DNA from: Natronorubrum thiooxidans
GTDB lineage: Archaea > Halobacteriota > Halobacteria > Halobacteriales > Natrialbaceae
Assembly (NCBI RefSeq): GCF_900156475.1
Contig: NZ_FTNR01000008.1
Coordinates: 62,001-126,000, forward strand
DNA: 64,000 bases
Direction of reading: 5' to 3'
Position numbers and translations under genes: made by a program. The notes under the pieces were generated by a model that was given only the letters and a program-made list of their open reading frames with translations, ran no database searches and had not been told where the DNA came from. Each line of letters opens with the position of its first letter. The stretch's first letter is position 1. Positions 1-64,000 of this stretch are shown here, piece by piece.

Positions 1-490
1 GGTTTTTCGCCAGCCCTCGTAGCTTGGGTCCAAGCGCCGCATCAGCACCGTTGAGCGTCGACAGAATCAGCACGGACATCGGTAGCTGGGCCAGCGTCAC
101 GACCCCGAGGATCACGCTCGCGATCGCCGCCACCGCCGGCTCGAACGTCGCGGCGATGAGCGGCACGCCGAGATAGCCGATGTTCGAGTGATACGACTGG
201 ATCACAGCCACGCTCTGGCGGCCGCTCGAGTCTCGATTGCGGTGGACGAGCCACGCGAGTCCCGCCGTCGTGAACAGGACGAACACCAGTCCCACGAACA
301 GCGCCAGCGAAAGGAGTTGGCCGATCGCCTGCTCGTATGTCGAGACGAAGATCAGTGCCGGCAGCGCGACGTAGTAGGCAACGGCGTTCAGCCGTGCCGT
401 CCGGTCGGTGTCGAGCACACCGGAGGCTCGCAGTCCGGTCCCAAGCAGCAAGACGACGAGCAACCCCACCAGCCGGCCGACGACCTCCAT
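1..490 (-). CDS. AEC (auxin efflux carrier) family transporter, C-terminus cut by window edge
   Basis: An open frame runs from the ATG at 490 leftwards off the window, giving about 163 residues of an integral membrane protein. The N-terminus (MEVVGRLVGLLVVLLLGTGLR) is a hydrophobic helix. It is followed by further helices and a loop reading SYHSNIGYLGVPLI, which matches the half-site typical of AEC permeases (N-x-G-x-x-G-x-P). AEC proteins are secondary transporters of about 300 residues with ten helices, exporting organic anions or related solutes; the substrate here cannot be told. Only the first half is visible. No partner gene is adjacent. The family assignment is from motif and hydrophobicity, so moderately sure. 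Confidence 0.75.
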   Translation of the reverse strand, partial: MEVVGRLVGLLVVLLLGTGLRASGVLDTDRTARLNAVAYYVALPALIFVSTYEQAIGQLLSLALFVGLVFVLFTTAGLAWLVHRNRDSSGRQSVAVIQSYHSNIGYLGVPLIAATFEPAVAAIASVILGVVTLAQLPMSVLILSTLNGADAALGPKLRGLAKN

Positions 491-650
491 ACTGGCCTCG
501 AGTCGACTCGCACGTTTCTACCGTTCGGTTAGTTCTGATGATGGGGTTGTCTGCCAGGACTCGAGTCAGTGAGGGAGGTGTGCAAAAAGCGGTGCTCACG
601 GCTGTCTCTCAGCTAACGCCACGCATCGCTCGTCGGTATTGCGTCGTCAG

Positions 651-679
651 AAATGGGTTGGGCAGCTTTGAACCACGCC
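651..679 (-). repeat. Degraded copy of the tRNA-Val 3' end
   Basis: The bases at 654-676 (tgggttgggcagctttgaacc) match, with one gap and a few changes, the tRNA-Val T-arm and acceptor 3' half at 776-797. The copy lies about 122 bp beyond the 3' end of the gene in the same orientation. It lacks the anticodon and D arms, so it is not a working tRNA. It resembles a leftover attachment site or partial duplication. Confidence 0.55.
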
Positions 680-774
680 CGAGAACCTGCGCCTGTGGCG
701 CAGAACTTCGGTCTAGTTCAACCTGCTCAACGTAACGAGTTTGCGCCTCACGGATTTGTTCGGCGCAAAAATAG

Positions 775-849
775 TGGGTTGGGGCAGATTTGAACTGCCG
801 ACTTCCTCCGTGTGAAGGAGGTATCATAACCGGACTAGATCACCAACCC
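775..849 (-). tRNA. tRNA-Val (anticodon CAC)
   Basis: Read on the minus strand, the acceptor stem GGGTTGG pairs with CCAACCC. The anticodon stem CCTCC/GGAGG encloses the loop TTCACAC, giving anticodon CAC (valine, codon GTG). The T stem GGCAG/CTGCC encloses TTCAAAT. There is no encoded CCA and no intron. The discriminator is A. A degraded copy of its 3' half lies downstream at 651-679. All four helices form, so the call is firm. Confidence 0.95.
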
Positions 850-919
850 GCACGAAACGATTCCCGGGCGTTCGACTTAAGACTTCCTTTCATCGGTCGT
901 CGGCAGTCCTGACCGACCG

Positions 920-1159
920 TCACCGAACGCGACGCTCGAGTGTGCTTCCAACGTGCCGAACGCGTCGCTCGGCGGTCTGCTCGAGGCGCTCGAACTCCGT
1001 TCGCACCCGCTCGAGGCGAGCCGGCTCGGGGGCTGGCTCCCGGCCCAGCCGAACTCGAAGCGCGGTCAGGTGGGGCGCGAGGGATTCACGGACACCGAGT
1101 GTTGCGTGTTTGCCGGCTCGCGTGGCGTAGTAGAGGCTGTCATGGAAGTGTTTGTTCAT
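920..1159 (-). CDS. Small haloarchaeal protein of unknown function (DUF7553-like)
   Basis: This encodes 79 residues. The N-terminus MNKHFHDSLYYATRAGKHA is a pattern I associate with a small haloarchaea-specific family (probably DUF7553). The rest is predicted helical with heptad-like spacing of Leu and charged residues (ARLERVRTEFERLEQ), suggesting a short coiled coil. It has no signal peptide, no cysteine and no catalytic motif. A TATA-like atatag at 1191-1196 sits about 34 bp before the ATG. It is a single-gene unit. The function is unknown; family naming is from memory. Confidence 0.7.
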   Translation of the reverse strand: MNKHFHDSLYYATRAGKHATLGVRESLAPHLTALRVRLGREPAPEPARLERVRTEFERLEQTAERRVRHVGSTLERRVR

Positions 1160-1447
1160 AACTCTCAGACAGTCTGGAGGCGATCAGCGAATATAGCCCT
1201 TTCGCAGACGACAGAACACGATTCGAGACGGCTTTGACACGTAGACCGGTTGCTGGACCGTCATCGGTCGACCTCGAGGACCGCACACAAAAGACGTGGA
1301 TACTCGAGCGGCCGGCCCGGTCCCGGCACCGACACATCGGGTGTCGGCCGACGCCCACACTGCAATCAGACGGTTTGCCGCCCCGACCGACCGGGACACC
1401 AGCAGGGCGGTCGCAGGTGTCCCGGGACTGACGGACAGCGGCTGGGC

Positions 1448-1981
1448 TCAGTACTGTGGCTGTTCTTCGCGTTCGCCGTCGCGTTTGTTCACGACGCGAG
1501 CGAGGGTAAACAGGCCGTCCGAGAGCCGATTCAGGTACTGGACGGCTTGTTCGTTGATCGGCTCTTCGTTGGCCAACGACACCGCCCGCCGTTCGGCGCG
1601 TCGACAGACCGTCCGTGCGTGGTGGAGCCGCGAGCCGTGTTCGCTGCCCGTCGGCAGGATAAACGAGGTCAGTGGCTCGAGTTCTTCGTCGTACTCGTCG
1701 ATCCATTCCTCGATGGTGTCGACGTGGTCGGCACGGACAACGGGATCATCATCGTCGGGGTCGGGGTTGGCGAAATCCGCCAGGACGACGTGGAGTTGGT
1801 TCTGAATCGTCCGTAGGCGCTCGTTGATATCGTCGTGGTCGGTCGGTCGAACCGTGCCGATGAGGGCGTTGAGTTCGTCGACAGTGCCGTAGGCTTCGAT
1901 GCGGGCGCTCGATTTCGAGACCCGGGTCATATCTCGGAGATCGGTTTTCCCCTCGTCGCCGCGACCTGTGTAGATCGACAT
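1448..1981 (-). CDS. pduO: Cob(I)yrinic acid a,c-diamide adenosyltransferase, PduO type
   Basis: A 177-residue protein with the PduO-type ATP:corrinoid adenosyltransferase layout. The N-terminal ATP-binding segment is MSIYTGRGDEGKTDL, the central motif is RIEAYGTVDELNALIG, and the C-terminal part has HHARTVCRRAERR and QYLNRLSDGLF. The enzyme transfers the adenosyl group of ATP to Co(I) corrinoids, forming the Co-C bond of coenzyme B12, in the cytoplasm. The ATG at 1981 was chosen because the family begins directly with the TGRGDEGKT segment; a longer frame upstream has unrelated sequence. The rest of the nucleotide-loop pathway is at 51.9-57.8 kb, so the two loci act in one pathway although unlinked. 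Confidence 0.93.
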   Translation of the reverse strand: MSIYTGRGDEGKTDLRDMTRVSKSSARIEAYGTVDELNALIGTVRPTDHDDINERLRTIQNQLHVVLADFANPDPDDDDPVVRADHVDTIEEWIDEYDEELEPLTSFILPTGSEHGSRLHHARTVCRRAERRAVSLANEEPINEQAVQYLNRLSDGLFTLARVVNKRDGEREEQPQY

Positions 1982-2128
1982 ACTCGAGTCGACGGACGGT
2001 GAGTACTTAACTTCTGTCAGGCCAGTTGTGTGACGAGCCGCTTGCGTACCGGCTGTCGCCTCGTCGCTGGGCTGACAACGGATGCCGCAATCAGTATCTT
2101 CAACAGCCCCCATACCCAATTTCCGCGC

Positions 2129-2302
2129 ATGGCTATGGAACTCGAGCACTACTGTCCCGACTGCGAAACCGAGCGGACGTTCTACCGCGCCGCGAGCACG
2201 ACGCTGCACCTCGGCGAGAAGGTTAAATGGCACTGCCCCGAGTGCGATTACGGCTTCGTTCGAATCAGCGACAACGGGACGGCCGTCGACTCGAGCGCAT
2301 AA
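2129..2302 (+). CDS. Small zinc-ribbon protein, haloarchaeal
   Basis: A 57-residue protein with two CxxC knuckles: HYCPDCETE near residue 9 and WHCPECDYG near residue 35, spaced as in a one-zinc ribbon. It is acidic and has no membrane segment. The start is ATG 2129 (MAMELEHYCPDC) or the second ATG at 2135; both keep the knuckles. A run of six T at 2307-2312 just after the stop probably terminates it. The role is unknown; such ribbons bind nucleic acid or act as accessory subunits. It is divergent from the adenosyltransferase gene. Confidence 0.8.
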   Translation: MAMELEHYCPDCETERTFYRAASTTLHLGEKVKWHCPECDYGFVRISDNGTAVDSSA

Positions 2303-2306
2303 GCTC

Positions 2307-2312
2307 TTTTTT
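2307..2312 (+). terminator. Poly-T terminator after the zinc-ribbon gene
   Basis: Six consecutive T residues start five bases after the stop codon at 2302. Oligo-T tracts in the non-template strand are the usual archaeal termination signal. No hairpin is needed or seen. Confidence 0.5.
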
Positions 2313-2386
2313 CGGTTCGCTTCTCCAGCCCACACAGAATCGGTCGTGCCAGCGACAGCCCGGTCGTTGGAGGGAGTTTGCACTCG

Positions 2387-2827
2387 TTATTGATCCGTTG
2401 GGCCCCGTTCGTAGGCCGGTGAGACCGCCCGAATCGTGTTCGCGACGTGTTGGAGTTCCATGCCCAGCAAAACGACGACGTCGGACAGCGAGACGATCCC
2501 GACGAGGTCGCCGTCGTCGACCACGGGGAGTCGACGAACCCCGTTCGTGGACATGAGATCGACGAGATCGTAGACGCCCGCGTCGGCGGGCACCGTCAGC
2601 AGGTCGTCGGAGACGATCTCGGCGACCGGCGTCTCTCTCGTGACACTGTTCTCGGCGAGGACCTCGAACGCGAGGTCTCGGTCAGAGACGAGGCCGAGCG
2701 GTTCGTCCGCCGAGGCAACAATCACGCTGCCGACTCGTTTCGTTCGCATCGTCTGGACCACGTCGGAGAGCGTTGCGTCTGGCTTGACGGTAACCACAGT
2801 CCCACGAGCGATATCGATGACAGCCAT
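2387..2827 (-). CDS. CBS-domain pair protein
   Basis: A 146-residue protein made almost entirely of a tandem CBS pair (Bateman module). CBS1 has VGSVIVASADEPLGLVSDRD near residues 32-51, and CBS2 has GVRRLPVVDDGDLVGIVSLSD near residues 96-116. Such stand-alone modules bind adenosine nucleotides and regulate a partner by binding; no effector domain is fused here. It is soluble and acidic. It ends about 85 bp from the zinc-ribbon gene, in convergent orientation. The partner cannot be named from context. Confidence 0.88.
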   Translation of the reverse strand: MAVIDIARGTVVTVKPDATLSDVVQTMRTKRVGSVIVASADEPLGLVSDRDLAFEVLAENSVTRETPVAEIVSDDLLTVPADAGVYDLVDLMSTNGVRRLPVVDDGDLVGIVSLSDVVVLLGMELQHVANTIRAVSPAYERGPTDQ

Positions 2828-2967
2828 ACACGCACGTCATCGCTGCGCGATACAAGTGTTCCCCTGATTCGACGATCCCAGTCACACGCTCGTCGCTCGA
2901 CCCAGTCCCGCCTTGCCGATCTGCCACGGAGAACCCATAAACACGTACAGCCGGTAGTAGAACACGT

Positions 2968-4686
2968 ATGCAAGGGCGTAGACTGGCAACGACGGACGAA
3001 CTTATCGCGATCGTCAGTCCCGACAGCGAGGGGCCCCTCGAGACGCTCACTGAGTGGGCCGACGAGCGCGGTCTGGGGCTTTCGACCGTCGACGTCGGCG
3101 ACGATATTGGTGGCGTCTACGACGAGAGTCGGGCCACGCTCGGGGTGACACTCGGCGGTGATGGAACCTTCCTCGAGGGAGTCAAGACGTTCGCACCGCG
3201 AGAGATTCCACAGTTGGGCGTCAACACGGGCACGCTCGCCTTTCTCGCCCGCGTCGAGCCCGAAGATCTCGAGGACGCCCTCGAGGAGGTGCTTCACGGG
3301 CGGGCCGCAGTCGACAGCCGCCAGCAGGTCCACGTCACCGCGCCCGGCGTGGACGCCACCGGGATCAACGACGTCATGGTCCAGCAGGTGCCCCCGGAGA
3401 ACCCCATCGACCGGAAGGTGGCGCGACTCGACGTTTACGCGGACGACGAGTACATCGGCGAGTTCGAGGGGACGGGGCTTGCCGTCTCGACGCCGACCGG
3501 CTCGACGGGCATTTCGCTGTCGGCCAACGGCCCGGTCCATTACCCCGTAAACAACCACACGCTCCAGATCGTCCCCCTGCATACGCACAACCTCGGCGTC
3601 AGACCGATCGTCGTCTCCCCTGAGACGGAGTTGCGGATCATCACGAGAGGACAGGCAAGCTTGCTGGTCGACGGCGGCCGCGCCCACACGATTCTGAGCG
3701 AGGACGACGAGATCACGGTCACGGGGGCCGACAAACGTGCCCACGTCGTCCGAACCAGCTACGACGACCATTTCTTTACGGCGATCACGAAGAAACTCGG
3801 CTGGAGCCTTCGAGACGCAACGGTCCCACCCGAGAAGCGACTCGAGAGCCCTTCTCCCCCGGGGACGGCCACGACGGACTGCGAGGGGACGGATACCGTC
3901 CAACGCGCGCTCACGGTCGCGACGGAAGCCGCCAAAGCCGCCGGCGAACCGCTGCGAGAACTCCACGGACAGGTCGAATCGATCGCCGTTAAAAGCAATA
4001 AATCCGATATCGTTACCGAGGCCGACCATCAGGCCGACCGGATCATCACGACTGCCGTCGGCAACGAATTTCCCGACCATGCGATCTTCTCCGAAGAGAG
4101 CACCCGCCAGACCGGCGAGAACGCGGACTATCTCTGGGTGATCGATCCGCTCGACGGAACCGGAAACTTCGCACACGGCAACCCCAACTACTCGATTTCG
4201 GTTGCCCTGATCGAGGACGGCGAGCCAGTGATGGGCGTCGTCTACGTCCCCGAAACCGACGAGCTGTTCACCGCGATTGCGGGTGAGGGCGCCTGGCGTG
4301 ACGGCGACCCGATTCGGACAACCGATCGGGATCGACTCGACGAGAGTATGCTCATCTCTGGATACGATCCTGACGGAAGCTTTCTCTCGCATTTCTACCA
4401 GGAGTCACGCGGCGTCCGACGGCTCGGCTCGGCGGCGCTGAATCTCTGTTATCTCGCCAGCGGCAGCGCCGATGCGATCTGGGAACACGACACCTACTCC
4501 TGGGATATCGCCGCTGGCCTCGTGATCGCCCGCGCCGCCGGGGCGACGATTACGGACGAATCGGGTGCCCCGTTCGAGTTCGTCTTAGACACCGACGAAC
4601 GGCGGGCGCTACTCGGCTCGAACGGCTCGCTCCATCCCGCGTTGCTCGAGCACGTCGCGGACGGGCTCACGACGCCAGCCGAGTAG
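2968..4686 (+). CDS. nadK: NAD kinase fused to inositol-monophosphatase/FBPase-family phosphatase
   Basis: A 572-residue two-domain protein. Residues 1 to about 285 are an NAD kinase: GGDGTFL at 63-69 carries the catalytic Asp, NTGTLAF follows, ND at 134-135 replaces the usual NE/ND pair, and STPTGSTG at 174-181 lines the NAD site. Residues about 305-572 are a lithium-sensitive phosphatase-fold domain with FSEES (374-378), DPLDGT (393-398) and WDIAAG (512-517), which bind the catalytic metals. The pair suggests making and removing the 2'-phosphate of NADP in one polypeptide, as known for the methanogen NAD kinase/NADP phosphatase. There the phosphatase domain comes first; here it is second. 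The phosphatase substrate could instead be inositol phosphate or fructose bisphosphate. Start ATG 2968 gives a typical N-terminus. Confidence 0.9.
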   Translation: MQGRRLATTDELIAIVSPDSEGPLETLTEWADERGLGLSTVDVGDDIGGVYDESRATLGVTLGGDGTFLEGVKTFAPREIPQLGVNTGTLAFLARVEPEDLEDALEEVLHGRAAVDSRQQVHVTAPGVDATGINDVMVQQVPPENPIDRKVARLDVYADDEYIGEFEGTGLAVSTPTGSTGISLSANGPVHYPVNNHTLQIVPLHTHNLGVRPIVVSPETELRIITRGQASLLVDGGRAHTILSEDDEITVTGADKRAHVVRTSYDDHFFTAITKKLGWSLRDATVPPEKRLESPSPPGTATTDCEGTDTVQRALTVATEAAKAAGEPLRELHGQVESIAVKSNKSDIVTEADHQADRIITTAVGNEFPDHAIFSEESTRQTGENADYLWVIDPLDGTGNFAHGNPNYSISVALIEDGEPVMGVVYVPETDELFTAIAGEGAWRDGDPIRTTDRDRLDESMLISGYDPDGSFLSHFYQESRGVRRLGSAALNLCYLASGSADAIWEHDTYSWDIAAGLVIARAAGATITDESGAPFEFVLDTDERRALLGSNGSLHPALLEHVADGLTTPAE

Positions 4687-4730
4687 CGGCTGCAAAACGA
4701 ATCGGTTCGGCATCGAAGCCGGCGACGCGA

Positions 4731-6212
4731 TCAGTCGTCCTCGAGGGCGTGCCAGGACAGCCGCGGCGAGCGGGCGGCGCTGGTCTGGTCGATCCGGCGG
4801 GCCGTCGTTCGGTCGGGGGCCGCCTCGAGGGTTGCGTCGTCCTCGTCGGCGACGGCGTTGAACGCGGCGGCGAGGCGATCTAGCGTGGCCTTGCTCTCGA
4901 CTTCCGTCGGCTCGGTCATCAGCGCCTCGGGGACGATTTCGGGCCACTTGGTTGTCGGCGGGTGGACGCCGAAATCGAGCATGCGTTTGGCGACGTCCGC
5001 GGCGTCTTGCTCGCCGGCGCTGGCAACGAACTCGTGGTGGAACGGCTCGTAGGGGACGTCGTACTCGATCTGACTCGCAAGATAGTTCGCGTTCAGGACG
5101 GCTTTCGCGCTGGCGTCGGCCAGTCCTGCGTCACCGAGTCGCGCGATGTAGGCGAAGGTCTTGACGAGGACGAGCCAGTTGCCCTGGAAGCCATGCACCT
5201 TGCCGATGGTGTGGTCGGGGTCGAACAGTTCGTAGGCCGGCTCACTCGCGCCACCCTCGGCCTCACGGACGCGGGGTGATGGTAAGAACGGCGCAAGTTC
5301 GGAGACGACGCCGACCGGCCCGGCACCCGGGCCGCCGCCGCCGTGGGGCGTCGCGAACGTCTTGTGGACGTTGTAGTGCATCACGTCGAAGCCCATATCG
5401 CCCGGGCGAGCGCGGCCGAGCAGGGCGTTCAGATTCGCCCCGTCGTAGTAGAGCAACCCGCCGACGTCGTGGACCATCTCGGCGATCTCAGAAATGTCGC
5501 GCTCGAACAGCCCGAGCGTGTTCGGATTCGTGAGCATCAACGCGGCCGTGTTCTCTGAGAGGGCAGCCTCGAGCGCCTCGAGATCAACGCGGCCCTCATC
5601 GTCGCTGGGCAGGGAGACGACGTCGTAGCCACCCAGCGCGGCGGTCGCGAAGTTCGTCCCGTGGGCGCTCTCGGGGACGATGACTTCGTCGCGGTGGCTC
5701 TCGCCGTTATGTTCGTGGTAGGCCGCGGCGACGCGGATGCCGACGAACTCGCCGGCCGCGCCGGCTGGTGGCTGGAGCGTGACGGCGTCCATCCCACCGA
5801 TCCGGCCGAGGTAGTCCTGCAGGCGGTACAACAACTCGAGGGTCCCCTGCGTCGAGCGTTCCGAGCGATCCGGGTGGACGGCCGCACTCGGGAGCGCCGC
5901 CACGTCCTCGGTGAACTTGGGGTTGTACTTCATCGTACAGGATCCAAGCGGGTAGGGGCCGCTGTCGATCCCGTAGATCATCTGCGAGAGGCGCGTGTAG
6001 TGGCGGGCCAGTTCGGGTTCGGAGAGGTCGGGTAACTCGAGGCTGTCGCGGGTGAGGTCGTCGGGTAGCGGCGAGTCGTCGTCGCCGATCTCGACGCGTG
6101 TCAGATCCTTCTCGGCGAGCAACGGCTCGTACTGGCCGTTCTCGACGTAGCGGGCCTGATCGTATCGAACTTGCCCGGCGTCCGCGGACTCGTCGAGTCC
6201 GTCGTCCGTCAT
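4731..6212 (-). CDS. gcvPB: Glycine dehydrogenase (aminomethyl-transferring) subunit 2
   Basis: A 493-residue PLP enzyme subunit, the C-terminal half of the glycine-cleavage P protein. It decarboxylates glycine and loads the aminomethyl group on lipoyl-GcvH. Visible signatures are [16 protein letters not shown] near residues 83-98, [17 protein letters not shown], and [14 protein letters not shown], where Lys284 is the PLP-binding lysine. The start ATG overlaps the gcvPA stop as ATGA (6209-6212), so the two subunits are translationally coupled. Neither gcvT nor gcvH is within the window; the partners must lie elsewhere. The C-terminal tail is acidic and normal for the family. Confidence 0.95.
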
Positions 6213-7546
6213 CGTGCCACCTCCCTGAACGCGGCGACGAACTGATCGATCTTCGCGTCCGAGACGCCGGCGACACAGACCTGTAGCTGGTGGTCGCCGA
6301 CGACGTGAACCGCGAAGCCGCGTTTCTCGAGGTCGCTGGCAATCGCGGCTGCGGGCTGGTCGACGTAGACGACGAACTCGCGAACGTGTCGGCCGTCGTC
6401 GACCGGCGCGGTGACGCCGACGAGGTCGTCGAGGCGCTGTGCGAGATCTTCGGCCCGGACGACGCCGCGTTTCGCGAGGTCGACCATGCCGTGTGGGCCA
6501 AGCGAAGCCGCATGAATCGCAGTTCGAAGCGCGACCCACGCCTGGTTCGTACAGATGTTACTCGTCGCTCGCTCCCGACGGATATGCTGTTCGCGGGTCT
6601 GGAGGGTGAGCGTGTACACCCGTCGGTCGGTCGCGTCCTCGCTTGCCCCGACCAGTCGGCCGGGAACCTGTCGAAGGTAGTCCTCGCGTGTCGCAAACAG
6701 GCCAAGTCCCATCCCGTAGCTGGTCGGCAAGCCGAGCACGCTCGCGTCGCCGACGACAACATCGGCACCGACGTCGGCGGGTCGCTGCAGTAAGGAGAGG
6801 GCGACCGGATCAGAGCCAAGCACGTACAGCGCTTCGTGTTCCGTTGCGAGGTCGCCGATCGTCTCGAGGCCCTCCTCGATCGTCCCGCGAACCGTCGGAT
6901 TCTCCACGTAGAGCATGACGACGTCGTCATCGGCCGTCTCCTCGAGGCCCTCGAGGTCGACGGTACCGGCGTCGGTGGGGTATTCTTCGACGACGAGATC
7001 CGTGCCGGCGACGTAGTTCTCGAGCGTCGAGCGCCGCCCCTCGAGTAGCAGGTCAGGAACGAGCACGCGATGGCCGCTCGTCTCCCGAACGCGCTCGGCG
7101 AGCGTGGCTGCTTCCCCGAGCGCCGTCGCCGCGTCGTACATCGAGCAGTTGGCGATCTCGAGGCCGGTCAGTTCGACCAGCAGCGACTGGTACTCGAACA
7201 GCACCTGGAGAAAGCCCTGCGAGACTTCCGGCTGGTACTGCGTGTAGGAGGTCAGAAACTCCGAGCGATCCGCGAGGTGGTCGACCAGTGATGGAATGTA
7301 GTAGCCGTAGTGACCCCGACCCAACAGCTCCGTTAGCGTGTCGTTGCGCCCCAGGATCGAGCGTACCAGTCGTCTTGTCTCCCGTTCTGATCGGGAATCG
7401 ATACCGAACGCATCGTCGAACTCGACGGCCGCTGGAATGTCGAACAGGTCATCGACTGTCTCCGTGCCGACGGCCTCGAGCATCCGCGAGCGTTCCTCGT
7501 TAGTGTGAGGAGCATATGGGCTCCCTGTGGCGTCTGATCCGTGCAT
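6209..7546 (-). CDS. gcvPA: Glycine dehydrogenase (aminomethyl-transferring) subunit 1
   Basis: A 445-residue subunit forming the alpha2beta2 P protein with gcvPB. It begins [19 protein letters not shown], the usual N-terminus of archaeal GcvPA. It contains [35 protein letters not shown] and the [14 protein letters not shown] segment, all characteristic. The longer frame to 7642 was not used because its extra residues lack family similarity. It is first in a two-gene operon, overlapping gcvPB by four bases. About 150 bp separate it from the convergently placed permease gene. Confidence is high from several conserved blocks. Confidence 0.95.
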
Positions 7547-7700
7547 AGCTAGTACTGGCCCCGGTCGACCGAAACAGACGGATCCCGGCTGTGTCGCCTG
7601 CTCGAGTCGATCCGAGGCATGATACGTGTGCATAGCGGTCACGGGGTAATGAACGCACCCCTTCGGCTGTTATCGTATCGGCTCGACGACTGTCACCGGG

Positions 7701-8969
7701 TTAGGGAGGCGGATCGGTGTCGGAATCGGCTGCAGTCTCGGTGTCCGGCTCCGTTTGCGGCCCGGTCGCCGTTTCTTCCGTTTCGCCCGCCGCGGGCGAT
7801 TCGGCGGCTGTCTCTCGATCGTCATCGGTTCCGTCGCGCTCCTCGCCTGTGTCCGAGATCCCCGTTTCGGACTCGGTGTCGACGGCAGCGTCCCCAGTCA
7901 CGTCCTCACCGGCCGCTTCGGTCTCCCATTGTAGCTCTCGTGACCGCTCTCGAGCGAACACGTCGAGTGTGACCTTCGCGCCGCCGAGGACGACGGGACC
8001 GATGAACAGCCCGACTGCACCGAAGACGACGAGGCCGCCGAAGATCCCGACGACAATGATCGCGGAGTTGAACGCACTCGTTCGGCCGATCAGTGCGGGT
8101 CGCAGGTAGGTGTCCGAGGCGCTGATCAGCGAGCCGTAGACGACGAGCGCCGCTGCGGGGATGACCTCGCCGACGGCGAGCAGATAGATGACGACCGGCA
8201 GCCAGATGCCGAACGCGCCGATCAGCGGGAGAAGTGTGAAGACGAACGTCCCAACGGTGAGCAAGATGACGGCTGGGACGTTGAGGACGGCCAGCCCGAC
8301 ACCGAGCAACATCGCCTGAATGGCTGCGACACCGACGTTCCCGACGACAGAGGCCCACATGAGCTGATCCAGTTCCGCGAGGAGTTCCTGCTGAATCTCG
8401 TCGTCGATCGGGATGACAGATTGACTCCACGCGACGAGTCGCTCGCCGTCTCGCAACAGCGCAAAGAGCACGAACAGCGTCACCGTTATGCCGATGAGAA
8501 TTCCTGGGAGGCCGCTGACGAACTCGATCCCACTCGTTGCAAGCCCCTGTAACCCGGTCGCGATCGGCTCCTGATAGGCACCGTACATTTCTGCCAGGTC
8601 GACGGCGACACCCGCATCCTCGAGTCGCTGTTCGATGTCGGTGGCGTTCAACGTCCCGTCCTGGATCGCGCTGACGAGTTCGAGGGCCTGTCTGAGTGCG
8701 ATCGCGAGCACGTACGCGACCGGCAACAGGATCGTGAGAATGGCGACGACGACAAGTGCGAGCGCTGCAAGCATCGGACTGATGACCCGCTCGAGACGTC
8801 GCTGTGCCGGTGCCAGAACGTACGCGAGGACGACGCCGAGGAGGACATACTGTAGATACGGCAAAATAATGAACGCGGCAAGCGCGACGCTGACCACTGC
8901 GAGGGCTGTCAGCGCCCGTCCTTCGGCGAACCACCCCGGCGGATCGGCCCGGTCGGACATATCCGACAC
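7701..8969 (-). CDS. AI-2E family (PerM/UPF0118) transporter
   Basis: A 422-residue membrane protein. Two N-terminal helices (ALTALAVVSVALAAF and YVLLGVVLAYVLAP) precede a long cytoplasmic-like region. The signature core follows with ALLRDGERLV, MWASVVGNVGVAAIQA, and a run of helices ending GGLVVFGAVGLFIGPVVLG, the conserved glycine-rich end of this family. The last 80 residues are a Glu/Asp/Thr-rich disordered tail. Family members include Na+/H+ antiporters and putative exporters; the substrate here is unknown. It stands alone as a transcription unit. Confidence 0.88.
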   Translation of the reverse strand: MSDMSDRADPPGWFAEGRALTALAVVSVALAAFIILPYLQYVLLGVVLAYVLAPAQRRLERVISPMLAALALVVVAILTILLPVAYVLAIALRQALELVSAIQDGTLNATDIEQRLEDAGVAVDLAEMYGAYQEPIATGLQGLATSGIEFVSGLPGILIGITVTLFVLFALLRDGERLVAWSQSVIPIDDEIQQELLAELDQLMWASVVGNVGVAAIQAMLLGVGLAVLNVPAVILLTVGTFVFTLLPLIGAFGIWLPVVIYLLAVGEVIPAAALVVYGSLISASDTYLRPALIGRTSAFNSAIIVVGIFGGLVVFGAVGLFIGPVVLGGAKVTLDVFARERSRELQWETEAAGEDVTGDAAVDTESETGISDTGEERDGTDDDRETAAESPAAGETEETATGPQTEPDTETAADSDTDPPP

Positions 8970-9130
8970 TATGGCTGTGCTAACGCATTAGTCCACTGAC
9001 CGGTTGCAGTTCGCGTTCCTCCTGTCATCGTTTTCCGACGACGAACGCAGGTATCGCCGGCCGCTCGTCAGAGCCGGCACACCCGTGACCATCGTGTGAC
9101 TGTGCTGGAACACGAGGACGGCAGACCGTC

Positions 9131-11644
9131 TCAGTCCTCAAGCAACGGCCGCGACGAGTTGGTAACGACCAGCAGGCTGCTCGCACCCATTGCAAGCGCC
9201 GCGAACAACGGGTTGAGCAGTCCCGTCACGGCGAGTGGGATCGCGATCGCGTTGTAACAAAACGCCCAGCCGATGTTGCCTTTCACGCGCCGGTCGGTCG
9301 CTCGAGCGAGGTCGAAAACGGTCTCGACCGAATTCAGGTTGTCGTCGACGAGGGCGACGTCCGCCGCGTCGGCGGCCATCGCCGTGCCACCGCCGAGGGC
9401 GATTCCGAGGTCGGCAGCCGCAAGCGCTGGCGCATCGTTGGTCCCATCGCCGATCATGACCGTCTGGCCGCGCTCTTTGAGTCGTTCGACAGTCTCGGCT
9501 TTGCCTTCGGGCGGGACACCCGCGAACACCTGCTCGACGGCCGGATGCTCGCGGAAGCGACTCGCGGCTTTCGCGTCGTCGCCGGTGAGAACGATGACGT
9601 CGGTGTCGGTCTTCGAAATCGCCGTCAGCGTCTCCGCCCACTCCCCGCGGAGTTCATCACCGACGACGATGACGCCCTCAGCTCGTCCATTACGGCCGAC
9701 CGCGACCGGAACCTGCCCGGTCTGTCGACCGTCGTCGATTCGGGCAGCGATTGACTCGGGGACCGTCCAGCCACGGTCAGCAAAGAGGTCTGGGTGGCCA
9801 ACGACGACCTCCTCGCCATCGACAACGCCGCTGACACCGGTTCGGTGCGTGTCGAACGCCGTCACGCGGTCGCTTTCGGCGGTCGGCTCCGACATTGATT
9901 CGGACTCGACCTCCGTTTCCTCGTCGGCTACTGTCGCTCTCTCCGCATCAGCTTCCGTCGTCTCCTCGAGGACGTCCGAGCCACCGTCTGTCGCCGGACG
10001 CAGGGCGGCGATCGCCTGCCCGATCGGGTGAGCGGACTGGGCCTCGAGCAGCGCTGCCTGTTCCACGAGGCCGTCGTCGCAGCCGGCGTCGACGACAGTC
10101 ATCTCGCCGGTCGTCAGCGTCCCGGTCTTGTCGAAGACGACGGTGTCCGCGGTACGGATGCGCTCGAAGACGCTGTCGTCGAAGACGACGATCGATCGCT
10201 CTAAGGCGTCTCGAATGCCGGCCGCGACCGCAAGCGGCGTTGCCAGCCCGAGCGCGCACGGACAGGAGACGATCAACACCGTCAGCCCGACGAGCAACGC
10301 AGCGGACACCCCGTAGCCCAAGACGATGTAGAGCGTCGTGACGACGATCGAGAGCACGAGCACGAGCGGGACGAAGATCGTCGCCAGTTTGTCCGCGAGT
10401 TTCTGAATGCCGTGGGTCCCGCTCTGGAGATCCCAGACGAGTTCGGTGATTCGGTCGAGGCTGCTGGTCGCGTTTTCCCCGACACGGACGGTGACCGCAC
10501 CGTCGGCGACCATCGAGCCGCCGACGACCGCGTCGCCGGAGGTTTTGCCGACCGGCAACGACTCGCCGGTGATGACCGCCTCGTCGACCGCAGCCTCGCC
10601 GTCGACGACATCGCCATCGACGGGAATCCGCTCGCCGGCCCGAACCAGCACGTGATCGTCCGCCTCGAGATCGGCGACGGCGACGTCGTCGTGGCCCCCG
10701 TCGTCGCGAACCCGGCGGGCTTCGTCGACCTGAATCGAGGTGAGATCCGAGAGGCGCTCGGTCGCCTGCTGTTTGATCGTCGTCTCGTAGTAGTTCCCGA
10801 CGGAGACGATAACGATGATGGCGACGGTGACGTCGTAGTAGATGTGGTCGCCACCGACGATGACCGAGAGCGTACTGTAGAGGTATGCGCTGACGGCCGC
10901 AATCGCGACGAGCAGATCCATGTTCGGCGATCTGGTCCGTGCGCTGACGTACGCTCCCTGCAGGATCGGCTTGCCCGTGACGGCCAACACGATCGTCGTG
11001 AGGGCGGCAACAACGAGATAGAACGGCGTCGCGAGCGGACTCGCAAGCGTCGCCTCGAGGAACTCCGTCGTCCGCTCGTCATAAAAGAGCCCGCCGAAGT
11101 AGATGGGGTAGATGAGCACGATGTACTGCAACATCACCATCATCCCCATGAGGACACCGACGACGACGCGTCCCATCGCCCAGTTGTTCGCCTGTCGGCG
11201 GCTAAAGGCGTCCTCGCGGTCGTAGGCGCTGTATCCGAGGCCGCTGATCGCCTCCTGAAGGGCCGACTGGGAGACGGTTTTTGGGTCGTGATCGATCCGC
11301 ACCGTGTCCGTGACGTAACTCGCGCTCGCGTCGCTGACGCCATCCGTGTCACGCGAGACCGACTCGATGAACGCCTCGCAGGTCGCACAGTGCATCCCGT
11401 CGACCTCGAGGAACGTCGCCTCGTGATCGTCGGGGACCTCTCGCCTGCGGTTCGTGTCGTCGTCGGTCGCTCGCGTGCGACGGACGTCGTCGGCGTCGAT
11501 CTCAAGGTCCTCGAGGTCGCCGAGCGTCTCGTAGACGTCTCGACAGCCGACACAGCAGAAGGCGTCGCCGTCGTGGGTGACGCCGCTCCCTTCGACGGGG
11601 AGGTCACAGAGCGTACAACCGGTCTCGAGGTGATCGTCTGTCAT
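9131..11644 (-). CDS. Copper-type P1B ATPase, CcoI/FixI-like
   Basis: An 837-residue heavy-metal ATPase. The N-terminus has CTLC and FCCVGC (residues 10-34), a cysteine-rich segment like that of CcoI/FixI. An HMA domain with MHCATC follows (Cys86, Cys89). About eight membrane helices include CPC at 461-463, the Cu+ transport site. DKTGT (505-509) holds the phosphorylated Asp, and GDGTNDAPALAAADLG lies near the end. The nucleotide domain carries a Glu-rich insertion (EETTEADAERATVADEE region). It starts 24 bp after the SafE-like gene. That pairing in bacteria serves copper delivery to haem-copper oxidases, so export-for-assembly is at least as likely as detoxification. Confidence 0.93.
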   Translation of the reverse strand: MTDDHLETGCTLCDLPVEGSGVTHDGDAFCCVGCRDVYETLGDLEDLEIDADDVRRTRATDDDTNRRREVPDDHEATFLEVDGMHCATCEAFIESVSRDTDGVSDASASYVTDTVRIDHDPKTVSQSALQEAISGLGYSAYDREDAFSRRQANNWAMGRVVVGVLMGMMVMLQYIVLIYPIYFGGLFYDERTTEFLEATLASPLATPFYLVVAALTTIVLAVTGKPILQGAYVSARTRSPNMDLLVAIAAVSAYLYSTLSVIVGGDHIYYDVTVAIIVIVSVGNYYETTIKQQATERLSDLTSIQVDEARRVRDDGGHDDVAVADLEADDHVLVRAGERIPVDGDVVDGEAAVDEAVITGESLPVGKTSGDAVVGGSMVADGAVTVRVGENATSSLDRITELVWDLQSGTHGIQKLADKLATIFVPLVLVLSIVVTTLYIVLGYGVSAALLVGLTVLIVSCPCALGLATPLAVAAGIRDALERSIVVFDDSVFERIRTADTVVFDKTGTLTTGEMTVVDAGCDDGLVEQAALLEAQSAHPIGQAIAALRPATDGGSDVLEETTEADAERATVADEETEVESESMSEPTAESDRVTAFDTHRTGVSGVVDGEEVVVGHPDLFADRGWTVPESIAARIDDGRQTGQVPVAVGRNGRAEGVIVVGDELRGEWAETLTAISKTDTDVIVLTGDDAKAASRFREHPAVEQVFAGVPPEGKAETVERLKERGQTVMIGDGTNDAPALAAADLGIALGGGTAMAADAADVALVDDNLNSVETVFDLARATDRRVKGNIGWAFCYNAIAIPLAVTGLLNPLFAALAMGASSLLVVTNSSRPLLED

Positions 11645-11668
11645 CGTGAGTGGGTGGAACGAACGTGG

Positions 11669-12454
11669 TCAGTGGGAGCTGTGTGCGCCTGCAGTTTCGA
11701 GCCCGTCGTAGAACGGGAGCTGTGGATGTGGGACGTGGATGCCGAGGCTCATCAGTCCATGGGCGAACAGGACGTAGCCAAGGACGACGAACGCGACGCC
11801 GAGCAGGCGGTGAACGCGCTGTCGGTGAACGACGTCGACGCTGTCGATGAACGTCCCGTAGGCGAAGACGGCGGGGATCGTCCCGATACCGAGTGCCGCG
11901 AGCGCGAGCGCACCGCCCGTCGGTGAGCCGGTCGCAAACGCGTAGAGGAACGCGGGGTACAGAATCGGACAGGGCAACAGCCCGTGCAATGCCCCCAATC
12001 CGACGATGCCGGGCCCGTTCGCCAGCCGGTGGACCCGTGCCGTCAGCCAGCCGACGACTCGCTCGAGGCCGGGAACGTTGATCCCGCCGGTCGCCCGTCC
12101 CAGCAGGTAGTAGACACCGGTCGCGATGACGAAGCCGCCGATAACGAGCCCGACGCCGCCGCGAGCGAGGTCGACGATCGGCGAGAGTTGGGCTGTGGTA
12201 ATAAACAGCAAACTTCCGAGCGCCCCGAAAGCCGCCCCCAGCAGCGTGTAACTTGCCGTTCGGCCGATGTTGAACAGCGCGTGCTGGCGGACTTCGTAGG
12301 TCGTGAGGTGGCCCCGGCTATCGTTACCGCTGTCCATCTGCCCCGCATAGACGGTCACGAGCGGCCCACACATCCCGATACAGTGTGCACCGGCCAGCAG
12401 GCCAATCACGAGAAACAACAGGACGTCGACGCCGAGGAAGGTGAGTGGATCCAT
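11669..12454 (-). CDS. Sulfite exporter TauE/SafE-like (UreH/DsbD-type) membrane protein
   Basis: A 261-residue protein with six or so membrane helices. It has the paired motifs HCIGMCGPL near residues 24-32 and GLLPCPILYPA near residue 160; the cysteines in these lie at matching positions of two helical repeats. This architecture is found in the SafE-like proteins encoded with CcoI/FixI ATPases, and in CcdA/DsbD relatives. It leads an operon with the downstream ATPase (24 bp gap). A role in copper insertion into a terminal oxidase is inferred from that neighbour, not shown. A C-terminal HPQLPFYDGLETAGAHSSH segment is His-containing and could bind metal. Confidence 0.85.
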   Translation of the reverse strand: MDPLTFLGVDVLLFLVIGLLAGAHCIGMCGPLVTVYAGQMDSGNDSRGHLTTYEVRQHALFNIGRTASYTLLGAAFGALGSLLFITTAQLSPIVDLARGGVGLVIGGFVIATGVYYLLGRATGGINVPGLERVVGWLTARVHRLANGPGIVGLGALHGLLPCPILYPAFLYAFATGSPTGGALALAALGIGTIPAVFAYGTFIDSVDVVHRQRVHRLLGVAFVVLGYVLFAHGLMSLGIHVPHPQLPFYDGLETAGAHSSH

Positions 12455-12635
12455 ACGTGATCGTGTTTCGAATACGTGTTGCTCGAGTTAGCCACTCGAG
12501 GGGGTAATCGGTTTCGCCTCGATTCGAGCCAGTATCCATGTCTGCGTGTGGTTCATCTCTCGAATCGTATGCGTGCTGGTGGCCGTCCCCGACGTCCTGG
12601 TTACGCGCTCGCAAAAATCGACGCTGAGAGAACCG

Positions 12636-13973
12636 CTATTCGACGTACCGGTACTTCCGCTCGCCCATGCGGCCCCAGCCGTCGAAGACAAACTCCGAGT
12701 CGGGCGTCGTGAACTCCTCGACATCGACATCCATGTCGTGGTTGTGGACGTCGTGGATCTCCTCGTAATCGTCCCAGCTGAGGTCGTATCGGGCCTCGAG
12801 CTGTTCCTCGAGGTTCAGCGCCTCGATCTCCTCTTTCCAGCCGTCCTGAATCGTCTCCGCGTGGCCCTCCGCCTGCGCGCCGGAGCCGTAGGAGCCGACG
12901 AGCAACTGGCTGCCAGCGAGATCGAGATCGTTCTCGAGGGCGTGTTTCAACGCGCTCACGCGGGCGACGTGGACGGAACCGGTGTACCAGTTACCGACTT
13001 CGCGCGAGAGCGTCAGCGTCGGATCGATCGTCTCGCCGTACCACTCCTGGTACGTCTCGGTTTCCTTGAGTGCGTCCGTGTATTCTCGGAGTGCGTCGTG
13101 GAACGCCTCCTCGTCGTCGAACGCTTCGGCGCGCGGCTGGCGACCGATCTCGTCCGCGAGCTCTTTCTCGATCGGCGTGTCACGGATCATGTGCCGGTAG
13201 ACCAGCAGGCCCGCCTTGCGGACCATTCCCGGGAACGGCGTGTGGAACGGAATGTAGGCGAACTGATCCGGGTGGGTGTCGCCGGCGACGCTCTCGTAGT
13301 CCTCGAGGGCCTCGCGCATGCGGGCGAGATACACCTGAACGGAGCGTTTGCCGTCGACGGAAGGGAACTGCTGGTTTGGTTTGAGGAAGTCGGTTTCGTC
13401 GGCCGAGCCATAGCCCTGCTCGGTCGAGAGTTCGACGAGGTCGGGATCTTCGGAAATATACATCGCGACGGCACCGGCACCCTGAGTTGCCTCGCCGGCG
13501 TCACCGCGGGCGTACAGTGCCGTGTCGGTCGCGATCACGAGCGCGCCGCGGCCACGATTGCGGCCCGCACGGATCCAGTTGTAGGCGTCATCAAGGCTCT
13601 GGGTCCCCGCGATACAGGCGAACTTCCGCTCGCCTTTGTTCGCGTGGTGGAAGTCGCCGTCGTAGACCTGTTCCAGGCAGCCAGCGACGTACGTCGAAAC
13701 CGGCTTCGAGTTGTCGAAGGCGCTCTCGGTTGCGACGTCGATACGGCCGATATCGTCTGGCTCGAGCCCCTTGCGCTCCATCAGCCGGTGGGCGGCGTTT
13801 GCGCCCATCGTGACGATGTCCTCGTAGCTGTCGGGGAACGAACTCGCGTTGAGGCCGAGCCCTTTCGTGTACTTTTCGGGGTCTTCGCCCTTCTGAGGCG
13901 CGAACGTCCCCGGCAAGTCAAGTTTGAGATTCCCGGTCCAGATCTCGATGGCGTCGATACCGACTGCTGTCAT
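12636..13973 (-). CDS. hmgB: Hydroxymethylglutaryl-CoA synthase
   Basis: A 445-residue HMG-CoA synthase, condensing acetyl-CoA with acetoacetyl-CoA for the mevalonate route to archaeal lipids. The catalytic triad is visible: Glu83 in ATESAFDNSKP, Cys120 in KFACIAGTQSL and His244 in FHTPFPGM. The N-terminus GIDAIEIWTG is typical. A TATA-like tatatgatat (13996-14005) is centred about 27 bp before the ATG, consistent with a leaderless transcript. The gene stands alone; HMG-CoA reductase is not nearby. High confidence from catalytic residues and length. Confidence 0.96.
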   Translation of the reverse strand: MTAVGIDAIEIWTGNLKLDLPGTFAPQKGEDPEKYTKGLGLNASSFPDSYEDIVTMGANAAHRLMERKGLEPDDIGRIDVATESAFDNSKPVSTYVAGCLEQVYDGDFHHANKGERKFACIAGTQSLDDAYNWIRAGRNRGRGALVIATDTALYARGDAGEATQGAGAVAMYISEDPDLVELSTEQGYGSADETDFLKPNQQFPSVDGKRSVQVYLARMREALEDYESVAGDTHPDQFAYIPFHTPFPGMVRKAGLLVYRHMIRDTPIEKELADEIGRQPRAEAFDDEEAFHDALREYTDALKETETYQEWYGETIDPTLTLSREVGNWYTGSVHVARVSALKHALENDLDLAGSQLLVGSYGSGAQAEGHAETIQDGWKEEIEALNLEEQLEARYDLSWDDYEEIHDVHNHDMDVDVEEFTTPDSEFVFDGWGRMGERKYRYVE

Positions 13974-14427
13974 AGCTACTGAATATTGACGACGGTATAT
14001 GATATTGTCGTTCGACCGTTCGACGATCGTCGTAATACTGTGAGAGAGCTGTGCAAAACGCGTTCTAGCTGCTGTCGGCTTCTATCGGGACGTGATCATC
14101 GGCTCTCTACTCGACAGGAAACACACCTTGTTGCTAATTAAATCAATTATTTTATTAATATCGTGGTGATGCCAATAACTGGTCGAGGTGTCGATAGCCC
14201 ACAACACCTCGGCCAGCGTTCCCCGCGAATCCGGCTGCCACGACCACCGGTTCGACCTGCTCCCGTCGAGGCGGTGGTCAATGGTAACACTCGTACCTGT
14301 CGCCGCCCGGCCTCGCTGGGACACCCGTTTTGAACGGTGGCGAAGCGACTTGCCGTGTCGCTGTTGCTCTCGAGGAACGGTATGTTCAGTTGACAGTACG
14401 TCTGCACGAAGAGCGATCGCAGTCGTT
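13974..14427. other. 454-bp intergenic region with hmgB promoter and AT-rich patch
   Basis: The hmgB TATA element (13996-14005) is at one end. An unusually AT-rich stretch lies at 14131-14161 (ctaattaaatc followed by attattttattaat). No open frame here has haloarchaeal composition: the longest minus-strand frame (14082-14324) is neither acidic nor recognisable. No tRNA or hairpin was found. Confidence 0.5.
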
Positions 14428-15009
14428 TCAGTCGCTAATAAATTTGTTATCGCGCCAATTAACGCCGCCCTGACCGGAGTTGTGGTCTCGAGGCCCTTCG
14501 ACGACTTCGATGTCGGCCGGGCGAGCCTCGCCCTCGACGATGCGGGTTGCCTCGAGATCGCCGTCGCGTTCGGAGATTGCGGTCAGCGTCCCTTTTTCGG
14601 CGGTTTCGGCGATGCCACAGAGGACGAGGAACATCTGGTACTGGAGCAACGAGTTCTGGAGGACGGTTTCGCGGTCGCCTTTGAACGCCGCGAACTCGAC
14701 GAGTTCGGATTCAATCTCGTCTTCTTCCTCTTCGTCCCAGCGGAACGAGTTCCGCCGTTCGTCAGGGTCTTCCTCGTAGACCCGATTTTCCGTGATGCTG
14801 GCTTTGAGCTGGGCGGTCGGGGTGTACTTGCTTACCGACTCGTCTTCAGCAACGGCTTTGAGGATGAGTGTGTTGTTCCGCCGCGTAATCTCTACGTCGG
14901 TGACGCCATCCGGAAACGTCGCCTCGTCGATATGCGTGCGAAGGTCTTCGAGGGGCAGTTCAAGGGTCGAGTGCAGTCGATATACGTGTCTGGATTCCTC
15001 TGTTGACAT
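14428..15009 (-). CDS. Conserved haloarchaeal protein of unknown function (DUF7110-like)
   Basis: A 193-residue soluble acidic protein. The N-terminal region (RLHSTLELPLEDLRTHIDEATFP) looks like a ferredoxin-like alpha/beta fold, with NNTLILKAVAED as a strand pair. A strongly acidic linker (WDEEEEDEIESE) and a helical segment LLQYQMFLVLCGIAE follow. No enzyme motif is seen. I recall similar haloarchaeal proteins under DUF7110, but that name is from memory. It is transcribed alone, downstream of a spacer shared with the glutaredoxin gene. Confidence 0.7.
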   Translation of the reverse strand: MSTEESRHVYRLHSTLELPLEDLRTHIDEATFPDGVTDVEITRRNNTLILKAVAEDESVSKYTPTAQLKASITENRVYEEDPDERRNSFRWDEEEEDEIESELVEFAAFKGDRETVLQNSLLQYQMFLVLCGIAETAEKGTLTAISERDGDLEATRIVEGEARPADIEVVEGPRDHNSGQGGVNWRDNKFISD

Positions 15010-15125
15010 AGTGGGAAGGTGTGCGGCGACAGTCGCTGGGTTCCTAGTACGAGCGCGTGACTTATATGACCTGCTATTGAATACGTGGTCAATTGGGTCG
15101 GATGAATGTGTCGACCGTGAATGAC

Positions 15126-15479
15126 TTACTCTACGTCGAGCGTCTCGGCTAGCTCGCCACGTTCGTCGAGTTCCTCGAGCACGTCCGAGCCACCGACGAA
15201 CTCACCGTCGACGAACGTCTGTGGGATCGTCTCCCAGCCGCTGTGGGCCTCGAGTGCGGCGCGGTACTCGCCGAGGGAGTCGAGGACGTCGACGCACTCG
15301 TACTCGTCGCGGTACTGGCTGATTAGTCCGAGCGCCTTGCGGGAGTACCCACACTGGGGCATGAGCTCGGTCCCCTTCATGAAGAGGACGACCTCGTTGT
15401 CGTCGATGAGTTCTTCGACCTGTTCGTTGACTTCGTCCTGATCGAGCCCTTGATTCGGCGGGAAGTCCATATCCGTCAT
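15126..15479 (-). CDS. Monothiol-type glutaredoxin
   Basis: A 117-residue thioredoxin-fold protein with the CGYS active site (PQCGYSRKAL) and the family blocks EVVLFMKGT, TIPQTFVDGEFVGGSD and LEELDERGEL. This is the Grx4/GrxD class, which usually carries or hands over Fe-S clusters with glutathione or, in haloarchaea, gamma-glutamylcysteine; ligand choice is inference. The ATG at 15479 (MTDMDFPPNQ) was preferred to a longer frame to 15533, because the added residues are not glutaredoxin-like. No operon partner. Confidence 0.9.
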   Translation of the reverse strand: MTDMDFPPNQGLDQDEVNEQVEELIDDNEVVLFMKGTELMPQCGYSRKALGLISQYRDEYECVDVLDSLGEYRAALEAHSGWETIPQTFVDGEFVGGSDVLEELDERGELAETLDVE

Positions 15480-15604
15480 ATGTCGGTGAAGGGGGATAGG
15501 CCTTGCGTCACTCACACCGGATAGCCCCGGCACCGGTACGAAGCCGGGTGAACCGTCTCGAAGTCACATCGCGAAGCCGGGCCGTCGTGTCGGCCGCTCG
15601 CCTA

Positions 15605-15612
15605 CTTTTAAG
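15605..15612 (+). promoter_or_regulatory. TATA box of the UPF0173 gene
   Basis: cttttaag is centred about 31 bp before the ATG at 15640, the spacing expected for a leaderless haloarchaeal transcript. Confidence 0.5.
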
Positions 15613-15639
15613 TTGCGTTCGGCCGAACTGTCGCACGCT

Positions 15640-16362
15640 ATGGAGATCACCTGGCACGGCCACTCGACGTGGCATGTCACCGTCGGAGAGACAGCGCTGT
15701 TGATCGACCCGTTTTTCGACAACCCGAAGACGGACCTCGAGCCGGCCGACATCGACACGCCGGAGTACGTGCTGTTGACACACGGCCACGCCGACCACAT
15801 CGCCGACGCGGGCGAGTTTTCTGATGCGACGCTGGTCGCGACGCCGGAACTCGTTTCCTACTGTCAGGACGAGTTCGGCTTCGAGGACGCCGTCGGCGGG
15901 ATGGGGATGAACCTCGGTGGCACTGTCGAGTGTGGCGACGCGTTCGTCACCATGGTCCGAGCCGACCATACGAACGGGATCATGACCGAAAGCGACGCGA
16001 GCGGCGGCATGCCTGCCGGCTTCGTCATCTCCGATACGAAACCGACACAGGCCGCAGACGAGGAGTCGACGACGTTCTACAACGCCGGCGACACGTCGCT
16101 GATGACCGAGATGCGCGAGGTCGTCGGCCCGTATCTCGAGCCCGACGTCGCCGCCGTGCCAATCGGCGATCATTTCACGATGGGACCGTGGCAGGCTGGC
16201 GTCGCCATCGACTGGCTCGACGTCGACTACGCGCTCCCACAGCACTACGACACGTTCCCGCCGATCGAACAGGACCCCGCGGAGTTCGAACGCGAGGTCA
16301 AAGCGACAGGCAGCGACGCCGACGTTGTGATCGCCGAGGCTGACGAACCGTTCGAACTCTAA
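15640..16362 (+). CDS. UPF0173 metal-dependent hydrolase
   Basis: A 240-residue metallo-beta-lactamase-fold protein. It starts [13 protein letters not shown], the standard N-terminus of UPF0173/YtkL. The metal motif THGHADH gives His48, His50, Asp52 and His53. Further ligands are in RADHTNG and YNAGDTSLM, and GDHFTMGPW closes the active site. The substrate of this family is not established. The longer frame from 15613 was not used because the TATA box and family start point to 15640. It is a single-gene unit. Confidence 0.9.
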
Positions 16363-16479
16363 ATCTGGATCGTCGCCCGCAATAGCCACCGTTTTTCCCA
16401 CACTGATCGCTATCCTATCGATTAGCCGATACGACCACCAGTAACGTTTACACCGTCGGGTGTGGACGTCTCGAGTGCG

Positions 16480-16875
16480 ATGACAAAAGCAGTCACCACC
16501 GTTTCAGAAGAGGGGTTCAGTGCGACGAACGAGGTTCGTGAGTTCGAGACGACGATCGACGCGAACGGGGAGGACGCTCCCGACACGCTCGAGGCCCTGC
16601 TTTCGGCCTACGGCTCCTGTTATGTCCCGGCGCTGCGAGTCGGCGGCCAGCAACGTGGTGTCGACGATCTCGGAAAAATCGAGATCAACACGACCGGCGA
16701 ACTCAACGACGACGACAAACTCGAGTCGGTGACGTTCGATATCCGCGTCGAAGCGACCGTCGACGACGACACTGGCGAGAAGATCATCGAGCGCGCGTTC
16801 GAACTCTGTAAGGTCCACGACGCGCTGAAAGACAGTCTCCACGCGGAGACAACCATCGAGGGCAACGCCTTCTGA
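16480..16875 (+). CDS. OsmC family protein
   Basis: A 131-residue OsmC/Ohr-fold protein. The two conserved cysteines are in YGSCYVPALR and FELCKVHDAL, with an active-site Glu region DAPDTLEALL before the first. Members reduce organic or fatty-acid hydroperoxides; the reductant is unknown here. The ATG at 16480 (MTKAVTTVSEEGFS) is used because the six codons before it are outside the fold and gtttac at 16446-16451 is a TATA-like element about 30 bp upstream. It stands just before the ComEC-like lipoprotein but 65 bp apart. Confidence 0.87.
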   Translation: MTKAVTTVSEEGFSATNEVREFETTIDANGEDAPDTLEALLSAYGSCYVPALRVGGQQRGVDDLGKIEINTTGELNDDDKLESVTFDIRVEATVDDDTGEKIIERAFELCKVHDALKDSLHAETTIEGNAF

Positions 16876-16940
16876 ACGGCATCCTCGAGTTTCTGTACTG
16901 ACAGGTGGGCACAACCCACATATTCGATGACTTCCTCGAG

Positions 16941-18026
16941 ATGGATATGCATCGTCGACATGACCTGCTGGTCATCAGCGTGGTCGGAATTATTGTTCTG
17001 GCGGGGTGTCTCGGTGGCGTCGACGCAGGTGCAGACACCGCAGCGGCCGACAGCGTCGACGGGACCCTCGAGATCCACCACATCGACGTCGGGCAGGCCG
17101 ATTCGACGCTGCTCGTGACGCCCGCCGGCGAAACGATCCTGATCGATACGGGCGACTGGCGAGCGGACGGTCGAGCAGTCATCGACTACCTCGAGACGCA
17201 GGACATCGACCGGATTGACCACCTCGTGGCGACCCACGCCCACGCTGACCACATCGGCGGCCACGCGGCTGTCATCGAGCATTTCGAAGAACACGGCGAC
17301 GGCGTCGGTGCAGTCTACGATTCGGGTGTGGTCCACACGAGCCAGACCTACGAAGGCTACCTCGATGCCATCGAGGACCACGAGGTCACGTTGATTCAGG
17401 TTTCCGAAGGATACACACTGGATCTCGAGGACGAGCGCGTCGAGGCGACCGTGTTGAATCCGCCCGAAAACGGGTCGGGGGTCGGCCTCGACACCAACAG
17501 CATCGCCCTCGCCGTCGAGTTCGGATCGTTCTCCTACCTGACGACAGGTGACGGCGACGAAACGACCGAACAGCGACTGCTCGAGGCACACGATGACCTT
17601 GCGGCCGACGCCTATCAGGCCGGCCATCACGGCTCCTCGACGTCGTCGACACCACCGTTTCTCGATCGTGTCGACCCCGAGGTCGCCGTCATCTCGAGCG
17701 CACTCGAGTCCCAGTACGGCCATCCTCACGACGAGGTCCTCGAGTCGTTCGCCGAGCGCGGCATCGAAACGTACTGGACCGGCGTCCACGGTACCGTCGT
17801 CCTCACGACCGACGGAGCGGACGTGACAGTGACGACCGACCACGAGGCGACGACCGACCCCGAGGAACTACTCGAGCGAAAACACGAGGCCCGCTCGTCT
17901 ACCGACTCGCTGACGACACCGTCTCTAGCTCCAGGAGTGGCGCTCGAGTCCGTGCATGTAGAGGGCACAGCGCTTGGGCCAGAGCCGGTGATTGATGCTG
18001 TGGCCGCGTCTCGTATCAACCCATGA
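16941..18026 (+). CDS. Exported ComEC-like metallo-beta-lactamase lipoprotein
   Basis: A 361-residue protein. The N-terminus is a lipoprotein signal: HRRHD, hydrophobic stretch, then LAGC with Cys23 as the lipidated residue. The mature part is a metallo-beta-lactamase domain of the ComEC/Rec2 C-terminal type: HHIDVGQADSTLL, ILIDTGDW, THAHADHIGG (His99, His101, Asp103, His104), YLTTGDGD and GHHGSSTSS. It therefore looks like a stand-alone surface nuclease or phosphodiesterase rather than a channel. The last 60 residues are not recognised. Its stop overlaps the DUF3006 start, so the two are coupled. A longer start at 16905 is possible but would disturb the signal peptide. Confidence 0.85.
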   Translation: MDMHRRHDLLVISVVGIIVLAGCLGGVDAGADTAAADSVDGTLEIHHIDVGQADSTLLVTPAGETILIDTGDWRADGRAVIDYLETQDIDRIDHLVATHAHADHIGGHAAVIEHFEEHGDGVGAVYDSGVVHTSQTYEGYLDAIEDHEVTLIQVSEGYTLDLEDERVEATVLNPPENGSGVGLDTNSIALAVEFGSFSYLTTGDGDETTEQRLLEAHDDLAADAYQAGHHGSSTSSTPPFLDRVDPEVAVISSALESQYGHPHDEVLESFAERGIETYWTGVHGTVVLTTDGADVTVTTDHEATTDPEELLERKHEARSSTDSLTTPSLAPGVALESVHVEGTALGPEPVIDAVAASRINP

Positions 18027-18295
18027 CCGAACCCGACACCGCAGTCCTCGACCGGATCGTCGACGGCGAGACGGCCGTCCTCTTGCTCGAGGCCGACGGG
18101 ACAGTGGTCGACGAACGCACACTCGCCGTCGAGCGGTTGCCCGAGGAGGGTCGCCACGAGGGTGCCGTCTTCGACGTCGACCTCGAGGGCGAGACACTTC
18201 GTGAGCTTACGTACCGATCGTCGGAGACGCAGGATCGGCGGCAAGCGATGCAAGAGCGGTTCGAACGGCTCTCGGAGCGGTTCGACGATGAGTAA
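18023..18295 (+). CDS. DUF3006 domain protein
   Basis: A 90-residue acidic protein with the DUF3006 pattern: AVLDRIVDGETAVLLLEADG, then RLPEEGRHEGAVFDV. The C-terminal helix is charged. DUF3006 proteins are often found beside ComEC-like metallo-beta-lactamase genes, and here the ATG overlaps that gene's stop (ATGA). The function is unknown. A small accessory or regulatory role for the hydrolase is inferred only from the coupling. Confidence 0.85.
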   Translation: MTEPDTAVLDRIVDGETAVLLLEADGTVVDERTLAVERLPEEGRHEGAVFDVDLEGETLRELTYRSSETQDRRQAMQERFERLSERFDDE

Positions 18296-18531
18296 GTACG
18301 CTTTGCGGAGTCGACAGCGGAAGACCGAAACAGGAGGGGTGGAGGTTGGGGATCGACCCAGTGGTTCGGATGTGTGGGATGACACAACGACGGATGCCCT
18401 CTGCTAGTTCGGTCAGGGTCCGCCGCAACTGGTGGTTGTTTCGATGGGATCATAGCCGTGATGCCAACGTGTGTTGGAACACCGATTCGATAATGGGCAT
18501 CTTCAAGACGATCCCCGAGACAGATGCTGGC

Positions 18532-19032
18532 ATGTTACGTTCGTTCGACGGAACGGAGCCACAGGTTGCCGAGTCGGCATACGTCGACGAAGCGGCGGTC
18601 GTGATCGGCGACGTCGTCATCGAAGCTGACGCGAGCGTCTGGCCAAACACGACTCTCCGCGGCGATCACGGCCAGATCGTCGTCGGCGAAGGCGCAAACA
18701 TCCAAGACAACGCCGTGCTCCACGAGGACGCCGTCCTCGAGCCGTACACGACGGTCGGTCACAGCGCCATCGTCCACGACGCGACCGTCGCCGAGCGCGC
18801 GCTGGTCGGGATGAACGCGGTGGTCCTCGACGGTGCCCACGTCGGCGAGGGCGCAGTCGTCGCGGCCGGTAGCGTCGTCACTGAGGACACCGAGATCCCG
18901 CCGTCCACGCTCGTCGCCGGCGCACCCGCCGAGGTGAAAACCGAGATCGATGACCCCCACCTCGGCGCGACAGCCGACCGATACGTGGAGCTATCGAGGA
19001 AACACGCAGAAACGTCCACCCGACTCGAGTGA
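18532..19032 (+). CDS. Gamma-class carbonic anhydrase family protein
   Basis: A 166-residue left-handed beta-helix protein of hexapeptide repeats (VVIGDVVIEADASVWPNTTLRGD and later turns). Zinc-ligand positions are visible as His in NAVLHEDAV, GHSAIVHDA and the RGDHGQIV segment. Members hydrate CO2, or are YrdA-like proteins with weak activity. Start ATG 18532 (MLRSFDGTEP) fits the family; an in-frame ATG at 18493 would add 13 residues. No TATA box is convincing for either. The gene is monocistronic. An inverted repeat gtgttggaacac lies about 60 bp upstream. Confidence 0.88.
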   Translation: MLRSFDGTEPQVAESAYVDEAAVVIGDVVIEADASVWPNTTLRGDHGQIVVGEGANIQDNAVLHEDAVLEPYTTVGHSAIVHDATVAERALVGMNAVVLDGAHVGEGAVVAAGSVVTEDTEIPPSTLVAGAPAEVKTEIDDPHLGATADRYVELSRKHAETSTRLE

Positions 19033-19122
19033 CACGGGTCGTGTCGGCCGCCAGACCGGCCACCGAACCGTGCGAGACACCCGATGAAAACGCTGATACA
19101 GCCACCGCTCTAATCGGGTGCC

Positions 19123-19587
19123 ATGAGCGACAACCCGTGGACGGATCGGATCGTCGGGGCGCGGATGACCGTCGATCAGGCGTTTTCGACGCGGATTGCA
19201 GACTCGGAGTTCTCCAACCAGCAGTGGAGCCTGATCATGACTGCCACCGAGTTCGAGATCGAACATGCCGACGATCCCGACCGCGCACGGATCGTAGCCA
19301 ACACCGATAACGTCGAGCAGATCATCCCCGAACTCGACAACATGCCGACCGGCATGGGCGCGATGGGCGGACAGGGCAACGGCCAACAGAGTGGCTCCTC
19401 GAGCGGCGGCCTTTTCGGTTCGATCAAAGGCGCACTTGGACTGGGCGGCGACGACGATGGCGACGGTGACGCCGACAAACTTCGGGCCGCCGAACGACTT
19501 ACGCAGGAGTACGCCGAGGAGTTACAGTCCCACCTCGAGTCGGACGGGCGCTGGGAGTCGGTTCGAGAAGCCGCAGCCAAAAAATAA
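19123..19587 (+). CDS. Haloarchaeal protein of unknown function (DUF5799-like)
   Basis: A 154-residue acidic protein. Residues 1-75 form a compact alpha/beta region (NPWTDRIVGARMTVDQ, QQWSLIMTATEFEIE). A Gly/Met/Ser-rich linker follows, then a Gly/Asp-rich segment (LGGDDDGDGDADK) and a C-terminal helix. I recall this as DUF5799, found only in haloarchaea. It has no signal peptide and no catalytic motif. It starts about 90 bp after the carbonic anhydrase stop. The role is unknown. Confidence 0.72.
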   Translation: MSDNPWTDRIVGARMTVDQAFSTRIADSEFSNQQWSLIMTATEFEIEHADDPDRARIVANTDNVEQIIPELDNMPTGMGAMGGQGNGQQSGSSSGGLFGSIKGALGLGGDDDGDGDADKLRAAERLTQEYAEELQSHLESDGRWESVREAAAKK

Positions 19588-19696
19588 CAGTACAGCTCGA
19601 AATAGTACGGTGATCTGTAGTGATATTTAGTCACTGTACCTGATTATATAAGGTTTTTCTTGACAGATTGTAATAGATTCGGTCATATGAATACGT

Positions 19697-19711
19697 GTGG
19701 TCATTGACCAC
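19697..19711. promoter_or_regulatory. Perfect 7+1+7 inverted repeat, possible operator
   Basis: gtggtca-t-tgaccac is an exact inverted repeat 24 bp upstream of the TATA box at 19735-19743 that precedes a 40-codon frame. It has operator-like symmetry. It is too short-looped for an RNA hairpin role. No regulator can be named. Confidence 0.35.
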
Positions 19712-19734
19712 TCACGCACAGCTGAATTGCGTGT

Positions 19735-19743
19735 CTAAATAAG
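19735..19743 (+). promoter_or_regulatory. TATA box before a 40-codon membrane-protein frame
   Basis: ctaaataag is centred 27 bp before the GTG at 19766, the exact spacing for a leaderless haloarchaeal start. Confidence 0.45.
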
Positions 19744-19765
19744 AGAGTCAGCAGCAGGTGACAAT

Positions 19766-19888
19766 GTGCCTCCAAAAGTACGTGCGGCACTCGTGATGGC
19801 AGGAGCAGGCCTGTGGGGACAGGGCGGTTCACTGCTCATTGCCATCGTGATCGCCGCCTCGTCTGACGATTCGCCGAACGACCGATAA
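19766..19888 (+). CDS. Very small putative membrane protein (40 aa)
   Basis: A GTG-started frame of 40 codons reads MPPKVRAALVMAGAG, then WGQGGSLLIAIVIAA and an acidic end SSDDSPNDR. This is one hydrophobic helix pair broken by a Gly turn, with a basic N-terminus and an acidic tail, so it could insert in the membrane. A TATA box lies 27 bp upstream, and a hairpin plus T-run terminator starts two bases after the stop. This complete gene architecture is why I list it. An internal ATG at 19796 would leave 30 residues. I do not recognise the family and propose no function. Confidence 0.55.
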   Translation: MPPKVRAALVMAGAGLWGQGGSLLIAIVIAASSDDSPNDR

Positions 19889-19890
19889 GT

Positions 19891-19925
19891 CTGGCCGTCA
19901 CAGCGGCCAGCGTGCTGCCTTTTTT
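19891..19925 (+). terminator. Hairpin and T-run terminator
   Basis: ctggccg (19891-19897) pairs with cggccag (19904-19910) around a six-base loop. Nine bases later a run of six T begins (19920-19925). It directly follows the 40-codon frame. Confidence 0.6.
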
Positions 19926-20122
19926 GTTCGGCGATGTAGGCAGTCAGCTGTTATTGTGTGGGCCTACAATTAGGAGTAGTATCTCGCTCGAAAAAAGTAT
20001 TGCTATACGTTAAGATAACGACAGATAACCCACGTATCGCTCGCAAGGGACGCTCCATGCAAATGTAGATTCACCAGTCGCAAGCCACAGCACCTATAGG
20101 TACGCTGCCCGACCGTAGGAGT

Positions 20123-20413
20123 ATGAGCGATGACGTCGAAACCACAACCGTCTCGATCAGCACCGACGATGACACGACCGACGAAGTGACGATTCCGTCC
20201 GGTCTCATCGACCTCGTCGCGGAGGGCGACCAGACCGACGCCGAAACGATCGCCGACGTCGCGCTGCTGTCGTTCGCCAGCCGCGCCCACCACCTCGTCC
20301 ACCACGGACAGGGCGCAGACGAGGACCTCGAGGCCCAGGAAGCCCGTGTCATGGACCTGTTCGAGGAACGCTTCGGCGTCACCTACGGCGAAGCGACCGG
20401 CCACCAGCACTGA
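20123..20413 (+). CDS. Small haloarchaeal protein of unknown function (DUF7545-like)
   Basis: A 96-residue acidic protein. The N-terminal part is a short beta region (TTTVSISTDDDTTDEVTIPSG), then a helix (LIDLVAEGDQTDAETIADVALLSFASRAHHLVHHG) with a His cluster, and a C-terminal helix rich in Glu. It is soluble, with no Cys. I recall it as DUF7545, which is not certain. A run of five T at 20441-20445 may end the transcript. It is a single-gene unit between the terminator at 19.9 kb and the convergent repeat protein. Confidence 0.7.
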   Translation: MSDDVETTTVSISTDDDTTDEVTIPSGLIDLVAEGDQTDAETIADVALLSFASRAHHLVHHGQGADEDLEAQEARVMDLFEERFGVTYGEATGHQH

Positions 20414-20512
20414 GACGGCGAGAGAACGCGACTCGAGCGATTTTTCAGCGAGAATACACCCACCAACGCAATAAGAGAGCCACAGCGACGCCTGTTCGCC
20501 GACGGCGATGCG

Positions 20513-23500
20513 CTATGACGATCCCGCAATCAGCCCCATCGGGTCAGTGCCCGTCCCCGAACCGTCGGGAGACGGTGACTCGGGACCCGCTGGTTCGTCG
20601 AACGGATCATCATCGAACGGAGCCTCGTCGAACGGATCATCAGCCGGTTCGTCTTCCGGCGGCTCGTCGAACGGATCCTCGTCGACCGGCTCATCCGCCG
20701 GTTCCGCTTCGGATGGGCCCTCGACCGTCACCGCCGTCTCGGCGAGTTCGTCCGCGCTCGAGACGCTGACTGGGTAGTCGCCGGGCTCGAGCGCGTCGGT
20801 ATCCGCAGTCAGCGTCAGCACTTCCGACGCGCCGGGCTCGAGCGAAACCGGTACGGTATCGACGACGGCGTCACCAACGGCCAGTTCGATGTCCTGGGTT
20901 CCTGCCTCGCCACCGACGTTTTCGACATCGACGTCCACCTCGAGCGGCGTTCCCTGTTCGAGGGGAGCGTTCGTGCCCGTGATCGAGACGGCGAACTCGG
21001 CTGGCTCGCTTGGCGTGAGTTCACCAGCCGTCGCCGTCGCGGCGGGTTCGACCGCGTCTGCGTCGTAGTCGTATCTGCTCAGATCGACCGCCCAGACGAG
21101 CCGTTCGTCGTCGGTTTCGGGCGTCCATTCGACGGTGAACGTGTTCGTCCCGGCCTCGAGTTCGTCGACTGGCTCGTCCGCAGTTGTCCCCTCGACGAAC
21201 TCGCTGTCGACAACCAGCGCCGCGTCGTTCGGGTTCTCGTAGCCGAATGTGACCGCGATACCGTCCTCGGTCGGTGTCGTCTCCTCGACGCCGAGTTCGG
21301 GAAGTTCGGGACGGACCTCAGCGATACACTCGCTGGCGTCGGGGTTCGGATAATCCATCTCGCCCGGCGTCGCATCGGGCGAGGCAAAGCCGGTGATCGC
21401 AGCGCCGAAGTCGCCCTCGGGAACGGTGACGGTCGCGCCGGCGTCGGTTTCGGTGACGGTGAACTCGTCGCCGGGCTCGTAGGTGATCGTCCCCTCGAAC
21501 GGCGCGGCGACGTCCTCGCCAACCGTGATCGCGTACTCGCCCATCGTGTTGCCGAAGCCGCCCGATTCGTAGAACCCGGTGGCGGCGATGATCGTCTCGC
21601 CGTCCTCGAACGAGCCCGTCACCTCGGCCTGTTGGCAGGTGACGAACTCGACGGCGAACGGCTCTGGTTCGAGGTCGACCGTGTACTCGAGCGAGTCGAT
21701 CGCGAGCTGCTCACCGTCCTCGTCGACAACGGCCACTTCAAGCGTTGCATCGTCCTCGAGTGGGGGATCGAGAGTGAGTGTCTCGGATTCGGTAGTTTCG
21801 CCGGCTGGGAACGGCTCACTTTCGGCGAGCTGCTCGCCGTCCTCGTCGGTGACGGTGAGTGCGTACTCGACCGATGCGTTCGCTTCCGCGACGGTCAGTG
21901 TCTCACCGTCGCCCGTCTGATCGCTCACCTCGAGGATCGCTTCCGGCTCGGGTTCGTCCTCAAGGGTATACTCGATCGTCTCGGTCGCGAGTTCCTCGCC
22001 ATCTGGTCCCACGATAGCGACGTCGACAGTCGTGGACGTCTCGAGCGATGGCTCGAGAGCGAGTTCTAGTTCGGTGACGGTCTCCTCGGCTCCGAACGTA
22101 TCGCTCTCGGCCCCGGTCTCGTCGGCTGCAGCCGTGACAGTGTACTCGACATCGGCCCTCGCTTCGTCCACCACGAGCGTCTCGCCGTCACCCTCCTGGT
22201 CGCTCACTGAGAGTGTCGCTTCCGGCTCAGGTTCGTCGGGCTCGTCGATCTCGCCGACGGTCACGAGCGCCGTATCGAGAATCGGCGCACCGCCGGGGGT
22301 GACGTACGGTTCATCTTCCGCGCCGTCCGTCTCCGCGTACTGGAACGTCTCGTCGTCGTTCGTATCGTGGTGAACCACCGCCACGAGGGGCTGCTCGCCC
22401 TCGAGTGACTCCTCGAGGTCGATCTCGACCTCACTGTGCGCGCCGGGCTCGAGATAGGCCGACGACCCGAGCACGCCAGCCGGATCGGCGACGCGTTCAC
22501 CGTCGTAGATTGCCACGAAGCCGCCTTCCGAGAGCTCGACGCTGTCGACGACGACGCTGTCGCCGTCACGCTCCTGCTCGGCGAACGTGATCGTCGCCTC
22601 ACCCTCGAGGTCGTCGATCGCTTCGACGCGCTGGGTGAGTTCGCCCTCGAGGAACTGACTGAGCTCGACGTCGCCGTCGACACCGTCCTCGACCGCGAAG
22701 GCCGTGGCATCGGCTGCGGTCTCCGACGTGAGGGTTTGTAGTTGCGTGATCGAGATCTGTTGGAACTGCACTGCTCGAGCCGTCTCCTGACAAGCCCCGC
22801 GGGCGGCAAGCTGAAGTTGTTCGGCGGTCGCCTCCTGAGATTGTTCCAGCACACCGCTTGCGCTGCCGGCTGCGAGCACCTGCACCTGCGTGACGTCGAT
22901 GACCTGTTTCTGGATCACAGCCCCCTCGCCGGCACCGAACGAAGCGGCCTGAATCTGTTCGACGTTGACGACCTGTTGCTGGATCGCCGACTCAATTGCT
23001 CCCTGTGACGCACCGACGGCAGCGTACTGGATCTGTGTGATCGATATCTCCTGTTGTTGGACGAGTACGCCACCGGCCGCCCCGTCAGCCGCGGCCTGAA
23101 TCTGCTCGATAGTCGCGTCCTGACTCTGCGTTATCGACCCCTTGGCCGCACCGAAGGATGCCGCCTGAATCTGTGTGATCGAGATCCGCTGGACCTGTTC
23201 GATACTGATCGATTGGACCTGTATCAACGCTCCCTTGCTCGCCCCGCGTGCGGCGGCCTGTGTCTGCTCGACTGTCACCGTCTGTTGCTGGACGAGCGCG
23301 CCCTTTGCAGCCCCAGTTGCGGCCTTCTGAATCTGTTTGATCGTCGCCCGCTGGTACTGTTCGACCTCGACGCGCTGTTCTTGCTCGAGGACGAGTTCGC
23401 TGCTTCCCTCGAGCGCGCCCGCGGATGAACCTGCGGCCGCGTTTTGGACGTGCTCTAACGTGACTTGCTGGCGCTGTTCAACCGTAATCTGCTGATACTG

Positions 23501-24250
23501 CTCGAGCACGCCGTAGGCCGCGCCCTGTGCGGCCTCCTGAATCTTCGGCGCGTGCGTGATGTCTTTGTCACCGGCCTCACTCGCCGCCCCGGCAGCGGCC
23601 CCGCGAGCGGCGACCTGAATCTGCTCGACGGTCACGCGCTGTTCTTGGGCAATTGCGCCGTGTGCGGCCCCCCACGTCGCACTCTGCATCTGACTCGCCG
23701 AAACCGTCTGGAACTGCGCGAGTGCGCCGTCGGTTGCCCCGCTGACGGCGAACTGGACCTGCTCGACGTCGACCTGCTGGGCTTGCATGAGCGAGCCGTG
23801 AGTAGCCCCCTTCGTCGCCTCCTGGACCTGCTCGACGTCGGCTTGCTGGTGTTGGGCGACTGACTCGCGTGCGCCCTCGAGCGCCGCCTCACGCTGCTCC
23901 TGGCTCACCTCGACACCCTGTGATTGTGCGAGTTCGATCCCCTCGTCGACGCCGTCCTCGACAGCATCATTCTGCTGGACCGACAACGATGGCTGTGCGT
24001 CGCTGTTGGTCGCATCCAACTCCGCCGTCGACTCCATCGATACCAACTCGAGGTCGCTGACAGCGTCAGCGTCGCTTGCAGTACCGATCGCAGTCTGCGT
24101 GCCGCCGGCGGCTGTCGCCTCGCCGGTTGCACCGTCTGCAGTTTCACCGTCGAGCACGCCGCTTCCCCCGCCGAGTATCGGCAACGCCAGCACGCTCGTC
24201 ACCAGCAACGCGGCGACGAGCGCCACGGCCACCGCTCCTCGTCTGGTCAT
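20513..24250 (-). CDS. Large exported repeat protein with Q-patterned 23-residue array, DUF7282-like, Ig-like and CARDB-like domains
   Basis: A 1245-residue protein. Residues 1-25 are a signal peptide or N-terminal anchor (RRGAVAVALVAALLVTSVLAL). About residues 141-502 are an array of 23-residue units of form Q-h-Q-x-A-A-x-G-A-x-x-G-A-h-x-Q-x-Q-x-h-x-h-E/T, with extra 8-residue half-units (QRQQVTLE, QYQRATIK, QVQRISIT). About 540-650 is a DUF7282-like beta domain (LVAVVHHDTNDDETFQY). Two similar Ig-like domains of about 95 residues follow, beginning ATLSVSDQEGDGETL and AILEVSDQTGDGETL. A CARDB-like domain (DVENVGGEAG) precedes a Pro/Asp/Glu tail. No PGF-CTERM sorting signal or C-terminal helix is present. 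A surface or extracellular structural role is inferred. I do not know this architecture. Confidence 0.8.
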   Translation of the reverse strand: MTRRGAVAVALVAALLVTSVLALPILGGGSGVLDGETADGATGEATAAGGTQTAIGTASDADAVSDLELVSMESTAELDATNSDAQPSLSVQQNDAVEDGVDEGIELAQSQGVEVSQEQREAALEGARESVAQHQQADVEQVQEATKGATHGSLMQAQQVDVEQVQFAVSGATDGALAQFQTVSASQMQSATWGAAHGAIAQEQRVTVEQIQVAARGAAAGAASEAGDKDITHAPKIQEAAQGAAYGVLEQYQQITVEQRQQVTLEHVQNAAAGSSAGALEGSSELVLEQEQRVEVEQYQRATIKQIQKAATGAAKGALVQQQTVTVEQTQAAARGASKGALIQVQSISIEQVQRISITQIQAASFGAAKGSITQSQDATIEQIQAAADGAAGGVLVQQQEISITQIQYAAVGASQGAIESAIQQQVVNVEQIQAASFGAGEGAVIQKQVIDVTQVQVLAAGSASGVLEQSQEATAEQLQLAARGACQETARAVQFQQISITQLQTLTSETAADATAFAVEDGVDGDVELSQFLEGELTQRVEAIDDLEGEATITFAEQERDGDSVVVDSVELSEGGFVAIYDGERVADPAGVLGSSAYLEPGAHSEVEIDLEESLEGEQPLVAVVHHDTNDDETFQYAETDGAEDEPYVTPGGAPILDTALVTVGEIDEPDEPEPEATLSVSDQEGDGETLVVDEARADVEYTVTAAADETGAESDTFGAEETVTELELALEPSLETSTTVDVAIVGPDGEELATETIEYTLEDEPEPEAILEVSDQTGDGETLTVAEANASVEYALTVTDEDGEQLAESEPFPAGETTESETLTLDPPLEDDATLEVAVVDEDGEQLAIDSLEYTVDLEPEPFAVEFVTCQQAEVTGSFEDGETIIAATGFYESGGFGNTMGEYAITVGEDVAAPFEGTITYEPGDEFTVTETDAGATVTVPEGDFGAAITGFASPDATPGEMDYPNPDASECIAEVRPELPELGVEETTPTEDGIAVTFGYENPNDAALVVDSEFVEGTTADEPVDELEAGTNTFTVEWTPETDDERLVWAVDLSRYDYDADAVEPAATATAGELTPSEPAEFAVSITGTNAPLEQGTPLEVDVDVENVGGEAGTQDIELAVGDAVVDTVPVSLEPGASEVLTLTADTDALEPGDYPVSVSSADELAETAVTVEGPSEAEPADEPVDEDPFDEPPEDEPADDPFDEAPFDDDPFDEPAGPESPSPDGSGTGTDPMGLIAGSS
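22745..23830 (-). repeat. Coding repeat array, about 15 units of 69 bp plus 24-bp half-units
   Basis: This DNA encodes the Q-patterned part of the large exported protein. Units are 69 bp with 24-bp insertions that keep frame, for 362 codons in all. Protein units are well conserved while the DNA has drifted, so the array is old rather than a fresh tandem expansion. Confidence 0.75.
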
Positions 24251-24651
24251 GGCTCGAGTCTCCTGCGGGCGGTCGTGATCCGCTCGCTTCGCTCTCGTCC
24301 GGTTCTGGCCCCATCAGGGGCCAACTTCCGTCTTTGGGACACCCCGCGATAGCGCCAACTGCCTACGGTATTTACGAGTAGCATCGGTTTCCCGCCACCG
24401 GGTGAAACGAGTCAATAAGCCCCGTCGGTCGTTTCAGTTAGCTCCGAGACATAATACGATATTATCATCATCGAACGCGACAGTTCGACTGGATCGATCG
24501 CCGACCGGTGTCGAGACCGCGGTCACCGATGACTCGACCGGGCAACCGACTCGAGTGGCCAGCCGAGTGAGAGGTAGCAGCCTGTTTCGAACCAGACACA
24601 GCCGCTTTGCCCTCCCTCGAGGTGAACTGACGAGCGGCTGTCGCCCATCTC
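24251..24651. other. Intergenic region between repeat protein and bioY
   Basis: About 400 bp between divergent genes. It holds a strong hairpin, tggcccc-atca-ggggcca at 24306-24323, in the likely leader of the repeat-protein transcript. A TATA-like cttattg on the minus strand is near 24408-24416. No acceptable open frame was found. Confidence 0.4.
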
Positions 24652-24679
24652 GGAAACCGAAGTGTTGAACTAGGTTTAC
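24652..24679 (+). promoter_or_regulatory. BirA-type biotin operator upstream of bioY
   Basis: The inverted repeat ggaaacc (24652-24658), 14-bp spacer, ggtttac (24673-24679) matches the known BirA box GTAAACC-N14/15-GGTTTAC at 13 of 14 half-site bases. It ends 15 bp before the bioY ATG, so bound BirA would cover the promoter and block transcription when biotin is plentiful. Confidence 0.7.
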
Positions 24680-24694
24680 GAGAGTGGCAGTGGT

Positions 24695-25282
24695 ATGGCA
24701 ACAGAACAAAATTCGGTGGATCTCGTCGATGGCGAGATCGTTCGTCAGTTCGCTCGGGCAGCCCTGCTTGCCGCACTGCTCGGCGCGGCAGCGCCCGTCT
24801 CGATCCCGATCCCGCTCTCGCCGGTACCGATCACCTTACAGGTACTGTTCGTCTTCCTCGCCGGCCTCGTCCTGGGGCCGGTGTGGGGACCGACCTCGAT
24901 TCTCCTCTATCTCGCCGCGGGAGCCATCGGGCTACCCGTCTTCTCGGGGATGAGTGCGGGACTCGGCGTGCTGGTCGGTAACACGGCCGGCTACCTCTGG
25001 GCGTACCCGCTCGCTGCGGGCCTGATCGGGCTCATGGTCCATGGGGACACCGACCTTCGGGATCCCGCCGACGTTTCGCTCCCGGTCGTCATCGTCGCGC
25101 TCGTCGCCGGAACGATTCTCATCTACGGCATGGGCACCGGCTACATGGCCTGGGCCCTCGAGCTCGGGATGTGGGAAGCGATTTCAATCGGCGCACTGTT
25201 GTTTATCCCCGGCGAACTGCTCAAGATCGCCGCGGCGATCGCGATCGTCAAAAGCGGCCGTATCGCACCGATCCAGTCGTGA
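24695..25282 (+). CDS. bioY: Biotin ECF transporter substrate-binding subunit BioY
   Basis: A 195-residue membrane protein with six helices. Characteristic blocks are APVSIPIPLSPVPITLQVLFVFLAG near residues 32-56, YLAAGAIGLPVFSG, and GYLWAYPLAAGLIG. BioY is the S component that captures biotin. The gene leads bioY-bioM-bioN with 28 and 15 bp gaps, the full ECF module. The ATG at 24695 lies just after a BirA-type operator, so the operon is probably repressed by biotin through an archaeal BirA with a helix-turn-helix domain (not in this window). High confidence. Confidence 0.95.
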   Translation: MATEQNSVDLVDGEIVRQFARAALLAALLGAAAPVSIPIPLSPVPITLQVLFVFLAGLVLGPVWGPTSILLYLAAGAIGLPVFSGMSAGLGVLVGNTAGYLWAYPLAAGLIGLMVHGDTDLRDPADVSLPVVIVALVAGTILIYGMGTGYMAWALELGMWEAISIGALLFIPGELLKIAAAIAIVKSGRIAPIQS

Positions 25283-25310
25283 GCCGCCGACATTTCATGA
25301 CCGCGACGAT

Positions 25311-26015
25311 ATGATTGCGTTTCGCTCCGTCTCGTACGCGTTCGACGACGTTCTTGTCCTCGAGGACGTCTCGCTCTCGATCGACGACGGCGAGTTCGTT
25401 CTCTTTGCGGGGGCCAACGGCAGCGGGAAGACGACGCTGTTGCGCCACTGCAATGGCCTCCTCGAGCCCGATTCCGGCGAGGTCCTCGTCAACGGCACGC
25501 CCGTCGCGGACGACCTGATCGCCGCCCGGTCGGCCGTCGGCATGGTCTTTCAACACCCACGCGACCAGTTCGTCGCTGCAACGGTCGGTGCCGACGTCGC
25601 CTTCGGGCCCGAGAACCTCGGCCTCACACGTGAGGAGATCGATCGACGGGTCGAGGCCGCCCTCGAGGCCGTCAACATGACCGGTCGCGACGATGAGCGC
25701 ATCGACGCGCTCTCGGGGGGCGAACAGTCCCGCGTGGCCATCGCGGGCGCGCTTGCGATGGATCCGAGCCATCTCGTGCTCGACGAACCCTTTACTGGGC
25801 TCGACGATCCTGCCCGCCGGTCCGTTCTCGAGCGCCTCGAGTCGCTCGCCGCCGACGGCACCGGCATCTTGCTGACGACCCACGATCTCCGGGATGTCGT
25901 CGGCCTCGCCGACCGCATCGTCGCCATGAAACACGGCCAGGTCGTGATCGACGACCCGCCCGAACGTGCACTCGAGGCGCTTTCGGGACTCGAGGTTCGC
26001 ATCCCCGACACCTGA
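25311..26015 (+). CDS. bioM: Biotin ECF transporter ATP-binding subunit BioM
   Basis: A 234-residue ABC ATPase. Walker A is GANGSGKTT at residues 34-42. The Q-loop is in MVFQHPRDQF, the signature is LSGGEQSRVAIAGAL, Walker B is HLVLDEPF, and the H-loop is LLTTHD. It is of the ECF A-component type (QHPRDQFVAATVGADVAFGPENLG). It energises biotin uptake with BioY and BioN. Start ATG 25311 fits the family; the upstream part of the frame overlaps bioY and is not used. Sole ATPase of the operon, so it likely forms a homodimer. Confidence 0.95.
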   Translation: MIAFRSVSYAFDDVLVLEDVSLSIDDGEFVLFAGANGSGKTTLLRHCNGLLEPDSGEVLVNGTPVADDLIAARSAVGMVFQHPRDQFVAATVGADVAFGPENLGLTREEIDRRVEAALEAVNMTGRDDERIDALSGGEQSRVAIAGALAMDPSHLVLDEPFTGLDDPARRSVLERLESLAADGTGILLTTHDLRDVVGLADRIVAMKHGQVVIDDPPERALEALSGLEVRIPDT

Positions 26016-26030
26016 CGGAGACCACCGACG

Positions 26031-26735
26031 ATGCTCACCTACGCCCCCGACGACACGCTCGCCCACCGGCTCGATCCCCGCACGAAGCTGGTCGTCCAGA
26101 TCGGCTTCGCGACGACGGCGCTGGCCCACACCAGCCCACAAGCGTTACTCGCCCTCTCCGTCGTGGCCGGGCTGATCCTGCTCGCCGCTCGCGTGGCGCT
26201 GCTCGAGGCACTGTACGCCTACCGATTCGCACTCGTTATCCTCGCTATCGCGCCGCTGATTGCGGGGTTGACACTCGGCGCACCGTGGTTCGATCTCACC
26301 GACGCCGGGGACTCCGGGCGGGCGAGCTACCGGGTCTTGCTCATCTTACTCGTCAGTGCGGCGTACGTCCGTTCGACGCCAGTGCGTGCGTCTCGAGCCG
26401 CGATCCAGCGGACGGTTCCCGGCAAACCAGGCCAAGTCCTCGGCATCGGCGTCGCGCTCGTCTTCCGGTTCCTGCCGGTCTTGCAGGCCGATTTCCGGAC
26501 GATCCGCGACGCGATGGCTGCTAGGCTGGGCGACGAGCGAGGCGTCATCGAGCGCGCCAGCACGCTCTCGCTGCTCGCGCTCTCGCGGGCGTTCGACCGG
26601 GCCGATCGACTCGCACTCGCTTTGCAGGCACGCTGTTTCGCCTGGAACCCGACGCTGCCCGCGCTGGCGTTTTCGCGGGCCGATTACCCCGTGCTCGCGG
26701 GGGCCGTCGTGCTCGCGCTCACGGCGTTCCTCTGA
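26031..26735 (+). CDS. bioN: Biotin ECF transporter transmembrane subunit BioN
   Basis: A 234-residue T component. The N-terminal HRLDPRTKLVVQIGFA is the family start. Four to six helices follow, and the coupling region includes ALVFRFLPVLQADFRTIRDAMAAR and SRAFDRADRLALALQARCF with the A-R-G/A-R-C-like coupling helix that contacts BioM. It begins 15 bp after bioM and ends the operon. Located in the cell membrane. High confidence from position and motifs. Confidence 0.93.
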   Translation: MLTYAPDDTLAHRLDPRTKLVVQIGFATTALAHTSPQALLALSVVAGLILLAARVALLEALYAYRFALVILAIAPLIAGLTLGAPWFDLTDAGDSGRASYRVLLILLVSAAYVRSTPVRASRAAIQRTVPGKPGQVLGIGVALVFRFLPVLQADFRTIRDAMAARLGDERGVIERASTLSLLALSRAFDRADRLALALQARCFAWNPTLPALAFSRADYPVLAGAVVLALTAFL

Positions 26736-26751
26736 CCATCCGGCCACCGGC

Positions 26752-28167
26752 TCACCGCAACTGTCCCCCGAGCACCTTCGCGGCGACGAGCACCGGATCC
26801 CACGTCGTGTTAAACGGCGGCGCGTACGCGAGGTCGTAGTTCTCGAGTTCCAAGACTGTTGTTTCCTCCATGAGCGCGCCGACGAGAGCGTGGCTACGGT
26901 GGACGGCCCCTTCGCCGTACTCGCTGACGAGACTCCCGCCGAGGACACGCCCGGAGTCACGGTCGGCGGTCAGCGTGATCGTGATATCGCTCCCGTCGGG
27001 GTAGTAGCCTGCGCGTGATTTCGCCGTCACCGTCTTCCTGACCGGGTCGAACCCGGCCGCACGCGCGTCGTCGTGGTCGAGAACCCCGGTTCGGGCCGCC
27101 TCGACGTCGAACGCCTTGACCGCCGCCGTCCCCGCGACGCCGCCGCCTTCGGTCGGCCGGCCGCTGACGGTCTGGCCGACCGCGCGGCCGTGGCGGTTGG
27201 CGGTCAGCGCCAGCGGCACGTGCACCGACTCGCCCGTCACGACGTGTGTCGCTTCAGCTCAGTCGCCCGCGGCGTAGACGTCCGGCGCGCTCGTCTCGCG
27301 ATAGGCATCGGTCGCGATCGCGCCCGTCTCACCGATCTCGATGCCGGCATTTTCGGCGAGGCCCGTTCGCGGTCGAACCCCCGTCCCGAGCAACACCATC
27401 TCGACCGCGACCCGGTCGTCGGCCGTGACGACAGCCTCGACCGCCTCCCCACCGGCGAGTTCCTCGACCGACGCATTGAGATGGTCCGCGACATCTTCGT
27501 CGCGGAGGTGGTCGGCGACGTGCTCGCTCGTCTCCTCGCTAAAGCCTTTCAGCAGGCGGTCGCCGCGCTGGAACAGATTGACCTCGAACCCGTTCGCCGC
27601 CAGCGCTTCGGCCATCTCGAGTCCGATGTACCCACCCCCGACGACGCCGACCGGGCCGGTACAGTCCTCGAGGAACCGACAGGCTGGCCCGCGATCCGGC
27701 TGCTGGAACGACTCCTCGCTGCGCGCTCGAGCGACGTACTCCCGAAGTTCCTTCCCGTCGCTCATCGAGCCGAGGGTGTAGACACCCTCCCGGTCGGTGC
27801 CGTCGATCTCCGGCACGACCGCCGCCGCGCCGGTTGCGATCAGCAGGTGGTCGTACGACTGGACGACCGTCTCCGACCCCGATTCGGCGGTGACCGTCCG
27901 GTCGTCTGGATCGATCGCGACCACTTCGTGACCCGTTCGGAGGTCGATGTCGCGTTCCTCCCGAAACTCCTCGGGTGTGACCGAGACCAGCGCCTCGAGC
28001 GACTGAATCTCGCCTTTGATGTAGTAGGGCAGCCCGCAGGCTCCATACGAGACCCACTCTCCTTTCTCGAAGACAACGACCTCGAGGTCGGGATCGTCCC
28101 GCTTTGCTTTGCTCGCCGCAGACATACCGGCTGCATCGCCACCGACGACGACGAAGGTGTCCGTCAT
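26752..28167 (-). pseudogene. CoA-disulfide reductase / NADH oxidase-like flavoprotein gene with in-frame TGA
   Basis: Two same-frame segments, 27262-28167 (302 codons) and 26752-27258, form one 471-codon gene of the pyridine nucleotide-disulfide reductase family. Visible are the FAD fold VVVGGDAAGMSAAS, the redox motif SYGACGLPYYI with the CoADR-type single Cys, the NAD(P)H fold VGVVGGGYIGLEMAEA, the FAD motif DVYAAGD, and dimer-domain blocks such as VPLALTANRHGRAVGQTV. The stop is a TGA at 27259-27261 exactly where relatives have Cys in GDCAE. Both halves keep acidic haloarchaeal composition and no other lesion is seen, so the mutation is recent or a read error. The homologous enzyme reduces CoA disulfide or oxygen. 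Confidence 0.85.
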
Positions 28168-28307
28168 ACCAACTCCTGTGTCCGGCAGGGTTGTATACTG
28201 TTGGCCACCAGTGATGCTGCCGGACAGTGAGCAGTCGGTCGCAAACGGTCGTCCGGTCTGCTGTCAGTCAGTGCCGGCGCGACCGTGAACGATCTTATCA
28301 TTTGAAT

Positions 28308-28384
28308 TATACATCGGTACAGCGGACCGTCTCAGCCGGTGTGCAAAAACGAACATATTTGATAACAGCTATACACCGATGCAG
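28308..28384 (+). promoter_or_regulatory. P450 promoter with paired 15-bp motif
   Basis: A TATA-like acatatttga (28353-28362) lies about 30 bp before the P450 ATG. The motif TATACA(T/C)CG(G/A)T(A/G)CAG occurs twice, at 28308-28322 and 28370-28384, flanking the TATA element. The placement suggests a regulator-binding site pair; the regulator is unknown. Confidence 0.4.
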
Positions 28385-28387
28385 TAG

Positions 28388-29695
28388 ATGACAGGGACGA
28401 ACTCGATCCCGCCCACGCCGCCGGGGATGCCAGTTCTCGGCCATACAACCGCCTTCGCCAGTGATCCGTTCGGCTTCGTCAAGCAATCCGTCGAATCCGT
28501 CGGTGACGTGTTTCGAATGCGATTGCTCGGCACGGACGTCTATTTTCTCGCCCATCCCGACTACGTCGAGACAGCGTTACTGGACCGCGAGACGTTCGCC
28601 AAACTCGATGACTTCAGGGTCGCCTTCGGCGAGGCACTGCTCTCGGTCGACGGCGAGCAATGGCAACGCCAGCGCCACGCGATGGAGGACTTCTTCAGTC
28701 CGACACGCATCCACGAGTACGCCGAGACGATGACTGGCGTCACCAGTGCCCGGATCGACGGCTGGGAGGCCGGTGACACGATTCGTATCGACGACGAAAT
28801 GCGCGCGATCGCCTTGCACAACCTGTTCGAGGTGGTACTCGGGCAGTCGCTGACCGACGATGCGGTCGACGAGTTGGCCGCGGCCGCCCACGCGCTCAAC
28901 CTCTGGTTCAAGCCGACGTCGTGGGTGCTTCCAGACTGGGTTCCGACGCCCGCACGGTACAGGTTTCAGCGCGGCGCTGACGAACTGCGCGAGCAGGCAC
29001 GTACACTCCTGGCCGAGCACGGTGACGATCCAACGGACGACAGTCTTCTCGCCACATTGGCCGCGTTACGCGCCGATCCTGACTCAGCGTTCGACCGGAA
29101 AGAGGTCCTCGATCAGGTCGTCGGGATGGTGTTCGCCGGCCACGAAACCACCGCCCTCGCCATGACGTATGCGCTCCACCAGATCGGCTCCCATCCCACC
29201 GTTGCTGAGCGATTCTATGCCGAACTCGACGACGTAATCGACGGCCAGCCGACCATCTCCGACTTACAGGACCTCGAATACCTCGAGCAGATCATCAACG
29301 AGACGCTCCGTCTCTATCCGCCCGTGCATGCGATTCCTCGAGTCACAACCGACCGGGTCGAGATCGGTGGACACACGATTCCGGCCGACGCACAGGTACT
29401 GCTCTCGGTGTGGAATATGCACCGCGACCCACGGTTCTACGAGACGCCGCTCGCGTTCGATCCGAATCGCTGGGAACAGGTCACACCCCGGGAACAGGGC
29501 GCTGCGTTCGTTCCGTTCGGCGCGGGCCCGCGCATCTGTATCGGACGGCACTTCGCCCGGCTCGAGATGAAAGCCGTCCTCGCAGCGATCGGCCAGCAGT
29601 ATCACCTCGACGCCAGCGGTGACCTCGAGGTGGATCCACAGATGACGTCCCAGCCTGCCGATCCGATCTCGATACGGATCGAGACTCGAGCGTAG
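28388..29695 (+). CDS. Cytochrome P450
   Basis: A 435-residue P450. The I-helix motif AGHETT is at 250-255, the K-helix ExxR is ETLR at 305-308, and the haem loop FGAGPRICIG carries the axial Cys384. The N-terminus IPPTPPGMPVLGH is proline-rich with no membrane anchor, so the protein is soluble as in other prokaryotic class I enzymes. It resembles the CYP102/CYP110-like haloarchaeal P450s. The substrate cannot be told. No ferredoxin or reductase gene is adjacent, so it must use electron donors encoded elsewhere. It is divergent from the broken disulfide-reductase gene. Confidence 0.94.
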   Translation: MTGTNSIPPTPPGMPVLGHTTAFASDPFGFVKQSVESVGDVFRMRLLGTDVYFLAHPDYVETALLDRETFAKLDDFRVAFGEALLSVDGEQWQRQRHAMEDFFSPTRIHEYAETMTGVTSARIDGWEAGDTIRIDDEMRAIALHNLFEVVLGQSLTDDAVDELAAAAHALNLWFKPTSWVLPDWVPTPARYRFQRGADELREQARTLLAEHGDDPTDDSLLATLAALRADPDSAFDRKEVLDQVVGMVFAGHETTALAMTYALHQIGSHPTVAERFYAELDDVIDGQPTISDLQDLEYLEQIINETLRLYPPVHAIPRVTTDRVEIGGHTIPADAQVLLSVWNMHRDPRFYETPLAFDPNRWEQVTPREQGAAFVPFGAGPRICIGRHFARLEMKAVLAAIGQQYHLDASGDLEVDPQMTSQPADPISIRIETRA

Positions 29696-29755
29696 ATTGA
29701 ATTCCACGCAACGCTCGATGCGATTGACGTCGAATCACTTCAGAACAGCGTTTCG

Positions 29756-29806
29756 GCTCACGAGTTTGTTCGCCAGAAGAAGCCGGTGGAGGGGATTGTA
29801 AACGAC
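29756..29806 (-). repeat. Degraded copy of the tRNA-Thr 3' end and flank
   Basis: gctcacgagtttgttcgcc and agccggtggaggggatt at 29756-29797 repeat the sequence at 29868-29911, which is the 3' flank plus T-arm/acceptor end of tRNA-Thr. The offset is 112 bp in the same orientation. The anticodon half is absent, so it is a remnant. Confidence 0.6.
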
Positions 29807-29894
29807 GCCCACTTCGCTCGCAATGCTCACTCGTGGTCTAGTTCAAATCTTCCAAAGCGTATTTGTCGCTCACGGATTTGTTCGCGGCAAAATA

Positions 29895-29968
29895 AGCCGG
29901 TGGAGGGATTTGAACCCTCGACCTAATCCTTACGAAGGATTCGCTCTGCCAGTCTGAGCTACACCGGC
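29895..29968 (-). tRNA. tRNA-Thr (anticodon CGT)
   Basis: On the minus strand the acceptor GCCGGTG pairs with CACCGGC. The anticodon stem AATCC/GGATT encloses TTCGTAA, anticodon CGT (threonine, codon ACG). The T arm GAGGG-TTCAAAT-CCCTC is perfect and the D arm GCTC/GAGC forms. The discriminator is T, usual for archaeal threonine tRNAs. CCA is not encoded and there is no intron. A partial copy lies downstream at 29756-29806. Confidence 0.95.
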
Positions 29969-30075
29969 GCGATTGCATTCATTGATAGGACCGATACCAG
30001 TCATAAGGATTGCGAATCGGCTCGGTTGTGCGAACAGTCTCCGTGACTCGAGCACCCACGGTACTCACTCCGGCC

Positions 30076-31056
30076 TTATCGCTCGAGTCGGACGTCCAGA
30101 CAGACGTTCAGCTCGTGTGGCGCATACGAACGGACCGTGTGCCGGGTTTCGACGCTGACCTCGTACTCGGGCTCGGCAGCCGCGCGGATCGCGCGCTCGC
30201 CGGGGCCGAAGGGGTCGTCTTCGTGTTGAATGTCGTAGTAATGAATCACGCAGTCGTCGCTCGCGAGGGTAACGGCGGTCTCGAGGAACTCGTCGGCGCT
30301 GTGGGGGAGGTTCATTACAAGGCGGTCGGCCCAGCCCTCGTACTCGGCGGCGACCTCCCGGACGTCCGCACAGATCGCCGTCACCCGATCCTCGACGCCG
30401 TTTCGCCGGGCGTTCTCGCGGAGGTACTCGATCGCGTCTTCGTTGACGTCGACGCCGACACACGCCGCGCCGCGTTTCGCGAAGGGGATGACGAACGGGC
30501 CGACGCCGGCGAACATGTCGATCGCCTGTTCACCCTCGCTCACTTGCTCAGCGACCCGGTGGCGCTCGGTCGCCAGCCGCGGCGAGAAGTAGACTTCGGC
30601 GAGATCCAGCGCGAACTCACAGCCGTATTCGCGGTGGACCACCTCGGTATCCTCGCCGGCGAGCAGGTCCCAGTCGCGCACTCGCGTCTCGCCTTTGACT
30701 TTCGATTGCTTGTTCAACACCGTATCGACGGGCAGATCCGACTCGAGGACGGCGTCGGCGATCTCGCGGGCGCGCTCGTCGTCGTCCTCGTCGAGCAAGA
30801 CCGCTCTGCCGAGTCGCTCGTAGGATGGCTCGAATCCCAGCACGTCGGCGGGCGTCGTCTGCGTCTCGCGCTCGGGGACGGCCAACGAGGCGACCTCGAG
30901 CGAGTCGGCGACCGCGTCGGGGTCGGTGACCGGAACGTAGAGACTCCCGTCCTCGACGGTTAGCTCGTACTCGTCGTCGATCAGGTCCGCGTCCGCCAGT
31001 TCGCGACGCGTCGCTTCGCCATCCTCGAGCGCGACGCGGACACACGGCACTTCCAT
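30076..31056 (-). CDS. trm5: tRNA (guanine37-N1)-methyltransferase Trm5
   Basis: A 326-residue class I SAM-dependent methyltransferase of the archaeal Trm5 type. It makes m1G37 (or the imG precursor) next to the anticodon, preventing frameshifts. The N-terminal part carries LNKQSKVKGETRVRDWDLLAGE, and EYGCEFALDLAEVYFSPRLATERHRVA precedes the SAM site IDMFAGVGPFVIPFAKRG. The catalytic-loop motif NLPHSADEFL and the C-terminal HTVRSYAPHELNVCLDV complete the family pattern. Start ATG 31056 is the family start. It is divergent from the Rieske gene. Confidence 0.94.
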   Translation of the reverse strand: MEVPCVRVALEDGEATRRELADADLIDDEYELTVEDGSLYVPVTDPDAVADSLEVASLAVPERETQTTPADVLGFEPSYERLGRAVLLDEDDDERAREIADAVLESDLPVDTVLNKQSKVKGETRVRDWDLLAGEDTEVVHREYGCEFALDLAEVYFSPRLATERHRVAEQVSEGEQAIDMFAGVGPFVIPFAKRGAACVGVDVNEDAIEYLRENARRNGVEDRVTAICADVREVAAEYEGWADRLVMNLPHSADEFLETAVTLASDDCVIHYYDIQHEDDPFGPGERAIRAAAEPEYEVSVETRHTVRSYAPHELNVCLDVRLER

Positions 31057-31175
31057 ACCCTGAAAAACCGGTCGCCCGCCGTAACGGTGACGTTTCGCGG
31101 TGACAGGTATGTCGACGTCCTCGAGGAGCGTGGACTGCGATGAACTGTTTTCAGACTGGCGCTGCTAGCGATCCT

Positions 31176-31625
31176 ATGCAGGAACTCACGACCGTGGAGA
31201 CGGTCCACGAGGAGCGTTCGTGGCTGTTCACGGTGCAAAATCAGTACGGCGAGCAGGAGGAGGTCATCCTCGTCCCCTGCGACGACGATACCGAGCAGGG
31301 CTCGACAAGCAGCCAGCCTGCGGCCGACGACGGCGTCGAGGCGTGGGTCAACCGCTGTACGCACGAATCCCAGCGGCTCGATACAGGTCAGGGAGTGCCG
31401 ATGCGGGACGGCCAGCTCATCTGCCCGCGACACGGCTCGATGTTCGACGTGTGTTCCGGCCACTGTGACAACGGCGATGCTGCCGGGACGACGCTTCCCT
31501 CGGTCAACATTACCGTCAGCAGCGACGACACCGTGTTTCTCACCGACTACGAGCTGACCTTCGTCCACGAGGGCGGGATCGACGAGGACGACGGTCCCGA
31601 CTCGACGTCACACATCTCGTTGTGA
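31176..31625 (+). CDS. Rieske [2Fe-2S] protein
   Basis: A 149-residue soluble Rieske domain. The cluster ligands are CTH in NRCTHESQRLDTG and CPRHG in LICPRHGSMFDVCSG, the C-x-H...C-x-x-H pattern. The sequence between is short, as in ferredoxin-type Rieske proteins. A tail (DEDDGPDSTSH) is acidic. It probably acts in electron transfer or as a component of an oxygenase; no oxygenase gene is nearby. Start 31176 fits the domain; an ATG at 31140 would add 12 residues. Monocistronic. Confidence 0.88.
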   Translation: MQELTTVETVHEERSWLFTVQNQYGEQEEVILVPCDDDTEQGSTSSQPAADDGVEAWVNRCTHESQRLDTGQGVPMRDGQLICPRHGSMFDVCSGHCDNGDAAGTTLPSVNITVSSDDTVFLTDYELTFVHEGGIDEDDGPDSTSHISL

Positions 31626-31648
31626 TCGCCGCGTCGCCCGACTCGAAA

Positions 31649-31658
31649 GGTTATAACC
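31649..31658 (+). promoter_or_regulatory. TATA box of dph5
   Basis: ggttataacc is centred 27 bp before the dph5 ATG at 31681, a leaderless arrangement. The element is itself a palindrome. Confidence 0.55.
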
Positions 31659-31680
31659 GGTTTGCTGACTAGCGGTGGCT

Positions 31681-32493
31681 ATGCTCACCTTCATCGGCCT
31701 CGGCCTCTACGACGAACGTTCGATCACCGTCGAGGGCCAGGAGGCGCTTCGCAACGCTGACCGTGCCTACGCCGAGTTCTACACCAGCAAACTGATCGGG
31801 ACGACCGTCGACGACCTCGAGTCCCACCACGACGTCGACATCGAGGTCAGAGACCGCGCGGGCGTCGAACAACATCCCGACGACATCCTCGCAGCCGCCG
31901 AAACCGAGGACGTCGCCTTCCTCACCGCGGGCGATACGATGATCTCGACGACCCACGTCGACCTGCGCTTGCGCGCCCACGATCGGGGCATCGAGACGCG
32001 GGTGATCCACGGCGTCACGGCCCAGACGGCCACGAGCGCGCTGACCGGCCTCCAGAACTATCGCTTCGGGAAGGCGACGACGTTGCCGTTTCCGTACGCC
32101 CACGGCGCTGACGGGCTCCCAGAAAGTGTGACGCGCACGATCGACGACAACCGCGAGGACGGCCTCCACACGGTCGTCTATCTCGACATCAAAGTGGACA
32201 ACGAAGCCGCGACGAACCGCCTCGAGGACGACGAGACGCTCGAGGAGTACATGACCGCCAACGTCGGTGCGGAACTGCTCGCCGAGGAGTACCCAGACCT
32301 GGTCGGCGTCGTCGTCGCCCGCGCCGGCAGTCCGGACCCGCTCGTTGAAGCCGACACGATGGCAGCCCTCGCGGATCGCGAGTTCGGCGATCCGTTGCAT
32401 CTGCTCGTGATCCCGGGCGACTGTCACCTGCTCGAGGCCGACGCGCTGGTCGAACTCGCCGGTGCTAATCGGGACGATCTCGACGTCGTGTGA
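31681..32493 (+). CDS. dph5: Diphthine synthase
   Basis: A 270-residue SAM-dependent methyltransferase that trimethylates the modified histidine of translation elongation factor 2 on the route to diphthamide. It starts MLTFIGLGLYDERSITVEG, the family N-terminus. It contains AFLTAGDTMISTTHVDLRLRA, the SAM-binding HGVTAQTATSALTGLQNYRFGK, and the C-terminal HLLVIPGDCHLLEADAL. ATG 31681 is preferred to a GTG six bases earlier from TATA spacing. Monocistronic. High confidence. Confidence 0.96.
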   Translation: MLTFIGLGLYDERSITVEGQEALRNADRAYAEFYTSKLIGTTVDDLESHHDVDIEVRDRAGVEQHPDDILAAAETEDVAFLTAGDTMISTTHVDLRLRAHDRGIETRVIHGVTAQTATSALTGLQNYRFGKATTLPFPYAHGADGLPESVTRTIDDNREDGLHTVVYLDIKVDNEAATNRLEDDETLEEYMTANVGAELLAEEYPDLVGVVVARAGSPDPLVEADTMAALADREFGDPLHLLVIPGDCHLLEADALVELAGANRDDLDVV

Positions 32494-32642
32494 GACGCTG
32501 GCCGTCTATTCGCGTCCAGTTCGAACCCGCCACAGCGGGCGTGAAACGGTTCTTATGGGTTGGGTAAGCGATTTCGAACGACTGCGTCACTAGCGGTTTT
32601 CAGCGCAAGAGTGTTTATCGACTCCATTAACAAGTACTCGGC

Positions 32643-34571
32643 GTGGCACGGCCATGCTATCGACAAATGAACGACGAACGCAACCCCGGCAATGGCCTGT
32701 CCCGACGATGGATGTTGTCCTCGGTCGGGGCGGCATCGGCTGCCCTGGCAGGCTGTACGGATCTCCTCTCGGATGCGGACGCTGAATCGGACGGGAACGG
32801 CCCCCAGAACGGCGACGGTGGGGACGGCGCTCCCGACGGCTCGAGACGGTGGCCCGCGATCGCGGACGGGGAACTGCTCTCGGATTTCGAAGACCTCACC
32901 GAGTGGTTTCCCAGCGACAGCGACCTCTCGGCCGCGCCCGACGAGGCACGAATCGGCTCGCAGGCGGCAGTCATCGAGAGCGACGGGCGACAGGCCCGAA
33001 TGGGGATCCGTTTTGCCGACGGGATCGATCTCCGCGGGTGGGATACATCGCTTGCCGTCAAGCCGGAGTCCGCAAACAAGATCGTCGTCGAGTTCCTCGC
33101 GCCGGACCGAGATGCGACGCTGAGCTCCGTTCGAACGGTGCCCGACGAGTTCGACGGCTGGTTCCGGCTCGACTGCGGCTACGAACATAAGCCGCGGGGA
33201 GAGCCGGATCTGTCGAACGTCACCCGAATCAACGTCGTCGCGGTCGGGCCGGAAGACGAGCCGACCAAAATGCTCGTCGACGACTTCCGCCGGACCGAGG
33301 CGGCCGACAACGGTAAAGCGATCCTGGCGTTCTACGGCGGTCACGACTCCCACTACGATATCGCCGCGGACCTCCTCGCAGAACGTGGCTGGGAAGGGGC
33401 AGTTCCGGTCAGTTCCAATCGGATCGGCGACCAGGGCCGGATGGGACTCGCGGAACTCAGTGACCTCGAGGACCGCGGCTGGGACGTCTGCTCGTACCCG
33501 CAGGATTCGATGGCCCTGCCGGAGATGCCCGAAAGCCGACAGCGGCAGGTCCTCGAGACCAACCGCAACGCACTCGAGGCCGAGGGCTTCGAAGACGGCG
33601 CACGCCACCTGTTCATTCCCGAGGACCGAATGGACGCAACGACCAACGCGGTCATCAGGGACGTCCACGAGTCGGCGTTCCTGTTTGGCTCCTGTACGTC
33701 CGGCGTGCCACCGACGGGGATGCACACGATCCCACTGATCTGGGGGCCCGCGCTCCACAACGGCGTGCGTCGCCACATCAACCTCGCCGACCAGTACCAG
33801 GTCCTCACCGTGCTTCGAATCCCGCGGATCGTCGAGGACGATGACGTCCACCCCGACGCGAACCGGATGTCACTCAATGACTTCGAGCACCTGCTCAATC
33901 ACATCGAACACCGCGGGCTCGACGTCATCACGCCCTCGGACCTCGTCGACGGCACGTTCGAGAGCGACGACGACGGTGACGAGACATTCAGCGACGGCCG
34001 GCCGGAGGGGACCATCCTCGAGGCCGGTCAGTCCCACGCGTTCGAAGGGACACGAGCGTCCGAATCGCTGACCATCGGCCTCGACGACGGCGTTCTCAGT
34101 GCGAGTTTCTCCCACAACGGCGACGGCGACTTTACCGTCGACCTGATCCCAATGGGCGACGGTCGCGACGATTCGCTGGTAACCACGTCCGGGATCACCG
34201 CCGGCGAGTCGATCGCCGCGGTCGAAAGCGGGACGTACCGACTCGAGGTCGACGCGGACGGCCCGTGGTCGATCGACCTCTTCCAGCCGGAAGTGCACGC
34301 CGACGATCTCGACTCGCTTCCGGTCGAGGCAAGCGGCTCGGGATCGGGCTTCGTCGGCCCGATCTGGACCGACACCGACGTCAGACTCGAACTGACACAC
34401 GACGGTGATGGCGACTTTGTCGTCGACGGCTACGGTGCGGACGGCAGCAGAGAGTCGATCGTCAACAAGACCGGCGCGTTCGACAACTCGCGGTCGTACC
34501 GCGCGGGTGGAGCCGTCTGGATTAATATCGAGGCCACCGGCGACTGGACGCTCGAGGTCACCGACAGCTAA
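32643..34571 (+). CDS. Polysaccharide deacetylase-like Tat lipoprotein
   Basis: A 642-residue exported protein. The N-terminus has a Tat motif and lipobox (SRRWMLSSVGAASAALAGC). Residues about 85-225 form a carbohydrate-module-like beta region. About 230-440 are an NodB-like deacetylase fold: AILAFYGGHDSHYDIAADLLAERGW, then GWDVCSYPQDS and a late HxxxH-like region (LNHIEHRG). The first-strand catalytic TFDD motif is replaced by YGGHDS, so activity is uncertain. Two similar beta domains of about 90 residues end the protein. The GTG at 32643 is used because tttatc (32614-32619) lies 27 bp before it; an ATG at 32667 is also possible. Likely cell-surface glycan-related. Confidence 0.75.
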   Translation: MARPCYRQMNDERNPGNGLSRRWMLSSVGAASAALAGCTDLLSDADAESDGNGPQNGDGGDGAPDGSRRWPAIADGELLSDFEDLTEWFPSDSDLSAAPDEARIGSQAAVIESDGRQARMGIRFADGIDLRGWDTSLAVKPESANKIVVEFLAPDRDATLSSVRTVPDEFDGWFRLDCGYEHKPRGEPDLSNVTRINVVAVGPEDEPTKMLVDDFRRTEAADNGKAILAFYGGHDSHYDIAADLLAERGWEGAVPVSSNRIGDQGRMGLAELSDLEDRGWDVCSYPQDSMALPEMPESRQRQVLETNRNALEAEGFEDGARHLFIPEDRMDATTNAVIRDVHESAFLFGSCTSGVPPTGMHTIPLIWGPALHNGVRRHINLADQYQVLTVLRIPRIVEDDDVHPDANRMSLNDFEHLLNHIEHRGLDVITPSDLVDGTFESDDDGDETFSDGRPEGTILEAGQSHAFEGTRASESLTIGLDDGVLSASFSHNGDGDFTVDLIPMGDGRDDSLVTTSGITAGESIAAVESGTYRLEVDADGPWSIDLFQPEVHADDLDSLPVEASGSGSGFVGPIWTDTDVRLELTHDGDGDFVVDGYGADGSRESIVNKTGAFDNSRSYRAGGAVWINIEATGDWTLEVTDS

Positions 34572-34581
34572 GCGGCCCTGC

Positions 34582-35667
34582 TCATCCCTCGAGGACCGTC
34601 TCGAGTCGGTCCAGAAACTCGCCGGGGACCTCGAGGTGTGGCGTATGGCCGGTGTTGGCGAAGACGACTTCTTCGAACTCACCGCCGGCGTCGGCGTAGG
34701 ACTCGAGAACCGTGCGGGTCTGATCGACCATCGGCTGGGGTGGGAAGACGTCCTCGCCGGGCCAGTCCGGCATCGCACCCATCTTTCCGAGCGTGCCGGC
34801 GTCGAACAGCGACTCGTTGGAGACGATCTGATCCGACGCGCCGCGGATCCAGGTAATCAGTGGTTTCTGGTCGGGATCGATTTCGGTGATCGCCTCGAGC
34901 GAGCAGTACTTCGGCGAGATGGCGTTGTTGACGCCGGTGTTGCCCGGCGCAACCCCGGGCCAGTTCTCGCTCGGCGTCGCGTCGCCCGGGTAGTGCTCGT
35001 CGCCAGTGGCCGTATCGAGCATGCCGGTCAGATACGACTCCTCTCGTTCTGGATCGAAATTGTGGGTCGGATTGACGTAGAACGTCCGCAGTATCTTCCG
35101 CGGAGACGACTCCCCACCCTCGCTGCGGTCGCGGTCTGCGAGGCCGGCGACGAACTCGTCGTTGCCGAGGCCGCCGCCGGAGCCGGCGTAGTCGTCGAAA
35201 CAGGGCGTTCCCTCGAGGTCTTTCGTCCCGCCGAAGCCATAGGGCGAGAGCGGGTTGATGAGGACGAGCGAGTCGACCGCCTCGGGGTTGTCGATCGTAT
35301 ATCGCATCGCGACCCCGCCGCCGTTCGACCAGCCGACGAGCGTGAGCGGCGGGTCGGGCTCGAGCTCACCGAGCAGTGCCCGGAGGTCGCCCTCGAAATC
35401 GCCGAGTCCGTTCGTCGCATCGACGGCTTTCGTCTCCGAGTTACCGTACCCTCGCAGGTCGGGGGCGATCGCCCGATACCGGGCTGGCAGGTCCGCCATG
35501 ACGTCCTCGAAAAACCGCGAGGAGGAGACGTTGCCGTGGATGAATACGACTGAGCCGTCGGTGTCGGCCCCATCGCTGTGGCCACCCGACTCGAGGACGT
35601 GCGTCTCGAGTCGGTCGGTATCGACAATACGTGAGCGGATGCCAGCGAGGGTGTCGTCTCGAGTCAT
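34582..35667 (-). CDS. Alpha/beta hydrolase
   Basis: A 361-residue alpha/beta-hydrolase fold protein. The oxyanion region is FIHGNVSSSRFFE, the next strand has DLRGYGNSET, and the nucleophile elbow is GWSNGG (Ser). The late ASDQIV segment carries the acidic residue and GHTPH supplies the catalytic His. A large cap insertion of about 130 residues sits between NPLSPYGFGG and WIRGASDQ. The substrate is unknown. It has no signal peptide and is convergent with the deacetylase-like gene, 10 bp apart. Ester or epoxide hydrolysis is the general expectation. Confidence 0.9.
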   Translation of the reverse strand: MTRDDTLAGIRSRIVDTDRLETHVLESGGHSDGADTDGSVVFIHGNVSSSRFFEDVMADLPARYRAIAPDLRGYGNSETKAVDATNGLGDFEGDLRALLGELEPDPPLTLVGWSNGGGVAMRYTIDNPEAVDSLVLINPLSPYGFGGTKDLEGTPCFDDYAGSGGGLGNDEFVAGLADRDRSEGGESSPRKILRTFYVNPTHNFDPEREESYLTGMLDTATGDEHYPGDATPSENWPGVAPGNTGVNNAISPKYCSLEAITEIDPDQKPLITWIRGASDQIVSNESLFDAGTLGKMGAMPDWPGEDVFPPQPMVDQTRTVLESYADAGGEFEEVVFANTGHTPHLEVPGEFLDRLETVLEG

Positions 35668-35783
35668 CAGCGGGCGCTACCACGTGGCCCGTTATAACTG
35701 TAAGCCAACTGATGATCGAATGAGCAGAGTTGCTCAAAAAACGATTGTGGCGACGGTCTGCTCGGAACGTGACAACGTGTGCC

Positions 35784-36764
35784 TTACAGGCGGTCGATGA
35801 CCGCGGCAGTCACGTCTTCGGTCGACGCATCGCCGCCCAGATCCGCCGTTCGTGGGCCCTCCTCGAGCGTCGCCTCGACGGCCTCGTTGATGGCCGCTGC
35901 CTCCTCGTCGTAACCGAGATACTCGACCAGCATCGCGGCGGAGATGATCGCCGCGGCCGGGTTCGCGACACCCTCGCCGGCGATGTCGGGTGCGGTGCCG
36001 TGGACGGGTTCGAACAGCGCGCGCTCAGTGCCGACGTTGGCGCTGGGTAAGAGTCCGAGCCCACCGACGAGACCGGCTGCGAGATCCGAGAGGACGTCGC
36101 CCGCGAGGTTCGGACAGACGACGACATCGAACTGCTCGGGGTCGAGACAGACGTGCGTCGCGAAGGCGTCCATCAGCACTTCGTCAGTCTCGACGCCGTA
36201 TTCGTCGGCAACCTCGGCGACGGTATCGCGGAACAGACCGTCAGTCTCGCGCATGACATTTGCCTTGTGGACGATCGTGAAGCCGTCGTGTTCGTCGGTG
36301 TCGACGTAGTCACAGGCGAACTCCGCGAGCTCTCTCGAGGCGGATTCGGTGACGACGCGGGTCAGCGTCGAGACGTCCTCGGTCAGGCGATCCTCGTGGC
36401 CCGCGTAGACGCCCTCCGTGTTCTCTCGTAGGAAGACCAGATCCGTCTCGGGGCGGACGGCGTCGATACCGGGATACGCCTTCGCGGGCCGGATGTTGAC
36501 GAACGACCCGACCGCGTCCCGAAGCGGCAAGATGACGTCGGCTGCCGTTTCGCCGGCCGCACCGAACAGCGTCGCGTCGGCCGACGCCGCTAGTTCGTAG
36601 GTTTCCTCGGGCAGTGCCTCACCCGTTGCCTCTTTGACCGCGTCGCCCGCGTCGGCTTCGACGAACTCGAAGTCGATATCGAGTGCCTCGAGGACGTCGG
36701 TCGCGGCTGGTGTGACTTCCTGTCCGATTCCGTCGCCAGGGATGACGGCGATTTCGTGAGTCAT
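35784..36764 (-). CDS. leuB: 3-Isopropylmalate dehydrogenase
   Basis: A 326-residue beta-decarboxylating dehydrogenase. It begins [19 protein letters not shown] and has [50 protein letters not shown] (NAD/Mg site) and [12 protein letters not shown]. It oxidises and decarboxylates 3-isopropylmalate for leucine. The start at 36764 is the family start; the upstream extension is not conserved. In haloarchaea leuB normally follows leuD directly; here four unrelated genes lie between (36872-41362). Citramalate-pathway use for isoleucine is also possible. Confidence 0.94.
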
Positions 36765-36871
36765 GTCTGCATCTCTCTGGGGGTGAGAAAAGAGGGTATC
36801 GATACGGGCGACGCTGACCGAACCGGAAGCGACTCGCCATCCGCGACTGCTCGGCTCGGCGTCGCTGGCGC

Positions 36872-38359
36872 TCAACAGTCGTACTCGAGGCGCTCGTGGA
36901 CTGTCGGCTCGCCGACCGGGCCGTCGGGACCGACGGGCTGTTCGACGAGCGAGATGGTCAGCGAGTCGACCTCGCGATCAGTCCGTTCACAGAGGGACGC
37001 GGCCGCCGATTCATACTGCGTTTCGCCGGCGTAGCGCAGGTCCATCCCGTAGCGTTTCCAGAGCGTGCTCGGATACGTCTCCGCGGCGGTCGGCGGCCGA
37101 TCGAGGCGTGCGTTGGCCACGTCGACCGTCTCGCCGGACTCGAGCATTCCGTCGACGGCGTACCAACTGTGTGCCGACGGCGGGTTCGGTGCGAAAAACG
37201 TCCAGCCCGCGTCGTCGAGTTCGCCGTCTATCGCCGGCGTGTCGACGACGCCGATCCCGGCCGCCTGCCAGAGCAGACTCGAGACCAACAGGCAAGCGAC
37301 GAGTCCGGAGGCAACGAGTCGACCACCGCGCCGAAGGCGAGACGGAGCGTCGTCTCCCGCCACCGTGTTCGCGGGCGCGTCGTCACCGCCGATCGCCGAA
37401 CGCGCGCCGAATCGTTTCTCGAGGCCGAACGCGGAGCCGAGTCGCTCGAGGCGATCCCAGATCCCCGACGGGAGGAACAACAGCAGGCCGGCGATCATGA
37501 CGAACGGGAACACGCCCAGCCGCATCGTCGCCGCCATCCCGAGGTGTGTCGCGACGAACGCCGCCACGAGCGCGATGCGACGCTGCCCGGTGACGACGAG
37601 CAACAGCGCACTGGCGGTCAACACGGCGATCCAGAGCCAGTTGGTCGCGGCGAGCACCGTCGGGTACGCCGAAAGCGCCGGTCCGAGCAGCGTGAGATAC
37701 TGTTTCAACTGAAAGATCTGCTGGACCGCCGTGCCGTCCATCCACGGCTCGCTCTGGAACTTGAGCACCGCGTTCGTCACGTAGATGGCCACGAAGTGCA
37801 CCAGGATCGCCGCCGTTGCGATCGAGCACACGCGGCGACCGCGACGGTCGGGGTGACGACGGGCCTCGAGCGACCACCGGGCCTCAAGCGGGAGGAACAG
37901 GCCAAAGAGCAGGAAGCTGAGCAGGATCGTGTCACCGCCGTTGGCCAGATGCGGATTTCGGGCGTGCAGCGACGCGAAGAGGACGAGTGAGCCAAGCGTC
38001 GCGAGGCGAGTTCGATAGCCGACGAGCAGGAGGAGTGCGAATCCGCCGGCGATCGCGAACAACACCGCCTGGAACCACGCCGCCCCGGACAGCGCGTGAA
38101 TCGATACCTGCCCGACTGTCGGATACGCCTCCAGAAGCGTCGACCGTGGAAAGACACCCGCGTCGGTATAGAACGTGACCAGTCCCGGAAGCCGGAGCAT
38201 CGCGAGATCGGCGAGCAAGAGCAAACCGAGTGCAATCCGGAACGCACCGAGAGCTCGCTGATCGATGCCGAGACGCGACTCGAGGGCCGCTCGGAACGAC
38301 GCAACACCCCTCGAGCGTCGCTGCTGGGCCGATGTTCGATCAGTGGGAGGGCATGTCAT
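36872..38359 (-). CDS. HTTM domain (vitamin K-dependent carboxylase-like) membrane protein
   Basis: A 495-residue membrane protein. The N-terminal region [24 protein letters not shown] is the HTTM start. It continues with [29 protein letters not shown] (the conserved R-N-P block), helices, and [20 protein letters not shown]. It has about eight helices and then an extramembrane C-terminal region with no clear motif. HTTM proteins are related to gamma-carboxylase, but most prokaryotic members have unknown function. The ATG at 38359 is used; a longer frame from 38464 runs through a TATA-like cttatagg at 38400-38407. It is one of the genes inserted between leuB and leuD. Confidence 0.82.
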
Positions 38360-38503
38360 AGTAGGGCAGAAATCGAAGTGAGCCAGGCTTGTCAACGGAC
38401 CTATAAGTGTTTTCTCCCTTTCGATGCCGACACATTCGGATACGAGATCTGTTGGGCGACTCAAGCACGGTTGCCCCGCCCTCGACTGTCGACGACAGCA
38501 GTT

Positions 38504-39418
38504 TCAGGGGCTGGTAACGCCGGAGGAAAGCCCCACCGCGTCGGCGATCGCGTGGCGCTTGAGCAAGACGAACCCGACGGCAACGAGGCCGAAGCCGGCG
38601 ATGGTCAGCGCACCGATCGACTCGTCGAGCAGGAACACGCCCGCGACCGTCGCGACGATCGGGACCACGTAGGCGACGAGTGCTGCCTCGAACGCGCCGT
38701 GTTGCTCGAGGATTCGGAAGTAGATGAAAAAGGCAATCGCCGTCGAGAAGACGCCGAGGTAGACCAGCATGACAACCGCCATCGGGGCGACCGCGTCGGC
38801 GGTCGGGAACTCACCGGCCAGCAGGCTGCCGGCATGTAACACGAGTCCACCGACGAGCATCGACCAGCCGACCAGCGGGACGCGTTCGATCGTCGGCCCG
38901 GCCCGTTGAACGACCACGCCGCCGAGGGCGACGCTGACGACCTGGCCGATGACGAGCAGTCGGGCGACGGTGTCACCTGCCAGCAGATTGCCGGGGTCGG
39001 GCTGGACGACGAGGCCGATACCGAGAAAGCCGATCGCTGCGCCGACGGCCCCGACCGCAGAGAGCCGCTCACCGAGCAACAGGATCGCCCATAGGGCCGT
39101 GATGATTGGGACCAGCCCCTGTAAGATGGCGGCGACGCCGCTGGGAACGGTCTGCTGGCCGATGAACAACAGCCCATTACCGGCGACAAGAAAGAGCCCG
39201 CCACCCGCGATTGCAGCTAGATTGTTCCCGCCGGTGGGCCACCAGTCGTCAGTCAGCGCGACAGCCGCCGCTAACAGCAAGACGGCTGCGATATCGTATC
39301 GGAAGGCCGCGAACAGCAACGGTGGGAGATACTCGAGGCCGACCGAAATCGCCGGAAAGGAAAGCCCCCACAGCACGGCGAGGACCAGAAAGAGCGATAC
39401 ATCGAGGGCACGAGACAT
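38504..39418 (-). CDS. EamA/DMT-family transporter
   Basis: A 304-residue membrane protein with ten predicted helices in two EamA repeats. Repeat one begins LFLVLAVLWGLSFPAISVGLEYLPPLLFAAFRYDIA; repeat two is near GQVVSVALGGVVVQRAGPTI and ends GVFLLDESIGALTIAGFGLVAVGFVLL. DMT permeases export amino acids, nucleotides or other small metabolites; the substrate cannot be read from sequence. Its place in the leu/ilv region could fit amino-acid export, but that is weak. It is divergent from the SHOCT gene. Confidence 0.9.
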   Translation of the reverse strand: MSRALDVSLFLVLAVLWGLSFPAISVGLEYLPPLLFAAFRYDIAAVLLLAAAVALTDDWWPTGGNNLAAIAGGGLFLVAGNGLLFIGQQTVPSGVAAILQGLVPIITALWAILLLGERLSAVGAVGAAIGFLGIGLVVQPDPGNLLAGDTVARLLVIGQVVSVALGGVVVQRAGPTIERVPLVGWSMLVGGLVLHAGSLLAGEFPTADAVAPMAVVMLVYLGVFSTAIAFFIYFRILEQHGAFEAALVAYVVPIVATVAGVFLLDESIGALTIAGFGLVAVGFVLLKRHAIADAVGLSSGVTSP

Positions 39419-39638
39419 ACAGTCTATTGGGGTGAATCTCCGAAAGCGCTGGCGGTTTCGATATCGGTGCTGTCGGCTTCCCGTCGATAGCTGCTGCTAT
39501 GAGCGGTATAGTGCTAGGCATAACTGAAGTCATCACCGAGATATCCAATTTCAGTTTGGAATTGAAGGTTACAAAGCTCCTGAGCTTTTGGAACGTAACA
39601 GAAACGCAGGAAAGGCAGTCACGCATAGATGGACACAT

Positions 39639-39977
39639 ATGACCGACTCAGATACGATCGATCGAACGGTCCTCATCGTCATCCTCGCTCTGGTCGCGGT
39701 GCCGCTCGTGATGATGGTTGCCGCAGTGCCGATGATGGGTGGAATGTACACTGGAGCGTGGGGAAACGGGATGGGAATGGGCACGGGTAGCTGGCTGTGG
39801 ATGACACTGCTCCCACTTCTCTTCCTGTTCCTGATCGGCTATGGTGGCTACCGATTGCTGGGGAGCGACGACGACACCGCCGTCGAGGAACTCAGACGAG
39901 CATACGCTCGCGGAGACTTGACACACGAAGAGTACGAAAAGCGCCGGCAGCGACTTGAAACGCGTTTCGACGAATGA
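39639..39977 (+). CDS. SHOCT-domain membrane protein with Met/Gly-rich loop
   Basis: A 112-residue protein. Helix one is VLIVILALVAVPLVMMVAA. A loop rich in Met and Gly (PMMGGMYTGAWGNGMGMG) faces outside by the positive-inside rule. Helix two (LWMTLLPLLFLFLIGYGGYRLL) follows, then a C-terminal SHOCT motif (EELRRAYARGDLTHEEYEKRRQRL). The methionine-rich loop could bind Cu(I) or a similar soft metal; this is inference. It is 17 bp before the YHS permease, on the same strand, forming an operon. Both appear in the gap between leuB and leuD and use more AT-rich codons than the neighbours. Confidence 0.82.
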   Translation: MTDSDTIDRTVLIVILALVAVPLVMMVAAVPMMGGMYTGAWGNGMGMGTGSWLWMTLLPLLFLFLIGYGGYRLLGSDDDTAVEELRRAYARGDLTHEEYEKRRQRLETRFDE

Positions 39978-39994
39978 GCACTCACGGGTGACGA

Positions 39995-41362
39995 ATGCTT
40001 TTATCGCTTCTCCGAACTGTCAGTGATGGACTGCTGCTTGCTGGAGAGTTTCTGTGGCAGGCCCTCTGGGCGCTCTTACTGGGCTTTATGCTCTCCGGGG
40101 CCATTCAAGCGTTCGTCTCCAAAGAAGGCATGGTCCACTACATGGGCGATGCGAGTCCGAGGTCCATTCTCTATGCGATGGGGTTCGGCGCAGCGTCGAC
40201 GTCCTGTTCGTTCGGAGATATCGCAGCGACGAAGACGCTATTCAAAAAGGGAGCCCATCTGCTCCCCACCGTCGCATTTTTGATTGCCTCGACGAACTTC
40301 GTCATCGGGCTCACGTTCGTCATCTGGGCACTCATCGGGTGGGAGTTCGCCCTCGCACAAGCGGTCGGCGCACCGATTTTCATCCTGATCGCGCTCATCT
40401 TCGTCCATAGTATGATCCCGTACGACGAGGCACGACAGGCCAGAGAACGCCTCATCGAAAACGAAGAGCCAGTCGTTACTGATCCAGTGTGCAAGATGCG
40501 TCTCAACAGGGAAAACGGCATTCCAGTCACTCACAAGAACGAAACCGTCTACTTCTGTTCGGAGGGCTGCAAGAACCTGTTCGAGCAGAATCCGGACGTT
40601 CACACGACATCATGGAAAGAAAAGATCACGTCCTGGAACGGCTGGGTCGAGGCGGCAAATCAAACACTGAAGGACCTCAAGATGCTCTGGAAGGAACTCG
40701 CGATCGGCTTTCTCTTGGCGGGACTTGTCGCTGCTGCCGTTCCACAGACGTTCTGGACGCTCTTGTTCGAGGGTGGCGGCGTCGGCGTCACCCAGATTGC
40801 GTACAACAGCGTGCTCGGTCCACTCATTTCCCTGGCCACGTTCGTCGGATCGATCGGGAACGTCCCCTTGGCTGCCGTACTGTGGAGTTCGGGCTTTGCC
40901 TTCGCAGGCGTCATCGCGTTCCTTTATGCGGACCTGATCGTGCCGCAACTGATCCGGATCTATCGCAAAATCTTCGGAAAGAAAATCGGCACCCGATTGT
41001 CGATCATCCTCTTTGTCTCGATGGCGATGACCGGGTTCATCGTATACTATCTGTTCACAGCGGTCGGACTCGTTCCGGATCCAACCGTAACAGACGCACG
41101 AGACGGTATCACCATCTTCGGCTTTGAGCCAGTGACGATCCTGAACGGTCTGTTCCTGCTCATCGCAGTTGGCTTTGGTGTCCTCCTTGTCCGAGGGAGA
41201 AAAGGCGCGCCTGGAGACCAAACTGTTCACGACCCGGTGACCGGGGCCGAACTCACGGTCAAGGACACGGACTTCTGTACAGTCTACGACGAGTCGATCT
41301 ACTACTTCGAGAGCGAGCACTCACGCAAACAGTTCAGGAACTCTCCGGAAGCGTATCTCTAG
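39995..41362 (+). CDS. DUF318-type permease with internal YHS and degenerate C-terminal YHS domains
   Basis: A 455-residue membrane protein. The first half is a permease bundle with TSCSFGDIAATKTLFKKGAHLLPTVAFL, the conserved DUF318-like core. An internal YHS (TRASH-like) domain at about 160-200 has TDPVCKMRL, YFCSEGCKNLF with Cys166, Cys188 and Cys192. The second permease half repeats the pattern, and a C-terminal YHS-like tail (about 407-455) has lost the metal cysteines (HDPVTG, YYFESEHSRKQF). Such permeases are tied to metal or metalloid export. It is cotranscribed with the SHOCT protein. GC is lower than in flanking genes, suggesting acquisition. Confidence 0.82.
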   Translation: MLLSLLRTVSDGLLLAGEFLWQALWALLLGFMLSGAIQAFVSKEGMVHYMGDASPRSILYAMGFGAASTSCSFGDIAATKTLFKKGAHLLPTVAFLIASTNFVIGLTFVIWALIGWEFALAQAVGAPIFILIALIFVHSMIPYDEARQARERLIENEEPVVTDPVCKMRLNRENGIPVTHKNETVYFCSEGCKNLFEQNPDVHTTSWKEKITSWNGWVEAANQTLKDLKMLWKELAIGFLLAGLVAAAVPQTFWTLLFEGGGVGVTQIAYNSVLGPLISLATFVGSIGNVPLAAVLWSSGFAFAGVIAFLYADLIVPQLIRIYRKIFGKKIGTRLSIILFVSMAMTGFIVYYLFTAVGLVPDPTVTDARDGITIFGFEPVTILNGLFLLIAVGFGVLLVRGRKGAPGDQTVHDPVTGAELTVKDTDFCTVYDESIYYFESEHSRKQFRNSPEAYL

Positions 41363-41437
41363 TGGCGATGTTGATAACAGACCGTCTCGAGCGCGACGGG
41401 CAAAACGGCAACCGACGGTCAAAACTGCGATTGACGC

Positions 41438-42079
41438 CTACTCTGCTTCGGGAATCGCCGCGTCGTCGACGTACGGCAGTTCCTGAGCCTTCTTTCGGAC
41501 TTCGCCGGCGTTGGACTTCATCAGCGCCGTCGTGTCCCAGACACCCTCGACGAGGGCTTTCCGCTGGGCCTCGTCGACGGTGACGTCGATCGTCTCGTCG
41601 CCGTAGGTCACTTCCTCGGCTTCGATATCGATGTCGATCTCTTTGTCGGGGTTCTCGTCAACCCACGCCTGCAGTTCCTGGATCGTCTCGCTGTCGGCCG
41701 TCACGGTCGGGATGCCGAGGGCGAGACAGTTGCCCGCGAAAATCTCGGCGAAGCTCTCGCCGATGATCGCGTCGATGCCCCAGCGCATCAGCGCCTGCGG
41801 AGCGTGTTCACGCGAGGAGCCACAGCCGAAGTTGCTGTTGACGACCATCACCGACGAACCCTGGAACCGATCCTCGTTCATCGGATGGTTTTTCTGGTTG
41901 TCGTCGTCATCGAATCGCAGGTCGAAGAAGGCGAACTCGCCCAACCCGTCGAAGGTGACGACCTTCATGAATCGCGCGGGGATGATCTGGTCGGTGTCGA
42001 TGTCGTTCCCGTGGATTGGAATCCCCGATCCGGAGACGGAATCGACTTCCGGAATCTCGACTTCGTCGGTGTCAGTCAT
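41438..42079 (-). CDS. leuD: 3-Isopropylmalate dehydratase small subunit
   Basis: A 213-residue LeuD. It has the swivel-domain motif [15 protein letters not shown] near residues 23-37 and [13 protein letters not shown]. It forms a heterodimer with LeuC to isomerise 2- and 3-isopropylmalate. Its start overlaps the leuC stop as ATGA (42076-42079), so the subunits are coupled. It is the last gene of the leuA-ilvBNC-leuCD run in this orientation; leuB continues the pathway 4.7 kb further on. The C-terminal extension is longer than in bacterial LeuD, as usual in haloarchaea. Confidence 0.95.
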
Positions 42080-43497
42080 GCAGTGGTCACCTCCTTCAGT
42101 TCGCGCACGTCAGTTACTTCTCCGGTGACCGCCGCCGCGGCGACCATCTGCGGGTTCATTAGGACGGTTCGTCCGTCCTTGCTACCCTGTCGACCGACGA
42201 AGTTCCGGTTCGAGGAGGAGGCACTGGCCTCGTCGCCCTCGAGTTGGTCTTCGTTCATGCCGAGACACATCGAACAGCCGGCGTTGCGCCACTCGAAGCC
42301 GGCCTCCTCGAAGGTGTCTTTCAGGCCTTCCTCCTCGGCGGTGTGCTGGACACGCTGGCTGCCGGGGACGACCAACGCACGGACGTCGTCGTCGACCTGT
42401 CGGCCCTCGATAATCTCGGCGGCACGGCGCAGGTCGGGCAGACGGGCGTTCGTACAGGAGCCGAGGAAGGCGACGTCGATGTTGTAGCCTTCCATCGTCT
42501 CGCCGGGCTCGACGCGCATGTGCTCCTGAGCGCGTCGGGCCGTGTCCTGTTTGGCCTCGGGCAGCTCCGCTGGCGATGGAATCGGCTCGGTGACGCCGAC
42601 GCCCTGTCCGGGCGTGGTCCCCCAGGTGACGACCGGCTCGAGTTCGTTTGCGTCGATGGTGACGACGTCGTCGTACTCGGCGTCCTCGTCCGATCGGATC
42701 GACTCCCAGTACGGTTTGAGTTCGTCGAACTTCTCGGGATTGTCCTGGAAGTAGTCGGTCTCCTCGAGCCACTCGTAGGTGGTCTCGTCGGGGTTGACGT
42801 AGCCCGCGCGAGCGCCGCCTTCGATCGACATGTTACAGATCGACATCCGACCCTCCATGCCGAGGTTCTCGATGGCCTCGCCGGCGTACTCGTAGACGTA
42901 GCCGACGCCGCCTTCCGTACCGAGTCGACGGATAATCTCGAGGATGATGTCTTTCGCTTCGACACCCTCGCCGAGTTCGCCGTTGACCTCGATCTTGCGG
43001 ACCTTCTGTTTCTCCATCGCGACGGTTCCCGTCGCGAGCACGTCCCGGATCTGAGAGGTTCCAATCCCAAAGGCGAGCGCGCCGAACGCGCCGTGGGTCG
43101 AGGTGTGGGAGTCGCCACAGACGATCGTCTTGCCGGGCTGGGTGAGTCCCTGCTCCGGACCGATGACGTGGACGATCCCCTGATCGCCGGACGTTGGGTC
43201 CGAAAAGTCGATGCCCGCCTCGCGGACGTTCTCCTCGAGTTCGGCCATCATCTCTTCGGCGGCGTCTTCTTTGTATGGCCGGGACTGGTCGGCCGTCGGC
43301 ACGATGTGGTCGACCGTCGCGTGGGTCAGCTTCGGGAAGGCGACCTCGAGGTCGCGCTCGCGGAGCATTCCGAACGCCTGCGGGCTCGTGACCTCGTGGA
43401 TGAGGTGCAGCCCGATGAACAGCTGATCCTGTCCAGTCGGCAACGTGGTGACTTTGTGTCGATCCCAGACCTTGTCGTACAGTGTTCCCTCACTCAT
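42076..43497 (-). CDS. leuC: 3-Isopropylmalate dehydratase large subunit
   Basis: A 473-residue aconitase-family protein. The [4Fe-4S] ligands are in [10 protein letters not shown] and [15 protein letters not shown]. Substrate-binding blocks include [21 protein letters not shown] and [13 protein letters not shown]. It starts [16 protein letters not shown], as in the family. It overlaps the small upstream gene by four bases and leuD by four, so it is translated within a chain. It catalyses the isomerisation step of leucine synthesis with LeuD. Confidence 0.96.
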
Positions 43498-43778
43498 TCT
43501 GCGTCCTCTACGGCATCTTCGTCTTCGTCTTCGTGTTCGCTGCCGCGCTCGAAGACACGGTTTGCGTCGGCCGCCTGTTTCGGCGGCGTGTGATCGACGT
43601 CTTTCATCGTTCGGCTCTCGGTGCGTCCGTTCCGATCCGTCGCAGTCGGTTCACTTGGCTCACCGCCGTCTGTCGCGACAGTTGGCCCGCGGCTGAACAG
43701 TTGGCCAGCCGTCTCCCCGGTATAGGGGTTGGTGTGGCCAACGTCGGCCATTGTCTCGGGTGTGTCGTTTTCGCTCAT
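43494..43778 (-). CDS. Small acidic protein encoded between ilvC and leuC
   Basis: A 94-residue, highly charged, probably disordered protein. It contains [23 protein letters not shown] and a late [16 protein letters not shown] with an all-acidic end ([12 protein letters not shown]). It has no Cys, no membrane helix and no enzyme motif. It lies 12 bp after ilvC and its stop overlaps the leuC ATG (43494-43497), so it is part of the operon. A small gene in this position occurs in other haloarchaea as far as I recall. The repeated NPYTG/LFSRGP and VFERG motifs suggest a binding peptide. Role unknown. Confidence 0.72.
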
Positions 43779-43790
43779 TGTCGTGTGTGC

Positions 43791-44843
43791 TTAGTCGTCT
43801 GCCGCCACTTCGGCGGACTCGGTTTCCGCTTCGGTTTCGTCGTCAGCCCAGGCGAATAACTCGCGCAGTCGCGCGCCGACGTCTTCGATTTCGTGTTCCT
43901 GTTCGGCCTGGCGAAGCTGGCTGTAGCTCGGTCGACCGGCCTGGTTCTCGAGGATCCACTCGCGCGTGAACTCGCCGTTTTGAATCTCCTCGAGGACCTC
44001 GTCCATGTTCTCACGGACGTGGTCGTCGACGATGCGGTCGCCGCGAGTAAGCCCGCCGTACTCGGCGGTGTCGGAGACGGAGTTCCACATCTCCATGTTC
44101 CCGCCTTCGTACATCAGGTCGACGATCAGCTTGAGCTCGTTGAGACACTCGAAGTAGGCGATCTCGGGCGAGTAGCCCGCATCGACCAGCGCCTCGTAGC
44201 CGTGTTTGACCAGTGCGGTCACGCCGCCACAGAGGACGGCCTGCTCGCCGAAGAGGTCGGATTCGACTTCCTCCTGGAACGTCGTCTCGATGACGCCGGC
44301 GCGGGCACAGCCAATTGCTTTCGCGTATGCGAGCGCTCGCTCCGTCGCGTCGCCGGTGGTATCCTGATAGACTGCCAGCAGACCGGGCGTTCCCTCGTCG
44401 TTCTCGTAGTTCCGACGGACGAGGTGGCCCGGGCTTTTCGGGGCGACCATCGTCACGTCGACATCTTCCGGCGGCTGGATCTGGTTGTAGTGGATGTTCA
44501 GCCCATGGGCGAACTGCAGCGTGTCGCCGGCCTCGAGGTTGGGTTCGATGGCGTTCTCGTAGACATCGGCCTGAACGGTGTCGGGAACGAGCACGGAGAC
44601 GTAGGAGGCCTGCGAGACGGCGTCGGCAGGCGTCGTCACGGTCAGGCCGTCGGCTTCGGCGGCCGATCGCGACGACGAACTCTCGCGGAGGCCGACGACC
44701 ACGTCGACACCACTCTCGTGGAGGTTCTGTGCGTGGGCGTGGCCCTGGCTGCCGTAGCCCAGCACGGCCACGGTCTCGTCGTCAAGCGTCGATACGTCTG
44801 CATCATCGTCGTAGTAGATGTCGGTGGTGAATTCGTCAGTCAT
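43791..44843 (-). CDS. ilvC: Ketol-acid reductoisomerase
   Basis: A 350-residue class I KARI. The NADPH site is [16 protein letters not shown] with [14 protein letters not shown], where Arg and Ser residues point to NADPH. Domain two has the metal-binding Asp/Glu in [28 protein letters not shown]. It converts acetolactate or acetohydroxybutyrate to dihydroxy acids for Val/Leu/Ile. The start overlaps the ilvN end by eight bases. C-terminal acidic extension ([12 protein letters not shown]) is haloarchaeal. High confidence. Confidence 0.96.
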
Positions 44844-45507
44844 CGTCTGCTGTTTGGGTGTGAGGGTGTTCGTCCTGTCGGTTCGCCTCGTCGGCGGATA
44901 CGGCCGCCGAACTGGGTGCAGCCGTCTCGTCAGTCCCGCGAGCGAGTGCCGTCAGCCCGGTTCGGGAGATTTCCCGGATCCCGAACTGGCTGAACGTCTC
45001 GACTGCGGCTTCAATCTTCTGGCGGGCACCCGTCACTTCGATCGTCGCCGTCTCCGGACACGAATCGACAGTCTTGCCGCCGTACATCTCCGCGACGGCG
45101 GCGACCTGATCCGGTCGATCGGCGGAGACCTTCACGAGCGCCAGCTCCCGGCGCATCGCGTCGGGCTCGAGTTCGCGAACCGAAATCACCGGCACCAGCT
45201 TTCGCAGCTGCTTTTTGATCTGGTCAATGCCGGGATCTGGCTCCTCGACGACAACCGTGATTCGGGCACGCTCCTCGTCGTTTGTCGGCCCGACGGTCAG
45301 ACTCTCGATGTTGAACTGCCGTCTCGAGAACAGCCCCGAGACGTCAGAGAGCACGCCGGGTTCGTGTTTGACCAGCGCCGAGATGACCGTCCGGCGTGGG
45401 TCGTGTGTCGCCTCGACTTCGGGATCGATACGAATGCCTTGCTTGTTGCGCCGACCAGCGGGTGTCGGTCGCTCTTCCGGTGGTGGGCCTTCTAATCCGC
45501 GTTTCAT
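44836..45507 (-). CDS. ilvN: Acetolactate synthase regulatory (small) subunit
   Basis: A 223-residue ACT-domain protein. The ACT core is [38 protein letters not shown] at about residues 41-78, and a second domain has [25 protein letters not shown]. It binds valine and tunes the IlvB catalytic subunit. The N-terminal Pro-rich extension ([15 protein letters not shown]) is haloarchaeal. It overlaps ilvC by eight bases and follows ilvB by 100 bp. High confidence from ACT motif and context. Confidence 0.94.
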
Positions 45508-45607
45508 GCGAAATACCTCGTAGTTTGTTGAACGGAGTGAAACAAAGCTCGAGACGGCTCTGCCGTCTCGGTGTTTCGGTTGCAGTCGGACGGTGTTCGT
45601 CCGACGG

Positions 45608-47425
45608 TCATAGCTGGTCCTCCGTCAGTGCGAACTGTCCGTTGTCGCCGCCGCTTGGCACCATCGGGTAGACGTTCGCCCCGGGGTCGATGTGGACGTC
45701 GATCACCGAGGGGCCGTCGTAGGCGATTGCCGATTCGATCGTCTCTGCGACGTCGTCGTAGTCGTCGATCCGGAACCCGGCTGCGCCGAAGGCTTCGGCG
45801 AGCTTGTCGAACTCGGGCATCCAGTGGTAGTCCGACGCGGAGTGGCGACCTTCGAAGAAGGCGTCCTGCCACTGTCGAACCATGCCGATGTACTCGTTGT
45901 TGAGCACTGCGACGGTGATGTCAAGATTCTCGCGCACGGCGACCGAGAGTCCCTGCAGCGTCATCAAGAACGAGCCGTCGCCGTCGATACAGACGACGTC
46001 CTGGTCGTCGTCGGCGGCGAGTCGGGCACCGATCGCTGCGGGCAGGCCATACCCCATCGTCCCGAGTCCGTGACTCGAGACCCACGTTCGGGGCTCGGTG
46101 TAGGTCCAGTACTGGCAGGCCCACATCTGGTGTTGCCCGACGCCGGTCGTGACGATGGTGTCGTCGGCGGTCGCCTCATCGAGGGCCTCGACGACGAACT
46201 CCGGTCGGACCGGCTCGTCTTCGGGGGCGTCGTAGGCCATCGAGTAGTCGGATTTCCACTGCTGGCACTGGGCGCGCCACTTCTTGGCTTCCGGCGAGGC
46301 GTCGACGGCCTCGCTGAGTTGCCCGACGACCGTCTCGGCGTCACCGATCAGTGGATAGTCGGCGTAGATGTTCTTGCTGATCTCGGCGGGGTCGATGTCG
46401 ACGTGGATGATCTCCGCGTCGGGCGCGAACGTCTCGATGCCGCCGGTCAGGCGGTCGTCGAATCGCGTCCCGATGGCCAACATCGTATCACAGTGGGTGA
46501 TCGCCATGTTGGCAAAGCCGGTGCCGTGCATGCCGGCCATCTCCATCGAGAGTTCGTGATCCTCGGGGAACGACCCGATGCCGGGCATCGTCGTGACGAC
46601 CGGGATCTCGTGTTCGATCGCGAACTCGCGGCAGGCCTCGCTGGCCTCGCCTTTGATCACGCCGCCGCCAAGGAGCATGACGGGGCGAGACGCGTTCTCG
46701 AGTCGGTCGGACGCGGCGGCGACGATCTCCGAGTCGGCCCGTTCTTGCACGTGGTAGGTATCGGGCGTTTTCGGCTCGTCGGGTTCGGTGTCGGTTTCGC
46801 CGTTGGTGACGTCTTTGGGCAGGTCGACCAGCGTCGGCCCGGGTCGGCCCTCGCTGGCGAGTGCGAACGCCTCGCTGACGTCAGTACCGACGTGGTCCGG
46901 GTCGCTCGAGAACGTGTTGTCCTTCGTGATCGGCTTCGTGACGCCGGTTGTGTCGGTCTCCTGGAAGGCGTCGTTGCCAACGAACTCCGTCGGCACCTGG
47001 CCCGTCAGGGCGACCAGCGGGTCCGAGTCCATGTCGGCGTCGGCGATCCCCGTCACGAGGTTGGTCGCGCCGGGTCCGGACGTCGCTAGACAGATGCCCG
47101 GCTCGCCCGCGACGATGCCGTAGGCGTCGGCCGCGTGAGCCGCGCCCTGTTCGTGGGCCATCGTCACGTGGGTGATCTCAGAGTCATACAGCGCGTCGTA
47201 GACGGGCATGATCGCGCCGCCTTGCACGCCGAAGGCGTACTCGACGCCGGCGTTCTCGAGGGCGCGCACGACCGACTGGGCACCGTTGGTGACGGCTGTC
47301 GGTGTCGTCTCCGAAACCGTGTCGGCGTCATCCTCGGTGGCCGCGTCCGGCGTTGCGCTGTCCGTAATCTGGTCGTCCTGTTCGTCTGCGTCAGTTGGTG
47401 TGACTTTTGCTGCGCGTTCGCTCAT
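45608..47425 (-). CDS. ilvB: Acetolactate synthase large (catalytic) subunit
   Basis: A 605-residue ThDP enzyme forming acetolactate from pyruvate. The catalytic Glu is in HVTMAHEQGAAHAADAYG, the FAD site near GNDAFQETDTTGVTKP, and the ThDP/Mg motif is GDGSFLMTLQGLSVAVRENLDITVAVLNN. The first 45 residues are an acidic, unstructured extension. Its ATG overlaps the end of an unusual spacer frame (47422-47760). It is the second enzyme gene after leuA, followed by its small subunit. High confidence. Confidence 0.96.
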   Translation of the reverse strand: MSERAAKVTPTDADEQDDQITDSATPDAATEDDADTVSETTPTAVTNGAQSVVRALENAGVEYAFGVQGGAIMPVYDALYDSEITHVTMAHEQGAAHAADAYGIVAGEPGICLATSGPGATNLVTGIADADMDSDPLVALTGQVPTEFVGNDAFQETDTTGVTKPITKDNTFSSDPDHVGTDVSEAFALASEGRPGPTLVDLPKDVTNGETDTEPDEPKTPDTYHVQERADSEIVAAASDRLENASRPVMLLGGGVIKGEASEACREFAIEHEIPVVTTMPGIGSFPEDHELSMEMAGMHGTGFANMAITHCDTMLAIGTRFDDRLTGGIETFAPDAEIIHVDIDPAEISKNIYADYPLIGDAETVVGQLSEAVDASPEAKKWRAQCQQWKSDYSMAYDAPEDEPVRPEFVVEALDEATADDTIVTTGVGQHQMWACQYWTYTEPRTWVSSHGLGTMGYGLPAAIGARLAADDDQDVVCIDGDGSFLMTLQGLSVAVRENLDITVAVLNNEYIGMVRQWQDAFFEGRHSASDYHWMPEFDKLAEAFGAAGFRIDDYDDVAETIESAIAYDGPSVIDVHIDPGANVYPMVPSGGDNGQFALTEDQL

Positions 47426-47763
47426 CGATTGCCTCCCGCCGCAGGACGGCGATCCGTTGGGTCGGCGCTGGGTGTATAGTGTGCTGTCATCTGCTGGAGT
47501 TGCTGTCGCTGTGAAAACGGTGCGACGAGTTCGGAATCGGAGCTGCGGTAGGCTAGAGGTGGGGCGAGGACGCCCCTACAATACGAATCGGAGCGAGCGC
47601 GCTGCTGGCGACCGTGCGAGCACGGACCGACAGTCGAGCGCGAACCGTCATTACTGAACACGTAGGACTCTCGAGGGACATAATCCTTGCGAGTTTCGTG
47701 GGTGGACGTACTCGAGCGCCACAGCAGGGGCTCGCGGACGGTAGCAAACGGGGCAGCCATCCC
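47426..47763 (-). other. 338-bp leader between leuA and ilvB with hairpin and possible small frames
   Basis: On the minus strand a 112-codon frame fills the gap from three bases after the leuA stop to an ATGA overlap with ilvB, but its product is Arg/Ser-rich and not acidic, so coding is doubtful. Inside is a 32-residue frame, ATG at 47651 to stop near 47550, with a TATA-like ggattatg 32 bp upstream. Its last codons form the hairpin ggggcg-tcct-cgcccc. A second TATA-like element (ctatac) near 47471-47480 could serve ilvB directly. Confidence 0.4.
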
Positions 47764-48994
47764 TTAGGCGCGCACCTCCTCCTCTGTCTGGCGTTCGACG
47801 CCAGCCTCTTTGGCGAAGCGCTCTAAGTCGTCGACGGTAACCCGTCGTTTCTCCGCGCCGTAGTCTTTGACGCGGCGAGTGACTGCTTTGACTTGTTCTT
47901 TGGTCGGATCGAACCCGCGTTCGTGCAGGCGTTCACGGACCGAGTGGGTCCCGGTGTGTTTGCCCATGACCAGTCGTCGTTTGGCACCGACCATCTCCGG
48001 CGTCATGACGCCGGGTTCGAAGGTATCGGAGTTTTCGATGACGCCAGCGGCGTGGATACCGCTCTCGTGGGAGAAGGCATTATCGCCGACGATCGGCTTG
48101 TTGCCCGGTGTTCCCATACCGCTTTTCTCTTCGACGATCTCCGAGAGCTCGGTGATGCGAGTCGTGTCGATCCCCGTATCGGTCTGGTAGAGCGACTCGA
48201 CGGCCATCACGAACTCCTCGTAGGCGGCGTTACCGGCTCGCTCGCCGATGGAGTTGACGGAGACCTGTGCCTGATCTGCTCCCGCTTCGATGCCAGCCAG
48301 TGCGTTTGCGGTGGCCAGCCCGAAGTCGTCGTGTGTGTGGACGTCGATTCGCGCGTCGGTGTGGGCACAGATCTTCTCGATCATGGCCTTGAACCGGGTC
48401 GGCGTTGCGACGCCAGTGGTGTCGGGAATGTTGATCCAGTCGACGCCTGCCTCCGTGACCGCCTCGATCACGTCCAGCAGGAACTGCTCGTCGGTCCGTG
48501 TCGCGTCCATCGGCGAGAACATACACGTCGTTCCCGTCTCGGTGACACGCTCGACTGCGTCGACTGCGCGCTGTACGACTTCGTCCCGTGTGGTGTGCAT
48601 CGAATCCTCGATCTGAACGTCGCTGGTGCTGACGAACGTGTGCACCATCTCGACGCCGGAATCCAGTGCCGCCTCGATGTCCGCATCGACGACGCGGGCC
48701 AATCCGCAGGTCGTCGACTGTGTCGAGGACGCGATGTCACGAACGGCTTCGAACTCCGCGTCGGAGTTGACGGGGAAACCAGCCTCGATGACGTGGGTTC
48801 CCATATCGTCCAGAACGGAGGCGATCTGCCGTTTGTCGTCGTAGGAGAACGAAGTTCCGGGAGACTGTTCACCATCCCGGAGGGTGGTATCAAAGACACG
48901 TGCTGACTCTATTTCGTCAGTGGAATCTAACGTGCCCTGGAAGAACTCGACCCCCCTGACTGGTGTCAGAGGACGGGTTGTCTTGTGAAGACAT
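47764..48994 (-). CDS. leuA: 2-Isopropylmalate synthase family enzyme (LeuA/citramalate type), 5' end frameshifted
   Basis: The body is a 400-residue DRE-TIM aldolase: RVFDTTLRDGEQSPGTSF near its start, DVHTHDDFGLATANALAGIEAGA with the HxH metal ligands, and NSIGERAGNA. The allosteric C-terminal domain is absent: the protein ends soon after VTVDDLERFAKEAGV. It condenses acetyl-CoA with 2-oxoisovalerate (or pyruvate if citramalate synthase). The body frame has no ATG or GTG near its 5' end; its only upstream initiator is TTG at 49101, on the far side of the TATA box. The ATG at 48994, 30 bp after a strong TATA box, is one base out of frame with the body. A G6 run at about 48946-48952 lies between. 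Coordinates assume that start and one extra base. Confidence 0.85.
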
Positions 48995-49020
48995 TGTATC
49001 TGAATCCCAGGTGGGACGAC

Positions 49021-49029
49021 ATATATAAA
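49021..49029 (-). promoter_or_regulatory. Strong TATA box of the leuA operon
   Basis: On the minus strand tttatatat is the best TATA box in the window. It is centred 30 bp before the ATG at 48994, marking a leaderless start there. Confidence 0.7.
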
Positions 49030-49408
49030 CCTGACGCTGTGATGGGCGCTCGTTGATATGACGGGATGCCACCAGTCCTCGTGGAAGACGGGAAACCGCA
49101 AGACACCAACGACCTAATACAAACCCTTATTTCCTATTATTATACCAGTCCTGAACTGAGGATGCTCGCCGTCGGCGCTCGAGCCACCCCGAAATACCGG
49201 TCGATTCCCCGCTCTGAGTCCACTCGAGCGCTGGCGCGCGCTCGTCGCTGGACGTTTGGTCAGATCGATCGGTTTCCGACCGCAAGCGATCTCGAAACGA
49301 CCGCTTATCTGGCCCAATACTCGGTATTCATCTACTTTTGCTGCGTTCGCCCTGCCGTTTCACATGGCAGTCCGGATTGCCAGCAGCGTCGACCACGACG
49401 GCATCCCG
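49030..49408. other. 379-bp gap between the leuA promoter and the Lrp-TRASH gene
   Basis: It contains an AT-rich patch (tatttcctattattata, 49127-49144). I see no credible frame, RNA gene or repeat. Upstream control sites for leuA may lie in it. Confidence 0.4.
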
Positions 49409-50002
49409 TTACTCGAGAGCTTCCTGATGGGCTTCGTACTCGTCGACGTATCGCGCCTCACAGGAGGGACAGCAGAACGTCTTCACCTCGCCACCGACCG
49501 TTCGGGTGACGCCGTCGCCCGTGATCTGTTTGTCACAGACCACACACTCGAGCGAGAATTCCTCGGCCGAGAGTCCGACGGTGCGATCCGAGCGTGCCAG
49601 CAGCGTGACGTCGTAGCCGGTCAGCATCTCGAGGTCGAGCCCCGATTCGAGCCACGAGCGAGCGGTTGCGTCGGGCAGGGTGGCGTGGACGATCACACGC
49701 CCGTCCATCCCCTCGGCGATGGTGTCGACACCCGGGAGGTCGGCCGCAGCGGCATACACGTCGTCGACGGCATCCGGTCTCGCCTCGAGTTCGACCAGTA
49801 CAGGCACGTCTCCCCGAAGTCGCTCGCGATCGACGTCGATCGTGAATCCCTGGATGATCCCCTGGTCTTCGAGTCGCGAGATCCGGTCTGAAACGGCAGG
49901 CGGTGTCAGCCCGACGTGGTCGGCGAGTTCCTTGTACGGCCGGCGGGCGTTCTCGAGCAGTAACTCGAGGATCTCGAGATCGGTGTCGTCGAGTTCGCGC
50001 AT
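49409..50002 (-). CDS. Lrp/AsnC-type regulator with C-terminal TRASH metal-sensing domain
   Basis: A 197-residue regulator. Residues 1-50 are the AsnC helix-turn-helix (ELDDTDLEILELLLENAR, VGLTPPAVSDRISRLE). A short RAM-like beta region spans about 60-135. Residues 150-190 form a TRASH domain with Cys153, Cys156, Cys177, Cys178 and Cys181 (LECVVCDKQI, FCCPSCEARY). The architecture matches the haloarchaeal copper-responsive regulator VNG1179C, which controls a copper P-type ATPase. The CcoI-like ATPase in this window is a candidate target. Start ATG 50002 (MRELDDTDLE) is the family start. Confidence 0.9.
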   Translation of the reverse strand: MRELDDTDLEILELLLENARRPYKELADHVGLTPPAVSDRISRLEDQGIIQGFTIDVDRERLRGDVPVLVELEARPDAVDDVYAAAADLPGVDTIAEGMDGRVIVHATLPDATARSWLESGLDLEMLTGYDVTLLARSDRTVGLSAEEFSLECVVCDKQITGDGVTRTVGGEVKTFCCPSCEARYVDEYEAHQEALE

Positions 50003-50124
50003 ATAATGATAGTTAGGCTGCGATACCCAAGAGGGCTGGTATTGACTCTCGAGGGTGATCGGCGTGACTGTCACACGACTCACAGGATACCGTTTTAGGA
50101 GTCGTCGTGGTAGCCCAGTGTCGC

Positions 50125-50580
50125 ATGACGACTGACGAAATTACCGACCTCCTGACGGAGGCCTACATTAGCGAACACGAGACGATAATGAACTATCAGA
50201 CGAACGCGATCGTCCTCGACGGCGTCCACGCCGAGGAGGTCAAAACGAGTCTCGAGGAAGACGTCCAGGAGGAACTCGACCACGCCCGAATACTCGGCGA
50301 ACGCCTGAAGCAACTCGACGAGTCCCCGCCGGGATCGGCGGCGTTCGAGGCCGCACAGATGAGTCTCCAGCCACCCGAAGACACGACGGACGTCCAGTCG
50401 GTCATCGACGGCGTGCTCGAGGCCGAAGACGACGCGATCGAACTGTATCGATCGCTCCACGAGGCCGCCGCCGAGGCGAACGACCCGGTCACCGAAGACG
50501 TTGCCGTGACGATTCTGGCCGACGAGGAGGCCCACCACACCGAGTTCCGCGGTTTCAGAAAGCAGTTCCCACAGGACTGA
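50125..50580 (+). CDS. Ferritin-like four-helix protein
   Basis: A 151-residue all-helical protein. The di-iron pattern is visible: Glu in SEHETIMNYQ, EELDHARIL (ExxH), Glu in VLEAEDDAIELY and DEEAHHTEF (ExxH). It is of the ferritin-like/DUF2202 or bacterioferritin-like group rather than Dps, judging by ligand spacing. It probably stores or oxidises iron, or protects against peroxide. Divergent from the Lrp-TRASH regulator with a 120-bp gap, so shared control is possible. Start ATG 50125 is the family start. Confidence 0.85.
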   Translation: MTTDEITDLLTEAYISEHETIMNYQTNAIVLDGVHAEEVKTSLEEDVQEELDHARILGERLKQLDESPPGSAAFEAAQMSLQPPEDTTDVQSVIDGVLEAEDDAIELYRSLHEAAAEANDPVTEDVAVTILADEEAHHTEFRGFRKQFPQD

Positions 50581-50643
50581 CCGCAAGGGCCCACAGAACT
50601 CGCCGGCCGGCCATTCTTCCGTCGGCCGACGGTAATCCCGGCC

Positions 50644-51030
50644 ATGAACGACGATAGCCCCAGTCGCAACCGTGTACAGGATCGTGCCGAACAACGGCAA
50701 TCCCAGCGGGCCGAGACAACCGAGTCGATCCTCGAGGACGTCGAACGGCATTTGGGCGACCTCGAGCACCCGGTTACGAGCGAGGAACTCGCTACCGAGT
50801 ACGGCAACGAGGCGATCGACCTGCCGAACGAGACGGAGTCGCTCGGCAGCGTCTTCGATCGGTTGGCTGGCGAACAGTTCGACAGCGTCGAGGCAGTCCG
50901 CGAGGCAGTGTACGGCGAAATAACGGGCCAGGCTGGGTCGCCGGCCGAGGCGAACCCGGAGCGTGACCTCGCCAGTCTCGATGAGGAAAGCCAGGGTTCG
51001 ATCAGCGATCGCGGGAGCGACTCGTTGTAG
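50644..51030 (+). CDS. Haloarchaeal protein of unknown function (DUF5789-like)
   Basis: A 128-residue acidic protein. A Gln/Arg-rich N-terminus precedes a small helical domain (TTESILEDVERHLGDLEHPVTSEELATEYG) and a second helix region (GSVFDRLAGEQFDSVEAVREAVYGEI). The tail is disordered and Ser/Glu-rich. I recall such proteins as DUF5789, not certain. It is 63 bp after the ferritin-like gene, same strand. The function is unknown. Confidence 0.7.
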   Translation: MNDDSPSRNRVQDRAEQRQSQRAETTESILEDVERHLGDLEHPVTSEELATEYGNEAIDLPNETESLGSVFDRLAGEQFDSVEAVREAVYGEITGQAGSPAEANPERDLASLDEESQGSISDRGSDSL

Positions 51031-51119
51031 CCACGCGTCATCGACAGTCGGCCCGCCACCGCGCCGTCCCCGACTGTCATAGCAGAACCGATTTACGTCA
51101 GCGGCCGCTGTTCTCGCGT

Positions 51120-51731
51120 ATGGATTACGACTCGAGTCTCGACCGAGCGATGGAAGACGTTCCGGACATCGGTGGCGACGAACAGCGACTGCAGATCCCC
51201 GACGCGGAAACTCAGAAAGACGGTGCCTTCACGCGGTTTACGAACCTCGACGATATCGCCGACGTGCTCTCGCGCGAAGACGAACACCTGCACCGATTCA
51301 TTCAGCGCGAGATGGGGACCAGCGGCAAACTCGAGGACGGCCGTGGCCGATACAACGGGACGTTCTCGGAGAAAGACTTCAACGCGGCCATCGACGCCTA
51401 CGTCGACGAGTACGTCCTCTGTTCGGAGTGTGGACTGCCGGACACCCGCCTCGTGCGCGAGGACCGCACGCCGATGCTGCGCTGTGACGCCTGTGGTGCG
51501 TTCCGCCCGGTCACCAAGCGCTCGGCGAGCAGCCAGCAACAACAGCAGGCCGACGCCGTCGAAGAGGGCAAGACCTACACGGTCGAGATCACCGGCACCG
51601 GCCGCAAGGGCGACGGTGTCGCCGAGAAGGGCAACTACACCATCTTTGTCCCCGGTGCCGACGAAGGCGACGTCGTCGAAATCTACATCAAGAACATCTC
51701 CGGCAACCTCGCGTTCGCTCGGATTGCCTGA
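51120..51731 (+). CDS. eif2b: Translation initiation factor aIF-2 subunit beta with TRAM domain
   Basis: A 203-residue protein. Residues 1-135 are aIF-2 beta: MDYDSSLDRAMEDVP, then ADVLSREDEHLHRFIQREMGTSGKL and the zinc finger CSECGLPDTRLVRED...CDACGAF. A Gln-rich linker (SSQQQQQADA) joins a C-terminal TRAM domain (VEEGKTYTVEITGTGRKGDGVAEKGNYTIFV). The factor helps deliver initiator Met-tRNA to the small subunit. The TRAM fusion adds RNA-binding capacity and is typical of haloarchaea. High confidence. Confidence 0.94.
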   Translation: MDYDSSLDRAMEDVPDIGGDEQRLQIPDAETQKDGAFTRFTNLDDIADVLSREDEHLHRFIQREMGTSGKLEDGRGRYNGTFSEKDFNAAIDAYVDEYVLCSECGLPDTRLVREDRTPMLRCDACGAFRPVTKRSASSQQQQQADAVEEGKTYTVEITGTGRKGDGVAEKGNYTIFVPGADEGDVVEIYIKNISGNLAFARIA

Positions 51732-51917
51732 AGACGCGCTTGGAACGCCGTTTCTCTCCGTTTTTGTCTCTCTCGTCTTTCGCTTCCTCGCTCGAGGCCA
51801 ACCGCGCCGCTCGAGCCACGGGCTGGCGACACCCGGGCCGACGTCACCAGCCTGCGGGCCGTCTGATCCCGATCCAGCCTCGATACGCTAAAGTCAACTT
51901 GCACTAGTTACGCGAAC

Positions 51918-52556
51918 GTGGGAGTCTCGTTCGACCTCTTTGACACGCTCGTGACCGCCGACAGACCGACCGATCCCGCCGCAGCCGTCGCGACGGAACT
52001 CGAAAAACGGGACGTCGACGTCCCCGACGATTGGAGCGACGCCTACACCGAGCTCCATATCGACGCCCCCGAGGGCGCAGAGGTCCCGCTCCCGGCACAC
52101 GTCTCGCGTGCGCTATCGAGTCGCGACGTCAGTTACGAGCGAAACGCGGCCCGCCGAGCGGTCGTGTCGGCGTTCGACCCCGAGGTCGAGACCAGATCCG
52201 GTGCCGTCGAGGCCGTCGAGGCCGCCCGCGAGCACGGACCCGTCGCGATCTGTTCGAACTGCAGCGTGCCCGAACTGGTGGGCCGGACACTCGTTCGATC
52301 CGCCTTCGACCGCGACGATTTCGACGCCATCGTCACGAGCGTCGGCTGTGGCTGGCGCAAACCCGCCCCCCAGATTTTCGAACTCACCGCGGCCGAACTC
52401 GACGTCGCCACCGCTGACCTCGTCCACGTCGGCGACGATCCGCAGACCGACGGCGGTATCGAAGCCGTCGGTGGGACGGCGCTGTTGCTCGCAGACCACC
52501 CACTCGAGTCGATTCCGGCCCGGTTAGCGGGCCACGAGCAGACGGACGAACCATGA
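51918..52556 (+). CDS. HAD-superfamily hydrolase at head of cobalamin operon
   Basis: A 212-residue HAD phosphatase. Motif I is FDLFDTLVT (Asp6 nucleophile, Asp9), motif II the Ser/Thr-containing CSNCSVPELVG, motif III a Lys in GWRKPAPQIF, and motif IV HVGDDPQTD. A helical cap lies between motifs I and II. The operon has no known alpha-ribazole phosphatase, so this is a candidate for that step; the assignment is inference from place. GTG start with gctaaag about 27 bp upstream. It is 61 bp before cbiB. Confidence 0.85.
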   Translation: MGVSFDLFDTLVTADRPTDPAAAVATELEKRDVDVPDDWSDAYTELHIDAPEGAEVPLPAHVSRALSSRDVSYERNAARRAVVSAFDPEVETRSGAVEAVEAAREHGPVAICSNCSVPELVGRTLVRSAFDRDDFDAIVTSVGCGWRKPAPQIFELTAAELDVATADLVHVGDDPQTDGGIEAVGGTALLLADHPLESIPARLAGHEQTDEP

Positions 52557-52617
52557 CCGTGCGGCTGGGCGACGAACGGCGTAACGAAAGCGACCGGAAG
52601 AGCGGGGAGGAGAATCG

Positions 52618-53553
52618 GTGTTTCTGACGACAATCGCCGTCATCGGGCTGGCACTGACCCTCGACCGGCTCGTTGGTGAGCCGCCGAACGCCGCTCACCC
52701 GGTGGCGTGGCTGGGCCGGCTTATCGCGCCACTGGACCGCAAGTGGGTCGACAGCGAGCGCGGCCAGCGACTGGCGGGTTTCGCGATCGCCCTCATCGTC
52801 CCGCTCGTTCCGGCAACCGCCGCAGGCGGACTCGTTTTTGTGACGAGTATCGTCTCGCCGTTCGTCGGTGCCCTCGCCGCCGGGCTCGTGCTGTTCGTGA
52901 CGACCAGCCTTCGCTCGCTGCTCGAGTTGACCGAGACGGTCGTGTCGGCGACCGCTGACCACGACCTCGAGACGGCCCGCGAGGAGATTCGGGGACTCGT
53001 CGGCCGCGACACGTCGACGCTGTCGCCCGCAGAGATCCGCAGCGGGGCGGTCGAGAGCGCTGGCGAGAACCTCGCGGACGGACTGGTCGCGACGCTCCTC
53101 CCGTTTGCCCTGCTCGCGCCGGTCTCGCTGCCGGCCGCTGCGGCCGCCGCGGCGTGGGTCAAAGGCGTCAACACGCTGGACTCGATGCTCGGCTACCCGT
53201 CGAAACCCCACGGTACGGCGAGTGCCCGCCTCGACGATCTCGTGATGTGGCTCCCGGCTCGAGTGACGGCGGTCGCAATCGCACTCGCTGGCGCTGATTC
53301 CAGTGCTATCCTTCGTGCACGCGAGTGGGCACGCTATCCACCCTCGCCCAACTCGGGGTGGCCCATGGCGACGCTCGCCTGCGTGCTCTCAGTTCGGCTC
53401 ACGAAGCCGGGCGTCTACGACCTCAACACCAGTGCCGACCTGCCGACGGTTGCCGACGGGGAACGCGCCGTTGTCGTCGTCGGACGGGCCGCCGTCGTCG
53501 CGGCGCTTCTCGCCGTCGCGCTCGCGGGCTCGCTCGAGGTGATGGCGCTGTGA
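52618..53553 (+). CDS. cbiB: Adenosylcobinamide-phosphate synthase
   Basis: A 311-residue membrane protein with four to five helices. The family start is TLDRLVGEPPNAAHPVAWLGRLI, and GVNTLDSMLGYPS is the conserved mid-protein block, with PARVTAVAIAL and NSGWPMATLACVLSVRLTKPG near the end. CbiB joins aminopropanol phosphate (from CobD) to adenosylcobyric acid, giving adenosylcobinamide phosphate. GTG start at 52618. It overlaps cobS by four bases, so translation is coupled. High confidence. Confidence 0.94.
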   Translation: MFLTTIAVIGLALTLDRLVGEPPNAAHPVAWLGRLIAPLDRKWVDSERGQRLAGFAIALIVPLVPATAAGGLVFVTSIVSPFVGALAAGLVLFVTTSLRSLLELTETVVSATADHDLETAREEIRGLVGRDTSTLSPAEIRSGAVESAGENLADGLVATLLPFALLAPVSLPAAAAAAAWVKGVNTLDSMLGYPSKPHGTASARLDDLVMWLPARVTAVAIALAGADSSAILRAREWARYPPSPNSGWPMATLACVLSVRLTKPGVYDLNTSADLPTVADGERAVVVVGRAAVVAALLAVALAGSLEVMAL

Positions 53554-54311
53554 TCCGACGCCACCTCGCCGCGGTGCGTGGCGCGCTCGGTTTTTTCACC
53601 CGGCTTCCCGTCGGCTACCGGGACGGCGACTGGGACGCGTTTCGCTCGCGGCCGGCGGTGTTTCCAGTCGTCGGCTACGTCGCCGGGGCGCTGGCTGCGG
53701 TGCCGCTGCTCGCAGCCGACGTGCTCCCGGCGGCGACCGTCGCCGTCGGCTACCTGCTCGCGACCTACGCCGTCGTCGGGATTCACCATCTCGACGGCGT
53801 GGCGGATCTGGGCGACGCGCTCGTCGTCCACGGCGACGTCGAACGCCGCCGCGAGGTTCTCAAGGACACGACGACCGGCGTCGGCGCGCTGCTTGCCGTC
53901 TCGGTCGTCGTCGTCTCGCTCGCGCTGGCCGGCCTCGCACTGGCCGGCCTGCCCGTGCTCGTGGCGGTCGCAATCGCCGTCGCCGCCGAAGTCGGAACGA
54001 AACTCGGCCTGGCCGCACTGTGCTGTTTCGGCCATGCGAGTTACGAGGGAATGGGCCAGCAGTTCACCACCGCCTCGAGGCCCGCCGAGTTCGTCGTTCC
54101 GGCCGTCGTCGCCCTTCCCGCGGTCGCGTTGACGTGGCCACACCCGGCCAGCGCGGTCGCACTCGCCGGGGCCGTCGCCGGCATCGGCCTCCCCTGGTAC
54201 TGGGCGAGCCGACACCTCGGCGGGCTCAACGGCGACATCTTCGGCGCGGCGAACGAGATCGGCCGCATCGCCGGCGTCCACGCGGGGGTGATCGCATGGA
54301 CGCTATTGTGA
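53550..54311 (+). CDS. cobS: Adenosylcobinamide-GDP ribazoletransferase (cobalamin synthase)
   Basis: A 253-residue membrane protein of the CobS family. FFTRLPVG near the N-terminus, the metal-binding HHLDGVADLGDALVVHG, and GLNGDIFGAANEIGRI near the end are diagnostic. It joins alpha-ribazole (or its phosphate) to adenosylcobinamide-GDP in the membrane. The GTG at 53550 overlaps the cbiB stop (GTGA). The end overlaps cobY by 16 bases. High confidence. Confidence 0.95.
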   Translation: MIRRHLAAVRGALGFFTRLPVGYRDGDWDAFRSRPAVFPVVGYVAGALAAVPLLAADVLPAATVAVGYLLATYAVVGIHHLDGVADLGDALVVHGDVERRREVLKDTTTGVGALLAVSVVVVSLALAGLALAGLPVLVAVAIAVAAEVGTKLGLAALCCFGHASYEGMGQQFTTASRPAEFVVPAVVALPAVALTWPHPASAVALAGAVAGIGLPWYWASRHLGGLNGDIFGAANEIGRIAGVHAGVIAWTLL

Positions 54312-54889
54312 TGTGTGGCGGCGAAGGCAGCCGCCTCGAGAGCCCCCACGAGAAGCCGTTGCATCCGATCGACGGCGTTGCGATGGTCGATCGCGTGCTC
54401 TCGGCTCTCGAAGAAAGTCGCGTCGACACCCGTTACGCCGCCGTCTCGCCGAACGCGCCGGCAACACAGGCCCATCTCGAGCGCGCCGACGGCGTGAGGA
54501 CGGTCGAAACCAACGGCGACGGCTACGTGGCAGACCTCATGGCGTTGCTCGAGCGCCCCGAAATCGAGCCGCCGATTCTGACCGTCGCGGCCGATCTCCC
54601 GCTGCTGTCGGGAGCCACGATCGACCGGGTGCTCGCGGCCCACGGCGAGAGCGACGCCTCACGGACCGTCTGCGTGCCCGTGGCACTGAAGCGCCGGCTC
54701 GGCGTCAGTATCGACTCGACGCTCGAGTCGGATGATCACCTCGCGCCGACCGGGGTCAACATTGTCGGCAATGCGAACGAACCTGAATCCATGACACACG
54801 TAAGCTACGATCCACGACTCGCAATCAACGTGAACCGACGCGAAGACGCCCGTATTGCAACCGGCCGACTGACTTCGGAGGGACGCTAA
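54296..54889 (+). CDS. cobY: GTP:adenosylcobinamide-phosphate guanylyltransferase CobY
   Basis: A 197-residue nucleotidyltransferase of the archaeal CobY type, not homologous to bacterial CobU. The Rossmann-like start MDAIVMCGGEGSRLESPHEKPLHPI carries the P-loop-like GGxGxR and Lys. DLPLLSG is the second conserved block, and PTGVNIVGN a third. It activates adenosylcobinamide phosphate with GTP. ATG 54296 lies inside the end of cobS, so it is coupled; cobT follows two bases after the stop. High confidence. Confidence 0.94.
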   Translation: MDAIVMCGGEGSRLESPHEKPLHPIDGVAMVDRVLSALEESRVDTRYAAVSPNAPATQAHLERADGVRTVETNGDGYVADLMALLERPEIEPPILTVAADLPLLSGATIDRVLAAHGESDASRTVCVPVALKRRLGVSIDSTLESDDHLAPTGVNIVGNANEPESMTHVSYDPRLAINVNRREDARIATGRLTSEGR

Positions 54890-54891
54890 CG

Positions 54892-55938
54892 ATGCGCGTG
54901 ATCCTCCCTGCCGGCACGACCGAGACGGGGCTGATCGACGGCATCAGCGCCGCCGGAGCCGCCCCAGATCTGATGGAACACACGCCCTCCGCAGACGTCG
55001 AGATCCTCGCATACGGCGAGCCGACGGTCGCCCCGGTGACGCCGGTCAGCCCGAACGGCTGTCCGACGCCGGCCGCGGTGACGCGAGCCGTCCGAGAAGT
55101 GGTCGACTTCGACCTCTCAGTCGTCGACGCCGGTCTCGCCCAGCCGACGGCCGCGCCCACTGTCGATCTCGGCGTCGAACCCGGCGACGACATCCGCGAG
55201 TCGACGGCCGTCCCCGACGCCGCAGCGATCTTCGACCGCGCACACACGTACGGCTCGAGTCTGCCCGACGACGAACTCATGATCGGTGAGACGGTCCCCG
55301 GCGGGACGACGACTGCACTCGGCGTGCTCACCGCCCTCGGCGAGCCGGCCGGCGTCTCCTCGTCACTGCCGGAGAACCCAATCGAGCGCAAACGTGAGGT
55401 CGTCGACGCGGCACTCGAGGCGAGCGATGCTGCGCCCGGCAGCTTCGAGGGCGAGCCGGTCGAGGCGATCCGGGCCGTCGGCGACCCGGTGCAGGCGACC
55501 GTCACGGGAATCGCCTCCGGTGCGCTCGAGGCAGGAATCAACGTCACGCTCGCCGGCGGGACCCAGATGGTCGCCGTCGCGGCGCTCCTTCGCCACGCCG
55601 ACGTCGACGCGCCGCTGTCGATCGCGACCACGTCCTTCGTCGCGGACGAACAGGGCGACCGACTCGGCGAGACCTGTTCGCGACTGGACTGTGAGCTGAC
55701 CGTCACCGATCCCGGCTTCGACGCTCGCGATCACGTCTCGATGAACCGCTACTGTGCCGGCGAAGCGAAGGAAGGCGTCGCGATGGGCGGTGCGCTCGCA
55801 CTCGTCCCCGACGACCGATTCGACGCGGTTCTGGATCGCTTCGAGACGGTGTGTGCCCGTCTCGGAATCGACGGCACGGCGGACGACGGCGGGGACGACA
55901 CGGCCGACTCGGAGCCAGAGGCCGAGCATGAACCCTGA
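54892..55938 (+). CDS. cobT: Nicotinate-nucleotide-dependent phosphoribosyltransferase, archaeal CobT
   Basis: A 348-residue protein of the archaeal CobT-like family. Conserved blocks are the mid-protein GETVPGGTTTALGVL, LAGGTQMVAVAAL, and late GYxxHxSM-like DHVSMNRYCAGEAKEGVAMGGA. It makes alpha-ribazole phosphate from nicotinate mononucleotide and a lower-ligand base. The base used is unknown. Start ATG 54892 is two bases after cobY; the end overlaps cobD by 11 bases. The C-terminal acidic tail (ADDGGDDTADSEPE) is extra. Confidence 0.9.
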   Translation: MRVILPAGTTETGLIDGISAAGAAPDLMEHTPSADVEILAYGEPTVAPVTPVSPNGCPTPAAVTRAVREVVDFDLSVVDAGLAQPTAAPTVDLGVEPGDDIRESTAVPDAAAIFDRAHTYGSSLPDDELMIGETVPGGTTTALGVLTALGEPAGVSSSLPENPIERKREVVDAALEASDAAPGSFEGEPVEAIRAVGDPVQATVTGIASGALEAGINVTLAGGTQMVAVAALLRHADVDAPLSIATTSFVADEQGDRLGETCSRLDCELTVTDPGFDARDHVSMNRYCAGEAKEGVAMGGALALVPDDRFDAVLDRFETVCARLGIDGTADDGGDDTADSEPEAEHEP

Positions 55939-56998
55939 GTCGATCCGCGCGGGCGAGCGCGTCCCCCATGGTGGCGACACCGACCCCGACATCCTCGATT
56001 TTTCGGCGAACACCAACCCATACACGCCCGACGGCGTCGCGGCGGTGTACGACCGCGCGCTCGAGGGGTCGCGTCGCTACCCCGACGACAGCTACTCCGA
56101 TTTCCGGGCCGCTGCGGCCGAGTTCGTCGGCTGTACGCCAGAGCGAGTGATCCCGACGCCCGGCGGGTTGGCCGCGATTCGGCTGGCGATGGCAATCACG
56201 CTCGAGCCCGGCGACGACGCGCTAGTTCCGTACCCCAGTTTCGGCGAGTACGCCCGCGAGGTCCAGCTACAGGGTGCGTCGCCGCAGTTCGTCCCCCACG
56301 ACGAGATCCTCGAGACCGAGGGCGACGTCCTCGAGTCAGCTGCGCTGGCGATCGTCTGTACGCCGAACAACCCGACCGGCGACGTGGCCGACCCGGACGA
56401 ACTGGCGGCGTTTGCGGCCCGCTGTGGCGAGCACGGGACGACGCTGCTGGTCGACGAGGCGTTTCTCGGCTTCACCGACCGTCCGTCGGCGGCCGGCCTC
56501 GAGGCCGAGCACGTGATCGTCGCCCGCTCGCTCACCAAGCTGTTCGGGCTGCCGGGGCTGCGGGCCGGCTTTGCCGTCGCGAGCGGCGACCGGCTCGACG
56601 CCCTCGAGACGGCCCGGCGCGCGTGGTCGCTGGGCACGCCCGCTGCCAGCGTCGGTGCCCACTGCCTGCGTCAGGACGCGTTCGTCCGTGAGACGCGCGA
56701 GGGGGTCGCCCGTGAACGTACTCGGATGCGCGAGGCACTCGAGCGACGCTTCGACGTCGGTCCCTCCGCAGCTCCCTACCTGCTCTGTGACGTCGGCGAC
56801 CGCGCCGTCGACGACGTGATCGCCTCGGCCCGCGCGGACGGCGTCGCCATCCGCGACGCGACGACGTTTCGCGGCCTCGAGTCACACATCCGCGTCGCCG
56901 TCAAGGACCGCGAGGCGAACGATCGACTGCTCGCGGCACTCGGCGTGCTCGAGGGCGACGAGCAAACCGGACTGGACGGGGACGAAGCCAGCGAATGA
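55928..56998 (+). CDS. cobD: L-threonine-O-3-phosphate decarboxylase CobD
   Basis: A 356-residue PLP aminotransferase-fold enzyme. DFSANTNPYTPDGV near the start is the CobD/HisC-like opening, CTPNNPTGDVAD the conserved cofactor block, DEAFLGFTD the Asp/Tyr block, and ARSLTKLFGLPGLRAG contains the Schiff-base lysine. It makes (R)-1-aminopropan-2-ol phosphate from threonine phosphate for CbiB. HisC is the alternative, but the cobalamin operon context supports CobD. It overlaps both neighbours. Confidence 0.9.
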   Translation: MNPESIRAGERVPHGGDTDPDILDFSANTNPYTPDGVAAVYDRALEGSRRYPDDSYSDFRAAAAEFVGCTPERVIPTPGGLAAIRLAMAITLEPGDDALVPYPSFGEYAREVQLQGASPQFVPHDEILETEGDVLESAALAIVCTPNNPTGDVADPDELAAFAARCGEHGTTLLVDEAFLGFTDRPSAAGLEAEHVIVARSLTKLFGLPGLRAGFAVASGDRLDALETARRAWSLGTPAASVGAHCLRQDAFVRETREGVARERTRMREALERRFDVGPSAAPYLLCDVGDRAVDDVIASARADGVAIRDATTFRGLESHIRVAVKDREANDRLLAALGVLEGDEQTGLDGDEASE

Positions 56999-57780
56999 CC
57001 GGACTCGAGCCAGCCTACGACGCGGTTCGACGGGCGGGGGTTCTCCGCGTCTCCCGATCCGGAACCGAGTGGCTTTCGACGGGGTGGAACGGCGGGCGAC
57101 GGATGGCAGACGCGGCTTACAACGTCACGGTTCCGGACGGCTGGGAGCGGACGGATCTCGACGCGTACATTGCAGAACGGCTCGAACGGGCCGGCTTCGC
57201 CGCTGGCTCCGACCGAGACGGTCACGACCAGACTCGAGTCGACGGTGGCCCGGCGCTGCTCACCGGGGCCAAACAGCGCGACGCTCGCGGCGCTCGGTGT
57301 GGCTCCGTGACGGCCTACGCGACGGCCGGGATCTCGAACCCGGCCGCGTTGCCGATGGAGCCATCTAAAGACGCCAGCCGGTCCGAAGCGGATAGCGACG
57401 ACCGGCGACCGGGCCACGGGACGGTCAACCTCATCGTCGGTACGACACGCGCGCTCGCCCCCGGTGCGCTGGCGAACCTCGTCGCCGTCGCCGCGGAGGC
57501 GAAAGCCGCGACGCTGCTCGCCGAAACCGGCTATCCGGGCACGACGACGGACGCGATCATCGCCGGCCACGACCCGACGGGCGAGCAGATTGCCTTTTCG
57601 GGCAGTGGCACCGACATCGGCGCGGCGACTCGAGCCTGTGTTCGCGAGGCGCTGCGTGCGACCCTCCAGGCACACTACGAGGGCTGCGATTCGACGCTCC
57701 CCGACACCGTTTCCGACGCCCCTTACGGCGTCTCGACCGACGTCCGGGCGGACGTCTTTCGGCCTGCACTCGAGGACTGA
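56995..57780 (+). CDS. cbiZ: Adenosylcobinamide amidohydrolase CbiZ
   Basis: A 261-residue CbiZ. Core blocks are RMADAAYNVTVPDG, GSVTAYATAGISNPAALP, GTVNLIVGTTRALAPGALANLVAVAAEAKAATLL and GTTTDAIIAGHDP. It hydrolyses adenosylcobinamide to adenosylcobyric acid, letting the cell salvage scavenged cobinamide back through CbiB. It overlaps cobD by four bases and ends the operon. Together with PduO at 1.4 kb, this gives a full salvage route in the archaeal form. Confidence 0.93.
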   Translation: MTGLEPAYDAVRRAGVLRVSRSGTEWLSTGWNGGRRMADAAYNVTVPDGWERTDLDAYIAERLERAGFAAGSDRDGHDQTRVDGGPALLTGAKQRDARGARCGSVTAYATAGISNPAALPMEPSKDASRSEADSDDRRPGHGTVNLIVGTTRALAPGALANLVAVAAEAKAATLLAETGYPGTTTDAIIAGHDPTGEQIAFSGSGTDIGAATRACVREALRATLQAHYEGCDSTLPDTVSDAPYGVSTDVRADVFRPALED

Positions 57781-57863
57781 GTGGGACCCACCCTGTGACC
57801 GCGACGACAGATCGCCAACCTTGCCTCGAAACGTTAACCCATCTCGAGTCCAACGGTCGAGCA

Positions 57864-58280
57864 ATGGCTGAGGACGACGACCCGACGACGATCCGCTCGC
57901 TCGCGCTCTCGCCGGGCGACGCCGCCAGCGCCTACGCCTACACACAGGAGAATCCGGGTGAGGCCGTCCTCCGGGTGACGCCACCGTTTCACGGCCGGAT
58001 GCGCGCCCGACTCCACGTCTATCAGCGCGACGATACCGAACTGACCGGGGCCGTCCACGTCCCGCCGGAGTCCGTTATCGAGGGCGACGTACTCGATGAC
58101 TACCCCCGCCTCGAGGCGGCACTCGAGGACGCCACACCAGCGGAGAGCGAGGAGATTCGCAAACGCCACGCCGACGCCGTCGAGGAGTGGCAGACTCGTG
58201 CGCGCGAGGCAATCCTCGAGGCGACCACGATCGACACCGACGACGGGCCGCATCTGGTCGAACTCAAACAGATCGGGTGA
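57864..58280 (+). CDS. Conserved haloarchaeal protein of unknown function
   Basis: A 138-residue acidic protein. Residues 1-75 look like a small beta domain (IRSLALSPGDAASAYAYTQENPGEAVLRVTPPFHGRMRARLHVY), the rest two helices (EEIRKRHADAVEEWQTRAREAIL). It has no catalytic motif or signal. The ATG at 57864 was chosen; a GTG-led extension from 57795 runs through likely promoter sequence. I do not recognise a named family with certainty. Confidence 0.75.
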   Translation: MAEDDDPTTIRSLALSPGDAASAYAYTQENPGEAVLRVTPPFHGRMRARLHVYQRDDTELTGAVHVPPESVIEGDVLDDYPRLEAALEDATPAESEEIRKRHADAVEEWQTRAREAILEATTIDTDDGPHLVELKQIG

Positions 58281-58401
58281 GTCGGCTCCTCGAGGCAGTC
58301 GCTTGGACACCGGCCAGCGCGCGGGACGGCAACGCAGTCCTGTACTTTCACTTTCACTCCGGCTGGATCGCATTCACGTACTGTCCCACTCACTGAACAG
58401 T

Positions 58402-58617
58402 ATGGCACTGATCGTCGACCGTACTGACGACCGCAGCGAACTGACGGACGGAGACGAGCGACCAGCCACACTCGAGGCCGAGCCCCGACGACGCCGAATC
58501 GACGTCACCGAGGTCCACACGGCTGGCATCGACGAGTTCGTCCAGTCGAACGTCGATACCGATGTCGTCTCACTCGAGCACCGCAGTGGACGGACGTATC
58601 TCATCATAGAGGAGTGA
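58402..58617 (+). CDS. Small conserved haloarchaeal protein
   Basis: A 71-residue acidic protein. It has a charged first half (DRSELTDGDERPATLEAEPRRRR) and a compact second half (IDVTEVHTAGIDEFVQSNVDTDVVSLEH) ending RTYLIIEE. It has no Cys, no membrane helix and no catalytic motif. It follows the previous gene by 120 bp on the same strand. The haloarchaeal composition supports coding. Function unknown. Confidence 0.6.
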   Translation: MALIVDRTDDRSELTDGDERPATLEAEPRRRRIDVTEVHTAGIDEFVQSNVDTDVVSLEHRSGRTYLIIEE

Positions 58618-58757
58618 GGGGAGGTTCGAACGCGGTGGCTCTCAGTAGCGACGGTACCTCGAATCGGGCCGTCTTCGGCACTCGAACACAGGCGAACCGA
58701 TCACGATCGTGACCGGTCCCCCGTACCGTTATCATCGGACTCGTGGGAGCACACGGC

Positions 58758-59786
58758 ATGTCGCGAACGCGAGCGATTCGTCGACGGCACCCGGAGACGA
58801 CGCGACGACGAGTGCTCGAGCGCGTCGGGATCGGTCTCACCGGCTCCGTCGGCCTCGTCGGGACGGGGACGGCTGCGGGAGTCGGGACTACTCGTGAGAC
58901 GGAGCCGCGCCCTCAAGCCGAATCGGTACAGGACGCGGTCGCCGACCAGCCGCTGATTGACGTCCACACGCATCTGATCCCTGACGAGACGCTCGACAGG
59001 GACCCACTGGACGTCGACGATCTGGTGTCGTGGATGGACACGCACGGTATCGACCGCGCCGTCGTTCTGGCGCTCGACTCACCCGAGAGCTACCCCGTTC
59101 AGGCACCGAGCTGGTGGGTCTTAGAGCAGGTTGCGGCGTATCCGGACCGACTGATTCCTTTCTGTACGGTCGATCCACGGACGCTGGTCTACGAGGACGA
59201 CTTCGGAGCCGTCACGGACCTGCTCGAGCGCTACGTCGAGCGGGGCGCCCGTGGCTTCGGTGAACTGAAAGCCGGCCTGCCGATCGACGATTCACGACTC
59301 GAGACGCTGTACGAACTGTGTGCCGACCACGGGCTGCCGGTTCTCTTTCACACTGACGAGAAAGCAATGCTGGACGAGGTCGGACTCCCGCGACTCGAAG
59401 ATGTACTGGCCTCCTATCCGGCAGTCAATTTCATCGCTCACGCCCACGCGTGGTGGGCTCACATCTCCGCAGATGTCAGCTGGGACGACCGTGGCGAGTA
59501 TCCGTCAAGGTCGATCGAGCCCGGTGGACGGGTCCCCGAACTGCTCGACGCATACGACAATATCTACGGCGACATTTCTGGTCTTTCGGGCTGGAACGCC
59601 CTCACGCGTGACGAGGCGTACGCACAGGGCTTTCTCGAGGCCCACCACGAACAGCTCCTCTTCGGGACGGACTACCTCCATTCGGGACAGGAGACGCCAC
59701 AGGTCACGCTGTTCGACCGGTTCGACCTCTCCGCGGACGCATGGGCAGACATTCGATACCGGACCATCGAACGCCTCCTCCAGTGA
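58758..59786 (+). CDS. Tat-exported amidohydrolase-family protein
   Basis: A 342-residue TIM-barrel metal hydrolase. The N-terminus has a twin-arginine signal (TTRRRVLERVGIGLTG) followed by a hydrophobic stretch. The barrel starts with LIDVHTHLIP (HxH metal ligands), then WMDTHGIDRAVVLAL, VERGARGFGELKAG (Lys/Glu), HTDEKAM, NFIAHAHAWWAH and LLFGTDYLHSG with the final Asp. It resembles the ACMSD/TatD-like amidohydrolase_2 family, so decarboxylase or hydrolase activity is possible. ATG 58758 is preferred; a GTG at 58743 would add five residues. Confidence 0.85.
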   Translation: MSRTRAIRRRHPETTRRRVLERVGIGLTGSVGLVGTGTAAGVGTTRETEPRPQAESVQDAVADQPLIDVHTHLIPDETLDRDPLDVDDLVSWMDTHGIDRAVVLALDSPESYPVQAPSWWVLEQVAAYPDRLIPFCTVDPRTLVYEDDFGAVTDLLERYVERGARGFGELKAGLPIDDSRLETLYELCADHGLPVLFHTDEKAMLDEVGLPRLEDVLASYPAVNFIAHAHAWWAHISADVSWDDRGEYPSRSIEPGGRVPELLDAYDNIYGDISGLSGWNALTRDEAYAQGFLEAHHEQLLFGTDYLHSGQETPQVTLFDRFDLSADAWADIRYRTIERLLQ

Positions 59787-59882
59787 GACACGCCGAGGGG
59801 CCACGATCGGTCAGCAGTGTCGCTGTCGTCCGTCACGCTCGTCGCTCTCGGCGGTCACCGATCGCGTTTCGACGGCTCGTTG

Positions 59883-60773
59883 TTACTCGCCGTCGCCTTT
59901 TTGGAGCGGAGCGCGGATAAGATTCCCCCACTCGGTCCAGGAGCCGTCGTAGTTGTGGACGTCCTCGTACTCGAGCAGTTCGTGGAGGGCGAACCACGCG
60001 ATCGCCGACCGCTCGCCGACGCGACAGTAGGTGACGACCGACTCGTCGCCGTCGATGCCGACGTCGGCGTAGAGGGCCTCGAGTTCGTCGGGTCCTTTGA
60101 ACCGGCCGTCGTCGCGCAGGTTGGTCTTGACCGGGACGTTCGATGCGCCGGGGATGTGGCCCCCGCGTTGGGCGGTTTCCTGCATGCCTTCGGGGGCGAT
60201 GATCTCGCCGGTAAACTCCTCGGGGGAGCGGACGTCGACCATCGGGATGCCGGCCTCGCGGGCCATGTCGACGTCGTCTTTGTAGGCGCGGATGCTCTCG
60301 AACGGGCCCTTCGCAGTGTACTCCTGTTCCGGGAAGTCGGGTTCGTCCTCGGTCAGCGGGTACTCCTCGTTGACCCAGTAGTCCTTGCCGCCGTCGAGAA
60401 CTCTCGCGTCCTCGTGGCCGTAGTACGTGAACTCCCAGTAGGCAAACAGCGCGAACCAGTTGGGAATCCAGCCGTCGCCGTAGAAGACGACCGTCGAGTC
60501 CTCGCTGATGCCGTGCTCGCCGACGACCGTCTCGAAGTCGTCCTTTTTCAGAACGTCCCGCTGGTCCTGATCGGAGAGGTCCTCATCCCACTGGAGGCCG
60601 ATTGCACCCGGCGCGTGACCTTCCTCGTAGCGCGACGGGAAGTCGCCTTCATCTGGCGATTCGGGGCTGTTGACTTCCACGAGCCGATAGTCGGGATCGT
60701 CCGCCTGAAACTCGTCTAGGTGGTCTTCGACCCAGTCCGCCGAAACCAGTACGTCGGTGTCGTATTCGGACAT
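59883..60773 (-). CDS. Thiosulfate/3-mercaptopyruvate sulfurtransferase (rhodanese)
   Basis: A 296-residue double rhodanese-domain protein. The N-terminal inactive domain includes VSADWVEDHLDEFQ and GHAPGAIGLQWDEDL. The C-terminal catalytic domain has MVDVRSPEEFTGE, GHIPGASNVPV and the active loop CRVGERS with the persulfide-forming Cys. It moves sulfane sulfur from thiosulfate or mercaptopyruvate; CRxGxR loops favour thiosulfate. It is soluble and monocistronic, divergent from the fumarylacetoacetase-family gene. Confidence 0.93.
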   Translation of the reverse strand: MSEYDTDVLVSADWVEDHLDEFQADDPDYRLVEVNSPESPDEGDFPSRYEEGHAPGAIGLQWDEDLSDQDQRDVLKKDDFETVVGEHGISEDSTVVFYGDGWIPNWFALFAYWEFTYYGHEDARVLDGGKDYWVNEEYPLTEDEPDFPEQEYTAKGPFESIRAYKDDVDMAREAGIPMVDVRSPEEFTGEIIAPEGMQETAQRGGHIPGASNVPVKTNLRDDGRFKGPDELEALYADVGIDGDESVVTYCRVGERSAIAWFALHELLEYEDVHNYDGSWTEWGNLIRAPLQKGDGE

Positions 60774-60880
60774 GCGCGAGTGGCTCCCACGAGCAGCGTC
60801 AAAACGGTAACACGTCGATTCGACCCGAACCGGTTCGCAAGCAAACCGGTACGCCTAATCCGTCGGAACCGAGACCGCCG

Positions 60881-61606
60881 ATGATGAAACTCGCGCGAAT
60901 CGAGACGGACGATGGGCCGGTTGCAGGACGGTACGAGGACGGCATCGTTCACGGCGACGACGGCGTCTATGAGGTCGGCGTCGATGGCACGCTGTTGCCA
61001 CCCTGTGAGCCCTCGGCGCTGTACTGCGTCGGGCGCAACTACGCGGCGACGCTCGATCAGATGGAGTACGAACGCCCCGAGGAACCCGACTTCTTCATCA
61101 AACCGCCGGCGTCGCTGCTCGGCCACCGGGAGCCGATCCCCTACCCCGAGTTCACCGAGGAACTCACCTACGCGGGCGAACTCGCGGCCGTCATCGACGA
61201 ACCCTGCAACAACCTCACCGAAGACGAGGTGTCGGACGTCGTCCGGGGCTACACCATCATGAACGACGTCGACGCGCTCGACCAGCAGGGTCGCACCGCG
61301 CGCAAGGCGTTCGACGGCTCCGGGCCGCTCGGGCCGTGGATCGAGACCGCCGTCGACCCGTCGGGGATCGACATGCACACCGACGTCGCCGGCGAGCGCC
61401 GCCAGGAAGCGAACACGGAACTCATGCTGTTCGGCCCTGAGGAGATTATCGCCTACCTCTCCCGGCGATTCACGTTCCGCCCCGGCGACGTGATCGCCTT
61501 CGGCAGTCCCGCCAACCCCGGATTGGTCGAACCCGGTGACACCGTCGAAATCACCTACGAGGGCGTCGGCACACTCCGGAACACGGTGGTCGGCTCGAGC
61601 GACTGA
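60881..61606 (+). CDS. Fumarylacetoacetate hydrolase family protein
   Basis: A 241-residue FAH-fold protein. Core blocks are ALYCVGRNYAATLDQM, FFIKPPASLLGH, the metal ligands in YAGELAAVIDEPC, and GYTIMNDVDALDQQ. The late part has FRPGDVIAFGSPANPG and ends VEITYEGVGTL. It most resembles the FahA-2/YisK-like group acting on acylpyruvates or similar beta-diketones or oxaloacetate. The substrate is not identifiable. Start at 60881 or the next ATG (60884). Monocistronic. Confidence 0.9.
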   Translation: MMKLARIETDDGPVAGRYEDGIVHGDDGVYEVGVDGTLLPPCEPSALYCVGRNYAATLDQMEYERPEEPDFFIKPPASLLGHREPIPYPEFTEELTYAGELAAVIDEPCNNLTEDEVSDVVRGYTIMNDVDALDQQGRTARKAFDGSGPLGPWIETAVDPSGIDMHTDVAGERRQEANTELMLFGPEEIIAYLSRRFTFRPGDVIAFGSPANPGLVEPGDTVEITYEGVGTLRNTVVGSSD

Positions 61607-61701
61607 GACGGGTTGCTGTAACGATGTCCCGGCGCAACCGCTTCGGGACGGTTGCATCCTCGATGGCTTACAGCGGCCCGTACGAGACGATCTACAGCCA
61701 C

Positions 61702-63813
61702 TCACAGCGGCGTGGGCGGTTCGGTATTTATCTCGAACCGTGCACCCCCGTCGGCGCTTTCGGTCGCCTCGACGGTCCAGCCGTGAGCATCGGCAATGCT
61801 CCTGACGATGGCGAGGCCGAAGCCGGTCCCCTCGCCCGTCGTCGAGTACCCTCGATCGAATATTTCCTGGCGCTGCGTCGGTGGGATACCCGGGCCGTCG
61901 TCTTCCAGATAGAACCCGTCGTCGTCCTCGAGGGGACCGATCCGAATCGTCACGCCCTCGCCGCCGTGGGTTACGGCGTTCGAGAGGAGGTTCTCGATCA
62001 ACTGGCGCAGACGCGACTCGTCGGCCTCGACGCGGTAGGTCTCGAGGTCGACCGCCAGCGTCTCCCAGTCCGCTGGTACCGTTTCGCAGACAGACTCGAC
62101 CAGCGGCCCGAGCGCGACCGGGCGTGTCTCGTCGACTTGCCGGCCCTCGCGTGCGAGCGTCAGCAGGTCGGTGACGAGCGCGTTCATTCGCTCGTGGGCG
62201 GCCTCGATCCGATCGAAGTCCGCCGACGAACAACTCTCGCGCCCGAGTTCGAGCGCGGCCTGTGCGACCGTCAACGGATTCCGGAGGTCGTGACTGACGA
62301 TGGAGGTAAACTCCTCGAGGCGCGCGTTGGTCCGCTGGAGTTCCCGTTCTCGCTCTTTCCGTTCGGTGATGTCCTGGAACGCGCCGCGAGCACCGGTCAG
62401 GTTGCCATCGTCGTCGTACCACGGCGTTCCCACCGTTCGAACCCAGCGCGTCTCGTCTGTGTGCGTGACGATCCGCAACTCCAGATCGTAGTCGTCGCCC
62501 GTGGTCCACAGCCGCTCGAAGGCAGCCGTGATCGTCGCTCTGTCTCGAGGGTGATAGAAGTCGATTCCGTCCTCGATGGTCGGCTCGTACTCCGGGGGCA
62601 GTTCGTGAATGCAATAGACCTCGTCGGTCCATCGCATCGTCTCCGTCCGGAAGTCGACTTCCCAGCCGCCGATGTCCGCAACCGACTGGATGTGTCGGAG
62701 AAACTCTCGTTTCTGCTCGAGTTCCCGCGTTCGTCGCTTGAGAGCCGTGATATCTCTCCCTTCCGCAACGATCAGGACTACTTCCCCACGCTCGTCGGTG
62801 ATCGGTCGAAGCGAGAAGTCGATGACGACCGTCTCGTCGGCTCCCTGTACCGTTTCGTCGTAGCGGACGAACTCACCGGTGGCCGCCACTTCGATCGCGT
62901 CTTGCAGGCGGTCCTGGGTTTCGGCGTCGATCTGCCACCACTCGGATTCCCAGACTGGACGCCCGATCACGTCCTCGCGGCCGAACCCACCGAACTCCAG
63001 CGCGGTGTCGTTCGCCTTCAGCAACGTCCCGTCTGGATCTAGCAGCCCGGTAAACTGGTAGGTCTGGTTGAAAATCGCGTCGTACTGGCGTTCGCGCTCT
63101 TTTTGCTCGGTGATGTTGCGCGTCGCACCGACGAGTTTGACGATAGCCCCGTCGACGACGACGGGACTGATTCGCGTCTCCCAGTAGGATCGTTCGTCGG
63201 GAACCGAAAGCACCTCCTCGTACTCGAGTGGCTCGTTCCTGGCGACGCACTGCCGGTAGTTCTCGAGAATGCGTTTACCCTCTTCAGGAGTGAAAACCTC
63301 CTGAAGTCGACGGCCACGGAGTTCGTCGTTCGTCAGCCCCGTGTGGGTTTCGTACACCGGATTGACTCGCTCGAGTCGAAACTCGTCGGCTGCTTCGTCG
63401 ACGTCGACAAGAAAGAGCGCGTCTTGGGTGTTCTCGAATACGGTTTCCGCGAGTTCGACGTCGGACTGCTGACCCGTATGCTCGTCACCTTCACGGACGA
63501 TAATCGAGAGGCCGTCCTCGCCGGGATAGAGATGGACGTCGACCCGGGACTCGAACGGTTCACGGAGCAGGGTTTCGATCGAGCGTGACTCCTGGGTTGC
63601 CACGGCGTCATGGCAGTGTGACTCGAGTGCTGATCCGCGAAACGCAGGCAGAACGTCCCAGAGCAGGTCGCCTTCGGCTTTCGCTGCTGGCGTTTCGGTC
63701 CAGGCTGCCATCCGCTCGTTCCAGTACGTGATCTGCCACTCGGCGTCTACCGCGCAGTGTGGGTCCGAGATACGTTCGATCAATCGTTCGTAGTTCGGTC
63801 GTGTATCAGTCAT
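61702..63813 (-). CDS. Multi-PAS sensor histidine kinase
   Basis: A 703-residue soluble kinase with no membrane helix. Four PAS domains are read from the sequence: about 10-115, 120-235 (ends VGATRNITEQKERE), 240-358 (ends VAEGRDITALK) and 370-488 (ends GAFQDITERKERE). HisKA follows with EFTSIVSHDLRNPLTVAQAAL (His508), then the ATPase domain with LIENLLSNAVTHGG (N box), DDGPGIP and GTGFGLAIV. It senses cytoplasmic redox or light-like signals through PAS; no ligand is clear. No response-regulator gene is adjacent, typical of haloarchaeal orphan kinases. Confidence 0.94.
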   Translation of the reverse strand: MTDTRPNYERLIERISDPHCAVDAEWQITYWNERMAAWTETPAAKAEGDLLWDVLPAFRGSALESHCHDAVATQESRSIETLLREPFESRVDVHLYPGEDGLSIIVREGDEHTGQQSDVELAETVFENTQDALFLVDVDEAADEFRLERVNPVYETHTGLTNDELRGRRLQEVFTPEEGKRILENYRQCVARNEPLEYEEVLSVPDERSYWETRISPVVVDGAIVKLVGATRNITEQKERERQYDAIFNQTYQFTGLLDPDGTLLKANDTALEFGGFGREDVIGRPVWESEWWQIDAETQDRLQDAIEVAATGEFVRYDETVQGADETVVIDFSLRPITDERGEVVLIVAEGRDITALKRRTRELEQKREFLRHIQSVADIGGWEVDFRTETMRWTDEVYCIHELPPEYEPTIEDGIDFYHPRDRATITAAFERLWTTGDDYDLELRIVTHTDETRWVRTVGTPWYDDDGNLTGARGAFQDITERKERERELQRTNARLEEFTSIVSHDLRNPLTVAQAALELGRESCSSADFDRIEAAHERMNALVTDLLTLAREGRQVDETRPVALGPLVESVCETVPADWETLAVDLETYRVEADESRLRQLIENLLSNAVTHGGEGVTIRIGPLEDDDGFYLEDDGPGIPPTQRQEIFDRGYSTTGEGTGFGLAIVRSIADAHGWTVEATESADGGARFEINTEPPTPL

Positions 63814-64000
63814 CGGTTGGATGCTGCAAACGTCGGCCGTGTGAACTGCACAGCAACTCTGGTTTCGTGAGCCATTCGGGCTGATTCGGTCAGATTCCGT
63901 GCACCCACGGAGCTCGAATTCTCGTCTCGTTCGGTTCGTGAAACGGCTCGAACGGTGGCCTCGTTCGACGTTCGCACTGATTGGGTCGGCGTCGTTCGAC

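Follow-up and report, generated by a model that had tools for sequence, protein, structure and literature searches.

The window, by which we mean the whole stretch of 64,000 nucleotides analysed here, carries on its reverse strand (20513..24250) a complete gene with an ATG start for a repeat protein of 1245 residues that is predicted to be exported; position, strand and frame had all been given correctly in the first-pass annotation. All parts of the protein described below are encoded on this same strand. Residues 1–23 (24182..24250) comprise a hydrophobic core followed by ALPxLGG, with a Kyte–Doolittle 19-residue maximum of 2.65 at residue 7, and would serve as a signal peptide or as an uncleaved N-terminal anchor. 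They are followed by a low-complexity linker (residues 24–96; 23963..24181), the length of which differs among species in the orthologue alignment, and by the repeat array proper, 16 units spanning residues 109–517 (22700..23926) as delimited by anchors, autocorrelation and a unit hidden Markov model (HMM).

The part downstream of the array is modular. A DUF7282 domain (PF23951) occupies residues 552–664 (22259..22597), with a Pfam E-value of 4.7e-37 and 127 bits against a cut-off of 27, and two Ig-like copies that are 54% identical follow at about residues 672–862 (21665..22237), so that the earlier reading of a DUF7282-like domain with a duplicated Ig-like pair was borne out; the second copy itself weakly matches DUF7282. 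Residues 866–981 (21308..21655) form a two-cysteine domain that is also present in other exported proteins of the genome. The CARDB-like domain that had been proposed is present at residues 1087–1171 (20738..20992), yet it is borderline: PF07705 was matched with the C-terminal part alone at E 1.2e-4 and 22.7 bits, exactly the curated gathering cut-off of 22.7, and was absent from the Pfam scan of the full-length protein. In the partner-domain scan that included CARDB, two of the four query sequences were shortened and differed from the originals in a few letters at the ends. The protein ends in an acidic proline-rich tail with DPFDEP-type repeats (20513..20698), read from sequence and hydropathy as having no membrane anchor. 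Within it, a 15-base tandem repeat at 20598–20642 encodes acidic DPFDE-type units, and the length and repeats of the tail differ strongly between species.

Grammar of the repeat and its likely secondary structure

The array, rich in Gln, Ala and Gly, combines an 8-mer (QxQxVxVE) with a 15-mer (QhQxAAxGAxxGAhx). There are 32 QxQ anchors in residues 85–530, and 26 of the 31 distances from one anchor to the next are exactly 8 or 15, as compared with a mean of 0.47 and a maximum of 4 in 5000 residue shuffles. Residue autocorrelation peaks at lags 23 (z 12), 31, which equals 23+8 (z 7.2), and 8 (z 7.1). This periodicity is far above chance, and the spacings and the autocorrelation both support the original decomposition of 23 into 15 + 8. 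We counted 16 of the 15-mer parts, those at either end being degenerate, which makes the initial estimate of about 15 units a fair one, and an HMM of the 23-residue unit gave 18 matches in the protein, some of them partial. The three extra 8-residue pieces claimed at the outset are indeed there, as second members of the doublets QYQQITVE-QRQQVTLE (residues 251–266; 23453..23500), QEQRVEVE-QYQRATIK (residues 290–305; 23336..23383) and QVQSISIE-QVQRISIT (residues 344–359; 23174..23221), all delimited by the anchors and the orthologue alignment; these second 8-mers, whose first residues are 259, 298 and 352, are retained in the aligned orthologues. In the unit statistics of 113 arrays the Gln columns are 100% by construction, as the units were anchored on QxQ; Gln invariance was therefore taken from the unanchored alignment of 12 orthologues, in which the columns first described as fixed are indeed invariant. 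The protein contains 17 palindromic QxQxhxhxQxQ strands. This palindrome, together with the 46-residue super-period and the wide distribution described below, is new relative to the first-pass annotation.

Across the 113 arrays, the variable positions of the 8-mer are strictly 2, 4, 6 and 8, and positions 5 and 7 hold V/I/A, an alternation that reads as the signature of a strand. The 15-mer is most variable at positions 4, 7, 11 and 15, has Gly at 8 (99%) and 12 (100%), and would fit a helix with one exposed stripe. Covariation within the unit follows the same division: the 8-mer region shows an excess at separation 2 (permutation p 0.002–0.03 in three of four weightings), the 15-mer one at separations 3, 4 and 7 (p 0.008–0.05 in six of eight runs). 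As the species are related and the p-values uncorrected, we regard these results as moderate evidence for an extended 8-residue strand joined to an alpha-helix-like 15-residue part. The beta reading offered previously thus holds for the 8-mer, strand-like in both variability and covariation, but an all-strand unit is not established, because the covariation of the 15-mer is helix-like. Mean-field direct coupling analysis (DCA) of 46-residue windows was set aside because invariant columns dominated it.

In the array of L131 (genome G390) the second parts are mostly 18 residues long. A 305-residue Tat-type exported protein, L074 (a paralogue in G144), has in its C-terminal part isolated palindromic QSQSVDVSQSQ strands between Gly/Ser-rich stretches, that is, the 8-mer module without the 15-mer.

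Distribution, conservation and gene order

At E <= 1e-5 the array was found in 110 of the 391 genomes sampled from the class; among the genomes listed, it is carried by 84 of 101 of the window's own family and by 26 of the other 290, and it is absent from all listed genomes of two own-family genera. Named orthologues come from Natronorubrum, Haloterrigena, Natronolimnohabitans, Natronosalvus, Halostagnicola, Natribaculum and Natronococcus. In a phylum-level sample, the make-up of which is listed in part, 20 of 393 genomes matched, all from the same order. Two haloarchaeal plasmids carry relatives. A virus origin was considered and rejected, as no relative lay on any viral contig and there was no PHROG match.

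In the window's family the array aligns nearly gapless over about 460 residues. Equivalent units are 72% identical across species (47 arrays of equal unit count), as against 45% between different units within the window protein, a difference by which the array is best described as a fixed-size domain with individually maintained units and not as a recently expanding repeat. In other families the unit number varies, and there are 3-residue turn insertions and longer gaps. A second, apparently truncated array fragment, L066 (G223:C3:293000-295500), shares its contig with an intact array.

The orthologues lie at one locus in 11 named haloarchaeal genomes. In relatives with enough flanking sequence the gene sits between a divergent BioY-EcfA-EcfT operon and a convergent DUF5799 gene, with two named relatives, at whose loci DUF5799 was not seen, as exceptions. 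In the window the BioY, ECF ATPase and EcfT genes (24695–26735, forward strand) are divergent from the repeat gene. A functional tie to the biotin ECF transporter was rejected: BioY was not found near ten other-family arrays, and since the gene order is thus bound to the family we read it as inherited synteny. Two further forward-strand ORFs of the window, at 27073–28230 (385 residues) and 14188–15006 (272 residues), had no Pfam match at E<1.

Super-period and candidate folds

When unit order was permuted within arrays, unit i was found to resemble unit i+2, not i+1 or i+3. The effect is present in the window array alone (p = 0.017) and in 47 in-register arrays under synchronised permutation (z 3.45, p < 0.0005), in which lags 1, 3, 4 and 5 were not significant. 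Five other-family arrays behave likewise (L069, p <0.001; L061, 0.004; L058, 0.008; L060, 0.015; L131, 0.021), and in several more the lag-2 similarity falls short of significance. Unsynchronised permutations of 24 cluster representatives gave z 6.9–7.5, values that we do not use as the headline because they are inflated by the homology of the arrays. An inter-unit covariation matrix hinted at i,i+2 coupling, but phylogeny confounds it, so within-array permutation was used in its place. Given this resemblance, the structural period is probably two units, or 46 residues. An ancient duplication of unit pairs could partly account for it, but would be expected to raise lag 4 as well, which is not clearly raised.

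We tentatively favour an arrangement in which the chain forms a compact up-and-down sheet, its Ala/Gly turns falling first at one edge and then at the other, and in which this sheet serves as a scaffold of the envelope or matrix. Every unit would supply one extended strand, QxQxVxVxQxQ (unit residues 1–11 together with flanks), and then a short helical turn rich in Ala and Gly (about unit residues 12–21); with the chain running up and down, turns would alternate between the two edges, so that turns i and i+2 become neighbours, packed through the invariant glycines and small alanines, and the conserved face would carry ladders of Gln and Val. If each unit makes one turn, those of units i and i+2 on a shared edge would be ~9.6 A apart, which is a suitable spacing for Gly/Ala helices in close packing. 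Antiparallel pairing of the palindromic strand at k+k'=12 sets Gln opposite Gln and Val opposite Val, so that insertions of exactly 8 residues preserve the antiparallel register, and the 8-residue insert would be the quantum that holds Gln rows opposite Gln rows. We prefer the up-and-down sheet because it accounts jointly for the 46-residue super-period, the helix-like character of the turns and the insertion quantum of 8 residues.

The charge and register tests, which used unsynchronised permutation and are suggestive only, do not all point the same way. At positions 4 and 8 neighbours tend to opposite charges and lag-2 units to like charges, most plainly in L131, in which acidic QYQEVTVE and basic QRQRVTVR strands largely alternate. 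In these suggestive tests antiparallel pairing of neighbours is weakly favoured by identity (z 3.1 at k+k'=12, with other registers close), but charge complementarity favours 4-4/8-8 over 4-8, which counts against it.

A two-sheet beta-solenoid is possible, if rather unlikely. Here successive units would belong in turn to one and the other of two parallel sheets, each coil would take 46 residues, Gln/Val ladders would lie in the interior and GAxxGA would form the corners, in a curli- or RTX-like and possibly amyloid-like geometry. It would explain the fixed Gln columns and the in-register lag-2 similarity of strand-exposed positions, for which offset 0 is clearly best (z 3.9 in a test of the same suggestive kind), and the DSSP assignments of the low-confidence AlphaFold models show long strands broken at GAxxGA. 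However, the covariation of the 15-mer is helix-like, and a stacking distance of 4.8 A would be out of reach for helical corners; units at lag 2 would bring their like charges next to one another; and parallel strands have no need of a palindrome.

An alpha/alpha or parallel beta-alpha solenoid, in which helical 15-mers stack in the manner of HEAT, armadillo or leucine-rich repeats and the 8-mer serves as an inner strand or extended linker, seems unlikely. The covariation at separations 3, 4 and 7, an exposed stripe at 12, 15, 19 and 23 with small residues opposite, and a lag-2 similarity that suits a two-helix hairpin would all agree with it, and a man-made consensus weakly matches designed armadillo proteins (E 0.005). 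Yet the real protein lacks any PDB match at E<1, solved armadillo/HEAT members included, and its profile matches one chain only, at E 1.4; moreover, the 8-mer is strictly alternating with beta-branched residues and occurs doubled, 8-residue insertions would break the helical phase, and the armadillo period is 42, not 46. An extended or disordered low-complexity stalk with no fixed fold and mainly its composition conserved is very improbable, since the near-gapless register across genera, the far higher identity of orthologous units than of units within the protein, the position-specific covariation and the super-period outweigh the low AlphaFold confidence and the Gln/Ala/Gly-rich composition that would speak for it.

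Structure prediction, which the first-pass annotation had named as the check on a solenoid, was run twice with AlphaFold2, on residues 85–674 with 12 orthologues (mean pLDDT 41.8, pTM 0.36) and on residues 375–513 with unit-shifted rows (mean pLDDT 45.7, pTM 0.33), and at pLDDT values of about 42 and 46 the solenoid was not confirmed. DSSP of these low-confidence models assigns long strands, and the regular units contain no helix. Foldseek with the residues 85–674 model found no match at E <= 0.001, a result disregarded as the model was too uncertain; confidence is too low to support any topology. Neither of the outcomes named at the outset as contrary was seen: the periodicity is clear and no intracellular family was matched. 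The suggestion of a long fibre is not supported: 16 strands, if stacked at ~4.8 A, would make a compact domain of some tens of angstroms, and the array length is constant in the window's family, unlike that of an expandable fibre.

Relation to known systems and proposed role

The array matched no family in Pfam, NCBIfam, PHROG or PDB, in agreement with the initial view that no described family has this unit, and a literature search found no paper naming DUF7282 or describing the repeat. Leucine-rich, hexapeptide and RTX repeats are likewise tandem short units of similar length, but their consensus motifs are missing: no Pfam model matched the array, there were no matches to LxxLxLxxN or to GGxGxD beta-roll nonapeptides, and the array holds no run of consecutive [LIV]Gxxxx hexapeptides of the left-handed beta-helix. 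The curlin repeats of the functional amyloid CsgA resemble the array in being short, exported and fixed in their Gln columns; the array differs in having no asparagine ladder, a probable period of 46 and a Gly/Ala-rich 15-mer. The curli motif is S-x5-Q-x-G-x-G-N-x-A-x3-Q (PMC8151669), and even with its second Gly relaxed (S-x5-Q-x-G-x2-N-x-A-x3-Q) it occurs neither in the window protein nor in the 113 arrays; there was no curlin Pfam match. With the DUF7282 proteins of haloarchaea the window protein clearly has that domain in common, but the likeness is limited to residues 552–664, and other DUF7282 proteins of the genome lack the array. The array is a real, widespread and, by these searches, uncatalogued repeat domain, a new repeat family, whose novelty lies in the unit and possibly in the fold, not in the general kind, an exported repeat protein.

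Export, claimed from the start, is well supported by the hydropathy from which the signal was called and by a like pattern in orthologues: all full-length relatives read have an N-terminal hydrophobic segment, bar two with Tat-type RR signals. Anchoring differs between lineages. Five relatives share with PGF-CTERM-like haloarchaeal surface proteins a hydrophobic C-terminal segment followed by a short, mostly basic or polar tail, and relatives also share their Thr-rich stalks; unlike these, the window protein, by hydropathy, and its named Natrialbaceae orthologues have no C-terminal anchor. In relatives, the N-terminal module formed by the array is joined to a right-handed beta-helix, TSP3 plus CAP, NPND-type Ig-like domains or Thr-rich stalks. 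One of them, L064 (G266), combines the array with TSP3 repeats, Ig-like NPND repeats, a CAP domain and a C-terminal membrane anchor.

Because of export, the modular extracellular partners, the fixed size and the strong conservation, the gene product is probably an exported cell-envelope or extracellular-matrix scaffold, a biochemical role that we infer from sequence. The array would be a rigid module displaying the C-terminal domains on the cell exterior, and there these would bind partners, glycans or the S-layer. A bolder proposal, which we consider doubtful, is that of a new fold: a single-chain palindromic Gln/Val sheet with Ala/Gly helices at alternating edges and 8-residue quanta, serving as a modular extracellular scaffold and maybe polymerizing edge to edge in an amyloid-like manner.

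Over a quarter of the 391 sampled genomes of the class carry this repeat, for which we found no curated family, structure or literature, and its clear grammar, with pieces of 8 and 15 and a super-period of 46, makes the fold directly testable. The archaeal cell surface is poorly known, and the repeat would contribute to it a widespread structural module; should the Gln/Val sheet prove to self-assemble, the repeat would become a candidate for a functional amyloid in archaea.
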